Source of the DNA: Acidimicrobiaceae bacterium
GTDB taxonomy: Bacteria > Actinomycetota > Acidimicrobiia > Acidimicrobiales > RAAP-2
Assembly (NCBI GenBank): GCA_027306755.1
Contig: DAHUZE010000075.1
Span: 1 to 44,550, forward strand
Direction of reading: 5' to 3'
DNA: 44,550 nt
The position numbers and the translations under genes are program-made. Shown piece after piece: positions 1 through 44,550 of the stretch (within the stretch, counting starts at the first letter, position 1; each line of letters starts with the position of its first letter). Below the pieces are notes generated by a model. That model made no database searches. It was not told where the DNA came from and saw only the letters and a program-made list of their open reading frames with translations.

Positions 1-833
1 AAGTCCTCCCGCAGGGTCGTCCCGTGATGGATCTGGAGCTCGCCAGCGCTGTAGAGCAAGTGGAAGTAGGAGAAGGACGCCACGCCTGCCGAGCTCGTGA
101 AATTCACTGCGTGCCCCACGCTGTTGCTTCCCTGGAGCAGCGTGCCTCCGTCACTCATGAACGCCGGGAGGATGTGCGCCGACGAGTCCTTCCACCCGAG
201 TGGGATGACGCCGGGGTCCTTCGCCTTTATTGCGGACGCGTCGGCGGCCAGCTGCTTCCAGGTGGTGGGGGGCGAGGTGATGCCTGCGTGCTGGAACAAT
301 GCTTTGTTATAGAGGACCTGGGAGAGCTTGACGTCGGCTTGGAGGCGGTAATGCTGCCCCTTCACCATGCCGTTGTCCCAGACTGCCGGCGTGAAGTTCC
401 TCTTCGTGATCGTCGTGCTTCCCTTGATGAACCTGTTCCAGGAGACCAGTGCTCCGCCCTGGACGAGTTGACTGTCGTAGTGGCTGATCTCGGCCAATGC
501 CGGTGCCGTGCCTGCCGGAATGGCGGCAAGGAGCTTGGTCGACGCTTTGGTCACGACGATCGTCACCTTGACGGATCCCTTGTGCGTCCTGTCGAACCGA
601 GCGACGAGAGCGGACATGGCGTTGCCCACCGGGCCTCCGTTGTGCGACTCCCACAGTGTGATCGCTATCGAGCCATGCGTTGCCGACAGGCGTCGGGGGC
701 TGGCTGCGGCTGGGGCGGCGCCGGCCAGCAGGATCGCCGATCCGGCCACGACGGCCGGAAGCCATCGGACTCGCCGGATGGTACGGCGGGCTCGGGGGAT
801 CGCGCCGGATTCCGGGCGGAGCTCGGCCGACAT
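1..833 (-). CDS. Extracellular solute-binding protein of a sugar-type ABC transporter, 3' end cut by window
   Basis: Reading the minus strand from ATG at 833 gives 277 codons that run off the window edge. The N-terminus is a signal peptide: an Arg-rich start (RRTIRRVRW), a hydrophobic core (LPAVVAGSAILLAGAA) and an Ala-rich cleavage zone. The mature part begins ITLWESHNGGPVGNAMSAL and continues with features of family-1 (maltose/glycerol-3-phosphate type) binding proteins, such as LSQVLYNKALFQHAG and a later PPTTWKQL segment. There is no lipobox Cys, so it is a secreted or N-terminally anchored binding protein. An AG-rich RBS (GAGAGGA) lies about 8 nt upstream of the ATG. Permease genes would be expected beyond the left edge but are not visible. 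The substrate cannot be told from the sequence. Confidence 0.85.
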   Translation of the reverse strand, partial: MSAELRPESGAIPRARRTIRRVRWLPAVVAGSAILLAGAAPAAASPRRLSATHGSIAITLWESHNGGPVGNAMSALVARFDRTHKGSVKVTIVVTKASTKLLAAIPAGTAPALAEISHYDSQLVQGGALVSWNRFIKGSTTITKRNFTPAVWDNGMVKGQHYRLQADVKLSQVLYNKALFQHAGITSPPTTWKQLAADASAIKAKDPGVIPLGWKDSSAHILPAFMSDGGTLLQGSNSVGHAVNFTSSAGVASFSYFHLLYSAGELQIHHGTTLRED

Positions 834-1065
834 TATGGTGCGTCCTCTCGTCGTCGCTTGCACGTATCGGCCAGTAGCGGTGGCCATGCCGGCAACGTAC
901 CGATCCCAGGTAGCTCAGCCGTGTCGTCGGAGCGGCGGGAGCATGAACGTTCTGGGCGGCGCGATGAACAGTTCTGACGGAACGCTCAGAATGGTGAACC
1001 GGACCCATGGTGAGCCGCGCAAGCAAACTTGGAGCACGCCCGGAAGTACGCGACGATGCGAAGTG

Positions 1066-2157
1066 GTGTCCACGACAACGAAGGACCATCGAGCAGGGCG
1101 GCGGGCGCGAGTCGGGGTGCTGTGGCGTGGCAAGCCGGGAGCGCAGACGCCACCCGAGGACCGGGGCCTCGGGCCGCTGTTCGCCGCCCTCTCCGCCCTC
1201 GGCGTCGAGGTCGTCCCCGTCCCGTTCAGCGAGGACCGCGTTCAGGAGGTGCGCGCGCAGCTGCGCTCCCTCGACGGAGTGCTCGTCTGGATCAACCCGG
1301 TTCAAGACGGCGTAAATCGCCAGCAGGTGGACGAGCTGCTCGGTGAGGCGGCGGCGCGCGGCACGTGGGTGTCGGCACACCCCGACGTGATCTGCAAGAT
1401 GGGCACCAAGGAGGTGCTCTACGAGACCCGCCATCTCGGATGGGGCTCCGACATCGGCATCTACCGTTCCGCCGGTGAGCTCGCCGAACGGCTTCCTGGC
1501 CGGCTTTCCCGATATGGCCGTCTCGTCGTCAAGCAAGGCCGCGGCAACGGCGGAATCGGGGTCTGGAGCGTCGAGATGTGCGAGCCGAGTCCGCCGGCAA
1601 CCCTGGGCTCACCGGTGCGGGTACGACAGGCCCGTGCGAGCGATGCAACCGAACAGGTCGGCCTTGGTGAGTTCGTCGAGCGGTGCGCGTCGTATTTTTC
1701 CTGGTCCGGGGTGCTCATCGACCAGCCGTACCAACCCCGCTTGGCGGAAGGGCTGATCCGCTGCTACTTCTCCCACGACCGGGTGGTCGGCGTCTGCCAC
1801 CAGCAGCCCAAGGGCCTGCTGGACGCCGCCCCGCCCGCATGCCGTGAGGAGGGGACCCCCCCGGTTACGGATGGCCCTCACGTCCCGGACTACCAGCGGC
1901 TGTGCCAGCAGGCGGAAGGGGAGTGGGTGCCCGAGATGATGAGCGTGCTCGACCTGGACGCGCGCGCCCTCCCGGTCATCTGGGATGCCGACTTCCTCCA
2001 TGGCCCGAAGGCAGAGGACGGGAACGACAGCTACGTGCTCTGCGAGATCAACGTCAGTGCGGTGTGGCCGTTCCCGGTAATGGCCTCGCGGACGATCGCC
2101 GCCAATGCTCTGGCGCGGATCGATGCGTCCACTCCAGCGCGCGAAGGTCGATCATGA
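1066..2157 (+). CDS. Cj0069-family, ATP-grasp-like protein of unknown substrate
   Basis: About 363 aa. It opens with a Rossmann-like strand (RVGVLWRGKPG) and has an ATP-grasp-like glycine segment (LVVKQGRGNGGIGVWSV). Near the C-terminus are paired acidic segments (VIWDADFLHG and YVLCEINVSAVWPFP) that resemble the metal/ATP-binding Asp and Glu-x-Asn of ATP-grasp ligases. I recognise the family as the conserved Cj0069 group, whose reaction is not established as far as I know. The start is uncertain: in-frame GTG codons lie at 1063 and 1066 and an ATG at 991, none with a strong RBS. I chose the GTG nearest the conserved domain. A divergent promoter region (834-1065) separates it from the solute-binding gene. 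It leads a probable operon with the two genes that follow. Confidence 0.75.
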   Translation: MSTTTKDHRAGRRARVGVLWRGKPGAQTPPEDRGLGPLFAALSALGVEVVPVPFSEDRVQEVRAQLRSLDGVLVWINPVQDGVNRQQVDELLGEAAARGTWVSAHPDVICKMGTKEVLYETRHLGWGSDIGIYRSAGELAERLPGRLSRYGRLVVKQGRGNGGIGVWSVEMCEPSPPATLGSPVRVRQARASDATEQVGLGEFVERCASYFSWSGVLIDQPYQPRLAEGLIRCYFSHDRVVGVCHQQPKGLLDAAPPACREEGTPPVTDGPHVPDYQRLCQQAEGEWVPEMMSVLDLDARALPVIWDADFLHGPKAEDGNDSYVLCEINVSAVWPFPVMASRTIAANALARIDASTPAREGRS

Positions 2158-2260
2158 CGGGCATGGGCCCCCCTCAGTCCGGGGCGGTCGCGCACCGGCA
2201 GCGGAGGCACCCGATCCCACGCTGCCTACACTCCCTTCAGACGCGATCGAGGAGGTCAAG

Positions 2261-2449
2261 GTGAGCTTCATGCGCGGCTTTTTGCCCCGGCCGGTGCGCA
2301 GGGCGATCCACCCGGTCCGGAGCACCGCCGGCTCCATCAAGCGACGGGCCACGCCGCGGCCGGTGCGGGCCATGCAGTACGCGCGCCATCCGGTCGGCAC
2401 GGCGACGACCCGCATCGGCCGGGCTGCCCGTCGCTCCATGTTCAGGTAG
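2261..2449 (+). CDS. Small, strongly basic hypothetical protein (62 aa)
   Basis: A perfect AGGAGG at 2250-2255 sits 5 nt before a GTG at 2261, which opens a 62-codon frame ending 14 nt before the next gene. The product (start VSFMRGFLPRPVRRAIHPVR) is very rich in Arg and Pro and nearly free of acidic residues. It contains a loose internal repeat of PRPVR and HPV/HPVG segments. There is no signal peptide or membrane segment. The strong RBS and position inside an operon between a Cj0069-family gene and a propeller gene argue it is real. It could be a nucleic-acid-binding peptide, an antimicrobial-like peptide or a modified-peptide precursor. I do not recognise a family, and the neighbours do not settle which. 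Confidence 0.6.
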   Translation: MSFMRGFLPRPVRRAIHPVRSTAGSIKRRATPRPVRAMQYARHPVGTATTRIGRAARRSMFR

Positions 2450-2463
2450 CGGGGGCCTTCCCC

Positions 2464-3366
2464 ATGCTGCTGGTCGGCACCACCGATCACCTGGAAGATG
2501 TCGACCGCCAGCTGTCGCTCGCAGAGGACGTCCGGGTCACCGCGATCGCCCGGCAGGCGGCTGTGGGGGTCAGCCCGCTCATGTACGCCCTCTTCGACGG
2601 CGATCGGGTGGTCCGGGTGGACCGTGACGGCGTGACGCCGCTGGCCAGATTGGGCGAGCCGGCCGGGCAGAGCCTCATTGCCGACAGCGGGTCAGTGGTC
2701 GTCGGGTTGGCTGGCGCCCGGCTGGCCCTTGTGGACCCGCAGGGCGGCGGCGTGGAGCCTCTCCCGGCTTTCACAGCCGCTCCCGGCCGGGAAGGATGGC
2801 AGAACCCTGCTGGCCCTTCTCCCGACCTTCGCTCCGCGACGGTCACGGAGTCCGGTGCCTGGTTGGTGAACGTGCACGTCGGTGGGGTCTGGCGATCGGT
2901 CGACAAGGGCCGGACCTGGACGGGCGTGCTGGCGCCCGAGGTGGACGTCCACGAGGTGGTCGGGGGCCTGTCCGGCCGGGTGGTGGCGGCCGCTGCCGCA
3001 GGAGTGGGCTGGAGCCTGGACGACGGCGTGACGTGGCAGTGGACGCAGGCCGGTCTCCACGCCCCGTACTGCCGTGCTGTGGCGATGGACGGTGACGTCG
3101 TGTACGTGACGGCCTCGACCGGTCCGGACACGACCGACGGCCGTCTCTACCGCGGCACGATCGGAGGGCCGATGGAGCCGTGCGCCAACGGGGTGCCGCC
3201 CGCGTTTCCCTTCAACCTCGACACGGGCACTCTGGACGCCAGGGGCGGCGCGGTGGCGCTGGGGACTCCGGACGGATGCATCTACCGGTCGGCCGACCAG
3301 GGCGTGTCCTTCGAGCAGGTGACGGAGCGGGTCGGCGGCCACCTGCGGGTCGTGCGCTTCGGGTGA
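2464..3366 (+). CDS. Asp-box (BNR/sialidase-like) beta-propeller protein
   Basis: 300 aa, starting at ATG 2464, only 14 nt after the small basic protein, so probably co-transcribed. Three Asp-box motifs (S-x-D-x-G-x-T-W) are visible: SVDKGRTW near residue 145, SLDDGVTW near 184 and SADQGVSF near 276. They mark the blades of a sialidase/photosystem-II-stability-factor-like propeller. No sialidase catalytic residues (FRIP, Arg triad) can be seen, so it is unlikely to be a glycosidase. There is no signal peptide and it is probably cytosolic. Such propellers often act as binding or scaffold modules, and here it may partner the small basic protein or the ATP-grasp-like enzyme upstream (inference). 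Confidence 0.75.
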   Translation: MLLVGTTDHLEDVDRQLSLAEDVRVTAIARQAAVGVSPLMYALFDGDRVVRVDRDGVTPLARLGEPAGQSLIADSGSVVVGLAGARLALVDPQGGGVEPLPAFTAAPGREGWQNPAGPSPDLRSATVTESGAWLVNVHVGGVWRSVDKGRTWTGVLAPEVDVHEVVGGLSGRVVAAAAAGVGWSLDDGVTWQWTQAGLHAPYCRAVAMDGDVVYVTASTGPDTTDGRLYRGTIGGPMEPCANGVPPAFPFNLDTGTLDARGGAVALGTPDGCIYRSADQGVSFEQVTERVGGHLRVVRFG

Positions 3367-3408
3367 CGCCTTCGGGTGTCGCCTGTTTACCCGCAGCCGC
3401 CGATGCCG

Positions 3409-3433
3409 TAGGATTGACTGTATGATCAGTCAG
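3409..3433 (+). promoter_or_regulatory. Leaderless-type promoter plus TetR-type operator, site A
   Basis: A -10 box TAGGAT (3409-3414) ends 7 nt before the ATG of the Rieske gene (3422), so transcription should begin at or next to the start codon. Overlapping it is the imperfect palindrome TTGACTGT-ATGA-TCAGTCAG (3414-3433). It has the same half-sites and 4-nt spacer as sites at 5957, 12822 and 16959. A repressor bound here would cover the transcription start. Confidence 0.65.
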
Positions 3434-4711
3434 TCGAGGCTTGAAGCCGGGACCTGTCTGGCGGCGGCGGGGGCGGAGACGGAGACGGCGGCGCCGGAGG
3501 CCGACCGGGTTCCCCTCGACCTCGCTGCGGTGGACCGATCGCTGCTCCCGTTCGGGGAGGCGAGGCTCCTGCCGCGCGAGGCCTATACGAGCGACGCCGT
3601 GCTGGCCTGGGAGCGGCGCAACTTCTTTGAGGGCGGCTGGACGTGCATCGGGCGGAGCACGGCGGTCGCAGCGCCCGGGGACCAGCGGGCCGAGGCGGTG
3701 GGGCGAGGCGGCGTGTTCTTGATCCGGGCCCAGGACGGCATCGTGCGGGCGTTCGCCAACGCATGCCGGCACCGGGGGCACGAGCTCCTCCCGTGCGGCG
3801 CCGAGACCGTGAACCGGCCGATCGTGCTGTGTCCCTACCATGCCTGGTCGTACCGACTGGACGGCCGGTTGCGAAAGGCCCCGGGCTTCGACGGCGTCGC
3901 CTCGTTCGACGTGGACAGCTACGGCCTGGTCGAGCTTCCCTGCGCCGAATGGCACAACCTGCTCTTCGTGGACGCGTCCGGGGCCGCCGGGCCCTTCGAC
4001 GAGCATGTGGCCGGGCTCGAGCCGGTGATCGCCCCCTACGAGATGGAGCGGCTCGTAACCCGGGGCCGCCACGACTACGTGGTGGCCGCCAACTGGAAGG
4101 TTCTGGTCGAGAACTACCAGGAGTGCTACCACTGTCCCGTCATCCATCCCGAGCTGTGCGCAGCCAGCCCGCCGAGAAGTGGGGACAACTACCACAACCC
4201 GGCCGGTGCCTGGGCGGGCGGCTGGATGGACCTGCGGGACGGCTTCGAGACCATGTCGCTCGACGGGCACACCGACGCTCGTCCCCTCCGCGGGTTGGAC
4301 GGCCACCGCCGCCGGATCGTGGACTACATCGGAATCTTCCCGAACGTGCTGGTGAGCCTCCACCCTGACTACGTCATGACGCATGTGCTCACCCCGCTGG
4401 CGGCCGACCGCACCCGGGTCGTCTGCGAGTGGCACTTCGCTCCGGATGACGCGGGCCGCCCGGGCTTCGACCCGTCCTTCGCCGTGGACTTCTGGGACGT
4501 CACCAACCGCCAGGACTGGCTCGCTTGCGAATCGGTCCAGCGCGGCCTGTCGAACCCCCGGGCGATCCCCGGGCCGATGGCTCCCGAGGAGGACGGCGTC
4601 CACCAGTTCGTGACCATGGTCGCCTCGGGCTATACCGGCCGGCCGCGGCGCCCGCGGTCGGGCTCCGCAGCCGCGGCGGCGGGAAGGGAGCACGCCCAGG
4701 GCGTGCGCTGA
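3422..4711 (+). CDS. Rieske [2Fe-2S] oxygenase, alpha subunit (ring-hydroxylating/N-demethylating type)
   Basis: 429 aa. The Rieske domain is at about residues 70-175, with ligands in ANACRHRGH (Cys115, His117) and LCPYHAW (Cys137, His140). The catalytic SRPBCC domain follows, with the mononuclear iron motif ENYQECYHCPVIHPEL (Asn231, His237, His242) and a probable third ligand Asp in RQDW near residue 365. The overall pattern resembles the choline/glycine-betaine/carnitine-type oxygenase group as well as aromatic dioxygenases. Either way it would hydroxylate its substrate with O2 and electrons from a reductase that is not in this window. It begins without an RBS at a leaderless-type promoter. 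Its operator is shared with the acyl-CoA dehydrogenase, oxidoreductase, TetR and aminotransferase genes, which points to catabolism of a nitrogenous substrate (inference). Confidence 0.9.
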   Translation: MISQSRLEAGTCLAAAGAETETAAPEADRVPLDLAAVDRSLLPFGEARLLPREAYTSDAVLAWERRNFFEGGWTCIGRSTAVAAPGDQRAEAVGRGGVFLIRAQDGIVRAFANACRHRGHELLPCGAETVNRPIVLCPYHAWSYRLDGRLRKAPGFDGVASFDVDSYGLVELPCAEWHNLLFVDASGAAGPFDEHVAGLEPVIAPYEMERLVTRGRHDYVVAANWKVLVENYQECYHCPVIHPELCAASPPRSGDNYHNPAGAWAGGWMDLRDGFETMSLDGHTDARPLRGLDGHRRRIVDYIGIFPNVLVSLHPDYVMTHVLTPLAADRTRVVCEWHFAPDDAGRPGFDPSFAVDFWDVTNRQDWLACESVQRGLSNPRAIPGPMAPEEDGVHQFVTMVASGYTGRPRRPRSGSAAAAAGREHAQGVR

Positions 4712-4740
4712 CCGACGGCTGACCGTTCGGCCCGCGCGGA

Positions 4741-5907
4741 TCAGGCCAGGGCGCCGATGCCGCGTTTGGCCAGTTGCGCCGCCACGATCACCCGCTGGAT
4801 CTCGCTGGTCCCTTCCCAGATCCGCTCGACCCGGAGCTCCCGGAAGAACCGCTCGGCCACGTTCTCTCGCATGTACCCCCGGCCGCCGAAGATCTGCACG
4901 GCGCGGTCCGCCACGCGGTTGGCCATCTCGGAGGCGAAGAGCTTTGCCATGGACGCCTGGCCGTGCTGGACCTTGCCGTCGCGGCCCTCGTCCACGCCGC
5001 GCGCCGCCTCGTAGAGCATGGCCCGACCGGCAAAGAGCTCGGTCGCGCTGTCGGCCAGCATCGCCTGCACGAGCTGGTGCTCCATGATGGGAGACCCCGA
5101 AACCGTCCGTTGGCGGGCGAAGCTCGTGGCCTCCTCCACCAGGCGCTCGGCCGCGCCCAGGCAGCGCGCGGCCACCATGATCCGTTCGAAGCGGAACCAC
5201 TCGTAGGCGTACCGCATGCCGCCGCCCTCCTCGCCCACGAGGTGGGTGGCGGGGACTCGCACGCCCTCGAAGGCGACGATCGGGTGGTGGTGGGCGAACG
5301 TGTGCGAGTACGCCGGCGTCCGCACCACGCGCACGCCCGGGGTGGGGAGGTCGACCAAGAACATGCCGTGGTTGCCGGCGTGCGGCCCGTCTGCCAGCCG
5401 GGCCTGGAAGAAGGCGTAGGTGGCCTCGTTGTAGGAGGTCACGTGCCACTTGACGCCGTCGAGCACGTACCCGTCCCCGTCCCGGCGCGCCGTGGACTCG
5501 ATGGCCGAGACGTCGGACCCGGCGTGCTCCTCGGTGATGGCGTAGCACTCGGCGGCCTCGCCGGCGACCGTCGGTCGCAGCCACCGCTCGATCTGCAGCT
5601 CGGTGGCCACGGGCACCCACCAGCGGGGCGGCGTGGACAGCATCCAGGCAAGGGCGTTCGTGGCTCGGCCCACCTGCTCCTGCACCAGGACCTGCTGGAG
5701 CGTGGTGCAGCCCCCGCCGCCGAGCTCTCGGGGGATGTTGGTGGCAACCAGGCCCTCGTGCCTGGCGCGGGCCCGCATGGCCGTGTCCACCTCCACCGGC
5801 AGGTGGCCGCCGTTGGACTCCGCCTCCTCTTCGTACGGGATCAGGTCGTCCACGAAGGCACGGGCGCGGTCCTGCACGGCGCGGTCCTCGGCCGACAGCT
5901 GGTACAC
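4741..5907 (-). CDS. Acyl-CoA dehydrogenase family protein
   Basis: 388 aa from GTG 5907, which has an excellent RBS (GGAGGGAGGG) 3-5 nt upstream. A GTG at 5952 would add 15 residues but has no RBS. The three classical parts are present: N-terminal helical domain, middle beta domain with CYAITEEHAGSDVSAIES, and C-terminal helical domain with MLYEAARGVDEG, RVADRAVQIFGGRGYM and IWEGTSEIQRVIVA. The Glu of WEGT is where the catalytic base of medium-chain/short-chain enzymes lies. It should alpha,beta-dehydrogenate an acyl-CoA, passing electrons to ETF. It is transcribed away from the FAD oxidase gene, with operator site B between them. It ends 30 nt from the convergent Rieske gene. Confidence 0.93.
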   Translation of the reverse strand: MYQLSAEDRAVQDRARAFVDDLIPYEEEAESNGGHLPVEVDTAMRARARHEGLVATNIPRELGGGGCTTLQQVLVQEQVGRATNALAWMLSTPPRWWVPVATELQIERWLRPTVAGEAAECYAITEEHAGSDVSAIESTARRDGDGYVLDGVKWHVTSYNEATYAFFQARLADGPHAGNHGMFLVDLPTPGVRVVRTPAYSHTFAHHHPIVAFEGVRVPATHLVGEEGGGMRYAYEWFRFERIMVAARCLGAAERLVEEATSFARQRTVSGSPIMEHQLVQAMLADSATELFAGRAMLYEAARGVDEGRDGKVQHGQASMAKLFASEMANRVADRAVQIFGGRGYMRENVAERFFRELRVERIWEGTSEIQRVIVAAQLAKRGIGALA

Positions 5908-5956
5908 AGGCCCTCCCTCCGGCGCATGCGCCCGGCGGGTACCGGCTCGCACGCGA

Positions 5957-5976
5957 TTGACTGACGGTTCAGTTTA
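5957..5976. promoter_or_regulatory. TetR-type operator, site B, in divergent promoter
   Basis: TTGACTGA-CGGT-TCAGTTTA, a palindrome with perfect ACTGA/TCAGT arms. On the minus strand the arm contains TAAACT (5971-5976), a good -10 box for the acyl-CoA dehydrogenase gene, so binding would block that promoter. It also lies about 30 nt upstream of the FAD oxidoreductase start on the plus strand. Confidence 0.7.
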
Positions 5977-6006
5977 TGCCAGGGTGCTCCCGTGCGCACG
6001 GGGGCG

Positions 6007-7206
6007 ATGAGCGGCACGGCGGATGCGGTGGTGGTGGGCGGCGGCACTGTCGGCGGGTGGTGCGCCTGGTTCCTCCGGCAGGCAGGCCTCCGGGTCGCCC
6101 TGGTGGAGCGGGAGATCCTCGGAAAAGGAGCGTCCAGCCGGGCGGCCGGGATGGTGCGGGCCCAGGGCGGTACGCATTGGGCCGTGCGGCTCGGGCAGTG
6201 GAGCCAGGCCTTCTACCTGTCCCAGCCCGAGTCGACGGGCGTGGACTCGGGGTTCGTCCCCACCGGCTACCTCATGCCCGCGTTCACGCAGGCGCAGGTG
6301 GCAGCGGGCCGGGCCCGGGTGGCGATGCAGCAGTTGCTCGGCCTCGACGTGTCGTGGCTCGATCCCGCCGAGGCGGCCGAGCGGATCCCCGCCATGGCCT
6401 CGGGCTCGCACCTCGGCGGCTCCTACGCCCCCGGGGACGGGTACGTGGACCCGCCGCGCAACGTCGTGGCATACGCCACGGCGTGCGTGCGCGACGGGGT
6501 GGACGTGCACGAGCGCACCGAGTTCCTCGGGCTGCGCTTCGATGGCGGGGACCGGCTGGCCGCGGTGGAGACGTCGTGCGGGCCGATCGCCACCGAGCGC
6601 GTGGTCCTGACCGGCGGCCCGGACCTCGCCGCGGTGGGCCGGAGGGCGGGGATCCGGGTGTCCGCGGGCGGGGCCCGGCACCAGGTGGCGGTGACGGAGC
6701 CGTCCCCCGCCCTGGTGCCTGAGCGCGTCCGCATGGTGTTCGACCTTGCCGAGGGCATGTACTGGCGCCCCGAGGAAGGCGGCGTCCTCTTCGGGATGAG
6801 CAACCCGGCAGAGACCCCCGGCCCGGCCCGGAGCCTGGACTGGCCCTACCTCGACAAGGTGCGGTCCCGGATGGCCGAGCTGCTTCCGGCAACCCGGGGA
6901 CTCGGCCTGCGCCGGGCCTGGGCGGCCACCATCGAGTACACGCCCGACCATCTCCCGATCCTCGGTCCGGGGGTGGACGCCGAGCGGGGTGCCCTGGCCG
7001 GCGTCACGGTTGCCTGCGCGGCCGGCCACGGGATGATGTGGGGGCCGGCAGTGGCCAGGGCGGCCGCCGACCTTGCCCTGCAGGGGGTGACGGACGTGTG
7101 CGACGTGTCCCAGCTGGGGCTCGGGCGCTTCGACGAGCACGGACGCAGTGCCCTCGCCGCCGATCCTGTGTCGTTGCCCTATCCAGAAAGGACCAGCAAT
7201 CCATGA
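6007..7206 (+). CDS. DAO-family FAD-dependent oxidoreductase (sarcosine/amino-acid oxidase type)
   Basis: 399 aa from ATG 6007; a GTG at 5992 is an alternative start. The dinucleotide-binding motif VVVGGGTVGGWCAWF is at the N-terminus and ends in the ribose-binding acidic residue of LVERE. Further DAO features are SSRAAGMVRAQGG, a substrate domain, and a C-terminal FAD-contact segment (YTPDHLPILGPGV, then CAAGHGMMWGPA). The family oxidises amines or amino acids (sarcosine, dimethylglycine, D-amino acids, glycerol-3-phosphate) to imines, with FAD as acceptor. Its stop overlaps the cupin start (ATGA), so the two are translationally coupled. It shares operator site B with the divergent acyl-CoA dehydrogenase. 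Confidence 0.9.
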   Translation: MSGTADAVVVGGGTVGGWCAWFLRQAGLRVALVEREILGKGASSRAAGMVRAQGGTHWAVRLGQWSQAFYLSQPESTGVDSGFVPTGYLMPAFTQAQVAAGRARVAMQQLLGLDVSWLDPAEAAERIPAMASGSHLGGSYAPGDGYVDPPRNVVAYATACVRDGVDVHERTEFLGLRFDGGDRLAAVETSCGPIATERVVLTGGPDLAAVGRRAGIRVSAGGARHQVAVTEPSPALVPERVRMVFDLAEGMYWRPEEGGVLFGMSNPAETPGPARSLDWPYLDKVRSRMAELLPATRGLGLRRAWAATIEYTPDHLPILGPGVDAERGALAGVTVACAAGHGMMWGPAVARAAADLALQGVTDVCDVSQLGLGRFDEHGRSALAADPVSLPYPERTSNP

Positions 7207-7565
7207 CTGACGAATCCACCACGATGGCTGCACCGGTGGTGCGCGATGCCGCCACCAGGACCGACCTGGAGGACTGGGGCCCCCTCGACGAGGCGACCGG
7301 CGCGGAGATGCGCACGTCGGGCCTCACCTTGTGGGAGGACGGCAGCGGCTCGGAGTCCGGGATCTGGGAGTGCACGGCCGGACCGTCTCGCTGGGACCTC
7401 GAGACCAACGAGTTCGTGCACGTGCTCTCGGGCTCCATGACCGTCACCGCCGACGGCGCCAACCCCATGGAGGTCAAGGCGGGCGACGCGCTGCTCTTCC
7501 CCAAGGGTTGGGCGGGGACCTGGCAGATCCACGAGACCCTGCGCAAGCTCTACGTCATCTTCTGA
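7203..7565 (+). CDS. Small single-domain cupin (cupin_3/DUF861 type)
   Basis: 120 aa, ATG 7203, overlapping the stop of the oxidoreductase by 4 nt and preceded by an AAAGGA RBS. The cupin core runs ESGIWECTAGPSRWD, EFVHVLSGSMTVTADG, then AGDALLFPKGWAGTWQIHE. This matches the small cupins often encoded beside DAO and aldehyde dehydrogenase genes in amine and polyamine catabolism. The metal-binding set of a classical cupin is only partly kept (Glu and His near LETNEFVH, His in QIHE), so it may be a sensing or stabilising protein rather than an enzyme. A GACGC microsatellite begins at its stop codon. Confidence 0.85.
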   Translation: MTDESTTMAAPVVRDAATRTDLEDWGPLDEATGAEMRTSGLTLWEDGSGSESGIWECTAGPSRWDLETNEFVHVLSGSMTVTADGANPMEVKAGDALLFPKGWAGTWQIHETLRKLYVIF

Positions 7566-7598
7566 CGCGACGCGACGCGACGCGACGCGACGCGACGC
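7564..7598. repeat. Pentanucleotide microsatellite, (GACGC)x7
   Basis: Seven perfect copies of GACGC start inside the TGA stop of the cupin gene and fill most of the 53-nt gap to the convergent AsnC gene. Because the stop lies in the first unit, length change would not extend the protein. A pentamer array this long is unusual in bacterial DNA. Confidence 0.95.
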
Positions 7599-7618
7599 GC
7601 CGCGAGCCGGGGCGCCGC

Positions 7619-8068
7619 TCAGGCCTCCAAAATCCGGGTCGGGTCGAAGACCACCTCGCTCAGCACGATCCGGCTGTGGATCTCGCGGACGCCTGCGGCC
7701 CGCAGCCGGTCCACCACCAACTCCAGGTCCGCGGTGTCGATGCAGGCGAGCCGGATCTGGTAGTCGTACTCCCCGGTGGTATGGGTTGCCGCCAGCACCT
7801 GGGGGACGGTCGCCAGCGCCCGCTCGAACGCCAGCCGGTCCACGTCCGCGTGCAACTTGGTGTCGGACAGGGCCAGGAGGGTGCGGCCCAGGCGCTCCAG
7901 GTCGATCTGGGCGTGGAACCCGCTCAAGAGGCCCACCTGGCGGAGCCGCCGGACGCGCTCGGCCACGCTGTTGGCGCTCAGGTGCACCAGCCGGCCGAGC
8001 TCCTGGTAGGTCATCCGCCCGTCGGCCACCAGGGCGCCCACCAGCTGGCGATCCACGTCGTCCAACAT
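7619..8068 (-). CDS. Lrp/AsnC-family transcriptional regulator
   Basis: 149 aa from ATG 8068, which has a GAGGA RBS 5 nt upstream. An in-frame ATG at 8092 lies inside the presumed promoter and is less likely. The N-terminal winged helix-turn-helix is MLDDVDRQLVGALVADGRM, then YQELGRLVHLSANSVAERV. The C-terminal RAM ligand-binding domain includes AATHTTGEYDYQIRLAC. The length is normal for the family. Such proteins sense amino acids and control their transport or catabolism, which fits the amine/amino-acid flavour of the neighbours. A palindrome just upstream suggests autoregulation. Confidence 0.93.
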   Translation of the reverse strand: MLDDVDRQLVGALVADGRMTYQELGRLVHLSANSVAERVRRLRQVGLLSGFHAQIDLERLGRTLLALSDTKLHADVDRLAFERALATVPQVLAATHTTGEYDYQIRLACIDTADLELVVDRLRAAGVREIHSRIVLSEVVFDPTRILEA

Positions 8069-8089
8069 CCGTTTCCTCGGGATCGGCGG

Positions 8090-8118
8090 CATAGTGCTCA
8101 GTATGGCGCCATTTTCAA
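8090..8118 (-). promoter_or_regulatory. AsnC gene promoter with overlapping palindrome
   Basis: On the minus strand a -35 TTGAAA (8113-8118) and -10 CACTAT (8091-8096) are spaced by 16 nt. The -10 lies within the 16-bp imperfect palindrome CATAGTGCTCAGTATG (8090-8105), typical of a site read by an Lrp/AsnC dimer. This supports autoregulation and the downstream start at 8068. Confidence 0.5.
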
Positions 8119-8186
8119 GGGAGATACGGGCACGAGAGCCAAAGTTCAGAGAGAAACGAAGCGCATAACCCTCGATACTGGAGGAC

Positions 8187-9137
8187 ATGCTCCTCCTTGC
8201 GTTCCGGCTGGCTGCCGCCCCCGTTCTGGTGCTGGCGGGGACCCTGGCCCAGCAGCGCTTCGGGCAATCGGTCGGCGGCCGCCTCGTCGGCCTGCCGCTG
8301 ACCAGCCTTCCCCTCCTCGGCCTCCTGGCCGCCGCTGAGGGTCTCGGCTTTGCCGCCGCCGCCGCGACCGCGGCGCTGGCCGGCGTGGTGGCCCAGTGCG
8401 TGTGGGCCCTGGTGTACTCCGTCGCCGCCCGGCGGCACGGCGCTCCGTGGGCGGCGACCGCGGCCACGGCATCCTTTGGCGCCACGTGCGTCCTGCTCCT
8501 GTGGGCGGATCCCGGGCTGGTCGCGGCCACGGCGCTGGCCGCGGCCTCCGTGGTCGGCGCGCTGGCCCTGTGGCCGGCGGCCAGCACCGCTCCCGAGGCG
8601 CGACCTGCCACCCGCAGGGAGATCGGCGCGCGCATGGCGGCCGGCTCGGCGTTCACCGTGGCCGTCACGGGAGCCGGTGGCTCGGTCGGGCCGCAGGCCG
8701 CCGGCCTCCTGGGCTCCTACCCCGTGCTGACGGTGGTGCTCGCCGTCGCCACCCACCGCCGGGTCGGCGCAGGCGCGGTCGCGGACTTCTTGGGCGGCGT
8801 GGTTGCCGGAACCTTGTCGGTCGTCGCCGCCCTGGCCACGCTGGCGGCTCTCTTGCGGGCGATCGGACCGGTGGGCGCCTTCCCCGCCGCGCTGGGAGCT
8901 TCGATCGCCGCACAGCTGGTCCCCCTGGGCTGGGCCAGGCGCCGCGGCGCCCCTCAGGTGTCCAGCGGCGCGGCCGGCTCGATCAGCACGTCCAGCGCGA
9001 GCGCGCCGGCCGTCCCGCAGGTCAGGGGGTTGACGTCGAGCCCAGCGATGGCGTCGCCCAGCTCGTTGGCGATCGAGGCCACCGCTACGACGGCATCGAT
9101 CACCGCGTCCATGTCCGCTACGGGGCCTCCGCGGTAG
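8187..9137 (+). CDS. Unrecognised multi-pass membrane protein overlapping a convergent gene
   Basis: 316 aa. About the first 255 residues are strongly hydrophobic, with some eight predicted membrane segments arranged as two similar-looking halves separated near residue 145 by a hydrophilic stretch (PEARPATRREIGAR). The first segments are MLLLAFRLAAAPVLVLAG and LVGLPLTSLPLLGLLAAA, and the second half repeats a GAGGSVGPQAAGLLGSYPVL pattern. This suggests an internally duplicated transporter of the DMT or exporter type, but I cannot name the family. A GGAGGA lies immediately before the ATG at unusually short spacing. No stop occurs until 9137, so the last 60 Ser/Ala/Pro-rich residues overlap the 3' end of the opposite-strand synthetase by 184 nt. 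Confidence 0.65.
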   Translation: MLLLAFRLAAAPVLVLAGTLAQQRFGQSVGGRLVGLPLTSLPLLGLLAAAEGLGFAAAAATAALAGVVAQCVWALVYSVAARRHGAPWAATAATASFGATCVLLLWADPGLVAATALAAASVVGALALWPAASTAPEARPATRREIGARMAAGSAFTVAVTGAGGSVGPQAAGLLGSYPVLTVVLAVATHRRVGAGAVADFLGGVVAGTLSVVAALATLAALLRAIGPVGAFPAALGASIAAQLVPLGWARRRGAPQVSSGAAGSISTSSASAPAVPQVRGLTSSPAMASPSSLAIEATATTASITASMSATGPPR

Positions 9138-11122
9138 CCCTCGAGCAGACGCCGCGCCGTCAGGGTGCCGAGCAGGCGATCGGCGGCGGTCCGATCGAGC
9201 AGGGGCAGGGCGACAGCCCGGTCCGCCAGCAGCTCCACCAGCGTTCCCCCCGTGCCGACCACGACCAGCGGGCCGATCAGCGGCTCCCGCACGATCCCGA
9301 GCGCCAGCTCGACGCTGTCGGGGGCCATGCGCGTGACGATCGCCCGCGGTCCCAGGTGCGACGCCACGTGGTCGAACGCGGCGGCCACGTCGCCGGCGCG
9401 GCCGAGGCGCAGGTGGACGCCTCCCACGTCGGACTTGTGGAGGTGCCCTGCCTCGGCCGTCTTGAGCACGACGGGGTAGCCCAGGGCGTCCGCCGCGGCC
9501 ACCGCATCCCGACGGGTCGTCACCATCCGGGCCGGCGGCGACGGGATCCCGTAGTCGGCCAGGAGCTGGAACCCCTCGAGGGGTTCCAGGGGCCCGGAGG
9601 CCAGCCGCCGGGCCCAGCGCTCGGCCCGGTCATGGTCCGGGGGCGGTGGCACCGGGGGCGGGCGGTCGCCGAAGTCCCGAAGCTCCTGGAGGTGGCGCAG
9701 CGCCAGCACCCCCGACCGCGTCCCTTCGAGCACGGGCACGCCGCAGGCCCGGAGCGCGGCCGCGGCAGGGCGGTCGAGCGCGCTCGGGACGTGGCTCAGG
9801 ACGCAGACCGGCACGGTCGAGCGTTGCCAGGCTGCCACGGCGGCCAAGCGGTAGGAGTCGTCGCCGTCGAGCTCGGGCACCAGGTCCACGGCGAGAGCCA
9901 CCGCGTCCACCGCCGGGTCCTCGCCCATCGCCACGGCCGTCTCGGTGAGCAGCTCCTCGGTCGAGCGACCCCGGCCCCAGACGTCGAGGGGGTTGGCGAC
10001 CTCGAGCCCTGGGTCCAAGAGCTCGGCCAGCCGGGTCCGGGTGGCAGGGGAGAGCTCGGCGAACCCCACGCTGCAGGCGGCGGCCACGTCCACCAGCAGG
10101 GCCCGCTCCGCGCCGGAGTCCAGGACGCCGGCGATCCCCGCTGCCAGGACGCCGGGGGCCTTGCGGCGCGCCGGCGCCCGGCGGCCGGCGCAAAGCAGCT
10201 CCAAGGTGTCGCACATCTCGTGGAGGTCGGCCACCCGGAGGACGCCGTAGGCACCGAACAAAGCTTCCCAGACGCCGTCGCTCCCGGCCAACGCGCCGGA
10301 GTGCGCCGCAACCATCGCCCGTCCCGGGGCCGACATCCCCACGGTGAGCGCCACGACGGGCACGTCCGACGCAGCGGCACGGGCCAGGGCGGCCCGGAAG
10401 CGGTCCGGTTGGCGCAGGGTCTCGAGGACGAGGGCGACGACGCCGGTCTGGGGGAGCGTCAACGCGTACTCCAGGTACTCGGCGGCGGTGGTGACCAGCT
10501 CCTGGCCCGACGAGACGGCGAGCGACCAGCCGAGCATGCGCTCGGCGCGCAGCAGAGCCGAGAAGGCGGAGCCCGAGTGGGTCACCAGCGCGATCGGTCC
10601 GGGCGGCAGGGGAGACGGCTCCAGGTAGCCGATGGCCCGTACGCCGGGGGAGACGAAGCCCATGCAGCCACCCCCGCACAGGGCCATCCCGGCGCCGGCG
10701 GCGATGGCCCGCAGCCGGTCCCGCAGGCCGTCGCCGACCGCGCTCCCGTACACGACTGCGGCGCCGTCGCCCCGTCTCGCTGCCCGGTGCAGCTCGTCCT
10801 CCAGCCGGTTGTCGCCCACCGCCAGGAGGACCAGGTCGACGGGACCGTCCAGCTCGTCGAGCGTGGCGACCACCGGGCGGCCCCGGATCTGCTGGCCGGC
10901 ATGTCGGGGATTGACGAGGTGGATGGCCGGCGCGCCGGGGCTGCGCTCGAGCTCGGTGAGCGCCCGGTCGCCGAATGCGTTGGAGGCGCGGCTGGCCCCC
11001 ACGAGCGCCACCGAGCGCGCCTCGAGCATCCGCACGAGACCCGGCGACGGGCGGAATGGCGCCGGATCGGCTGGTCCTGGCGCCCTGTGGCTCTCGGACA
11101 CTGCGGTCCGCAGGTCGCTCAC
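8954..11122 (-). CDS. Fused NDP-forming acyl-CoA synthetase (acetate-CoA ligase, ADP-forming type)
   Basis: 722 aa. The alpha part carries the CoA-binding Rossmann domain (SVALVGASRASNAFGDR near residue 37) and the phosphohistidine segment AAHSGALAGSDGVWEA. The beta part is an ATP-grasp domain from about residue 500, with YPVVLKTAEAGHLHKSDVGG (second catalytic His in HKSDVGG) and GLDVNPLT near the end. The enzyme interconverts acyl-CoA plus ADP and Pi with free acid plus ATP, so it can salvage energy from an acyl-CoA made during catabolism. Its GTG start overlaps the stop of the upstream oxidoreductase gene by 4 nt (GTGA), indicating coupled translation from the operator-C promoter. Confidence 0.93.
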   Translation of the reverse strand: MSDLRTAVSESHRAPGPADPAPFRPSPGLVRMLEARSVALVGASRASNAFGDRALTELERSPGAPAIHLVNPRHAGQQIRGRPVVATLDELDGPVDLVLLAVGDNRLEDELHRAARRGDGAAVVYGSAVGDGLRDRLRAIAAGAGMALCGGGCMGFVSPGVRAIGYLEPSPLPPGPIALVTHSGSAFSALLRAERMLGWSLAVSSGQELVTTAAEYLEYALTLPQTGVVALVLETLRQPDRFRAALARAAASDVPVVALTVGMSAPGRAMVAAHSGALAGSDGVWEALFGAYGVLRVADLHEMCDTLELLCAGRRAPARRKAPGVLAAGIAGVLDSGAERALLVDVAAACSVGFAELSPATRTRLAELLDPGLEVANPLDVWGRGRSTEELLTETAVAMGEDPAVDAVALAVDLVPELDGDDSYRLAAVAAWQRSTVPVCVLSHVPSALDRPAAAALRACGVPVLEGTRSGVLALRHLQELRDFGDRPPPVPPPPDHDRAERWARRLASGPLEPLEGFQLLADYGIPSPPARMVTTRRDAVAAADALGYPVVLKTAEAGHLHKSDVGGVHLRLGRAGDVAAAFDHVASHLGPRAIVTRMAPDSVELALGIVREPLIGPLVVVGTGGTLVELLADRAVALPLLDRTAADRLLGTLTARRLLEGYRGGPVADMDAVIDAVVAVASIANELGDAIAGLDVNPLTCGTAGALALDVLIEPAAPLDT

Positions 11123-12765
11123 GCCGAGGCGAAGAGCCTCCGGGCGCCGGCGAACCGGCCCCCCGAGCGCTGGTCGGCCAGGGCGGCCCTAGCCGCCTGC
11201 CATCCGGGGATCCCGCACACCCCACCTCCGGCGTGGGTGGCCGAGCTGGCGTAGTACAGGCCCTGGACGGGAGTCCGGTAGTCGCAGTAGCCGGGGGCGG
11301 GCCGCATGTGGAACAGCTGCTCCACCGAGAGCTCACCGTGGAAGATGTTGCCGCCGACGAGCCCGTACTCGTGCTCCATCTCGTAGGGCCCGACGACGTC
11401 CCGGTGGATGATCGACCGCTTGAAGTTGGGGGCCAGTGCGTCGTACTCGTCGACCAGCCGGTCCGCGTAGGCCTCGAGCTCCGCCGTGTGCGGCTCGTTC
11501 GCCCACGACGCCGGGACCCATTGGGAGAAGAGGGACATGATGTGGGTGCCCTCGGGCGACAGCGTCTTGTCGAACGTGGTGGGAATCACCGAGTCCGAGA
11601 AGGGGCGTTCAGCGGGGCGCCCCTCGCGGGCGTCCAGGAAGGCGCGCTCGATGTACTCCATCGACGGGGCCATCTCGACCGAGCCGGTGTGGTGCGGCTG
11701 CTGGTGCGCCCCGGGGTTGGCGGTGAAGTTCGGCAGCTCGGAGAGCGCCAGATTGATCTTCACCACCCCGCTGCGGGTCTTCCAGTGCTCCACGTCGCGC
11801 ACGAAGTCGTCCGGCAGGTTGGCCGAGCCCACGTGGTCCAGGAACGCGGTGCGCGGATGGAGGCTCGTCACGACGACGGGTGCCCGGATCTCGTCGCCTG
11901 TCTCGAGCACGATCCCCTCCGCCCGCTGCCCCCGCACGATGGTCCGCGCCACCCGGGCGTTGGTCCGGATCTCGGCACCCAGGCTCTCGGCCGCCCGGCG
12001 CATGGCGTCCGCCACTGCGCCCATGCCGCCCTCGGCGAACCCCCAACTGCCGAGGTGGCCGTCACCCACGTCCCCGATGGAGTGGTGGGCCATGACGTAG
12101 GCCGTGCCGGGCTCGTAGGGGCCGGCCCAGGTCCCGATCACCCCGTTGACGGCGATGGGCGCTTTGACCTGCCACGACTCGAACCAGTCGTCCAGCAGGT
12201 CCGCGATGGACATGGTCATGAGCCGGGTGACGTCGCCGACCGTCCGCACGTCGACACCCCGCTGCCGCCAGGCCATGCGCAGCAGGTCGGCGATGTCCCC
12301 GGGGTGCTTGGAACCCACCTTCGGAGGGACCATGAGCAGCATCGGCCCGAGCACGTCGGCAAGGCCCCCGAGCCATGCGTCCCACTTGGGCATGGCCTCG
12401 GCGTCCTTCTTCGAGAACTTGGCGATCTCCTCGTGGTTCTTCTTGGCGTCGTCCGACCAGATCATGATCGACCGCCCGTCCGCGAAGGCCTGGTAGTAGG
12501 GGCCCATGGGGAACACCTTGTAACCGTGCCGATCGAGCGCCAGGTCCTTGATGATCGTCGGCGGGAGGAGGCTCATCACGTAGGAGAGCCGGGTCACCTT
12601 GAACTCGGGAGCGTCCGGCCACGGGCTCTCGGTCGTTGCGGCGCCACCGGTCTTGTGCCGGGACTCGAGGACCACGGTCCGCATGCCTGCCCGGGCCAGG
12701 TAGGCGGCCGCCACCAACCCGTTGTGGCCACCCCCGACGACCACCGCGTCGTAGCTCTGTCGCAT
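11119..12765 (-). CDS. Phytoene-desaturase/PYROXD2-like FAD oxidoreductase
   Basis: 548 aa from ATG 12765 with a GGAGG RBS 6 nt upstream. The FAD motif is YDAVVVGGGHNGLVAAAYLA, followed by LESRHKTGGAATTE. The C-terminus ends with a second FAD segment (GLYYASSATHAGGGVCGIPG). Length and motifs fit the NAD(P)/FAD oxidoreductase group that includes carotenoid desaturases and human PYROXD2. There is no phytoene synthase or other carotenoid gene nearby, and it is coupled to an acyl-CoA synthetase. A catabolic oxidation role is therefore more likely than pigment synthesis (inference). It is divergent from the TetR gene across operator site C. Confidence 0.87.
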   Translation of the reverse strand: MRQSYDAVVVGGGHNGLVAAAYLARAGMRTVVLESRHKTGGAATTESPWPDAPEFKVTRLSYVMSLLPPTIIKDLALDRHGYKVFPMGPYYQAFADGRSIMIWSDDAKKNHEEIAKFSKKDAEAMPKWDAWLGGLADVLGPMLLMVPPKVGSKHPGDIADLLRMAWRQRGVDVRTVGDVTRLMTMSIADLLDDWFESWQVKAPIAVNGVIGTWAGPYEPGTAYVMAHHSIGDVGDGHLGSWGFAEGGMGAVADAMRRAAESLGAEIRTNARVARTIVRGQRAEGIVLETGDEIRAPVVVTSLHPRTAFLDHVGSANLPDDFVRDVEHWKTRSGVVKINLALSELPNFTANPGAHQQPHHTGSVEMAPSMEYIERAFLDAREGRPAERPFSDSVIPTTFDKTLSPEGTHIMSLFSQWVPASWANEPHTAELEAYADRLVDEYDALAPNFKRSIIHRDVVGPYEMEHEYGLVGGNIFHGELSVEQLFHMRPAPGYCDYRTPVQGLYYASSATHAGGGVCGIPGWQAARAALADQRSGGRFAGARRLFASA

Positions 12766-12821
12766 TGGTCCTCCGATCCGCAGCCCGAGGTGCGGTCGCG
12801 ACGGACGCGTCCGGGCCTTGT

Positions 12822-12841
12822 TTGACTGACCGTTCAGTCTA
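12822..12841. promoter_or_regulatory. TetR-type operator, site C, between regulator and target operon
   Basis: TTGACTGA-CCGT-TCAGTCTA with perfect ACTGA/TCAGT arms. On the minus strand the arm contains TAGACT (12836-12841), the likely -10 box of the oxidoreductase-synthetase operon. On the plus strand it lies 11 nt upstream of a TAGGGT -10 (12852-12857) for the TetR gene. The position suits repression of both, including autoregulation. Confidence 0.72.
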
Positions 12842-12899
12842 AGCGCTTTGGTAGGGTGGCACAAGCCGCACGCGAGGAGAAGGCACACGAGGAGAGGGC

Positions 12900-13571
12900 A
12901 TGGCCACGGTGGAGGAGGAGCCCAGGCGCACCCAGATGCTGGCCGCCGCGCTGGCCGTGATCGTCGAGCGCGGTTTCCCGGACACCCGGATCGCGGACGT
13001 GGCCGAGCGGGCCGGGGTGAGCCCGGCGTTGGTCATCTACTACTTCAAGACCAAGGATCGCCTCCTGGCCGAGGCGATGCGGCACTCCGAGGACGCCTGG
13101 TATGCCGAGATGCAGCGGCGCACCGAGGCGATCGAGAGTGCCACCGGCCGGCTCCGGGAGGTCGTCGCCATGACGTGCCTGCCGGACGGAAGCGAGGAAT
13201 TCGACGAGTCCTGGGCGGTGTGGCTGGACCTGTGGTCCCAGGCTCTCCGGGATCCCGAGGTGCGAGCCGTCCGGGAGGAGTTCGACGAGCACTTCCGGGA
13301 GACGGTCCGCCAGATCGTCCGCCACGGAACCGATCGGGGCGAATTCCGCGCCATCGACCCCGACGACTTTGCCGTTGCCTACTCGGCCATGCTCGACGGG
13401 CTGGCAATCCAGATCGCTCTGTCGGACCCCGTGGTGGGGCCTGAGCGGGCGTTCGACCTGGCGATGCGTGTGGCGGCGGACCAGCTCGGGTTCGACTGGC
13501 AGCCGGCGGTCCCCCGGTGGGCTACCCGGAGAAGTACCACGTCATCGGCAGAGGGTTGCCGTACGGGTTGA
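12900..13571 (+). CDS. TetR/AcrR-family transcriptional regulator (BetI-like)
   Basis: 223 aa, ATG 12900 with a GAGGAGAGGG RBS. The N-terminal helix-turn-helix is RIADVAERAGVSPALVIYYF followed by KTKDRLLAEAM, typical of TetR and closest in style to BetI-type regulators. The helical ligand-binding domain follows (WAVWLDLWSQALRDPEVR, YSAMLDGLAIQIAL). The final ~17 residues overlap the 3' end of the convergent ABC solute-binding gene by 50 nt and may be non-conserved. Its own promoter carries operator site C, and the same site occurs at three other promoters within 14 kb. This makes it the obvious local repressor, released by a pathway ligand (inference). Confidence 0.92.
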   Translation: MATVEEEPRRTQMLAAALAVIVERGFPDTRIADVAERAGVSPALVIYYFKTKDRLLAEAMRHSEDAWYAEMQRRTEAIESATGRLREVVAMTCLPDGSEEFDESWAVWLDLWSQALRDPEVRAVREEFDEHFRETVRQIVRHGTDRGEFRAIDPDDFAVAYSAMLDGLAIQIALSDPVVGPERAFDLAMRVAADQLGFDWQPAVPRWATRRSTTSSAEGCRTG

Positions 13572-15348
13572 GATGTGTCCACCCCTTCAAGGTGTTCTTG
13601 ACCACGATGACTGTGTCCGCAAGGGGCCACCACAGTGACGCAACATTCTTGGAGAGGTAGTTCTCGTCGGCGTAGAGGGACTGGAGGCTCGTGCCCGAGC
13701 TGACGCCGGCAGCGCGGATGAGCTGCTGCGCCTTGGGTGTTGTGTACCCTCCTCCCCAGTAATTGCCCTTGGCGAACTGGACGTCCGCGGTGGGAACGAT
13801 GTCCAGCGGTCCGTATGTCCACATGTAGCCGGAGTACCCGGCGAGGCCGTACTTGCACGGCGGTGTGCTGGGGCAGACGCCGGCGATGGAGAACATCGTG
13901 GTCTGGGTCTGGCCGTTGAGCGTGATGTCGATCCCGATCTTCTTGGCCTCGCTGGCGAACGCCGAGACCTGGGCGGCGAAGGCTGTTGTCCCGGTCGCGT
14001 AGAGGAACGGGAACCCGAGAGCCTTGCCCTTTCGGATGCCGGCGCCGCAGTCGGTGGGCCCGGTCCCGGGCCGCTCGCAGACGTCGGTGCCGTTGGAACC
14101 GGTCTTCCAGCCGTGCTGGGTCAGGAGCCGTCTCGCAGCCGCCGGATTGTAGGGATACGGATCCTTCTTCAATGTCGGGCTGACGTACGAGGATCCCGGG
14201 TAGTTGGCGATCGGCCCGTAGTCCGTCAGCCCGTAGCCGTGGAGGGTCTTTGTGATATAGAGCTTCTGTGTGACCAGGTGCTGCAACGCCTGGCGGACGT
14301 ACAGCTGCTTGACGAGCGGGCCCCATGTTTTAGACGTGTAGCCGAACTCCATCGCCTGGTCGTAGAAGAACTTCCGCGCCTTCACCGTGTACCCGTGGCT
14401 CTTGAAGTAGGACGCCTCCTTGGTGTCGCTCAGCGGGAGCCAACCGAATGTGATCGTCCCGGAGCGCAGTGCGTTGATCTCCGAGGTGCCTGTTGTGAAG
14501 CTGTAGAGCTTGTAGCCCGCCAGCTTGGGCTTTGTCGGACCGGTGTAGTGCGGATTGGCCGAGAAGGACGCCTGGTGGTTGACGGCGTCGTACGAGTTGA
14601 TGACCCAGGGGCCGTCCACCGTCTTCCACAGCGGATCGGTGCTGTAGGTGTGGATGTCCTTGGACTGGCCCATCAGGAAGGTGAAGACCTGCTTCGCCCC
14701 AGCAGGGGTTGTGGCCGCCCCGTTCACGGGGCAGGTGGCGCACGTCTTGTCCCACGCCTGCGCCGGCAGGGGGTAGATCCACAGCAGCTGGTTGCCGGTG
14801 AACCAGGTTGGGTTGTACGCGTGGTTCAGGTGCAGCACGAAGGTGGTGGCGCTCGGGTATGTGACCGACGTGATGTTGTCGGGCATGAGGCCGGGCAGGT
14901 AGTCGCCCAGTGTGTGCTTGCCCGCCTTGTCCAGGGCGAAGAAGAACTTGATGTCTGCGGTCGTGACCTTCTGGCCGTCGGACCACGTGAAGTTCGGGTT
15001 GAGTGTGATCGTCACGGTGGTGTCCCCGTTGGAGTACACGGGGGGCTTGGCCACCGACAGTGTGTAGTCGATTCCGGTTGTCGAACCCTTGCCGGCGAGG
15101 TAGAGGGGCATCCACATCCCGTCGGCCGTGTACCGGTTCCAGGACTCTGTGTTGGTCCCGTTCTCCAGGGGGAGTATCCACGAGAATTGGTTCCCTGTGC
15201 CGAGCGCGTAGCCGGCGACGTTGCCCTGGGAGCCCTTTGCCTTGGTGGTTGCGCCGGCGGGTGGCGAGGCCGCCAGACCCGTGGCCAGCAGCAGCAACGA
15301 GGCGGCAAGGAGACCCACGCCGCTCCATCGGGACCGAGCCTTCGTCAC
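13522..15348 (-). CDS. ABC transporter solute-binding protein, family 5 (peptide/opine/amine type)
   Basis: 608 aa from GTG 15348 with a GGGGGG RBS. The signal peptide is MTKARSRWSGVGLLAASLLL with an AGA cleavage site near residue 33. No lipobox Cys is present. The family-5 signature is seen in VTITLNPNFTWSDGQKVTTA and DIKFFFALD, with later LYVRQALQHLV and NPAAARRLLTQHGWK segments. Such proteins deliver oligopeptides, opines or cationic compounds to an ABC importer, but no permease or ATPase genes are in this window. The gene follows the aminotransferase in the same direction after 129 nt and has its own promoter candidate and a 14-bp palindrome in its leader. It is probably the uptake receptor for the regulon's substrate (inference). 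Confidence 0.9.
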   Translation of the reverse strand: MTKARSRWSGVGLLAASLLLLATGLAASPPAGATTKAKGSQGNVAGYALGTGNQFSWILPLENGTNTESWNRYTADGMWMPLYLAGKGSTTGIDYTLSVAKPPVYSNGDTTVTITLNPNFTWSDGQKVTTADIKFFFALDKAGKHTLGDYLPGLMPDNITSVTYPSATTFVLHLNHAYNPTWFTGNQLLWIYPLPAQAWDKTCATCPVNGAATTPAGAKQVFTFLMGQSKDIHTYSTDPLWKTVDGPWVINSYDAVNHQASFSANPHYTGPTKPKLAGYKLYSFTTGTSEINALRSGTITFGWLPLSDTKEASYFKSHGYTVKARKFFYDQAMEFGYTSKTWGPLVKQLYVRQALQHLVTQKLYITKTLHGYGLTDYGPIANYPGSSYVSPTLKKDPYPYNPAAARRLLTQHGWKTGSNGTDVCERPGTGPTDCGAGIRKGKALGFPFLYATGTTAFAAQVSAFASEAKKIGIDITLNGQTQTTMFSIAGVCPSTPPCKYGLAGYSGYMWTYGPLDIVPTADVQFAKGNYWGGGYTTPKAQQLIRAAGVSSGTSLQSLYADENYLSKNVASLWWPLADTVIVVKNTLKGWTHLNPYGNPLPMTWYFSG

Positions 15349-15360
15349 GTGCCCCCCTTT

Positions 15361-15374
15361 CGACCCGCGGGTCG
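15361..15374. promoter_or_regulatory. Perfect 14-bp palindrome in leader of the solute-binding gene
   Basis: CGACCCGCGGGTCG lies just upstream of the RBS (15351-15357) of the family-5 binding-protein gene. It is a perfect inverted repeat with no spacer. It differs from the TetR operators, so it could be a second regulator's operator or a small RNA hairpin that controls translation. Confidence 0.4.
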
Positions 15375-15446
15375 CATCGCGTCCAGCCGCTTGCCCGGCA
15401 CCCTGCACCGGCCCTGGCACCCGCACCGCACCGGCACGCTGCCACC

Positions 15447-15474
15447 GGTGTAGCCGGGCTGAACGATTGGTCAA
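15447..15474 (-). promoter_or_regulatory. Candidate promoter of the solute-binding gene
   Basis: On the minus strand, -35 TTGACC (15469-15474) and -10 TACACC (15447-15452) are separated by 16 nt. They sit directly after the aminotransferase stop, in a locally AT-richer patch. Transcription would start about 90 nt before the GTG. Confidence 0.4.
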
Positions 15475-15477
15475 TAG

Positions 15478-16926
15478 CTAATCAATTTTGTTGCCACCAC
15501 GCAACAGTGCGCCGACGGCCGCAGCGAATTGTTCGAAGTTGTCCGTGAAGCGCGAGACGTCCGCGTCGTCGTGCTGGACGGACAGGAGCCACTGCTCGGT
15601 CTTGCCCCACGGCGGCAGGAAGACGCCCCCGTTGAGCTGGAAGAGCCAGTGGAGGTGGTTGAAGCGCCCGTCCACGGTCAGGAAGTCCCGATAGTTGCGC
15701 ACCGGCGTGGTGGAGAACGTAACGCAGCCCTTCGCCCCGGCCGACACCACGTGGGCGGGGAGGCCGTGGCGGGCGATCGACGCACCGAGCTCCCTGGCGA
15801 CTCGCCGGCGGAGGCGGCCGAGCTCCTCGTAGGCTCCGGCCGTCGCCACCTGCTCCAGCATCGCCCGGGTCGCGGCCATGGACAGGGGGTTCCCGTTGAA
15901 GGTGCCAACCATCTCGTAGTCGCCATTGGCCACATGGGCCATGATGTCCCGCGTCGCACCCACCGCTCCGGTGATCAGACCTCCGCCGATGGCCTTGGCC
16001 AGGCAGATCACGTCGGGCGTGACTCCAGTGGCCGCGGTGGCCCCCCCGTATCCGGCGGCGAGGCCCGTCTTGACCTCGTCGAAGCACAGGAGGGCGCCGT
16101 GGCCCTGCAGCAGTGACGCAAGCTGGGCGAGGTAGCCCTCGTCGGGGTGGATGATGCCGGCGTTCATCATGATCGGCTCGATGATCATGCCGGCCACCGC
16201 TCCGGGGTGGGCGTCGAGCAGGTGGGCGACCGAGCCGAGGTCGTTGAAGGTGGCGACCAGGGTGAGGTCGACCATCGCCCGGGGAATGCCGCTGGAAGCG
16301 GGGACCGACGCGGGGCATGTGGCGGGCCCGATCCCGTCGTCCTCCTCGGGTGCAACCGATACCTGCACCGCATCGTGGTGGCCGTGGTAGCAGCCCTCCA
16401 CCTTGATGATGAGGTCCCTCCCGGTGACGGCCCGCATGAGGTGGACGGCGTCCATCGTCGCCTCGGTCCCCGAGTTCGTGAAACGCCATTGCGGCATCCC
16501 GAACCGCTCGGCCAGGTGCTCTCCGACGACGATGGCGTCCTCACATGGCTGGGCGAAGTGCGTCCCCCGCCGGACCTGGCGGGTGACGGCCTCCACGATC
16601 GCGGGGTGCGCGTGGCCCGCCAGGCCGGCGCCGTACCCGCCGTGCAGGTCCACGTACTCGTTCCCGTCCGCGTCGTAGATCTTGGAGCCGGCACCCCGCT
16701 CGATGAAGATCGCCTGGGGACGGGTGATCTGCCAGCTGCTGGTGACGCCGCCTGCCAGGACCTGGCTGGCCCGGCCGTGCAGCGCATGCGAGCACGCCTG
16801 CCGCTCGAGTAAGACGCGCTCCTGCTCGTCGATGAGCGCGTCGAGCGAATTGCCGTCGTTTCCCTCGTGGCCACGGGCTCCCTCGTGGCCGGCGGCGCCT
16901 GGCGCGGTGGTGCGGTCGAGGACCAC
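15478..16926 (-). CDS. Class-III PLP aminotransferase (glutamate-1-semialdehyde aminomutase-like)
   Basis: 482 aa from GTG 16926, preceded by GGAG at 7-nt spacing. PLP-site features are FTNSGTEATMDAVHLMRA (Ser/Gly/Thr near 152), GCYHGHHDA, LLCFDEVKTG (Asp283) and CLAKAIGGGLITGAVGA (Lys311 as Schiff-base lysine). The YHGHHD and FNGNPLSMAA patterns resemble HemL. The gene is in a catabolic setting with no haem genes, and it carries a ~45-residue extension, so it more likely transaminates an omega-amino acid or amine. It starts 36 nt downstream of operator site D and is therefore a probable regulon member. The amino-group chemistry would complement the DAO oxidase. Confidence 0.9.
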   Translation of the reverse strand: MVLDRTTAPGAAGHEGARGHEGNDGNSLDALIDEQERVLLERQACSHALHGRASQVLAGGVTSSWQITRPQAIFIERGAGSKIYDADGNEYVDLHGGYGAGLAGHAHPAIVEAVTRQVRRGTHFAQPCEDAIVVGEHLAERFGMPQWRFTNSGTEATMDAVHLMRAVTGRDLIIKVEGCYHGHHDAVQVSVAPEEDDGIGPATCPASVPASSGIPRAMVDLTLVATFNDLGSVAHLLDAHPGAVAGMIIEPIMMNAGIIHPDEGYLAQLASLLQGHGALLCFDEVKTGLAAGYGGATAATGVTPDVICLAKAIGGGLITGAVGATRDIMAHVANGDYEMVGTFNGNPLSMAATRAMLEQVATAGAYEELGRLRRRVARELGASIARHGLPAHVVSAGAKGCVTFSTTPVRNYRDFLTVDGRFNHLHWLFQLNGGVFLPPWGKTEQWLLSVQHDDADVSRFTDNFEQFAAAVGALLRGGNKID

Positions 16927-16958
16927 GGTCTCGCTCCGTTCCCAGGGCAGCCAGCGCC

Positions 16959-16978
16959 CTGACTGAACAGTCAGTTTA
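16959..16978. promoter_or_regulatory. TetR-type operator, site D, upstream of aminotransferase
   Basis: CTGACTGA-ACAG-TCAGTTTA with perfect ACTGA/TCAGT arms. On the minus strand it embeds the -10 box TAAACT (16973-16978), placing the start of transcription about 40 nt before the aminotransferase GTG. The arrangement matches sites B and C. Confidence 0.7.
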
Positions 16979-16988
16979 GAGACCGGCC

Positions 16989-17048
16989 GCGGCCGGCGCA
17001 AGAGCGGCCGGCGCAAGAGCGGCCGGCGCAGGAGCGGCCGGCTCAGAA
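16989..17048. repeat. Four tandem copies of a 15-bp GC-rich unit
   Basis: Unit GCGGCCGGCGCAAGA, repeated at 16989, 17004, 17019 (one change) and 17034 (two changes). Each unit contains the palindrome CGGCCG. The array fills the gap between the stop codon of the GerMN lipoprotein gene (17043-17045, inside the fourth copy) and the aminotransferase promoter. It could act as a run of small hairpins or as a protein-binding array. Confidence 0.9.
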
Positions 17049-17663
17049 GGGGGCGAGGGAGGCGTAGCTGGCACGGGTGAGCGGCCCCCGGGTCAGTGTC
17101 CCGTTCTCCGTCGGCACGTCGACGGCCTTCCCGTGGATGCGGATCTCCACGGAGCTCACGCCGGGGAACGCCGTCACGGTGTACACGAGCTGGGCCACTG
17201 CGAACTCCTGCTGCTTCTGGGCCAGGGTCGTGAAGCTGGACGAGACGTCGATCGTGACGACGGTGTTGACCGTGCGGGCCGGTCCGAGAGGGGCGGCAGA
17301 GGACACGGGGCTCTCCAGCCCGTGGGCGGCCTCGCCGTGGGTAGGCCCGGCGTCGAGGGCCCGCAGGATCGTGGTGATGGTGACCGGCGCGGTCACCGGT
17401 CGGCTCACCGCCACCAGGCGCTGCGTCCCGGCGAGGTAGACGGTGACGTAGGCGCTCGGCGCTTCCGCCGCCGTGCTCGGGGGAGCCTGACTGGTCAGGC
17501 CGTAGGGAACCGAGCTCTTGTTGACGATCTGGGGCGCGGCGTCCACGCCCGTGCCGCAGGCCGCCAGGAGGAGGGCGGCAACCACTGCCAGCACCGGCGC
17601 GGCCCACCCACGCCTGCCCCGGCCCGTGCGCAGCGCCCGCACCCCGCCCAGCGGCACGCTCAC
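17043..17663 (-). CDS. GerMN-domain lipoprotein (short LpqB-like)
   Basis: 206 aa. Its GTG start (17663) overlaps the kinase stop by 4 nt. An Arg-rich N-terminus is followed by a hydrophobic stretch and a lipobox LLAACG with Cys36, so it should be an outer-leaflet lipoprotein. The rest is one GerMN domain: YVTVYLAGTQRLVAVSRPV, ITTILRALDAGPT, then VVTIDVSSSFTTLAQKQQE and AQLVYTVTAFPGVSSVEI. In actinobacteria the order response regulator, kinase, lipoprotein recalls mtrA-mtrB-lpqB. However, LpqB is much longer, with a propeller after the GerMN domain that is missing here. It may modulate the kinase's extracellular sensor (inference). Confidence 0.88.
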   Translation of the reverse strand: MSVPLGGVRALRTGRGRRGWAAPVLAVVAALLLAACGTGVDAAPQIVNKSSVPYGLTSQAPPSTAAEAPSAYVTVYLAGTQRLVAVSRPVTAPVTITTILRALDAGPTHGEAAHGLESPVSSAAPLGPARTVNTVVTIDVSSSFTTLAQKQQEFAVAQLVYTVTAFPGVSSVEIRIHGKAVDVPTENGTLTRGPLTRASYASLAPF

Positions 17664-19057
17664 GGTTCCACCACGGGCAGCTTGACGGTGACCCGGGATC
17701 CGCCCCCCGGCCGGTCGCCCATTGCCACGGTGCCGGAATGGAGGCGGACGTGCTCGGCCACGAGCGCCAGGCCCAACCCGGTCCCCTGGGTCGCGCCGCG
17801 CCGGCCTGACGCCGCGCCTCGGTAGAAGCGGTCAAAGATCCGTGCCCGCTCTTCCACCGGCACGCCAGGGCCGGCGTCGTCCACCGTGATCGTGGCTGCC
17901 CGGCCGTCCACGCCCGCGTCCGAACCCCCGGCTACGCCCACGGCCATCCCCACCGCGCCGCCGCCGTGGGTGTCCGCGTTGTCCAGCAGGTTCACCAGGA
18001 CCTGGCGCAGCCGGCGCTTGTCGCCGCGCACCACGAGCCGGCCGGCATCGCCAGCCACGGTGACCGGCACGGGGGGCCGGCGGGCCGCGGCCGTGGCGCG
18101 AGCCAGGTCAGCGAGGGGGACGTCGGTGAAGTGGACCGCCGCCGCCCCGGCGTCCATCCCGGCGATCTCGATCAGCTCCTGCACGATGCGTGAGAAGCGG
18201 TCCACCTCGAGGCGCAGGGTGGTCACGGCGAACGATGCGCCGTCGGGGAGCGAACCGGCGTAGGAGCCCAGCAGCTCGACCGAGGCGCTGATGGTGGTGA
18301 TCGGCGATCGCAGCTCGTGCGTGACATCGGCGGCAAACCGCGCGTCACGCTCGATGCGCTCCTGCAGCGTGCTCACCATGGAGTTGAAGGACTCCACGAG
18401 GGGCTCGAGGTCCGGGTCCGCGGGGACACGCCGGTCGAGCGTTCCGCCCGCGATGTCCGTGGCGGCCAGCACGACCTCGTCCAGCGGGCGCACCAGGCGC
18501 CTGCTGGTCCACCATCCCACCAGCGCGCCGCCCACGGTGGTGGCGATGGCGACCGTGGTGAGCACCGTCGCCAGCACGCGCAGCGTCGACGCCAGCTCGG
18601 TGAGCGGATGCTCCTCGAAGTACTCCACGCCGATCGACGGGATGGGGACGCCCACCACCAGGGTGGGCGTGCCGTCGAGTGTCACCCGCTGCTCGGCCGT
18701 ATTGCCGCGGTCCACCGTGCGGGTGAACCCGCGGGGAATTGTCTTGCCGCTCACCGACGCCGAGCTCGAGTACCACTTGCGGCCATGGTGCACGAAGGCC
18801 AGCGCGCCGTTGGCCGGAGCGAGGCTGGCCAACGCGTTGCCGATGTGGGCCGACGGAGCGCCCAGCTCCAGCTTGACCAGCCGGGCGTCGGCGTAGGTCT
18901 GCCGGAGGATGCTGGAGATCTGCTGGTCAACGAGATCCCGCCGGACGAAGAAGAAGGTGCTGAGGGCGAGGACGGCGGAAACGAGGGCGGCTCCGACTGC
19001 GAGCGCCACGATCACCTTGGCGTGCAGGCCGAACCGGCGTCGCCGCCGGGCGGTCAC
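17660..19057 (-). CDS. Membrane sensor histidine kinase (HAMP, HisKA, HATPase)
   Basis: 465 aa from GTG 19057, overlapping the response-regulator stop (GTGA). The first membrane helix is about residues 14-38, followed by an extracellular sensor of about 120 residues. The second helix (about 160-184) leads into HAMP (RRLVRPLDEVVLAATDIAGG). The dimerisation domain has phospho-acceptor His247 in FAADVTHELRSPITT. The ATPase domain shows N-box LVNLLDNADTHG, DDAGPGVP, F-box IFDRFYRG and G2 GTGLGLALV. It is MtrB-like in layout and should autophosphorylate and pass phosphate to the regulator encoded just upstream. The signal sensed is unknown. Confidence 0.95.
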   Translation of the reverse strand: MTARRRRRFGLHAKVIVALAVGAALVSAVLALSTFFFVRRDLVDQQISSILRQTYADARLVKLELGAPSAHIGNALASLAPANGALAFVHHGRKWYSSSASVSGKTIPRGFTRTVDRGNTAEQRVTLDGTPTLVVGVPIPSIGVEYFEEHPLTELASTLRVLATVLTTVAIATTVGGALVGWWTSRRLVRPLDEVVLAATDIAGGTLDRRVPADPDLEPLVESFNSMVSTLQERIERDARFAADVTHELRSPITTISASVELLGSYAGSLPDGASFAVTTLRLEVDRFSRIVQELIEIAGMDAGAAAVHFTDVPLADLARATAAARRPPVPVTVAGDAGRLVVRGDKRRLRQVLVNLLDNADTHGGGAVGMAVGVAGGSDAGVDGRAATITVDDAGPGVPVEERARIFDRFYRGAASGRRGATQGTGLGLALVAEHVRLHSGTVAMGDRPGGGSRVTVKLPVVEP

Positions 19058-19794
19058 GTCGGCGGGACCAGCTTGTACCCCAGGCCCCGCGCGGTCACGA
19101 TGAGCTCCGGGCTCGACGGGTCGCGTTCGATCTTGCCCCGCAGGCCGCTGATGTGGAAGTCCACCAGGCGGTCGTCGCCGAAGAAGTCGTAGCCCCAGAC
19201 CCGGTCCAGCAGCTGCGCCCTGCTCACGACCCAGCCGGGCGATGCCGCGAGCTCGCACAGGACCCGGAACTGGGTGACGGTGAGGGGCACCTCCTCGCCG
19301 TCGCGCCGGACGACGCCGGCCTCGCGCTGGATCTCCACGGTCCCGAACCGCTGGACGGAGGCGTTGGAAGAGGTTCCGCCAACCCGGCGCAGCATGGCCC
19401 GGATGCGCGCGCAGAGCTCCTTGGCGACCACCGGCTTGACGACATAGTCGTCGGCCCCGGCCTCGAGTCCGGCCACCACGTCGTACGTGTCGCTGCTCGC
19501 CGTGACCATGGCGATCGGCACGTCCGTGTCCCGCCGGATGGCCCGGGTGACGGCAAACCCGTCTATGCCGGGCAGCCGCAGGTCCACGAGCACCATGTCG
19601 GCACCGTGCTCGTGCAGGGCCTGGAGCCCTTCCTCACCGCTGGCGGCCTCTTGGACGTGGAAGCCCTCCTGGCGCAGCGACACCGCCAAGATGCCCCGCA
19701 TGTGGTCGTCGTCCTCGATGAAGAGGATCCGGCGACCCGAAGACGGGTCCGCGGGGCTCACCGGGCGACGGGTCCATCGGGGAACATCTGTCAC
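19054..19794 (-). CDS. OmpR/PhoB-family response regulator
   Basis: 246 aa from GTG 19794. The receiver domain has acidic pocket IEDDD (27-29), phospho-acceptor Asp71 in VLVDLRLPGIDG, the Thr/Ser of AMVTASS and Lys in VVKPV. The winged-helix DNA-binding domain follows (LTVTQFRVLCELAASPGWVV, then RVWGYDFFGDDRLVDFHISG). The N-terminus is about 20 residues longer than usual, and GTG 19761 would give a more typical protein, so the start is uncertain. It heads the three-gene operon with the kinase and GerMN lipoprotein. An 11-bp tandem repeat overlaps its -35 region and is a good candidate for its own binding site. Confidence 0.94.
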   Translation of the reverse strand: MTDVPRWTRRPVSPADPSSGRRILFIEDDDHMRGILAVSLRQEGFHVQEAASGEEGLQALHEHGADMVLVDLRLPGIDGFAVTRAIRRDTDVPIAMVTASSDTYDVVAGLEAGADDYVVKPVVAKELCARIRAMLRRVGGTSSNASVQRFGTVEIQREAGVVRRDGEEVPLTVTQFRVLCELAASPGWVVSRAQLLDRVWGYDFFGDDRLVDFHISGLRGKIERDPSSPELIVTARGLGYKLVPPT

Positions 19795-19797
19795 ATG

Positions 19798-19839
19798 AGT
19801 GTAACAACGATCGGGCGGGAATCAACAAGGAATCAAGAA
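19798..19839 (-). promoter_or_regulatory. Response-regulator promoter with 11-bp tandem repeat
   Basis: On the minus strand, -35 TTGATT (19820-19825) and -10 TACACT (19798-19803) are 16 nt apart. On the plus strand the -35 is covered by two copies of an 11-mer, GGAATCAACAA (19818) and GGAATCAAGAA (19829). OmpR-type regulators bind such direct repeats with one-turn spacing, so autoregulation is likely. The divergent collagen-like gene starts 60 nt away. Confidence 0.5.
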
Positions 19840-19897
19840 GTCGGCCGGCACGCTGGCAGGAAAGCGGTGGGGCCGCGCATCTGGAAGGAGGGTGCAG

Positions 19898-20743
19898 GTG
19901 GCGAGTGTGGTGGACGATACGCAGGTGACGAAGGCAGTGGACGGTCGGGGGGTAGGAGACGTGCCCACGAGGCAGGGCTCGGCTGCCGACCGCTCCTTGG
20001 AACCCGGCCGGGGCGATCGGGCCGCGGGCCCGGCATCGAGGAGCCGGCGACCGGGTGGGAACGTGCCCCTTGTGGCGCTGGTGGTCGCCGCGATCGCGCT
20101 GGGCCTGGCCGGCGTGGGGCTGGGCGTCACGTCCCTGGCTGTGCACCGCACCCCGGCTACGGGTGCAACCGGCGCTTCGGGCGCCCGCGGGTCCCAGGGC
20201 GCGCAGGGACCCCAGGGACCCCAAGGCCTCCAGGGGCAGACCGGGGCCCGTGGCCCCCAGGGGGCCAACGGCGCGACCGGTCCGGCGGGGCCGCGTGGCG
20301 CGACGGGTCCCGCGGGCGCGACGGGGAAGCAGGGCCCGGCAGGGACCATCGCCGGCAGCAGCATCGCCAGCTCCGCGGCCCAGCGCACGGCCGCCGGCGC
20401 TCCGGTGGGCACGACGCTCACGGCTACTGCCACCTGCCCGGCAGGCGGTGTCCTCCTCGGAGGGGGTGCCCGGCTGTCGACCGCCACGGCCAAGACGACA
20501 GCGGCCAAGGCCACAGCCGGGAAGGCCGCGGCGCCCAAGTCGACAGGCACGGGATCGTCAGGCGCAACCTCGCCTGCCGCGGGCTCGAGCGCGGCGGCCG
20601 CTGCCGGATCCGGGTCGCCGGTGGAGCTGCGCTCCAGCTACCCGATCACGAACGGCTGGCGGGCCGTGGCCGTGGTGAGCGGCACGCTTCCCGCCGGCCA
20701 GCAGATGGTCCTCCAGCCCTACGCCGTCTGCGGCAAGCGCTAG
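19898..20743 (+). CDS. Membrane-anchored collagen-like (Gly-X-Y) surface protein
   Basis: 281 aa from GTG 19898, with AAGGAGG (19885-19891) 6 nt upstream; the GTG at 19892 touches the RBS and is rejected. A charged cytoplasmic N-terminus of about 50 residues is followed by one membrane helix ([20 protein letters not shown]) and 20 consecutive Gly-X-Y triplets rich in GPQ, GAT and GPA. Next come an Ala/Thr/Lys-rich linker and a C-terminal domain with two cysteines ([13 protein letters not shown] and the final YAVCGKR), probably disulfide-linked. It should form a trimeric stalk on the cell surface. It is divergent from the two-component operon, and the shared 11-bp repeats suggest common control (inference). 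Confidence 0.9.
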
Positions 20744-21396
20744 GAGCGGGGGTCGGGGCACCTCTCCCGCGGGCGCGGCCCGGCGGTTCCGCCCCAGCGT
20801 CCTGCGTGGAGACGATCCGACCGGGCGGGCCCGGCGCGGTCCAGGGACGCTGAGCGGCGGTCCGACCCGTCGGGTCGCCCGATGGCCACGGCACCGAACA
20901 GGCGCCACTCCGATGGGGCGCCCACCGCTGCCAGGACGGAGTCCTCGTTGCGGAAATTGCCGAGGAAGCAGGCCCCGAAGCCGTGGGCCGTCACCTCCAG
21001 GAGGAGCGTCATCACCCCGAAGGCGGCGTCGGCCACCCAATAGGGGACCGGCCATGTGGCCGTTGCCGGACCGCCCCCGTCCGGGTGCTTGTCGGGAGCG
21101 CCGTAGCGACGCTGGTACGCCGCCGGTGAATAGAGGCTGACCGCGACCGCCGGCGCCCGGGAGAGGCCGGGCCACCGGCGGGAGCTGGCGCGCCACTCGG
21201 GGTCAGTGGCGGCGAGCCAGTACCGGGAGGTCTCCTCGGGTCCCTCGAGCGCGATCCACGCCGTGCCCCGGCTGTTCCCGGCGGTGGGCGCCCGGAGGGC
21301 GGCACCGACCATCCGGTCGACCAGGCCGTTCGGGAGCGGCTCGCCGGCAAAGCTGCGCACCATCCGCCGGCGCACGACGGCTGTCTCGAGGTCCAT
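20740..21396 (-). CDS. Nitroreductase-family FMN oxidoreductase
   Basis: 218 aa from ATG 21396. The FMN-binding start [18 protein letters not shown] and [14 protein letters not shown] are diagnostic. Later features are [20 protein letters not shown] and [10 protein letters not shown], where the family's second FMN contact lies. The C-terminal ~35 residues are Arg/Gly/Pro-rich and unlike the family. The enzyme should reduce a nitro, quinone or flavin-like substrate with NAD(P)H. Its stop overlaps the collagen-like gene's stop in the tetranucleotide CTAG. No clear RBS precedes the ATG. Confidence 0.88.
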
Positions 21397-21448
21397 GGGG
21401 CAAGTCTGCCGGGCAGGAGCCGGGCCCTCGAGCGGGCGGTGGGGAAAG

Positions 21449-21474
21449 TTGACCTGACTGGTAAGGTATTGACG
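21449..21474. promoter_or_regulatory. Divergent promoter region with short inverted repeat
   Basis: Between the nitroreductase and rhodanese/ThiF genes, TAAGGT (21462-21467) can serve as a -10 box on the plus strand. Its overlap on the minus strand gives TACCTT. The arms ACCT-N8-AGGT (21452-21467) form an inverted repeat across the same bases. No convincing -35 is seen on either strand. Confidence 0.3.
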
Positions 21475-21527
21475 ACCAGAGAGGACCCGAGGGAACCAAC
21501 CGCCGGGTCGTGGAGGTGCCGACTGCG

Positions 21528-22685
21528 ATGACCACGCCGAGGGAGCTGCTGGCACAGGTGAAGGCCGCCATCGTGGAGGTCTCTCCAGAGGAGGCCGAGG
21601 CGCGGCTCGGCCAGTCGATGTTCCTGGACGTGCGCGAGCCCGATGAGTACCAGCAGGGGGCGGTCCCCGGCGCCGTGCACCTGCCCCGGGGAAACCTGGA
21701 GTTCGGCGTGGAGGGGCGGCTGCCGGACAAGTCGGCCCCGGTGGTCGTCTACTGCGCAGGCGGTACGCGGTCGGCCTTCGCCGCCAAGACGATGAGCGAC
21801 CTCGGCTACGAGGACGTGGTGTCGATGAGCGGCGGGTTCAACCGGTGGAAGGACGAGGGGCACCGATGGGAGGCGCCGCGCACCTTGACGCCGGACCAGC
21901 GCAACCGCTACCAGCGCCACCTCCTGCTGCCCGAGGTCGGCGAGAAGGGCCAGCTCGAGCTGCTGGATTCCAGGGTGCTGCTCCTGGGCGCCGGCGGCCT
22001 GGGCTCGCCCGCCGCGATGTACCTCGCCGCGGCGGGCGTCGGCACGATCGGCATCATCGACATGGACGTGGTCGACGAGTCGAACTTGCAGCGTCAGATC
22101 CTGCACAACATGGACCGAATCGGTGATCGCAAGGTGGACTCGGCCAAGAAGACGCTCACCGCGCTCAACCCTGACGTCACGGTCGCCACCTACGACGTGC
22201 GGCTGGGCGCGGACAACATCTTGGAGATCATCGACGGCTACGACCTGATCGTGGACGGGACGGACAACTTCCCCACCCGGTACCTGGTCAACGATGCGTC
22301 GCTCCTCAAGCGGATCCCGGTCGTCCACGGTTCGATCTTCCGCTTCGAGGGCCAGGTGACGGTGTTCGATCCCTACAACGGCCCGTGCTACCGCTGCCTC
22401 ATCCCCGAGCCGCCGCCGGCGGAGCTCGCCCCGTCGTGCGCCGAGGCCGGCGTGCTGGGCGTCCTGCCCGGCATCGTCGGCTCGATTCAGGCCATCGAGG
22501 CGATCAAGATGCTGCTGGGCCTGGGCGACCCGCTGGTGGGCCGGCTGCTCGCCTACGACGCGCTGGAAGAGCAGTTCCGCACGTTCAACGTCCGGCGGGA
22601 CCCGTCGTGCCCGGCGTGCGGGGAGGGGGCGGGCGAGATCGTCATCGCCGAGTACGACGATCTCTGCATGCCGCATCCGCGCTGA
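21528..22685 (+). CDS. Rhodanese-ThiF fusion: sulfur-carrier adenylyltransferase/sulfurtransferase
   Basis: 385 aa from ATG 21528 (GGAGGT 10 nt upstream). Residues about 20-113 are a rhodanese domain with persulfide Cys76 in VVYCAGGTRSAF. Residues about 124-370 are a MoeB/ThiF E1-like domain: LLLGAGGLGSPAAMYLAAAG, DMDVVDESNLQRQILH, catalytic-loop Cys in LAPSCAEAGVLG, and a zinc site from CYRC and CPAC. The protein should adenylate and thiolate the C-terminus of a small sulfur-carrier protein for molybdopterin, thiamine or cysteine synthesis. MoeZ of mycobacteria has the same two domains in the opposite order. Partner sulfur-carrier genes are not in the window. Confidence 0.92.
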   Translation: MTTPRELLAQVKAAIVEVSPEEAEARLGQSMFLDVREPDEYQQGAVPGAVHLPRGNLEFGVEGRLPDKSAPVVVYCAGGTRSAFAAKTMSDLGYEDVVSMSGGFNRWKDEGHRWEAPRTLTPDQRNRYQRHLLLPEVGEKGQLELLDSRVLLLGAGGLGSPAAMYLAAAGVGTIGIIDMDVVDESNLQRQILHNMDRIGDRKVDSAKKTLTALNPDVTVATYDVRLGADNILEIIDGYDLIVDGTDNFPTRYLVNDASLLKRIPVVHGSIFRFEGQVTVFDPYNGPCYRCLIPEPPPAELAPSCAEAGVLGVLPGIVGSIQAIEAIKMLLGLGDPLVGRLLAYDALEEQFRTFNVRRDPSCPACGEGAGEIVIAEYDDLCMPHPR

Positions 22686-22816
22686 TGCCTGGTGCGCCCC
22701 GCGCCGGCTGATGCGAGGGCGCACGCCGGCAACCTGAGGGCACGCCGGCCACGCAACGCGATCGCCGCCCGACCGTGCCCGGTCGCAAACAACTCGATCA
22801 CCGGAGGTCCGGGCGG

Positions 22817-22822
22817 TACAGT
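22817..22822 (+). promoter_or_regulatory. -10 box for the S53 peptidase gene
   Basis: TACAGT, within GGGCGGTACAGTCCC, lies about 70 nt before the start codon. No consensus -35 is visible at 16-18 nt upstream. The rest of the 205-nt gap from the rhodanese/ThiF gene holds nothing else I recognise. Confidence 0.35.
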
Positions 22823-22890
22823 CCCGGCCAACAGAGACGTGGCAGCACGCGGTCAGCCCGGGCGGGGCGAGTGCGAGGGAGGTGCATGCC

Positions 22891-24534
22891 ATGCACGTTG
22901 TGCGGGTGGTCGGGACCGTCGTCTCCACGGCGCTGCTGACCGTGTTGGCCACGGTGGTCCCTATGGCCGCAGCAGGTGGCCAGGGCCCGTCGGCTCGGAC
23001 CACCGCGCAGGAGGCGGGCGCAGGCGCGTCACCCGCGGGGTGCGCGAGACCGGCTGCCCCTGGGCACGCTCGGTGCTACCTGTCGGTTCAGCGGGCGGCG
23101 GCCTTCACGGGGGCCAATGCCCCAGCGTGCCCGGTGGACGTCACAGCGGGGTACACCGCGTGCAACATCCAGAGCGCGTACGGGCTCGCCGCGCTGTCCA
23201 AGCACGACGGGAAGGGAACGACCGTGGCGGTGGTGGAGGCCTACGACGACCCGAACGCGACATCGGACCTGGCGGTCTACCGCGCCACATCGCACCTGCC
23301 GGCATGCACCTCGGCCAGCGGCTGCTTCCAGAAGGTCGACCAGTCCGGCGTCCAGGCGACATACCCGCCGGCCACAGCCGGATGGGCACAAGAAGCATCC
23401 CTGGACCTGGACATGGTGTCCGCGGTCTGCCCGAACTGCCACATCCTTCTCGTGGAGGCCAGCTCGAGCGGCTTCGGAGATCTGACCGCGTCGCTGAACG
23501 AGGCGGTGGCCCTGGGGGCCAGGGTGATCTCCGACAGCTGGGGCAACGGGGAGCTCGGGGGCGAGACAGGGTGGGACGGCAGCTTCGACCACCCCGGCGT
23601 GGCGATCACCTTCAGCTCGGGCGACGGCGCCTACCAGGGGGGCGTGCAGTACCCCTCGGCATCCCCCTACGTGACCTCGGTGGGCGGCACGGAGCTGACT
23701 CCGGGGACCGGCGGCAAGGGCTGGACCGAGGCTGCATGGGTGAACGTCCAGAGCGGGAGCCCGCCCACCCAAGGCTCGGGGAGCGGGTGCTCGGCCTACG
23801 AGCCGAAGCCGGCGTGGCAGACCGACACTGCGTGCCCGAGGCGCATGACCGCCGACGTGAGCGCCGTGGCGGCCAACGTTCGCAGCTACGACACCTACCA
23901 GGCAAGTGGCTGGTACTACTCCTTCGGGACGAGCGTGTCCTCGCCCATCGTCGCCGGGATGTACGGGTTGGCCGGCAATCCCGCCGGCAACGGCGTCCCG
24001 GCCTCGGCGCTCTACGGCGCCCCGGCGACCGACTTCCACGACATCACCGTGGGGTCCACCGGGACCTGCACCCCGCCGGCAAGCCACCGGTACTTCTGCA
24101 CGGCCAAGAAGGGGTATGACGGGCCGACCGGCCGAGGGACTCCCAAGGGGATCGGCGGGTTCCTGGTGCCCGCGACCCCGCCCGCCAGCGTCTCGTCGGT
24201 GACGTTCTCCGGGTCCGCGGCCAGCCCCACGATCACCCTCGCCGGTGCGAACTTCGGCCCGTACCCCCCTATCGGCCAGGCAGCGGGATGCAGCACGCCG
24301 GGGGACAACTACGGAACGACCGGCCTCAACTTTGCCGACACGACCGGCGGATGGGAGGCCGGGCAGGACGGCGACTGCATCGGCATCGCGGTCAGCGCAT
24401 GGTCGAGCAGCTCGATCACCTACTCCTTCGGCTCGGGATACGCCACGTACGGCACCGTGGCCGATGGCGATGCGTTCGCGCTGGAGGTGGAGGGGACGTC
24501 GGTGTCGGGGACCGTGAACGGCCTCACCGGTTGA
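22891..24534 (+). CDS. Secreted S53 (sedolisin)-family serine-carboxyl peptidase
   Basis: 547 aa from ATG 22891, with GGAGG 8 nt upstream. The signal peptide is MHVVRVVGTVVSTALLTVLA with an AAA cleavage region near residue 28. The sedolisin catalytic set is in order: Glu168 and Asp172 (WAQEASLDLDMV), oxyanion Asp245 (ITFSSGD) and nucleophile Ser348 (SFGTSVSSPIVAGM). A C-terminal Ser/Thr/Gly-rich beta domain with several cysteines starts around residue 440. Only about 65 residues separate the signal peptide from the catalytic domain, so the usual ~180-residue activation prodomain is missing. Family members are acid-active secreted proteases. The gene stands alone behind its own promoter. Confidence 0.88.
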   Translation: MHVVRVVGTVVSTALLTVLATVVPMAAAGGQGPSARTTAQEAGAGASPAGCARPAAPGHARCYLSVQRAAAFTGANAPACPVDVTAGYTACNIQSAYGLAALSKHDGKGTTVAVVEAYDDPNATSDLAVYRATSHLPACTSASGCFQKVDQSGVQATYPPATAGWAQEASLDLDMVSAVCPNCHILLVEASSSGFGDLTASLNEAVALGARVISDSWGNGELGGETGWDGSFDHPGVAITFSSGDGAYQGGVQYPSASPYVTSVGGTELTPGTGGKGWTEAAWVNVQSGSPPTQGSGSGCSAYEPKPAWQTDTACPRRMTADVSAVAANVRSYDTYQASGWYYSFGTSVSSPIVAGMYGLAGNPAGNGVPASALYGAPATDFHDITVGSTGTCTPPASHRYFCTAKKGYDGPTGRGTPKGIGGFLVPATPPASVSSVTFSGSAASPTITLAGANFGPYPPIGQAAGCSTPGDNYGTTGLNFADTTGGWEAGQDGDCIGIAVSAWSSSSITYSFGSGYATYGTVADGDAFALEVEGTSVSGTVNGLTG

Positions 24535-24563
24535 GGCCGCGTCCGGGGGCGGGGGCCGCGGCC
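24535..24563 (+). terminator. GC-rich hairpin directly after the S53 gene
   Basis: GGCCGCG (24535-24541) pairs perfectly with CGCGGCC (24557-24563) across a 15-nt loop, beginning one base after the stop codon. There is no U-tract, as is common in GC-rich genomes, so termination is only a suggestion. Confidence 0.35.
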
Positions 24564-24610
24564 GGAGGGCCCGCCCGGGTTCCCGCCGGCCTATGGCGCT
24601 GATGCCTGAG

Positions 24611-24680
24611 CAGATCCTTTTACAGAATTCTTTTGCGTGGTTCAGGGAATTCTCAAAGGTTTCCAACTGGAATCCAAGGT
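24611..24680. other. AT-rich patch upstream of the ComA operon
   Basis: About 70 nt of distinctly AT-richer sequence in otherwise very GC-rich DNA. It holds two copies of GAATTCT (24625 and 24647), a TTTTACA segment (24618-24624) and the inverted repeat TTCCA-AC-TGGAA (24661-24672). It lies 22 nt before the first gene of the six-gene operon and is the natural place for its promoter and operator, though I see no consensus -35/-10 pair. Confidence 0.45.
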
Positions 24681-24701
24681 TCGGCTGCCACGCTGGTGCC
24701 C

Positions 24702-25346
24702 ATGTTCCCGGCGCCTCTCACCATCCCGACGCGGGCACCGCGGGCACTGTGGCTGATCCGCCACGGAGAGAGCACGTGGAACCAACGGGGGTTGTGCCAG
24801 GGGCAGCGACCTGGGCCACGACTCACGTCCCGCGGCCGGCACCAGGCGGACCGCTGCGCTGAGCGTTTGATCGGCGAGCCGATCGGCCTGCTCGTGAGCA
24901 GCGATCTGGAGCGGGCCTTGGAGACCGCCGCCCCGATAGGCCGGGCACTGGGGCTCGTCCCGCTGCCCGACCGCCGGCTGCGGGAGCGAGCCCTGGGAGC
25001 AGCTGAAGGCGAGCCGATCGCATCGCTGGGCACCGACCGCTCCGGGGTCGCCGGGGGTCGGGTGGTCGACGCCGATGCGGCGCCCGAGGGAGGGGAGTCG
25101 GTGCGCCAGCTCTACGACCGGGTGACGGCGTGCGTCGCCGAGCACCTTGGGCGCGGCGACGGCGAGCTGGCGCTGGTGTGCCACGGCGGCGTGGTACGGG
25201 TCCTGCTGGCGTGGCTGTCGGGCACGGGGCCCGAGGCCATGGGCTGGCCCGAGGTGCCCAACGCCGCTCCCGCCCGGCGGATCGCCACCGCCCCAGCGGG
25301 CCAGGACCAGAGCGCCCCAGACCACGAGCAGGAGGAGCACCGATGA
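24702..25346 (+). CDS. Histidine phosphatase (phosphoglycerate-mutase-like), first gene of ComA operon
   Basis: 214 aa from ATG 24702. The phosphohistidine motif is LWLIRHGESTWNQRG (His21). It is followed by the Arg of SSDLERALETA, the acid Glu region RERALGAAEGEP and the second catalytic His in LVCHGGVVRV. The family includes cofactor-dependent mutases and many small-molecule phosphatases. The next gene encodes a phosphosulfolactate-synthase homologue, joined by an ATGA overlap. An attractive role is therefore removal of phosphate from its product, the step done by the unrelated ComB in coenzyme M synthesis (inference). The C-terminal ~25 residues are hydrophilic and poorly conserved in appearance. 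Confidence 0.88.
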   Translation: MFPAPLTIPTRAPRALWLIRHGESTWNQRGLCQGQRPGPRLTSRGRHQADRCAERLIGEPIGLLVSSDLERALETAAPIGRALGLVPLPDRRLRERALGAAEGEPIASLGTDRSGVAGGRVVDADAAPEGGESVRQLYDRVTACVAEHLGRGDGELALVCHGGVVRVLLAWLSGTGPEAMGWPEVPNAAPARRIATAPAGQDQSAPDHEQEEHR

Positions 25347-26161
25347 ACGACACCGCACTTTCGTTGCCAACCCGGAGCGCCAAGCCCCGGACGAGCGGGA
25401 TCACCATGGTGGTCGACGGCGGAGTCCCCTTGGGGACCCTGCGGGACATCGTCGCCAGCGCGGGGGAGTACCTGGATTTCGTGAAGTTCGGGTGGGGGAC
25501 GGCGGTCGTGTCCGGTGAGCTGCCGGCGAAGATCGAGCTGCTGCGGGCGAACGGCATCGAGTTCTACTTCGGGGGACCGCTGTTCGAGAAGCACGTGCTC
25601 CAGGGACGGTTCGACGACTACCGGTCGCTGTGCCACCGCTGGTCCTGCCGCTTCGTCGAGGTGTCCAACGGGACGATCGATCTCTCCAACACGGAGAAGG
25701 CCGGGTATGTCCGCAAGCTGGCCAAGGAGTTCGCGGTGATCTCGGAGGTCGGGTTCAAGGATGCCGATCGCTCCGACATGCTGAGCCCCAGGCGATGGAT
25801 CGAGTACGTGGAGGAGGACCTCCTCGCCGGCGCACGGCTGGTGACCCTGGAGGCACGGGAGAGCGGCCGCTCCGGCATCTGCCATGCCGACGGGCAGCTC
25901 CGGGTGGGACTGGTGGAGGAGGTGGTGGCCGAGCTTCCGAGGGACCTGCTGCTGTTCGAGGCGCCGACCACCGCCCTCCAGGCGCACATGGTCCGGCGGA
26001 TCGGACCGAACGCGAACCTGGGCAACGTGCCGCCCAATGCCGTGCTGGCGCTGGAGACGCTGCGTCTCGGTCTCCGGGCCGACACGCTCACCGAGTTTGA
26101 GGAGCCGCTGGACGACGAGGGCGCAGCCCTGGCGGAGCTGCGGGCGGCGGTGCGGGTATGA
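25343..26161 (+). CDS. Phosphosulfolactate synthase (ComA) family protein
   Basis: 272 aa, overlapping both neighbours by 4 nt (ATGA on each side). The ComA/TIM-barrel signature is clear: GITMVVDGGVP, YLDFVKFGWGTAVV, FYFGGPLFEKH, FVEVSNGTIDL, LEARESGRSGICHADG, LLLFEAPTTALQAHMV and IGPNANLGNV followed by ALETLRLGLRADT. ComA adds sulfite to phosphoenolpyruvate to make (R)-phosphosulfolactate, the first step to sulfolactate or coenzyme M. The methanogen enzyme, as I recall it, has LDKG where this protein has VDGG. The loss of that Lys leaves open a changed substrate, as in other ComA-like proteins. Its neighbours are not the known ComB/ComC/ComDE partners. Confidence 0.88.
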   Translation: MNDTALSLPTRSAKPRTSGITMVVDGGVPLGTLRDIVASAGEYLDFVKFGWGTAVVSGELPAKIELLRANGIEFYFGGPLFEKHVLQGRFDDYRSLCHRWSCRFVEVSNGTIDLSNTEKAGYVRKLAKEFAVISEVGFKDADRSDMLSPRRWIEYVEEDLLAGARLVTLEARESGRSGICHADGQLRVGLVEEVVAELPRDLLLFEAPTTALQAHMVRRIGPNANLGNVPPNAVLALETLRLGLRADTLTEFEEPLDDEGAALAELRAAVRV

Positions 26162-26562
26162 GGGACACCGGCGACGTGTTCCACCTGGCGATCCCCGTCG
26201 GGGACCTGGACGGGGCCCGGCACTTCTACGTGACACTGCTGGGATGCAAGCTGGCTCGCAGCTACCCCGACCGCATCACGGTTGACTTCTTCGGCGACCA
26301 GCTCGTGTGCCACTTGAGCGAGCCCGAGCCCCGGCACGAACCCCTTTCCCTCTATCCCCGCCACTTCGGCGTGACCTTCCGTCGCCGCAAGGACTTCCGG
26401 CGGGTCCACCAGCTGGCCGAGTTGCGCAAGCTTCCCTTCTTCCGCGATGTTGCCGTGCGGTTCGAGGGAACGGCGGAGGAGCACTCCACCTTCGTCCTGC
26501 GAGATCCGTTCGACAATTTGCTCGAGTTCAAGCACTACGGCGACCCGAGGATGATGTATTGA
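26158..26562 (+). CDS. VOC (glyoxalase/dioxygenase-fold) protein
   Basis: 134 aa, ATG 26158 overlapping the ComA-like stop (ATGA). One vicinal-oxygen-chelate module: VFHLAIPVGDLDGARHFYVT, LGCKLARSYPDRITVDFFGD, then RHFGVTFRR and FVLRDPFDNLLEFKHY. Putative metal ligands are His9 (FHLAIP), a His in the RHFGV strand and the Glu of LLEFKHY, as in glyoxalase-type proteins that work as dimers. It ends one base before the acyl ligase gene. VOC proteins can isomerise, epimerise or oxygenate. In this operon it may act on the sulfonate or oxo-acid intermediate (inference). Confidence 0.88.
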   Translation: MRDTGDVFHLAIPVGDLDGARHFYVTLLGCKLARSYPDRITVDFFGDQLVCHLSEPEPRHEPLSLYPRHFGVTFRRRKDFRRVHQLAELRKLPFFRDVAVRFEGTAEEHSTFVLRDPFDNLLEFKHYGDPRMMY

Positions 26563-26563
26563 G

Positions 26564-28126
26564 ATGACCGTGCGAGAGCCGAAGGGGGGCGCGAGCCTGC
26601 GTGCCGGCCCGCTGACGTTGGGCGAGCTGATCGCCGCGCAGTCCTCGGTTGCGCCCCACCGCGTCTACATGGAGGCCGCTGGTGGGGGCCGCCGGGTCAC
26701 GTACGGGGAGCTCCACACCGTCTCGGAGCGTTGGGAGGCATTGCTGCACGACCTCAACGTGCCGCGCGGAGCGCGGGTCGGCATCGCCGTGGCGGACCCC
26801 GTGGACTTCGCCCTCGTGTTCTTGGGCGTCGTTGCCGCCGGACGCACTGCGGCCCCCATCGACCCGGCCGCCACCCCGCCCGAGGTGGGCGCAGCCTGTG
26901 GCCGGATCGAGCCCCGTCTGGTCGTGTCGGACCGCCCAGGCCCGGACGGCGTACTCGAGTGGGTGACCATGCCCCCCGGTTCGTTCACGTTGAATGACGG
27001 CACGTCCGAGGAGCAGGGCACCCGGGCGGCATCCCGTGGGGAAGGGGTTCTCGAGAGCCCCGCCGGCGGAGTGGTCCTCTCCACGTCGGGCACGACCGGG
27101 GTTCCCAAGGTCATCCACCTGGACCAGGCCGCGCTGCTCCATGCCGCCGGCGCCGTGGCCGCCAGCCAGCGCCTCGAGGCGAGCGACCGCGGCTTCAACC
27201 CCCTCCCGCTCTTCCACATCAACGCCGAGGTCGTCGGCCTGCTGGGCACGCTGACGGCGGGCGCGGCGCTCGTGCTGGACGACCGCTTCCACCGGCGAGG
27301 GTTCTGGGAGCTGATGCGCCGCCACGGGGTCACCTGGATCAACGCCGTGCCCGCGGTCCTGGCCCTGCTGGCCGATCTCCAGGACGGGGAGTCCGTGCCG
27401 GACGGTATCCGGTTCGCCCGCTCCGCCTCGGCACCGCTTCCCCTGCCGGTGCTCGACCGCTTCGAGCGCAGGACGGGGATCCCGGTGGTGGAGACGTACG
27501 GCATGACGGAGGCGGCGAGCCAGATCACGGCCAATCCGGTGGACGGCCCGCGCAAGCCGGGTTCGGTCGGGATCCCGGTGGGGGTGGACGTCCGGATCGG
27601 GTCGGCCCCGGCTCCTCCCGCGGTGGTGGGGGCGGTCGGCATCCGGGGTCCCAGTGTGATCAGGGCCTACGCGGCGGGAGGCTACGAGGACCGCGTCAGC
27701 CCTGAGGGCTGGCTGGACACCGGGGACCTCGGGTACCTGGACGAGGACGGCTACCTGTTCCTCGTGGGCCGGGCCGACGACGTGATCAACCGGAGCGGCG
27801 AGAAGATCTACCCGCGGGAGGTCGAGGACGTGGTCCTTGCCGATCCGGCCGTGTCGGCCGCCGCCGTGATCGGGTCCGATCACGAGGTTCTCGGATGCGT
27901 ACCGGTTGCTTACCTGGTCGTAGACGGTGTGCGGGGTCCGGACGACGTGCGGCTGGCCGAGGCGGTCGTGGCCCGGGTGCGGGAGCACTGCGCCTCCCAG
28001 CTCTCCCGGGCCAAGCGCCCGGTTGCGTTCCACGTCGTCAGCGCCCTGCCCCGCGGGGCCAATGGCAAGGTGCGGCGGCATGCCGTCGCGGGAGGGGCGC
28101 CGATCTTCTCGCTGCCGGCGCAGTGA
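26564..28126 (+). CDS. AMP-forming acyl-CoA synthetase/ligase
   Basis: 520 aa from ATG 26564. ANL-family motifs are all present: P-loop LSTSGTTGVPKVIHL, VETYGMTEAASQ, GWLDTGDLGYLDEDGYL, FLVGRADDVINRSGEKIYP and the catalytic Lys of GANGKVRRHA. The style is close to oxalate-CoA and small dicarboxylate ligases (AAE3-like), but substrate cannot be assigned from sequence. It should activate an acid as acyl-AMP and transfer it to CoA or another acceptor. Position between the ComA-like and acyltransferase genes suggests it activates either the sulfonate acid or the acyl group that is later transferred (inference). Its stop overlaps the next GTG start. Confidence 0.92.
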   Translation: MTVREPKGGASLRAGPLTLGELIAAQSSVAPHRVYMEAAGGGRRVTYGELHTVSERWEALLHDLNVPRGARVGIAVADPVDFALVFLGVVAAGRTAAPIDPAATPPEVGAACGRIEPRLVVSDRPGPDGVLEWVTMPPGSFTLNDGTSEEQGTRAASRGEGVLESPAGGVVLSTSGTTGVPKVIHLDQAALLHAAGAVAASQRLEASDRGFNPLPLFHINAEVVGLLGTLTAGAALVLDDRFHRRGFWELMRRHGVTWINAVPAVLALLADLQDGESVPDGIRFARSASAPLPLPVLDRFERRTGIPVVETYGMTEAASQITANPVDGPRKPGSVGIPVGVDVRIGSAPAPPAVVGAVGIRGPSVIRAYAAGGYEDRVSPEGWLDTGDLGYLDEDGYLFLVGRADDVINRSGEKIYPREVEDVVLADPAVSAAAVIGSDHEVLGCVPVAYLVVDGVRGPDDVRLAEAVVARVREHCASQLSRAKRPVAFHVVSALPRGANGKVRRHAVAGGAPIFSLPAQ

Positions 28127-29418
28127 GCGCGGGGCCGGTCGCGACCGGGCTGCCCGGGGTCGCGCACCCCACCCCGCTGCGATCCGGAGCCCGAGAGGGC
28201 CGGAAGAAGAAGCGGCTCGATCACGTGGACGCCATGCGCCCCGTGAAGCAGGCCGGCGTGGTGTCAACCCACTCGTTGCTGGCGTTCGCACCCGCAGCGG
28301 CCCTTTCGGTGGGTGGAGCGTTGATGCTCCTGCACGTGACGAGGGAGGCGTTCCTCTTCATCTCGGCGTGCATGCTCACGTACGGCTATCAGGACCTGAC
28401 CAGGATCGGCTACGGCTACTTCTATCGGCGACGGGCGGTGGCCGTAGCCCTCCCGTACGCCTGCTGGACGCTGATCTACTTCTGGTTGACCTTGCCGGCG
28501 GGTTTGACGCCCTGGAGCGGGATTGCCCACTTCGCCTACCTGTTCGGCACCGGCTACTACCAGCTCTACTACCTGGTGGTCATCATGCAGTTCTACCTGG
28601 TGTTCCCGGCGCTCTTCTGGCTGGTCCGCAAGGCCCGGGGACACCACCTCGCGCTGGTGCTGGCGAGCCTGGCCGTGCAGGTGGCGGTCACCAGCCTCAT
28701 GCACTGGAACGTGCTCCCGCCCCAGATGCGGGGGTTCTGGGCCACCCGCGAGATCGTCTCCTACCCGTTCTACCTGGTGTCGGGAATGGTGGTGGCCCTG
28801 CGACTGGACGCGGTCCACCGTTGGGTGTGCCGGCACGGCTGGCGGATATTTGCCGCCACTGTGGCGGCAGCCGTCGTTGCCGAGGCGTGGTACGTGGCCG
28901 CCGACCGGCAGCTGGTGGGGTGGCTGGGCTCGGCGTCGGATCCGCTGCAGCCCATCGTGATCCCCTTCAACATCGGGGCGATCGCCTGCCTGTACCTCTT
29001 CGGTGTGTGGCTGGTGGCGCCCCGGCGTTCCCGCAGGATCCGGGTGCTGGCCCGATCGGGGTCCGACAACTCCTACAGCGTCTACCTTGCGCAGATGGTG
29101 TTCGTGATGGCGTTGGAGGACCTTTCCTACCGGTCCCTTGACCGCCTGGTCCCGTGGCCGGTGGTGGCGGCGGTGGGGGTTGCCGTCGTGTTCCTGGCCT
29201 GCGTGCTGCTGTCCAGCATCCTGGCCCGGACGCCGCTGTCGGTCGCGCTCACCGGTCGGACCCGGGAGCGCTGGGCGACCTGGTTGCCCGAGGAGTGGCG
29301 CCGGACGCCCCGGCGGTGGCCGGCGGGCCACGTGGCGTCGCCGATCGACGAGGACGAGCGGGCGCCCGGCTCGCGGGGCTCGTGGATGAGCGAGGCGGCC
29401 GGGGCGGCCCGGGGATGA
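28123..29418 (+). CDS. Acyltransferase-3 family membrane protein, copy 1
   Basis: 431 aa from GTG 28123, overlapping the ligase stop by 4 nt (GTGA). A basic cytoplasmic start leads to the family's catalytic motif in helix 1 (HVDAMRPVKQAGVVSTHSLL: Arg39, His50) and about ten membrane segments. A conserved loop reads GTGYYQLYYLVVIMQFYLVF. Members acylate membrane or exported sugars, lipids and peptides, usually taking the acyl group from CoA in the cytoplasm. The C-terminal ~50 residues are charged and cytoplasmic. The next gene is a clear paralogue, so this is a tandem duplication within the operon. Confidence 0.9.
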   Translation: MSAGPVATGLPGVAHPTPLRSGAREGRKKKRLDHVDAMRPVKQAGVVSTHSLLAFAPAAALSVGGALMLLHVTREAFLFISACMLTYGYQDLTRIGYGYFYRRRAVAVALPYACWTLIYFWLTLPAGLTPWSGIAHFAYLFGTGYYQLYYLVVIMQFYLVFPALFWLVRKARGHHLALVLASLAVQVAVTSLMHWNVLPPQMRGFWATREIVSYPFYLVSGMVVALRLDAVHRWVCRHGWRIFAATVAAAVVAEAWYVAADRQLVGWLGSASDPLQPIVIPFNIGAIACLYLFGVWLVAPRRSRRIRVLARSGSDNSYSVYLAQMVFVMALEDLSYRSLDRLVPWPVVAAVGVAVVFLACVLLSSILARTPLSVALTGRTRERWATWLPEEWRRTPRRWPAGHVASPIDEDERAPGSRGSWMSEAAGAARG

Positions 29419-30728
29419 CGGGCGGGGGTGCCCAGCCCGAGAGGGAGGGGAGGACGGGCGACCCCGCCGAGGCCGAACCTGGGATCACGAGCGGCGCCGA
29501 GCTGCCGGACCAGCCGGCCCCGGAGCGCACCCGCTACTACCTGCGGGCCTTCGACCTCTTCCGGGTGATCGCCTTCGTGGGCGTGGTGGCGCAGCATGCG
29601 GTGCTGTGGCCGGTGACGCCGGGGAGCCCGATCGGCTGGAGCCTGGTCATGGCCCTCCATGCCACCCGCAACGTCTTCTTCTTCCTGGCGACGCTGGTTG
29701 CCGTCTACAGCCAGCTGGAGCGGCCACGTTCGGCCGCCAGGCTGTGGGTCCGCCGGATCGGCACCGCAGTCGTGCCGTACCTCGCCTGGACGATGATCTA
29801 CTTCTGCTATTCGGTCGCGACGACATCGGGTGCCGCGGCCCGGCCGGCCCCAACCCTGTGGACCGACCTCTACCGCGGCTATTACCAGCTGTACTTCCTG
29901 GTGGTCCTGTTCCAGGTGTACCTGGTCCTGCCGGGCATCGTCTGGCTCGTCCGCCGCACCCGCGGCCACCACCACTGGGTGTTCGCCGCCAGCCTGGCCC
30001 TCCAGCTGGCGATGATGACCCTCTCGCACTACTTCAGCTTCTCCGCCGGCTTCTGGCACGGACTGCGGGCCGTGGACCTCGCACTCATCACATCGAGGCT
30101 GATCGTCGGGTACCAGCTCTACGTCGTGGCCGGCGCGCTGGCGGCCGGGCACCTCGGAGAGGTCCACCGGGTGCTCGATCGGCACAACGGAGCCGTCCTG
30201 GCGGGCTTCCTCGCCATGCTCGCCGTGGCCGAGGGTTGCTACGCGGCCGGCCTGCTGCAGGGGCAGGCGCCGGGCCACGCGTCGGACCTCTTCCAGCCGG
30301 TGGCAGCCCTGTGGTTCCTGGCCGCCTGCTTCGGGCTGTGGGCGGTGGGGATCCGGTGGGCCCGCCGTGGAGCCACCCGCTCACCCACCCGGCTCGACCG
30401 GGCGGTGACCTGGGGATCCGACGCGTCGGGGGGTTACTACCTGTCCCACGTGCTGGTGCTCCAGCTGATCTTCCTGGGCCTCGAGCACATTGGCCTGACC
30501 GGTCCGTCAACCTGGGGTGCGACGAGCGCGGTCCTTCTGGTCGGCACGCTGGCGGGTTCGGGAGCCCTCGTCGCCGGGCTGTGGCGGACCCCCCTGCGCA
30601 CCGTGCTCACCGGTCCGGACCGGAGCCGCCAGCGGCAGGCCTACCCGGCGTTCCCGGCCCCGGATCAGGCGCCGAGCACGGGGCCGGCGGTGATGGCGGC
30701 GGCCACGGCGTCGGCGATGGCCCTGTAG
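29415..30728 (+). CDS. Acyltransferase-3 family membrane protein, copy 2
   Basis: 437 aa from ATG 29415, overlapping the previous stop (ATGA). The cytoplasmic N-terminus is 45 residues of Gly/Glu/Pro-rich sequence. The catalytic helix RAFDLFRVIAFVGVVAQH follows (Arg50, His61), then about ten membrane segments. The loop RGYYQLYFLVVLFQVYLVLP closely matches copy 1, showing common origin. The last ~20 residues (rich in Ala and Ser) overlap the 3' end of the convergent SGNH hydrolase gene by 64 nt. Two acyltransferases in one operon suggest two acylation sites or a heterodimer (inference). Confidence 0.9.
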   Translation: MTGGGAQPEREGRTGDPAEAEPGITSGAELPDQPAPERTRYYLRAFDLFRVIAFVGVVAQHAVLWPVTPGSPIGWSLVMALHATRNVFFFLATLVAVYSQLERPRSAARLWVRRIGTAVVPYLAWTMIYFCYSVATTSGAAARPAPTLWTDLYRGYYQLYFLVVLFQVYLVLPGIVWLVRRTRGHHHWVFAASLALQLAMMTLSHYFSFSAGFWHGLRAVDLALITSRLIVGYQLYVVAGALAAGHLGEVHRVLDRHNGAVLAGFLAMLAVAEGCYAAGLLQGQAPGHASDLFQPVAALWFLAACFGLWAVGIRWARRGATRSPTRLDRAVTWGSDASGGYYLSHVLVLQLIFLGLEHIGLTGPSTWGATSAVLLVGTLAGSGALVAGLWRTPLRTVLTGPDRSRQRQAYPAFPAPDQAPSTGPAVMAAATASAMAL

Positions 30729-31615
30729 CCGGCGACGTTGGGGTGCAGGTTGTGCTCGGGGGTGCACATCCAGGTGAGCGCGCAGGTTTGGGCGACCCCC
30801 TGGGAGACCGAGCCGTGGCGGGCCGAGGAGACCCGGGCCCGGCTGTCTGTGTGGTAGGCGCCGGGAACGTTGGCCACCAGCGCGCCGGCGGCGGTGTAGA
30901 TGGCGGCGAGCTCGTTGTTCAGCTTGTCGATCACGATCTCGCTGGCTCGGGCGAACGCCGCCTGGCCCCGCAGGAACTCGGCGAGGTAGGGGTCGCTGTG
31001 CTCGAGCCCGACGATCGTCAAGTGCGGGCCGCCGGCCGCCCTGAGCCGGGCCAGGATGGCCGGGAGGCTCTGGCGGACCTGCTGGAGGCCCGCGCTGACG
31101 CACGCTTGGTCCACCACGTCGTGGCGGAGGCACGGCCAGACGTCGTTGAACCCGAGGTCCACGGTTGCGAGGACCGTCCGGCCGGCCCGCTGGCGAAGGA
31201 GCTGGACCGCTGTGGCCACCTCCGAACCGGCCGGGTACCGGCAGCTGTGCCCCTTGCCTGCGCTCGAGATGCCCGGAAGTCCCGGGCTGACCCCGGTGAG
31301 CGCGGCCACCGAGGTGATCCCCGGGCAGCCCAGCTCGGTGAGGGCGAGGCCGGGCCAGCGGGACTGCTCGGTCCGGACCAGGTCGTTGGCGTACCCGCTG
31401 GTGGTGGGCGCGCCGTGGTGCAGCCCCGGCAGCGGCTGGTACCCCACGGCCTCGGACGCGCCCACGGCGATGTAGTACGAGGGGGCGACGGTGTTCACGC
31501 CTGATCGCAGGGCGCCCGCGGCGGGCGCGCCGGCAATCGCGGCGACGCCAGCGCCCATGGCCGCGGCGAGCGCGGCGGACGCCCCGATCCGAACGGCACT
31601 CCCCACGATCCCCAT
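30665..31615 (-). CDS. Secreted SGNH/GDSL-type hydrolase
   Basis: 316 aa from ATG 31615, no RBS but a leaderless-type -10 box upstream. The signal peptide is MGIVGSAVRIGASAALAAAM with an AGA-type cleavage zone. SGNH blocks are present in order: block I YIAVGASEAVGYQP (nucleophile Ser54, with Ala replacing the Asp of GDS), block III LGFNDVW (the Asn) and block V HNLHPNVAGYRAIADAV (catalytic His). Cysteines at several points suggest disulfides. Members are esterases or acetyltransferase partners acting outside the cell. It faces the acyltransferase operon, and SGNH domains commonly work with acyltransferase-3 proteins, so a joint role is possible (inference). Confidence 0.87.
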   Translation of the reverse strand: MGIVGSAVRIGASAALAAAMGAGVAAIAGAPAAGALRSGVNTVAPSYYIAVGASEAVGYQPLPGLHHGAPTTSGYANDLVRTEQSRWPGLALTELGCPGITSVAALTGVSPGLPGISSAGKGHSCRYPAGSEVATAVQLLRQRAGRTVLATVDLGFNDVWPCLRHDVVDQACVSAGLQQVRQSLPAILARLRAAGGPHLTIVGLEHSDPYLAEFLRGQAAFARASEIVIDKLNNELAAIYTAAGALVANVPGAYHTDSRARVSSARHGSVSQGVAQTCALTWMCTPEHNLHPNVAGYRAIADAVAAAITAGPVLGA

Positions 31616-31623
31616 TGGCGAGA

Positions 31624-31629
31624 ACGGTA
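31624..31629 (-). promoter_or_regulatory. Leaderless-type -10 box of the SGNH gene
   Basis: On the minus strand TACCGT ends 8 nt before the ATG at 31615. No Shine-Dalgarno sequence intervenes. Confidence 0.4.
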
Positions 31630-31684
31630 GCGGCGCACGATGAAGATTCCATTGCGGGGGAGGCGCCTCGCGCCGAGGCTCCCG

Positions 31685-31690
31685 TAGCCT
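31685..31690 (+). promoter_or_regulatory. Leaderless-type -10 box of the acyl-CoA mutase gene
   Basis: TAGCCT ends 7 nt before the GTG start at 31698, within the 82-nt divergent gap to the SGNH gene. The spacing places the transcription start at or one base from the start codon. Confidence 0.5.
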
Positions 31691-31697
31691 GGGGATC

Positions 31698-33284
<1,587 letters not shown>

Positions 33285-33314
33285 CCGGGCTTGCAGGCCG
33301 CGTGCGGCCGGCCT

Positions 33315-34487
33315 TCAGCGGTCCAGGAGGTGCTCCCGGATCTCCGGCCTGGTGGCCGCGTCGATGGCCGTCCAGGCCAGGGCAACCGCGCCGTCACGGA
33401 CGGCACGGTCCGCCGACTCGGTCACGCAGGCCGCGGCAAACTCCTTCTGGTGGTTGACCGCGCCGTTGGCGTCGATGCCGATGAGCGGGTGGATGGTGGG
33501 CACCGCCAGCGAGACGTTGGCCATGTCGGTTGACAGCGTGGGTGCCGGCGTCCCGTCGTCGTCCTCGTGGAACCGCCGGCCCAGGGCCTCGGCATTGGCC
33601 CGGTAGGCGGCCAGGAGCAGGGGGTCGCTCTCCATGTGGGAGTAGACGGGCGAGAGCTCCTCGAAGCTCACCCCGGCCCCTGAGGCCAGGGCCCCCGCAC
33701 GGAAGCAGTCCCGCACGCGGGGGTCCAGGCGGTCCAGTCCGGGCAGCGTCCGCGAGCGGCACATGAAGCGGCCCCGCACCCGGGCCGGGATGACGTTGGC
33801 CGCAGTTCCCCCCTCGAGGACGGCCCCGTGCACCTGGTCTCCGGGGTGGAGGTGCTGGCGCAGCAGGCCGATGCCCACCTGGGACACCGTCATGGCGTCC
33901 AGCGCGTTGACGCCTTCCCAGGGCGCGGCGGAGGCGTGCGCCTCCTTGCCGGAGAAGGTGACGTCAAAGTGGGAGACGGCGAGGCAGGCGGCGGCCAGCC
34001 GGTCGCCGGGCCAGGGGTGGACCATCATCGCCGCGTGGACACCGTTGAACGTGCCGCGCTCGAGCATGGTCACCTTGCCCCCCGACCCTTCCTCCCCGGG
34101 CGTCCCGAGGACGATCACGGTGAGGCCGGCTTCGTCGGCCACCCGGGCCAGGGCGGTCCCGGCCCCCACGGCCGCCGCGGTGATGATGTTGTGGCCGCAT
34201 GCGTGGCCCACGTCCGGGAGCGCGTCGTACTCGGCGCACACGGCCACCACCAGCGGGCCCGAGCCGGCCCGGGCAACGAACGCGGTGGGGAGCCCCGCGT
34301 CGCCCCCGGTCACTTGGAAGCCGGCTCCGGCGTCCCGCAGGACCGCCGCCACCACGGCGGCGGACCGCTCCTCGCGCAGTGACAGCTCCGGATTGGCGTG
34401 CAGGTCGTGGCTGAGGCCCACGAGCGTGCCGATCTGCTCTTCCACCGCCGACGCGGCCCGCTCCTTGAGGGACGCGGGGTGTCTCAC
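33315..34487 (-). CDS. M20-family metal-dependent amidohydrolase
   Basis: 390 aa from GTG 34487, whose first base is the last base of the preceding carboxylase gene's TAG. Metal-site motifs are DLHANPELSLREE, VCAEYDALPDVGHACGHN and GTPGEEGSGGKV. The dimerisation domain includes FSGKEAHASAAPWEGVNALD, typical of aminobenzoyl-glutamate/indole-3-acetyl-amino-acid hydrolases and N-acyl-amino-acid deacylases. It should hydrolyse an N-acyl amino acid or related amide in the cytoplasm. Translation is probably coupled to the carboxylase gene. The link between the two is not obvious. Confidence 0.92.
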   Translation of the reverse strand: MRHPASLKERAASAVEEQIGTLVGLSHDLHANPELSLREERSAAVVAAVLRDAGAGFQVTGGDAGLPTAFVARAGSGPLVVAVCAEYDALPDVGHACGHNIITAAAVGAGTALARVADEAGLTVIVLGTPGEEGSGGKVTMLERGTFNGVHAAMMVHPWPGDRLAAACLAVSHFDVTFSGKEAHASAAPWEGVNALDAMTVSQVGIGLLRQHLHPGDQVHGAVLEGGTAANVIPARVRGRFMCRSRTLPGLDRLDPRVRDCFRAGALASGAGVSFEELSPVYSHMESDPLLLAAYRANAEALGRRFHEDDDGTPAPTLSTDMANVSLAVPTIHPLIGIDANGAVNHQKEFAAACVTESADRAVRDGAVALAWTAIDAATRPEIREHLLDR

Positions 34488-36313
34488 TACTCGATCACGG
34501 CCACGACGTCGCCCCCGCCCACGGAGTCACCGGGCGCCACCCGTACCTCCGAGACGACCCCGGCCCGCTCGGCGTTGATGGAGTTCTCCATCTTCATGGC
34601 CTCCAGGATGCAGATCGTCTGCCCCGCCTCCACGGTGGCGCCCGCGCTCACCAGGACCTTGACGATCGTCCCCTGCATCGGGACGGTGACCGAGCCGGAC
34701 CCTGATGCGGCGCCGGCGCTGTGGGCGTGGCGCTGGCGCGGCTTGGGCGCTCCGCTCCCGGTCGCCCCGCCAGCTCCGCCCGCCGCGCCCGCTCCGGGAA
34801 CCGGGCCGGCCGCTGCGGCGGGGACCCACAGCTTGACTGCGTACCGCCTTCCGTCCACCTCGGCCGTCACCTCGCGCAGCACGCGCTCGCCGCCGTCGGC
34901 CGGCTCTCCGGAGGCGCCCTCCCCTCTTGCGGCGGGCGACGCTCCCGCGCCGGGCCCGGCGCGCAGCCCGGAGAGATCCAGCGTCTCTTCGACCCATTTC
35001 GTCGAGTGGCGCGCTGCGGCGAAGTCCGGATGCTCCAAGATGGCCCTGTCGGCCGGGATGGTGGTGGCCACTCCCTCGATCCGGGTCTCCTCCAACGCTC
35101 GCAGCATGCGGCGCCGGGCGAGGTCACGGTCCTCGGCCCAGACCACCAGCTTGGCCACCAGGTTGTCGTAGTACTGGCTCACGGTGTCCCCGGCACCGTA
35201 CCCGGCGTCCAGACGGACCCCGGGGCCCGCAGGGGCGTCGAAGGCGGTGATGGTCCCCGGGCACGGCGAGAACCGGCCGCCCGAGGGGTCCTCGGCGTTG
35301 ATGCGCACCTCGATGGCATGGCCGCGCCGCTCGATGTCGTCCTGGCCGAAGGGCAGCCGCTCGCCGGCGGCCACCCGCAGCTGCCAGGCCACCAGGTCGA
35401 GCCCCGTGACGAGCTCGGTCACCGGGTGCTCCACCTGGAGCCGGGTGTTCATCTCCAGGAAGTAGAACTCGCCCTCCTGGTAGAGGAACTCCACGGTGCC
35501 GGCGTTCACGTACCCGCACGCGGCCGACACCCTGACCGCGGCCTCGCCCATGGCCCGGCGCACCTCGTCGGGGAAGGCGGGGGCAGGTGACTCCTCGATC
35601 AGCTTCTGGTGGCGCCGCTGGGCCGAGCAGTCGCGCTCGCCCAGCCAGAGCACGGTGTCGTGGGTGTCCGCCAGGACCTGCATCTCGATGTGGCGCGGCC
35701 AGGACAGGTAGCGCTCGACGTACACCTCGGAGCGGCCGAAGTAGGCTTGGGCCTCCCGCTGCGCGGACTCGAGCGCCTCCGCCGCCTCCGCCGCCGCGCG
35801 GACCACCTTCATCCCCCTGCCCCCGCCGCCGAAGGCCGCCTTGATGGCCACGGGCCAGCCGAGCTCCTCGCCGAACGCCACCACCTCATGGGCGCCCGTG
35901 AGCGGCTCGGACCGCCCTGGCACCCCGGACACGCCGGCCTGGGCCGCGGCCAACCGGGAGCTGATCTTGTCGCCCATGACCTCCATGGCCGCCGGGGGAG
36001 GCCCTATGAAGACGACGCCCCCGGCCGTGACCGCCCTGGCGAAGTCCGCGTTCTCGGAGAAGAAGCCGTAGCCCGGATGCACCGCGTCGGCTCCGCTCCG
36101 CTCCACTGCGGCGAGGATCGCCTCGGTGTTCAGGTAGCTCTCGGCCGCCGTCTGGCCGCCCAAGGCGTAGGCCTCGTCTGCCATGCGGACGTGCATGGCG
36201 TCGCGGTCGAGGTCGGAGTAGACCGCGACCGTGGCGACGCCGAGCTCACGGCAGGTCCGCATGACACGGACCGCGATCTCCCCCCTGTTGGCGATGAGCA
36301 CCTTGTCCAGCAC
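34487..36313 (-). CDS. Acyl-CoA carboxylase alpha subunit (biotin carboxylase + BCCP)
   Basis: 608 aa from GTG 36313 (an upstream GTG at 36322 is an alternative). The biotin carboxylase domain (about 1-445) shows [65 protein letters not shown] and [15 protein letters not shown] variable Ala/Gly/Pro-rich linker follows. The biotinyl domain ends the protein, with the biotinylation Lys in [11 protein letters not shown]. It carboxylates biotin with ATP and bicarbonate for transfer by a separate beta subunit, not in the window, to acetyl- or propionyl-CoA. It is divergent from the biotin ligase gene that would activate it. Confidence 0.94.
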
Positions 36314-36336
36314 GGTGCCCACACTTGCACGCCGCT

Positions 36337-36342
36337 TAGGGT
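36337..36342 (+). promoter_or_regulatory. Leaderless-type -10 box of the biotin ligase gene
   Basis: TAGGGT ends 8 nt before the ATG at 36351, within the 37-nt gap between the divergent carboxylase and biotin ligase genes. Confidence 0.45.
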
Positions 36343-36350
36343 GACGACCA

Positions 36351-37181
36351 ATGACCGGAGCCCTCTGGGACGTGCGGCGGTTCGCCACGGTGCGCTCCAC
36401 CAACGACTGGCTCCTGGCTGCGGCCCGCAGCGGTGGCGCGTCCGGGATGGTGGCGGTGGCCGACCACCAGGACGCGGGGCGGGGACGCCTGGGGCGGCAC
36501 TGGGAGGCGCCCCCGGGCTCGAGCCTGCTCGTTTCGGTGCTGCTGCGCCCGGTGGCGCCTCCCGGCGAGCTCTACCCGGTCACGGGGTCGGTGGCGCTCG
36601 CCGCCGCCGACGCCTGCGCGGCGGTGGCCGGGGTGACGCCAGAGGTGAAATGGCCGAACGACCTGCTCGTCGGCAACCGCAAGTTGGCCGGCGTGCTGGC
36701 CGAGACCGATCCCGGGGCGCCCGGGGGGCGGCCGGGTTCCGTGGCGGTCGTTGCCGGCCTCGGGTGCAACGTGAACTGGGACGGCCCGCCGGGGGCGACC
36801 TCGCTCCGCCGCTGTGCCGGGCACGACGTGGACCGCGAGGCGCTCCTGGCGGCCTACCTGGAGGCGCTCGGCCGCCGGGCCGGCACCCTCGACGATCCTG
36901 CCGGCCGCCGGGCCATCGTCGACGAGCTGCGGTCCCGCTGCGTCACCGTGGGGAGGCCGGTCCGGGTGTCCCTGGGAGGGGGCGCGAGCGCGGGAGGGGC
37001 GCACGAGCTGGTCGGCACGGCGGCGGCCATCGACGATGTCGGCCGTCTCGTGGTGGAGCACGGCGGCCGCCACACGGCCGTGGCCGCCGGCGACGTCGTC
37101 CACTTGCGCCCCGAGGAGGCACCTGGCGTGGCCGGTGGGGCGCCCCGCCCCGCTTCCGGACCGCCGCCGAAGCCCGGATAG
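36351..37181 (+). CDS. birA: Biotin-[acetyl-CoA-carboxylase] ligase, monofunctional
   Basis: 276 aa from ATG 36351. The class-I biotin ligase signature is present: [32 protein letters not shown], then [19 protein letters not shown] and [13 protein letters not shown], with a C-terminal SH3-like domain ([18 protein letters not shown]). The N-terminal DNA-binding domain of E. coli BirA is lacking, so it is an enzyme only and not the biotin repressor. It should form biotinyl-AMP and transfer biotin to the Lys of the BCCP domain encoded by the divergent neighbour. The last ~20 residues are a Pro/Gly-rich tail. Confidence 0.94.
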
Positions 37182-37184
37182 GCT
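37179..37184 (+). promoter_or_regulatory. -10 box upstream of rmlB, overlapping the birA stop
   Basis: TAGGCT includes the birA TAG stop and ends 9 nt before the rmlB ATG (37194). There is no RBS in between, suggesting a leaderless or near-leaderless transcript for the sugar operon. Confidence 0.4.
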
Positions 37185-37193
37185 TCGCCAGCC

Positions 37194-38189
37194 ATGCGCA
37201 TTCTGGTCACCGGCGGTGCCGGCTTCATCGGGTCCAATTTCATCCGCTACTGGTGCGAGCAGCACCCTGGTGACCGCGTCGTGGCCTATGACGCCCTGAC
37301 GTACGCCGGCAACCGGGAGAACCTGGACGGCCTGGATGCCGGCTTCGTCCAGGGGGACGTGTGCGACCTCGAGGCCGCCCAGCGGGCCATGGACGACGAG
37401 CAGATCGACACGGTCGTGCACTTCGCCGCCGAGTCGCACAACTCGCTCGCCATCCTGGATCCGGCCCGGTTCTTCCGCACCAACGTGCTCGGGACCCAGG
37501 CGCTGCTCGAGGCGTCCCGGCGCCACGGAGTGGCCCGGTTCCACCACATCTCCACGTGCGAGGTCTACGGGGACCTGGACCTGGAGAGCGACGAGCGGTT
37601 CACCGAGGAGAGCCCCTACCGGCCGCGCACGCCCTACAACGCCTCCAAGGCGGGAGCCGACCACGCCGTGCGGGCCTACGCCGAGACGTTCGAGCTTCCC
37701 GTCACCATCACCAACTGCTCCAACAATTACGGCCCCTACCAATTCCCTGAGAAGGTCATCCCCCTGTTCACCACCAGGGCGCTGGGCGACGAGCCGCTGC
37801 CGCTGTACGAGTCGACGCAGAACCGACGCGAGTGGCTCCACGTCCTGGACCACTGCCGGGCCATCGAGGCCGTGCTGGCGGGGGGCCGCGTGGGCGAGAC
37901 CTACCACGTGGGGAGCGGCGTGGAGGCCACCATCGAGGAGATCGCCGACGCCGTGCTCGCCGGGCTGGGCAAGCCGGCCTCGCTCAAGCAGATCGTGCCG
38001 GACCGGCCGGGGCACGACCGCCGGTACCTGCTGGACACCACCAAGATCCGGGCGGAGCTGGGCTGGGAGCCGTCGATCGGCTTTGCCGCCGGGATGGCGG
38101 AGACCGTGGCCTGGTACGCGGCCAACCGCAGCTGGTGGGAGCCGCTGCGCGGGCGGTCGCCGGTGGTCGAGACGGGCTGGGCACGGTAG
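37194..38189 (+). CDS. rmlB: dTDP-glucose 4,6-dehydratase, with altered active-site triad
   Basis: 331 aa from ATG 37194. An extended SDR: MRILVTGGAGFIGSNFIRYW, HFAAESHNSLAILDPARFF, ISTCEVYGDL, YNASKAGADH (Tyr-x3-Lys), NCSNNYGPYQFPEKVIPL and NRREWLHVLDHCRAI are typical of RmlB. RmlB dehydrates dTDP-glucose to the 4-keto-6-deoxy sugar in dTDP-rhamnose synthesis. In the E. coli enzyme the catalytic triad is Thr-Asp-Glu (STDEVYG). Here the Asp is Cys, which could slow the acid-catalysed water elimination or mark a related dehydratase. The gene heads the nucleotide-sugar operon, eight bases before rmlD. Confidence 0.9.
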   Translation: MRILVTGGAGFIGSNFIRYWCEQHPGDRVVAYDALTYAGNRENLDGLDAGFVQGDVCDLEAAQRAMDDEQIDTVVHFAAESHNSLAILDPARFFRTNVLGTQALLEASRRHGVARFHHISTCEVYGDLDLESDERFTEESPYRPRTPYNASKAGADHAVRAYAETFELPVTITNCSNNYGPYQFPEKVIPLFTTRALGDEPLPLYESTQNRREWLHVLDHCRAIEAVLAGGRVGETYHVGSGVEATIEEIADAVLAGLGKPASLKQIVPDRPGHDRRYLLDTTKIRAELGWEPSIGFAAGMAETVAWYAANRSWWEPLRGRSPVVETGWAR

Positions 38190-38197
38190 GCGCTGCC

Positions 38198-39100
38198 GTG
38201 CATGTCCTCATCACCGGGGCGGGAGGGCAGCTGGGAAGTGATCTGGTGCAGGCCTTCTCGGGGGAGGTCGCCCCCGGAGGTCGCCGGCGCGCCCTCTTCG
38301 GCCCCGAGGGGCCCGGGCCCGGCGTCCGGGTCACGGCGGCCGACCACGCCTCGCTGGCCGTGGAGGACCGTGAGGCCGTCCTGGAAGCGGTGCACGGGCT
38401 GCGGCCCGATGTGGTCGTCCACGCCGGGGCGTGGACCGCGGTGGACGCATGCGAGCTCGACCCGGACCGGGCCTTGCGGGTGAATGCACTGGGGACCCGC
38501 CACGTGGTGGAGGCCGCGGACCGGGTGGGCGCCCATGTCGTGTACATCTCCACGGACTACGTGTTCGACGGCTCGCTGGGCCGGCCGTACACCGAGTGGG
38601 ACGACCCGTGCCCGGTGTCGGTCTACGGCCGGAGCAAGCTGGGTGGCGAGCGCGAGTGCCCGCCGGAGGCGACCGTGGTCCGCACCTCGTGGGTGTGCGG
38701 CGCCCGGGGCGCGAACATGGTGAAGACGGCCCTGCGGCTGGCGGCGGGCGGCGGGCAGCTCCGCTTCGTGGACGACCAGACGGGATCCCCGACGTTCACC
38801 GCGGACTTGGCGGCGGCCGTGGTGACGCTGGCCCTGGACCGCCGCCCCGGCCGGTACCACGTGACCAACCAGGGCACCACCACCTGGTACGGGTTCGTGC
38901 GCGCCGTGCTGGAAAGCGCCGGGCACGATCCGGGGCGGGTGCTCGCCGTCACGACTGCCGAGCTGGACCCCCCCCGTCCGGCCCGGCGCCCGGCCAACTC
39001 GGTGCTCGACAATGCCGCCATGCGCCTGGGCGGGATCCCGCTGCTCCCGCACTGGACGGACGCCCTGGGACGGCTGCTGGGCGCCCTGGGGCGGGCATGA
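38198..39100 (+). CDS. rmlD: dTDP-4-dehydrorhamnose reductase
   Basis: 300 aa from GTG 38198, eight nt after the rmlB stop. NAD(P)-binding GAGGQLGSDLV, VVHAGAWTAVDACELDPDRA, YISTDYVFDGSLG, YGRSKLGGE (Tyr-x3-Lys), VVRTSWVCG and FVDDQTGSPTF are standard RmlD features. It reduces dTDP-4-keto-rhamnose to dTDP-rhamnose. The rmlA and rmlC genes for the first and third steps are not in this window. Its stop overlaps the ugd start (ATGA). Confidence 0.93.
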   Translation: MHVLITGAGGQLGSDLVQAFSGEVAPGGRRRALFGPEGPGPGVRVTAADHASLAVEDREAVLEAVHGLRPDVVVHAGAWTAVDACELDPDRALRVNALGTRHVVEAADRVGAHVVYISTDYVFDGSLGRPYTEWDDPCPVSVYGRSKLGGERECPPEATVVRTSWVCGARGANMVKTALRLAAGGGQLRFVDDQTGSPTFTADLAAAVVTLALDRRPGRYHVTNQGTTTWYGFVRAVLESAGHDPGRVLAVTTAELDPPRPARRPANSVLDNAAMRLGGIPLLPHWTDALGRLLGALGRA

Positions 39101-40395
39101 CGCACGGGGCGCCGAGCACGGTGGCCGTCATCGGCGCCGGATACGTGGGCCTCCCCACGGCCGGGGTGCTGGCCCGCTTCGGCCACTCGGTCGTGTGTGC
39201 GGAGCGCGACCCGGGCCGCCTGCACCAGCTGGAAGCCGGCCGGTCGCCCATCGTGGAGGCAGGGCTCGCCGAGCTCCTGGCCGAGGGGCGGGCCGCCGGC
39301 CGCCTCCGGTTCGTGGGCTCGGCCGCCGAGGCGGTGGAGGGCGTGTCCTTCGTGTTCCTGTGCGTGGACACCCCCCAGGCGGACGACGGGTCGGCCGACC
39401 TCTCGGCGGTGGAGGCCGCGGCGGCGGAGATCGCCCCCCGGTTGGCGCCCGGAGCCGTGGTGGTGGACAAGTCCACCGTGCCGGTGGGAACGGCCACGCT
39501 GGTCACGCGGATGACGGGCGCCGTCGTGGTGTCCAACCCCGAGTTCCTCCGGGAAGGGACCGCCGTGCGGGACAGCCTCCGGCCGGACCGCATCGTGGTC
39601 GGGTCGTCGGACCAGGACGCGGCTCGCAGGGTGGGGGAGCTCTTCGCGGGTACCGGTGCACCGCTGATCGTCACCGACACCGTCACCGCCGAGACCATCA
39701 AGTACGCATCCAATGCCTTCCTGGCCACGAAGCTCAGCTTCGTCAACTCGTTGGCGGCGCTTTGCGAGTCACTGGCGGCCGACGTGCGCGACGTGGCGCT
39801 GGGGATGGGATACGACCGCCGGATCGGCTTCGACTTCCTGCGGCCAGGTCCCGGGTGGGGCGGGTCGTGCCTGCCCAAGGACACCGCCGCCCTCCTCCAC
39901 ATCGCCGGCGCGGCGGGCTACGACTTCCCCCTGCTGGGAGCGGTGATCGCCGCCAACGAGGAGGCGCAGGAGCGGGTGCTGGCCAAGGTGGAGGCGGCAG
40001 CCGGCGGATCCGTGGCAGGGACGACGGTGGCGGCGTGGGGGCTCACGTTCAAGGCGGGGACGGACGACCGCCGCAGCTCGCCCGCAGTGGCCGTCGTCCA
40101 GCGCCTGGTTCGCTCCGGTGCGGCCGTCCGGGCCTTCGACCCCACCGTGGACCCGACCGCCGCCGCCCGGGCGCCCGACCTCGCCGGCGTGACCGCCTGC
40201 CTGTCCGCCTACGAGGCCTGCCAGGACGCCGTGGTGCTCGTGGTGCTCACGGAGTGGGAGGAGCTCCGGAGCCTGGACCTGGAGAAGGCGGCGGGGGCCA
40301 TGCGCGAGCCGGCGATGGTGGACGCCCGCAACCTCTTCGATCCTGCATCCGCCCGGCGGGCGGGCTTCGCCTACGACGCGATCGGCCGCCGGTGA
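39097..40395 (+). CDS. ugd: UDP-glucose 6-dehydrogenase
   Basis: 432 aa. NAD-binding VAVIGAGYVGLPTAGVLARF, VDTPQADDGSADLSAVEAA, DKSTVPVGTA, SNPEFLREGTAVRDSLRPDR, NAFLATKLSFVNSLAALCE and catalytic Cys in PGPGWGGSCLPKD are the family's fixed points. The C-terminal domain has WGLTFKAGTDDRRSSPA. The enzyme oxidises UDP-glucose to UDP-glucuronate with two NAD. Its product would feed the UDP-xylose synthase-like enzyme encoded next. Overlaps both neighbours by 4 nt (ATGA and GTGA). Confidence 0.95.
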   Translation: MTHGAPSTVAVIGAGYVGLPTAGVLARFGHSVVCAERDPGRLHQLEAGRSPIVEAGLAELLAEGRAAGRLRFVGSAAEAVEGVSFVFLCVDTPQADDGSADLSAVEAAAAEIAPRLAPGAVVVDKSTVPVGTATLVTRMTGAVVVSNPEFLREGTAVRDSLRPDRIVVGSSDQDAARRVGELFAGTGAPLIVTDTVTAETIKYASNAFLATKLSFVNSLAALCESLAADVRDVALGMGYDRRIGFDFLRPGPGWGGSCLPKDTAALLHIAGAAGYDFPLLGAVIAANEEAQERVLAKVEAAAGGSVAGTTVAAWGLTFKAGTDDRRSSPAVAVVQRLVRSGAAVRAFDPTVDPTAAARAPDLAGVTACLSAYEACQDAVVLVVLTEWEELRSLDLEKAAGAMREPAMVDARNLFDPASARRAGFAYDAIGRR

Positions 40396-41339
40396 GGGTG
40401 GTCGTGGCCGGCGGCGCCGGCTTTCTCGGGTCGCACCTGTGCGAGCGCCTGGTGGCCCGGGGCGACGACGTCGTCTGCCTGGACGACCTCTCGACCGGGT
40501 CCGCCGGCAACCTGGCGCCGTTGGGCGACTGCGCGGCGTTCTCCTTCGTGCGCTGCGACGTCAGCCGGCACGTGCCGGTGGAGGGCGCGGTGGACGTGGT
40601 GTTCCACCTGGCCAGCCCGGCCTCGCCCCCGGCATACCTCGCCCATCCCTTGGAGACGCTGGCCGCGGGCAGCGAGGGGACGCGGAGGCTGGCCGAGCTG
40701 GCGGGGGCCTCGGGGGCGCGCTTCGTGCTGGCGTCCACCAGCGAGGTCTACGGGGACCCCGACGTCCATCCCCAACCCGAGCGGTACCGGGGGAACGTGG
40801 ACCCCGTGGGGCCGCGCAGCGTGTACGACGAGGCCAAGCGGTTTGCCGAGGCGCTCACTATGGCGGCCCACCGGGCCAGGGGCGTGGACGTCGGCATCGC
40901 CCGGATCTTCAACACCTACGGGCCGCGCCTGTCGTCGGGTGACGGGCGCGTGGTGTCCAACTTCTGCGTCCAGGCGCTGACCGGCCAGCCCCTCACCGTG
41001 TACGGGGACGGCAGCCAGACGCGCAGCCTGTGCTTCGTGAGCGACCTCGTGTCCGGCCTGCTGGCCCTGGCCGGCGCCACCGGGCTGACCGGGCCGGTCA
41101 ACCTGGGCAACCCGGACGAGCGCACCGTGGGCGAGCTGGCCCGGCTGGTGGTGAAGCTGGCTGGCTCCTCGTCGCCCGTGGAGCACCGCCCGCTGCCCAC
41201 CGACGACCCTCGCCGGCGCTGCCCGGACATCACCCTGGCCCGAGGGTCCCTGGGATGGCAGCCGGCCGTGACGTTGGAGGACGGCCTGGAGCTGACCCTC
41301 GCCTGGTTCCGGCGCCACATCGGGGGCGCCGGTGGTTGA
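40392..41339 (+). CDS. UDP-glucuronate decarboxylase (UDP-xylose synthase)-like SDR
   Basis: 315 aa from GTG 40392, overlapping ugd. MRVVVAGGAGFLGSHLCERL, FHLASPASPPAYLAHPLETL, ASTSEVYGDPDVHPQPERY, GPRSVYDEAKRFAEALT and ARIFNTYGPRLSSGDGRVV are close to UDP-xylose synthases. The Thr/Ser-x-Glu and Tyr-x3-Lys catalytic residues are kept. With ugd just before it, UDP-glucuronate to UDP-xylose is the natural reaction, though a dTDP-sugar epimerase role cannot be excluded by eye. Eight-nt overlap with the glycosyltransferase gene. Confidence 0.9.
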   Translation: MRVVVAGGAGFLGSHLCERLVARGDDVVCLDDLSTGSAGNLAPLGDCAAFSFVRCDVSRHVPVEGAVDVVFHLASPASPPAYLAHPLETLAAGSEGTRRLAELAGASGARFVLASTSEVYGDPDVHPQPERYRGNVDPVGPRSVYDEAKRFAEALTMAAHRARGVDVGIARIFNTYGPRLSSGDGRVVSNFCVQALTGQPLTVYGDGSQTRSLCFVSDLVSGLLALAGATGLTGPVNLGNPDERTVGELARLVVKLAGSSSPVEHRPLPTDDPRRRCPDITLARGSLGWQPAVTLEDGLELTLAWFRRHIGGAGG

Positions 41340-42195
41340 GCGCGTGGCCGCGGTGGTCGTGGACTACGAGGCCGGACCGGTGCTGGGAGAGTGCGTGCGG
41401 TCCCTGCTCGCAGACGGCGTCGGCAACGTGGTGGTGGTGGCGAACGGTAGCCCCGGCCCGGCACACCGGGCGCTGGATGGGCTGGAGGTCCCCTTGGTCG
41501 TGACGGGTCGCAACGTCGGCTACGGAGCCGGCGCCAACCGCGGTCTGGCCGTGAGCGGCTCGTCCGACTACGTCCTCGTGTGCAACCCGGACCTGCGGGT
41601 CCACCCCGGTGCGGCGACGGCGTTGTGTGCGGCCCTCGACGCCCATCCGACGTGGGCCATCGTGGGCCCGCGGGTCATGGACGCCGCCGGGGTCGTGTAC
41701 CCCTCGGTTCGCCGCTTCCCGTCGATGACGGACGCCGCCGGGCACGCCCTGCTGGCGCTCTTCTGGCCTGACAACCCGTTCAGCCGGCGCTACCGGCCGC
41801 CCGACGCCGGGGGCACCGGCACGCGGGCGGTGGACTGGGTATCGGGCGCGTGCTTCTGCGCCCGGCGGTCGGCGATGGAGGAGCTTGGGGGGTTCGACGA
41901 GGCCTATTTCATGTTCGCCGAGGACATGGACCTGTGCTGGCGGGCCCACCGGGCCGGATGGGGCGTGGGCGTCGAGCCGTCGGCGGTGGTCACGCACATC
42001 GAAGGGGTCTCGCGCCGCCGCCACCCCTACCGGATGCTCCTTGCCCACCACCGCTCGGCGCTCCGGTTCGCCGCGCGGCGAGCCACCGGGCCTGGCCGGG
42101 CCGCCCTGCCGCTGGCCGCAGCCGTGCTGGGCGCCCGCCTCCTGGCCGCCGTGGCCGATGAGGCGGTGCGGCGCCGTCGCGGCGCTGAACAATAG
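41332..42195 (+). CDS. Family-2 glycosyltransferase (WbbL-like rhamnosyltransferase type)
   Basis: 287 aa from GTG 41332. GT-A fold features are VAAVVVDYEAGPVLGECVRS, GRNVGYGAGANRGLAVSGS, the nucleotide/metal motif VLVCNPDLRV, VDWVSGACFCARRSAMEELG and FDEAYFMFAEDMDLCWR. This is the pattern of WbbL-type rhamnosyltransferases, which fits the dTDP-rhamnose genes upstream. It likely transfers rhamnose or another operon sugar to a lipid-linked wall or surface glycan at the cytoplasmic membrane face. A C-terminal amphipathic Arg/Ala-rich segment may bind membrane. Last gene of the sugar operon. Confidence 0.92.
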   Translation: MVERVAAVVVDYEAGPVLGECVRSLLADGVGNVVVVANGSPGPAHRALDGLEVPLVVTGRNVGYGAGANRGLAVSGSSDYVLVCNPDLRVHPGAATALCAALDAHPTWAIVGPRVMDAAGVVYPSVRRFPSMTDAAGHALLALFWPDNPFSRRYRPPDAGGTGTRAVDWVSGACFCARRSAMEELGGFDEAYFMFAEDMDLCWRAHRAGWGVGVEPSAVVTHIEGVSRRRHPYRMLLAHHRSALRFAARRATGPGRAALPLAAAVLGARLLAAVADEAVRRRRGAEQ

Positions 42196-42224
42196 AAGCG
42201 GGGAAGAAGCGCCCCAATTTGCAC

Positions 42225-42230
42225 TAAAAT
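42225..42230 (+). promoter_or_regulatory. -10 box of the GH5-like gene
   Basis: TAAAAT, in a short AT-rich stretch after the glycosyltransferase gene, ends 9 nt before the ATG at 42240. It gives a leaderless or near-leaderless transcript. Confidence 0.5.
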
Positions 42231-42239
42231 TTCCGTGCT

Positions 42240-43598
42240 ATGGGCGGACCTGCGTGGCTGAAGATCACCATGGTCTTGCTGGCCGTGCTCGTCGTCGGGA
42301 CCATTGGTTGGACCGTCAAGACTCGAAACCATCCCGCGGGTCATACACGGACTTCGGCGTTCGGCCATTCTTCGACCGGTGCTCCCCGGCACGGCCGGAG
42401 CGCCCGGAGCGCCCGGAGCGCCCCGAGCGCGGGCGAGCCGTCCGGGCCGCCCGCTGCGCCCCCGCCGCTGAGCGAGGGGGTCACGGTGCGCGGCACCCAG
42501 CTCATAGACCGGTCCGGGAACGTCGTGCGGCTCGAGGGCGTGGACGTGTCGGGAACCCAGTCCGCCTGCGTGGCCGGGACGGGGTTCGCGACAGGGCCGC
42601 TCGATGCCTCGGAGGCCGCGGCCATCGCCTCCTGGCACATGAACGCAGTGCGTGTGCCGCTGAACGAGGACTGCTGGCTCGGCATCAACGGCGTGGACCC
42701 GGCATACGCCGGAGCCGGTTACCAGCACGCCATCGAGCAGTGGGTGGCGGACCTGAACGGCGCCGGGCTCCTGGTCATCGTCGACCTGGACTTCGTGGCC
42801 CCGGGAAGCGACCTGGCCAAGGCCGAGTGGCCGATGGCGGACGAGGACCACGCACCCGCCTTCTGGTCGAGCGTGGCTGCGGCCTTCGCGTCCGATCCGG
42901 GGGTCGTCTTCGACCCGTTCAACGAGCCCTATCTCGGCGGCAACCACCCGACCGCAGCAGACTGGAGCTGCTGGCTCAGCGGGTGCGTCAACGCCACGCC
43001 GATCGCCACAACGACGGCCAAGGCCCTCCCGTTCGGGTACCGGACCGCCGGCATGCAACAGCTGGTGGACGTCATCCGCGCTGCCGGTGCCCGCCAGCCG
43101 ATCATGCTCGGCGGCCTCAACTGGTCCGGCGACCCCTGCGGAGTGCAGGACGCCGGGCCGCCCACGACCACCTGCCCCGAGGTTAGGGACCTCCCGTCGG
43201 ACCCGCAGCACCAGCTGATCGTCGACTTCCACACGTTCCTCCCCAACAGTGCCTGCAAGACCCCGGCCTGCTGGACGGCGATGGCCGCCAGCATCGAGAA
43301 GGCCGGCCTGCCCGTCGTCACGGGCGAGTTCGGGGAGAAGGACTGCTCGGCCGCCTTCATCGACGCCTACATGAGCTGGGCGGACTCCGAGGGCATCTCG
43401 TACCTGGCATGGACCTGGAGCGTGAACAGCTCGCAGCCCTGCACCGTGGGCAACGGGCGCTCGAACCACTACCTGCTCCAGAGCTGGGCCGGCCAGCCGA
43501 GCACCCTGGCCCCCGACGGGCAGGCGTACCAGGCGCATCTGCAGCAGCTCTACGAGCAACTGCTGAACCGAACGTGGCGGGCACGCCTGGAGTGGTGA
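42240..43598 (+). CDS. Membrane-anchored glycoside hydrolase family 5-like enzyme
   Basis: 452 aa. An N-terminal signal anchor (WLKITMVLLAVLVVGTIGW) is followed by a low-complexity linker with Arg-Ser-Ala repeats made by a 9-bp DNA repeat (about 42391-42430) and a Pro stretch. The catalytic barrel starts near residue 80: RGTQLIDRSGNVVRLEGVDV, HMNAVRVPLNEDCWL, acid/base Glu in VVFDPFNEPY, FHTFLPN and nucleophile Glu in VVTGEFGEKDC. These fit GH5 endoglucanase or mannanase-like enzymes, acting outside the cell on beta-glycans. Several cysteines suggest disulfides. It follows the surface-sugar operon but has its own promoter. Confidence 0.9.
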   Translation: MGGPAWLKITMVLLAVLVVGTIGWTVKTRNHPAGHTRTSAFGHSSTGAPRHGRSARSARSAPSAGEPSGPPAAPPPLSEGVTVRGTQLIDRSGNVVRLEGVDVSGTQSACVAGTGFATGPLDASEAAAIASWHMNAVRVPLNEDCWLGINGVDPAYAGAGYQHAIEQWVADLNGAGLLVIVDLDFVAPGSDLAKAEWPMADEDHAPAFWSSVAAAFASDPGVVFDPFNEPYLGGNHPTAADWSCWLSGCVNATPIATTTAKALPFGYRTAGMQQLVDVIRAAGARQPIMLGGLNWSGDPCGVQDAGPPTTTCPEVRDLPSDPQHQLIVDFHTFLPNSACKTPACWTAMAASIEKAGLPVVTGEFGEKDCSAAFIDAYMSWADSEGISYLAWTWSVNSSQPCTVGNGRSNHYLLQSWAGQPSTLAPDGQAYQAHLQQLYEQLLNRTWRARLEW

Positions 43599-43608
43599 CC
43601 GGCGGTGC

Positions 43609-43633
43609 GGCGCCGGTGCGCCACGCCGGCGCC
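43609..43633 (+). terminator. GC hairpin after the GH5-like gene
   Basis: GGCGCCGG (43609-43616) and CCGGCGCC (43626-43633) form a perfect 8-bp stem with a 9-nt loop, 11 nt after the stop codon. No U-tract follows. It may end the GH5 transcript or insulate the next promoter. Confidence 0.45.
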
Positions 43634-43640
43634 AGGGGCC

Positions 43641-43646
43641 TACGAT
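43641..43646 (+). promoter_or_regulatory. Candidate -10 box for the structured RNA
   Basis: TACGAT would place a transcription start near 43652-43654, inside the first strand of the RNA's closing helix. This would shorten that helix to 4-5 bp, so the true start may lie a little upstream. No consensus -35 is visible. Confidence 0.35.
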
Positions 43647-43647
43647 C

Positions 43648-43769
43648 GGGGCGGGCTGCGTGCGGGTCTGTGGTTGCAAGTCGAGGCCAGTCGCAGGCGA
43701 AACGACCCACGTAAGGCAACTCGTGGTTGCCGAGCATGGTGCGACTTAGGGGTAAGCCCTGCCCGCCCC
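43648..43769 (+). ncRNA. Candidate multibranched structured RNA upstream of secA
   Basis: The 403-nt gap between the GH5-like gene and secA has no convincing coding frame but shows nested helices. GGGGCGGGC (43648-43656) pairs perfectly with GCCCGCCCC (43761-43769). Inside, AAGTCG (43678) pairs with CGACTT (43742), GTCG (43690) with CGAC (43703), GGCAAC (43715) with GTTGCC (43726) across a 5-nt loop, and AGGG (43748) with CCCT (43757). All are compatible in one fold. The 3' closing strand shares CCCC (43766-43769) with the next hairpin, so the two compete, as in a riboswitch. It matches no RNA family I know. The strand is inferred from the position before secA. Confidence 0.45.
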
Positions 43770-43793
43770 ATCCCCCGATCCTCGGGGGAGGGG
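43766..43793 (+). terminator. Strong hairpin overlapping the structured RNA
   Basis: A 12-bp stem with one bulged A and a 3-nt loop: CCCC-A-TCCCCCGA against TCGGGGGAGGGG. There is no U-tract after it. Its first four bases are also the end of the preceding RNA's closing helix, so only one can form at a time. Confidence 0.45.
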
Positions 43794-43817
43794 TGGCGAC
43801 GGGGGGACGCGGCCGCT

Positions 43818-43831
43818 TGCGGCGCGCCGCA
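43818..43831. promoter_or_regulatory. Perfect 14-bp palindrome in the secA upstream region
   Basis: TGCGGCGCGCCGCA, a perfect inverted repeat 170 nt before secA. It could be a protein-binding site or chance symmetry in GC-rich DNA. Confidence 0.3.
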
Positions 43832-43986
43832 GGGCCGTCTTGACGGTCGCCGGCGCCCGGGCTGCCAACCCTGCAGCAGGCGAGTGTGGGGCCAAAGACC
43901 AGGTCAGCCGCACGCAGCCCGCGCCAGATGGTTTGCCGGCCCGCCCGGGCGGCCCGCAGTGAGGGCCTCCGGCAGGCGGCGACCGG

Positions 43987-43992
43987 TAGCAT
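43987..43992 (+). promoter_or_regulatory. -10 box immediately upstream of secA
   Basis: TAGCAT ends 9 nt before the secA ATG (44002). No RBS lies between, which suggests a near-leaderless transcript independent of the structured RNA. Any secA transcript starting further upstream would carry the RNA as a leader. Confidence 0.45.
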
Positions 43993-44001
43993 TGGCGACC
44001 C

Positions 44002-44550
44002 ATGTCCGTGTTCACCCGAGTGCTGCGCGCCGGAGAGGGCAAGAAGGTCCGGCGGCTGGCGGAGATCGTGCCCGCCATCAACGAGCTGGAGCCCGAGATG
44101 GAGGCGCTCTCCGACGGGGAGCTCCAGCACAGGACCGTTGAGTTCCGCGATCGGCTGGCCGGGGGCGAGACACTGGACGACCTCTTGATCGAGGCGTTCG
44201 CCGTCGTGCGCGAAGCCTCCTGGCGGGTGCTCGGCCAGCGGCACTTCGACGTCCAGCTCATGGGGGGCATGGCCCTGCACTTCGGGTGGATCGCCGAGAT
44301 GAAGACCGGCGAGGGCAAGACGCTGGTGTCCACCCTGCCCGTGTACCTCAACGCCCTCGGCGGCAAGGGTGTCCACTTGGTGACCGTCAACGACTACCTG
44401 GCGACCCGGGACGCCGAGTGGATGGGCAGGGTGTACCGCTGGCTCGGGCTCACCGTCGGGCGGGTGGGGCCCGACGTCACCGACCCCGCGGAGAAGCGGG
44501 CGGCCTACGCGGCCGACGTCACCTACGGCACCAACACCGAGTTCGGCTTC
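44002..44550 (+). CDS. secA: Preprotein translocase ATPase SecA, N-terminal part (cut by window)
   Basis: 183 codons visible from ATG 44002. The SecA start [20 protein letters not shown], the helix [40 protein letters not shown], the Walker A region [20 protein letters not shown] and [18 protein letters not shown] are highly characteristic. The last visible residues ([12 protein letters not shown]) match the conserved motif of nucleotide-binding domain 1. SecA drives Sec-dependent export of unfolded proteins through SecYEG with ATP. In many actinobacteria the gene before secA encodes the hibernation factor Hpf; here it is a GH5-like gene and the structured RNA. Confidence 0.97.

What the first reader, a model, noticed from the sequence alone, without database searches (positions are those of the whole stretch)
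24702..30728. Six-gene coupled operon built around a ComA homologue: candidate new sulfonate or phospho-oxoacid pathway
Phosphatase, ComA-like synthase, VOC protein, AMP-forming ligase and two acyltransferase-3 proteins are joined by ATGA/GTGA overlaps or a 1-nt gap, so they are made together. ComA makes phosphosulfolactate from PEP and sulfite in coenzyme M and sulfolactate synthesis. The usual ComB, ComC, ComD/E partners are absent. A histidine phosphatase is placed where ComB would act, and an acid-activating ligase and membrane acyltransferases follow. This suggests a sulfolactate-like product that is activated and attached to, or acylated with, an exported lipid or glycan. I know of no described pathway with this gene set.
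Basis: partly seen in the sequence, partly recalled or inferred. Interest (0 to 1): 0.85.

Follow-up and report, generated by a model that had tools for sequence, protein, structure and literature searches.

The report
Predicted sulfolactate surface-acylation operon
A conserved bacterial gene set appears to make a small sulfonated acid, activate it and attach it to something outside the cell membrane, which would be a new kind of cell-surface decoration.

Summary
In detail: a histidine phosphatase, ComA homologue, VOC protein, AMP-forming ligase and two acyltransferase-3 (AT3) genes lie on one strand, joined by ATGA/GTGA overlaps or a 1-nt gap. It is not a chance neighbourhood. Of 80 named-genome loci fetched with a VOC profile, 71 carry ComA just upstream on the same strand, 60 a ligase and 52 an AT3, in several orders; one gene fuses AT3 to the ligase. 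In 395 genomes of the class, strong VOC and ligase matches (12 genomes each, 11 shared) occur only where ComA occurs. The ComA falls in the clade of the Bacillus subtilis enzyme. Two proteobacterial loci put a ComB-family phosphatase directly after ComA-VOC. AT3-linked ligases are closest to oxalate-CoA ligase among solved structures; three NRPS-like loci use a malonyl-CoA-ligase-like enzyme instead. Both AT3s keep R-x10-H and are the only AT3s found in this genome. Best reading: PEP + sulfite gives phosphosulfolactate, then sulfolactate, then sulfolactyl-CoA, and AT3 moves the acyl group to an extracytoplasmic acceptor. All chemistry is inferred; the VOC step and the acceptor are unknown. My paper searches found no description of this gene set.

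The parts
24702..25346 (+). histidine phosphatase (branch 1), predicted phosphosulfolactate phosphatase
   Evidence: Pfam His_Phos_1 141.1 bits; RHG motif visible in the translation; precedes ComA in 9 of 10 same-genus loci. Substrate inferred from position.
25343..26161 (+). ComA homologue, predicted phosphosulfolactate synthase
   Evidence: PF02679 261.2 bits; closest solved chain 1u83 E 2.5e-75; tree; the only ComA in the genome.
26158..26562 (+). VOC metalloprotein, close relative of PDB 3rri, unknown step
   Evidence: Pfam Glyoxalase 38.9 bits; 3rri E 5.8e-66 with the family profile; conserved H9, H52, H69, E123; AlphaFold2 model mean pLDDT 91.1.
26564..28126 (+). AMP-forming acyl-CoA ligase, closest solved relatives oxalate-CoA ligases
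   Evidence: Pfam AMP-binding 182.2 bits; 5ie0 E 1.4e-66; dedicated family in the class.
28123..29418 (+). acyltransferase-3, first copy
   Evidence: PF01757 102 bits; R39-x10-H50.
29415..30728 (+). acyltransferase-3, second copy
   Evidence: PF01757 86.9 bits; R50-x10-H61.
30665..31615 (-). SGNH (GDSL-type) hydrolase, convergent, overlaps the last AT3 by 64 nt; possible partner
   Evidence: Gene call; the same-genus homologue L080:13616-14560 scores 38 bits against PF13472 (cut-off 32.9), the window copy itself was not scanned; members of this family lie within 7 kb of VOC in 21 of 80 named loci.

Best explanation
The operon encodes a dedicated pathway that builds a sulfonated C3 acyl group and places it outside the membrane. 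Step 1: ComA adds sulfite to PEP, giving phosphosulfolactate. Step 2: the histidine phosphatase removes phosphate, giving 3-sulfolactate; a ComB-family enzyme does this in two proteobacterial loci. Step 3: the VOC metalloprotein acts on a ComA product at a glyoxalase-I-like four-ligand site, perhaps as an epimerase or isomerase; this is the least certain step. Step 4: the AMP-forming ligase makes the CoA thioester of the acid. Step 5: AT3 takes the acyl-CoA from the cytoplasmic side and transfers the acyl group to an extracytoplasmic acceptor, most likely a hydroxyl of an exported glycan or glycolipid. A secreted SGNH hydrolase may edit or remove it. Shown here: the genes, families, motifs, order, co-occurrence and the fusion. 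Inferred: every catalytic step and the acceptor.
For: ComA lies just upstream of VOC on the same strand in 71 of 80 VOC loci from named genomes. The ligase is near in 60 of 80 and AT3 in 52 of 80, in several gene orders. One gene fuses AT3 (residues 1-328) to AMP-binding (407-843). In 395 class genomes, 12 of 12 with the strong VOC and 12 of 12 with the strong ligase have ComA, against 33 of 395 overall. A ComB-family gene directly follows ComA-VOC in L151 and L159. The VOC-linked ComAs form one clade with 1u83. Closest solved structures of three AT3-linked ligases tested are oxalate-CoA ligases; the NRPS-locus ligase tested is closest to malonyl-CoA ligase. Both AT3s have R-x10-H, the motif described as absolutely conserved in AT3 domains, which are thought to present acyl-CoA to the outside (PMC9833829, abstract and passages).
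Against: No enzyme was assayed. The window ComA scores 217.9 bits against the archaeal ComA equivalog cut-off of 280. The ComB of L151 is over the Pfam cut-off (123.3 against 26.4) but under every NCBIfam phosphosulfolactate-phosphatase cut-off. NCBIfam's best names for the AT3-linked ligases are fatty-acid ligases (FadD7 family or long-chain), all below cut-off, so a fatty acid is not excluded. Thirteen of 80 loci show ComA-VOC without ligase or AT3 nearby (some end at contig edges, and one, G352, has the ligase on another contig). Four VOC genomes had no ComA. Four of 8 own-genus genomes searched hold a weak PF04029 match elsewhere (47-55 bits).
Confidence: 0.45

Rival explanations
1. Sulfolactate is the acceptor, not the donor: the ligase activates a fatty or other acid and AT3 acylates the hydroxyl of sulfolactate, making an acyl-sulfolactate sulfonolipid.
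For: NCBIfam's nearest names for the ligase are fatty-acid ligases, below cut-off. The same genes would be needed.
Against: Closest solved relatives act on small acids, oxalate first. In three NRPS-like loci the ligase beside ComA-VOC is of another lineage, near malonyl-CoA ligase, which fits a small acid made by ComA-VOC as the thing activated.
Confidence: 0.2
2. The VOC protein supplies sulfite (a metal-dependent sulfur oxidation) rather than acting on a ComA product; the rest of the pathway is as proposed.
For: VOC is the most constant partner of ComA. In B. subtilis the operons yitCD and yitBA-yisZ are expressed late together (PMC517825, passages); that yitBA-yisZ are sulfate-assimilation-type genes and that no VOC stands there is recalled.
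Against: A PAPS reductase family gene is already present in 19 of 20 genomes searched. I recall no VOC enzyme with that activity. The site keeps all four glyoxalase-type ligand positions.
Confidence: 0.1
3. The ComA homologue adds another nucleophile to PEP, so the product is not a sulfonate, while activation and AT3 transfer are as proposed.
For: No substrate was tested; the window ComA is below the archaeal equivalog cut-off.
Against: The B. subtilis chain 1u83 nests among the VOC-linked ComAs (quick tree with long branches flagged) and a ComB-family gene follows ComA-VOC in L151 and L159.
Confidence: 0.12
4. Sulfolactate is made only as a free solute or for coenzyme M, and ligase and AT3 are bystanders.
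For: Alicyclobacillus loci carry ComA-VOC without the ligase and AT3, and sulfolactate is a free spore constituent in B. subtilis (PMC517825, passages).
Against: Ligase co-occurs with ComA and VOC in 11 genomes out of 12 and 12 in a sample of 395, and it is fused to AT3 in one locus. No Ldh_2 (ComC family) in 8 of 8 own-genus genomes and no PF04029 in the own genome.
Confidence: 0.08

Closest known systems
B. subtilis yitCD (phosphosulfolactate synthase YitD; spore sulfolactate)
   Same: ComA of the same clade (1u83 nests in it); a phosphatase-type partner gene; product inferred as sulfolactate (PMC517825, passages).
   Different: No VOC, ligase or AT3 partner (recalled); free sulfolactate in spores rather than an activated acid.
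Archaeal and bacterial coenzyme M biosynthesis (ComABCDE; Xanthobacter-type pathway, recalled)
   Same: Starts with the same ComA family.
   Different: Own genome has no PF04029 and no PF02615 match; here a ligase and AT3 follow. ComD/E was not searched.
AT3 surface acylation (OafA/OafB, OpgC, ExoH, IcaC)
   Same: AT3 domain with R-x10-H; succinyl, also an anionic acyl group, is a known donor group (PMC9558356, passages).
   Different: Those systems use common acyl-CoAs; here the acyl group appears to be made and activated by the same operon, and would be a sulfonate.
Oxalate-CoA ligase (Arabidopsis AAE3, Lathyrus, yeast) and malonyl-CoA ligase MatB
   Same: Closest solved relatives of the AT3-linked ligases and of one NRPS-locus ligase.
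   Different: Asn220 is invariant in 64 of 64 aligned cluster ligases where the oxalate ligases have the second His of LFHVHG.
Dlt D-alanylation (adenylating enzyme plus MBOAT; recalled)
   Same: Works alike: an adenylating enzyme feeds a membrane acyltransferase that decorates a surface polymer.
   Different: AT3 instead of MBOAT, no carrier-protein gene in this operon, a different acid.

Membership tests
ComA / phosphosulfolactate synthase | Sequence family PF02679 above its cut-off | tested here: met
   261.2 bits against 25.2
ComA / phosphosulfolactate synthase | Archaeal ComA equivalog TIGR03849 above its cut-off | tested here: not met
   217.9 bits against 280; it is nearer the B. subtilis enzyme, so it is a ComA-family member but not an archaeal-type ComA
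ComA / phosphosulfolactate synthase | Adds sulfite to PEP | not testable with these tools
   needs an assay
Coenzyme M biosynthesis pathway | ComB (PF04029) in the genome | tested here: not met
   0 matches in the own, 82%-complete genome; 16 of 50 genomes searched have one
Coenzyme M biosynthesis pathway | ComC family (PF02615) in the genome | tested here: not met
   0 of 8 own-genus genomes; 5 of 20 in all
Coenzyme M biosynthesis pathway | ComD/ComE sulfopyruvate decarboxylase | not tested
   no search made
Acyltransferase-3 (AT3) | PF01757 domain and R-x10-H motif | tested here: met
   102 and 86.9 bits against 31; R39/H50 and R50/H61; motif named in PMC9833829
Acyltransferase-3 (AT3) | Transfers an acyl group to an extracytoplasmic acceptor | not testable with these tools
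   needs a mutant and envelope analysis
Oxalate-CoA ligase | Closest solved relative | tested here: met
   5ie0 E 1.4e-66, 6qjz E 1.2e-59, 8aff E 3.1e-54 lead the list
Oxalate-CoA ligase | Residues of the acyl pocket conserved | tested here: inconclusive
   RSxSA motif shared, LFHVHG of the oxalate ligases reads LFHINA here; which residues bind oxalate was not looked up
FadD7 fatty acid-CoA ligase (NCBIfam) | Above the equivalog cut-off | tested here: not met
   259.4 bits against 650
Glyoxalase I | Four metal ligands at the known positions | tested here: inconclusive
   H9, H52, H69, E123 align with E. coli GloA H5, E56, H74, E122 by MAFFT, with His for Glu at the second; hhalign aligned only 40 columns. 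Ligand numbers of GloA are recalled
Glyoxalase I | A curated NCBIfam family match | tested here: not met
   0 NCBIfam families for the VOC protein
Phosphosulfolactate phosphatase (function) | Phosphatase active on phosphosulfolactate | not testable with these tools
   inferred from position; a ComB-family gene takes the place after VOC in L151 and L159

The most novel reading that the evidence does not exclude
Bacteria of several phyla make sulfolactyl-CoA, a building block I found in none of the papers searched. Most actinobacterial loci seen use it through AT3 enzymes to put permanently charged sulfonate esters on an exported surface polymer or lipid; a few Streptomyces and Actinomadura relatives use it in NRPS-like secondary metabolism. 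The VOC protein would be a new enzyme of this pathway.
Probability: 0.4. Interest if true: 0.85.

Novelty: new variant of a known kind. Interest (0 to 1): 0.74.

Why it matters
Surface acylation is known with acetyl, succinyl and a few other groups. A sulfonate made from PEP and sulfite by a dedicated operon would give a cell surface a charge that acid does not neutralise; some carriers are acid-habitat genera by my recollection (Alicyclobacillus, Acidiferrimicrobium), though no enrichment was tested. It would also give a function to a VOC family whose close solved structure, 3rri, carries only a generic title, and point to sulfonated natural products in Streptomyces relatives. Named isolates carry the cluster (Pseudonocardia, Actinomycetospora, Nocardia, Frankia), so it can be tested directly.

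Tried and rejected
Chance neighbours: rejected by conservation in other families and phyla and by co-occurrence. Coenzyme M pathway: no PF04029 or PF02615 match in the own genome. VOC as the phosphatase: unlikely, since a histidine phosphatase lies within 6 kb in 38 of 80 loci and a ComB-family gene follows in two. VOC as an ordinary 2-His-1-Glu dioxygenase: not excluded, but position 2 of the glyoxalase site holds a conserved His. Generic ligase: rejected within the class, because 12 genomes score below E 1e-140 and the next genome is at 6.2e-118. ComAs without VOC in the class have other neighbours and were not followed. Residues that bind oxalate in the ligase structures: one paper search, nothing read.

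Counts to read with care. The 80 named loci are the best 80 of 248 VOC relatives, chosen by VOC similarity, and some are the same genomes as G-handle loci. The VOC profile A1 was built from VOCs that stand beside ComA, and 8 of the 12 strong VOC genomes contributed a row; the ligase profile A3 has rows from 3 of its 12 genomes. What the profiles could have shown and did not is a strong match in one of the 362 genomes without ComA; the Fisher values are inflated by this choice and by relatedness. The ligase count (61) includes a locus with AT3 only (L081), because the fused AT3-ligase was probably among the queries; one search gives 60 by gene calls. The tree used 129 sequences of at least 190 residues, 105 after removing identical ones, plus two PDB chains; shorter ones were dropped. 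It is a quick tree and the tool flagged long-branch joins, among them the one that places 1u83. Genes come from a home-made codon-usage caller: starts are rough, it misplaced the start of the window phosphatase, and it missed VOC in four loci. By pattern, 53 of 59 AT3 gene calls show R-x10-H in the first 140 residues and 31 of 37 phosphatase calls show RHG; I take most misses to be wrong starts, unchecked. The ligase alignment left out three NRPS-locus ligases from the count, one unrelated ligase and six duplicate loci.
Full report
Observation. Each has a Pfam family above cut-off: His_Phos_1, ComA, Glyoxalase/VOC, AMP-binding and two Acyl_transf_3. The two AT3 genes are the only AT3 matches in the 82%-complete assembly, and the ComA gene the only ComA. 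A convergent SGNH-type gene overlaps the last AT3 by 64 nt (coordinates).

Conservation nearby. Of 61 genomes (own plus 60 relatives), 15 have a ComA match, 11 of 13 in the own genus. In the 10 same-genus relatives' loci fetched, VOC and ligase follow ComA in 10 of 10 and the phosphatase precedes it in 9 of 10. AT3 follows the ligase in 8 of 10; the other two contigs end at or just after the ligase.

Conservation far away. A profile of the VOC protein was scanned over named genomes: 248 relatives, best 80 kept. ComA lies within 1.5 kb upstream on the same strand in 71 of 80. For the nine others, ComA lies elsewhere in the genomes of L092, L132, L141, L146 and L156, and was not found in those of L133, L136, L142 and L155. 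By gene calls within four genes of VOC, 60 of 80 carry a ligase and 52 an AT3. Orders: ComA-VOC-LIG-AT3 (25), the same with AT3 doubled (4), LIG-AT3-ComA-VOC (8), divergent AT3-LIG and ComA-VOC (3), ComA-VOC-AT3-LIG (2), AT3-LIG-ComA-VOC (1), fused AT3-ligase then ComA-VOC (1); ComA-VOC alone in 13, and the rest are partial or other orders. Pfam confirms the fusion on the same gene in locus L057: AT3 at 1-328 and AMP-binding at 407-843 of 856 residues. Reshuffled order with constant membership, and a fusion, argue for joint function.

Co-occurrence. In 395 genomes of the class, 33 have ComA. VOC matches fall into two groups: 12 genomes at E 2.5e-64 or better, then none until 1.2e-23. All 12 are ComA-positive and the two genes are adjacent in all 12 by the coordinates. 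The ligase profile also shows a gap: 12 genomes below 1e-140, the next genome at 6.2e-118; all 12 are ComA-positive, 11 shared with the VOC set. G193 has ligase without VOC, G245 VOC without a strong ligase. Fisher values are 1.4e-14, 1.4e-14 and 1.8e-19; at genus level 7.7e-07 (VOC with ComA) and 6.0e-10 (VOC with ligase). They are inflated by relatedness and because the profiles contain some of the same genomes.

ComA chemistry. All 79 VOC-linked ComAs in the tree fall in one supported group (SH-aLRT 99) that also holds PDB 1u83, which I recall as B. subtilis YitD, and two ComAs without VOC on their fetched DNA (quick tree, long branches flagged). In B. subtilis the operon yitCD is inferred to make phosphosulfolactate, and sulfolactate is 5% of spore dry weight (PMC517825, passages). 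In L151 and L159 the gene right after ComA-VOC is of the ComB family PF04029, over the Pfam cut-off but below NCBIfam's stricter ones (L151). This is the best sign that the pathway passes through phosphosulfolactate and that the histidine phosphatase stands in for ComB. Against it, 4 of 8 own-genus genomes carry a weak PF04029 match elsewhere. In L120 (Alicyclobacillus mali) ComA-VOC stands beside spore-germination genes, which fits sulfolactate in spores.

Ligase. Closest solved relatives of the window ligase are oxalate-CoA ligases (E 1.4e-66), as for ligases of a proteobacterial MAG and of Actinomycetospora. It shares the RSxSA motif but reads LFHINA where they read LFHVHG; Asn220 and Arg286 are invariant in 64 of 64 cluster ligases aligned. 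NCBIfam names the nearest families as fatty-acid ligases, all below cut-off, so the substrate is not settled by homology. Three loci (Actinomadura rubrisoli, Streptomyces physcomitrii, a Streptomyces MAG) pair ComA-VOC with another ligase near carrier-protein genes, one with a condensation domain, and no AT3 was found within 6 kb. The one tested against structures is closest to malonyl-CoA ligase (E 1.7e-107), and all three share the same best NCBIfam family, below cut-off. Two ligase lineages, both near enzymes of small doubly charged acids, fit a sulfolactate-like substrate.

AT3. Both copies keep R-x10-H, described as absolutely conserved in AT3 domains, which are modelled to present acyl-CoA to the outside (PMC9833829, abstract and passages). 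AT3 enzymes that add succinyl groups to glycans are known; the passages of the review that I saw name no sulfonate, and the word sulfolactate does not occur in it (PMC9558356).

VOC. The family profile matches 3rri from Alicyclobacillus acidocaldarius (E 5.8e-66; 64% identity in the fold search), then fosfomycin-resistance folds. The AlphaFold2 model is confident (mean pLDDT 91.1). H52, H69 and E123 are conserved in 17 of 17 rows and H9 in 16, the other row starting after it; they line up with the four glyoxalase I ligands. What the protein does is not known.

Sulfite source. A PAPS reductase family gene is present in 19 of 20 genomes searched.

Known or new. Searches for phosphosulfolactate (48 papers, 40 listed), for sulfolactyl and related words (4 papers), sulfolactate with lipid, acyltransferase and actinobacteria (0), sulfolactate with biosynthetic gene cluster (0), and mixed terms (13 papers, 10 listed) showed no description of this gene set (listings, with passages read only in the papers named here). 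One Alicyclobacillus genome paper mentions comA by annotation (PMC10562698, passages). The library lacks most subscription journals, so this does not prove absence from print.

Verdict. A real, conserved gene system that I could not find described. The most likely function is synthesis, activation and extracytoplasmic transfer of a sulfolactyl group. Steps 1 and 2 are supported by homology and context, 4 and 5 moderately, 3 weakly; the acceptor is unknown.

Noticed in passing
L102, L104, L158: ComA-VOC with a malonyl-CoA-ligase-like enzyme in loci with carrier-protein genes (one with a condensation domain) of Actinomadura rubrisoli, Streptomyces physcomitrii and a Streptomyces MAG: candidate sulfonated natural products.
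   Followed up: partly
L120 and other Alicyclobacillus loci: ComA-VOC without ligase and AT3, next to GerA-type spore-germination genes (Pfam on L120 only; same gene clusters in the related loci).
   Followed up: partly
L133, L136, L155: LIG-AT3-VOC without ComA between them; no ComA match in these draft genomes.
   Followed up: partly
L061, L107, L108, L116, L126, L128: An aldehyde dehydrogenase gene recurs beside the cluster in several lineages (Pfam and NCBIfam on the L107 copy only; gene maps).
   Followed up: no
L141, L146: VOC follows a DUF2891 gene (Pfam on the L141 copy) with no ComA nearby; these genomes hold adjacent ComA and ComB-family genes on another contig.
   Followed up: no
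L093, L099, L126, L140, L150 and others: A putative secreted esterase family lies within 6 kb in 11 of 80 loci; the L093 copy has no Pfam match and only a sub-cut-off NCBIfam match to a PHA depolymerase family.
   Followed up: partly
window 19892-20743 (+): Collagen-like Gly-X-Y repeats in a predicted membrane-anchored protein, seen in the translation.
   Followed up: no
window 21510-22685 (+): A rhodanese plus ThiF/MoeB-like gene (judged by eye) lies upstream of the operon in several same-genus loci; a sulfur-transfer link is possible but may be plain synteny.
   Followed up: no
window 22882-24534 (+): A secreted protein that looks like a sedolisin (S53) acid protease, judged by eye only.
   Followed up: no
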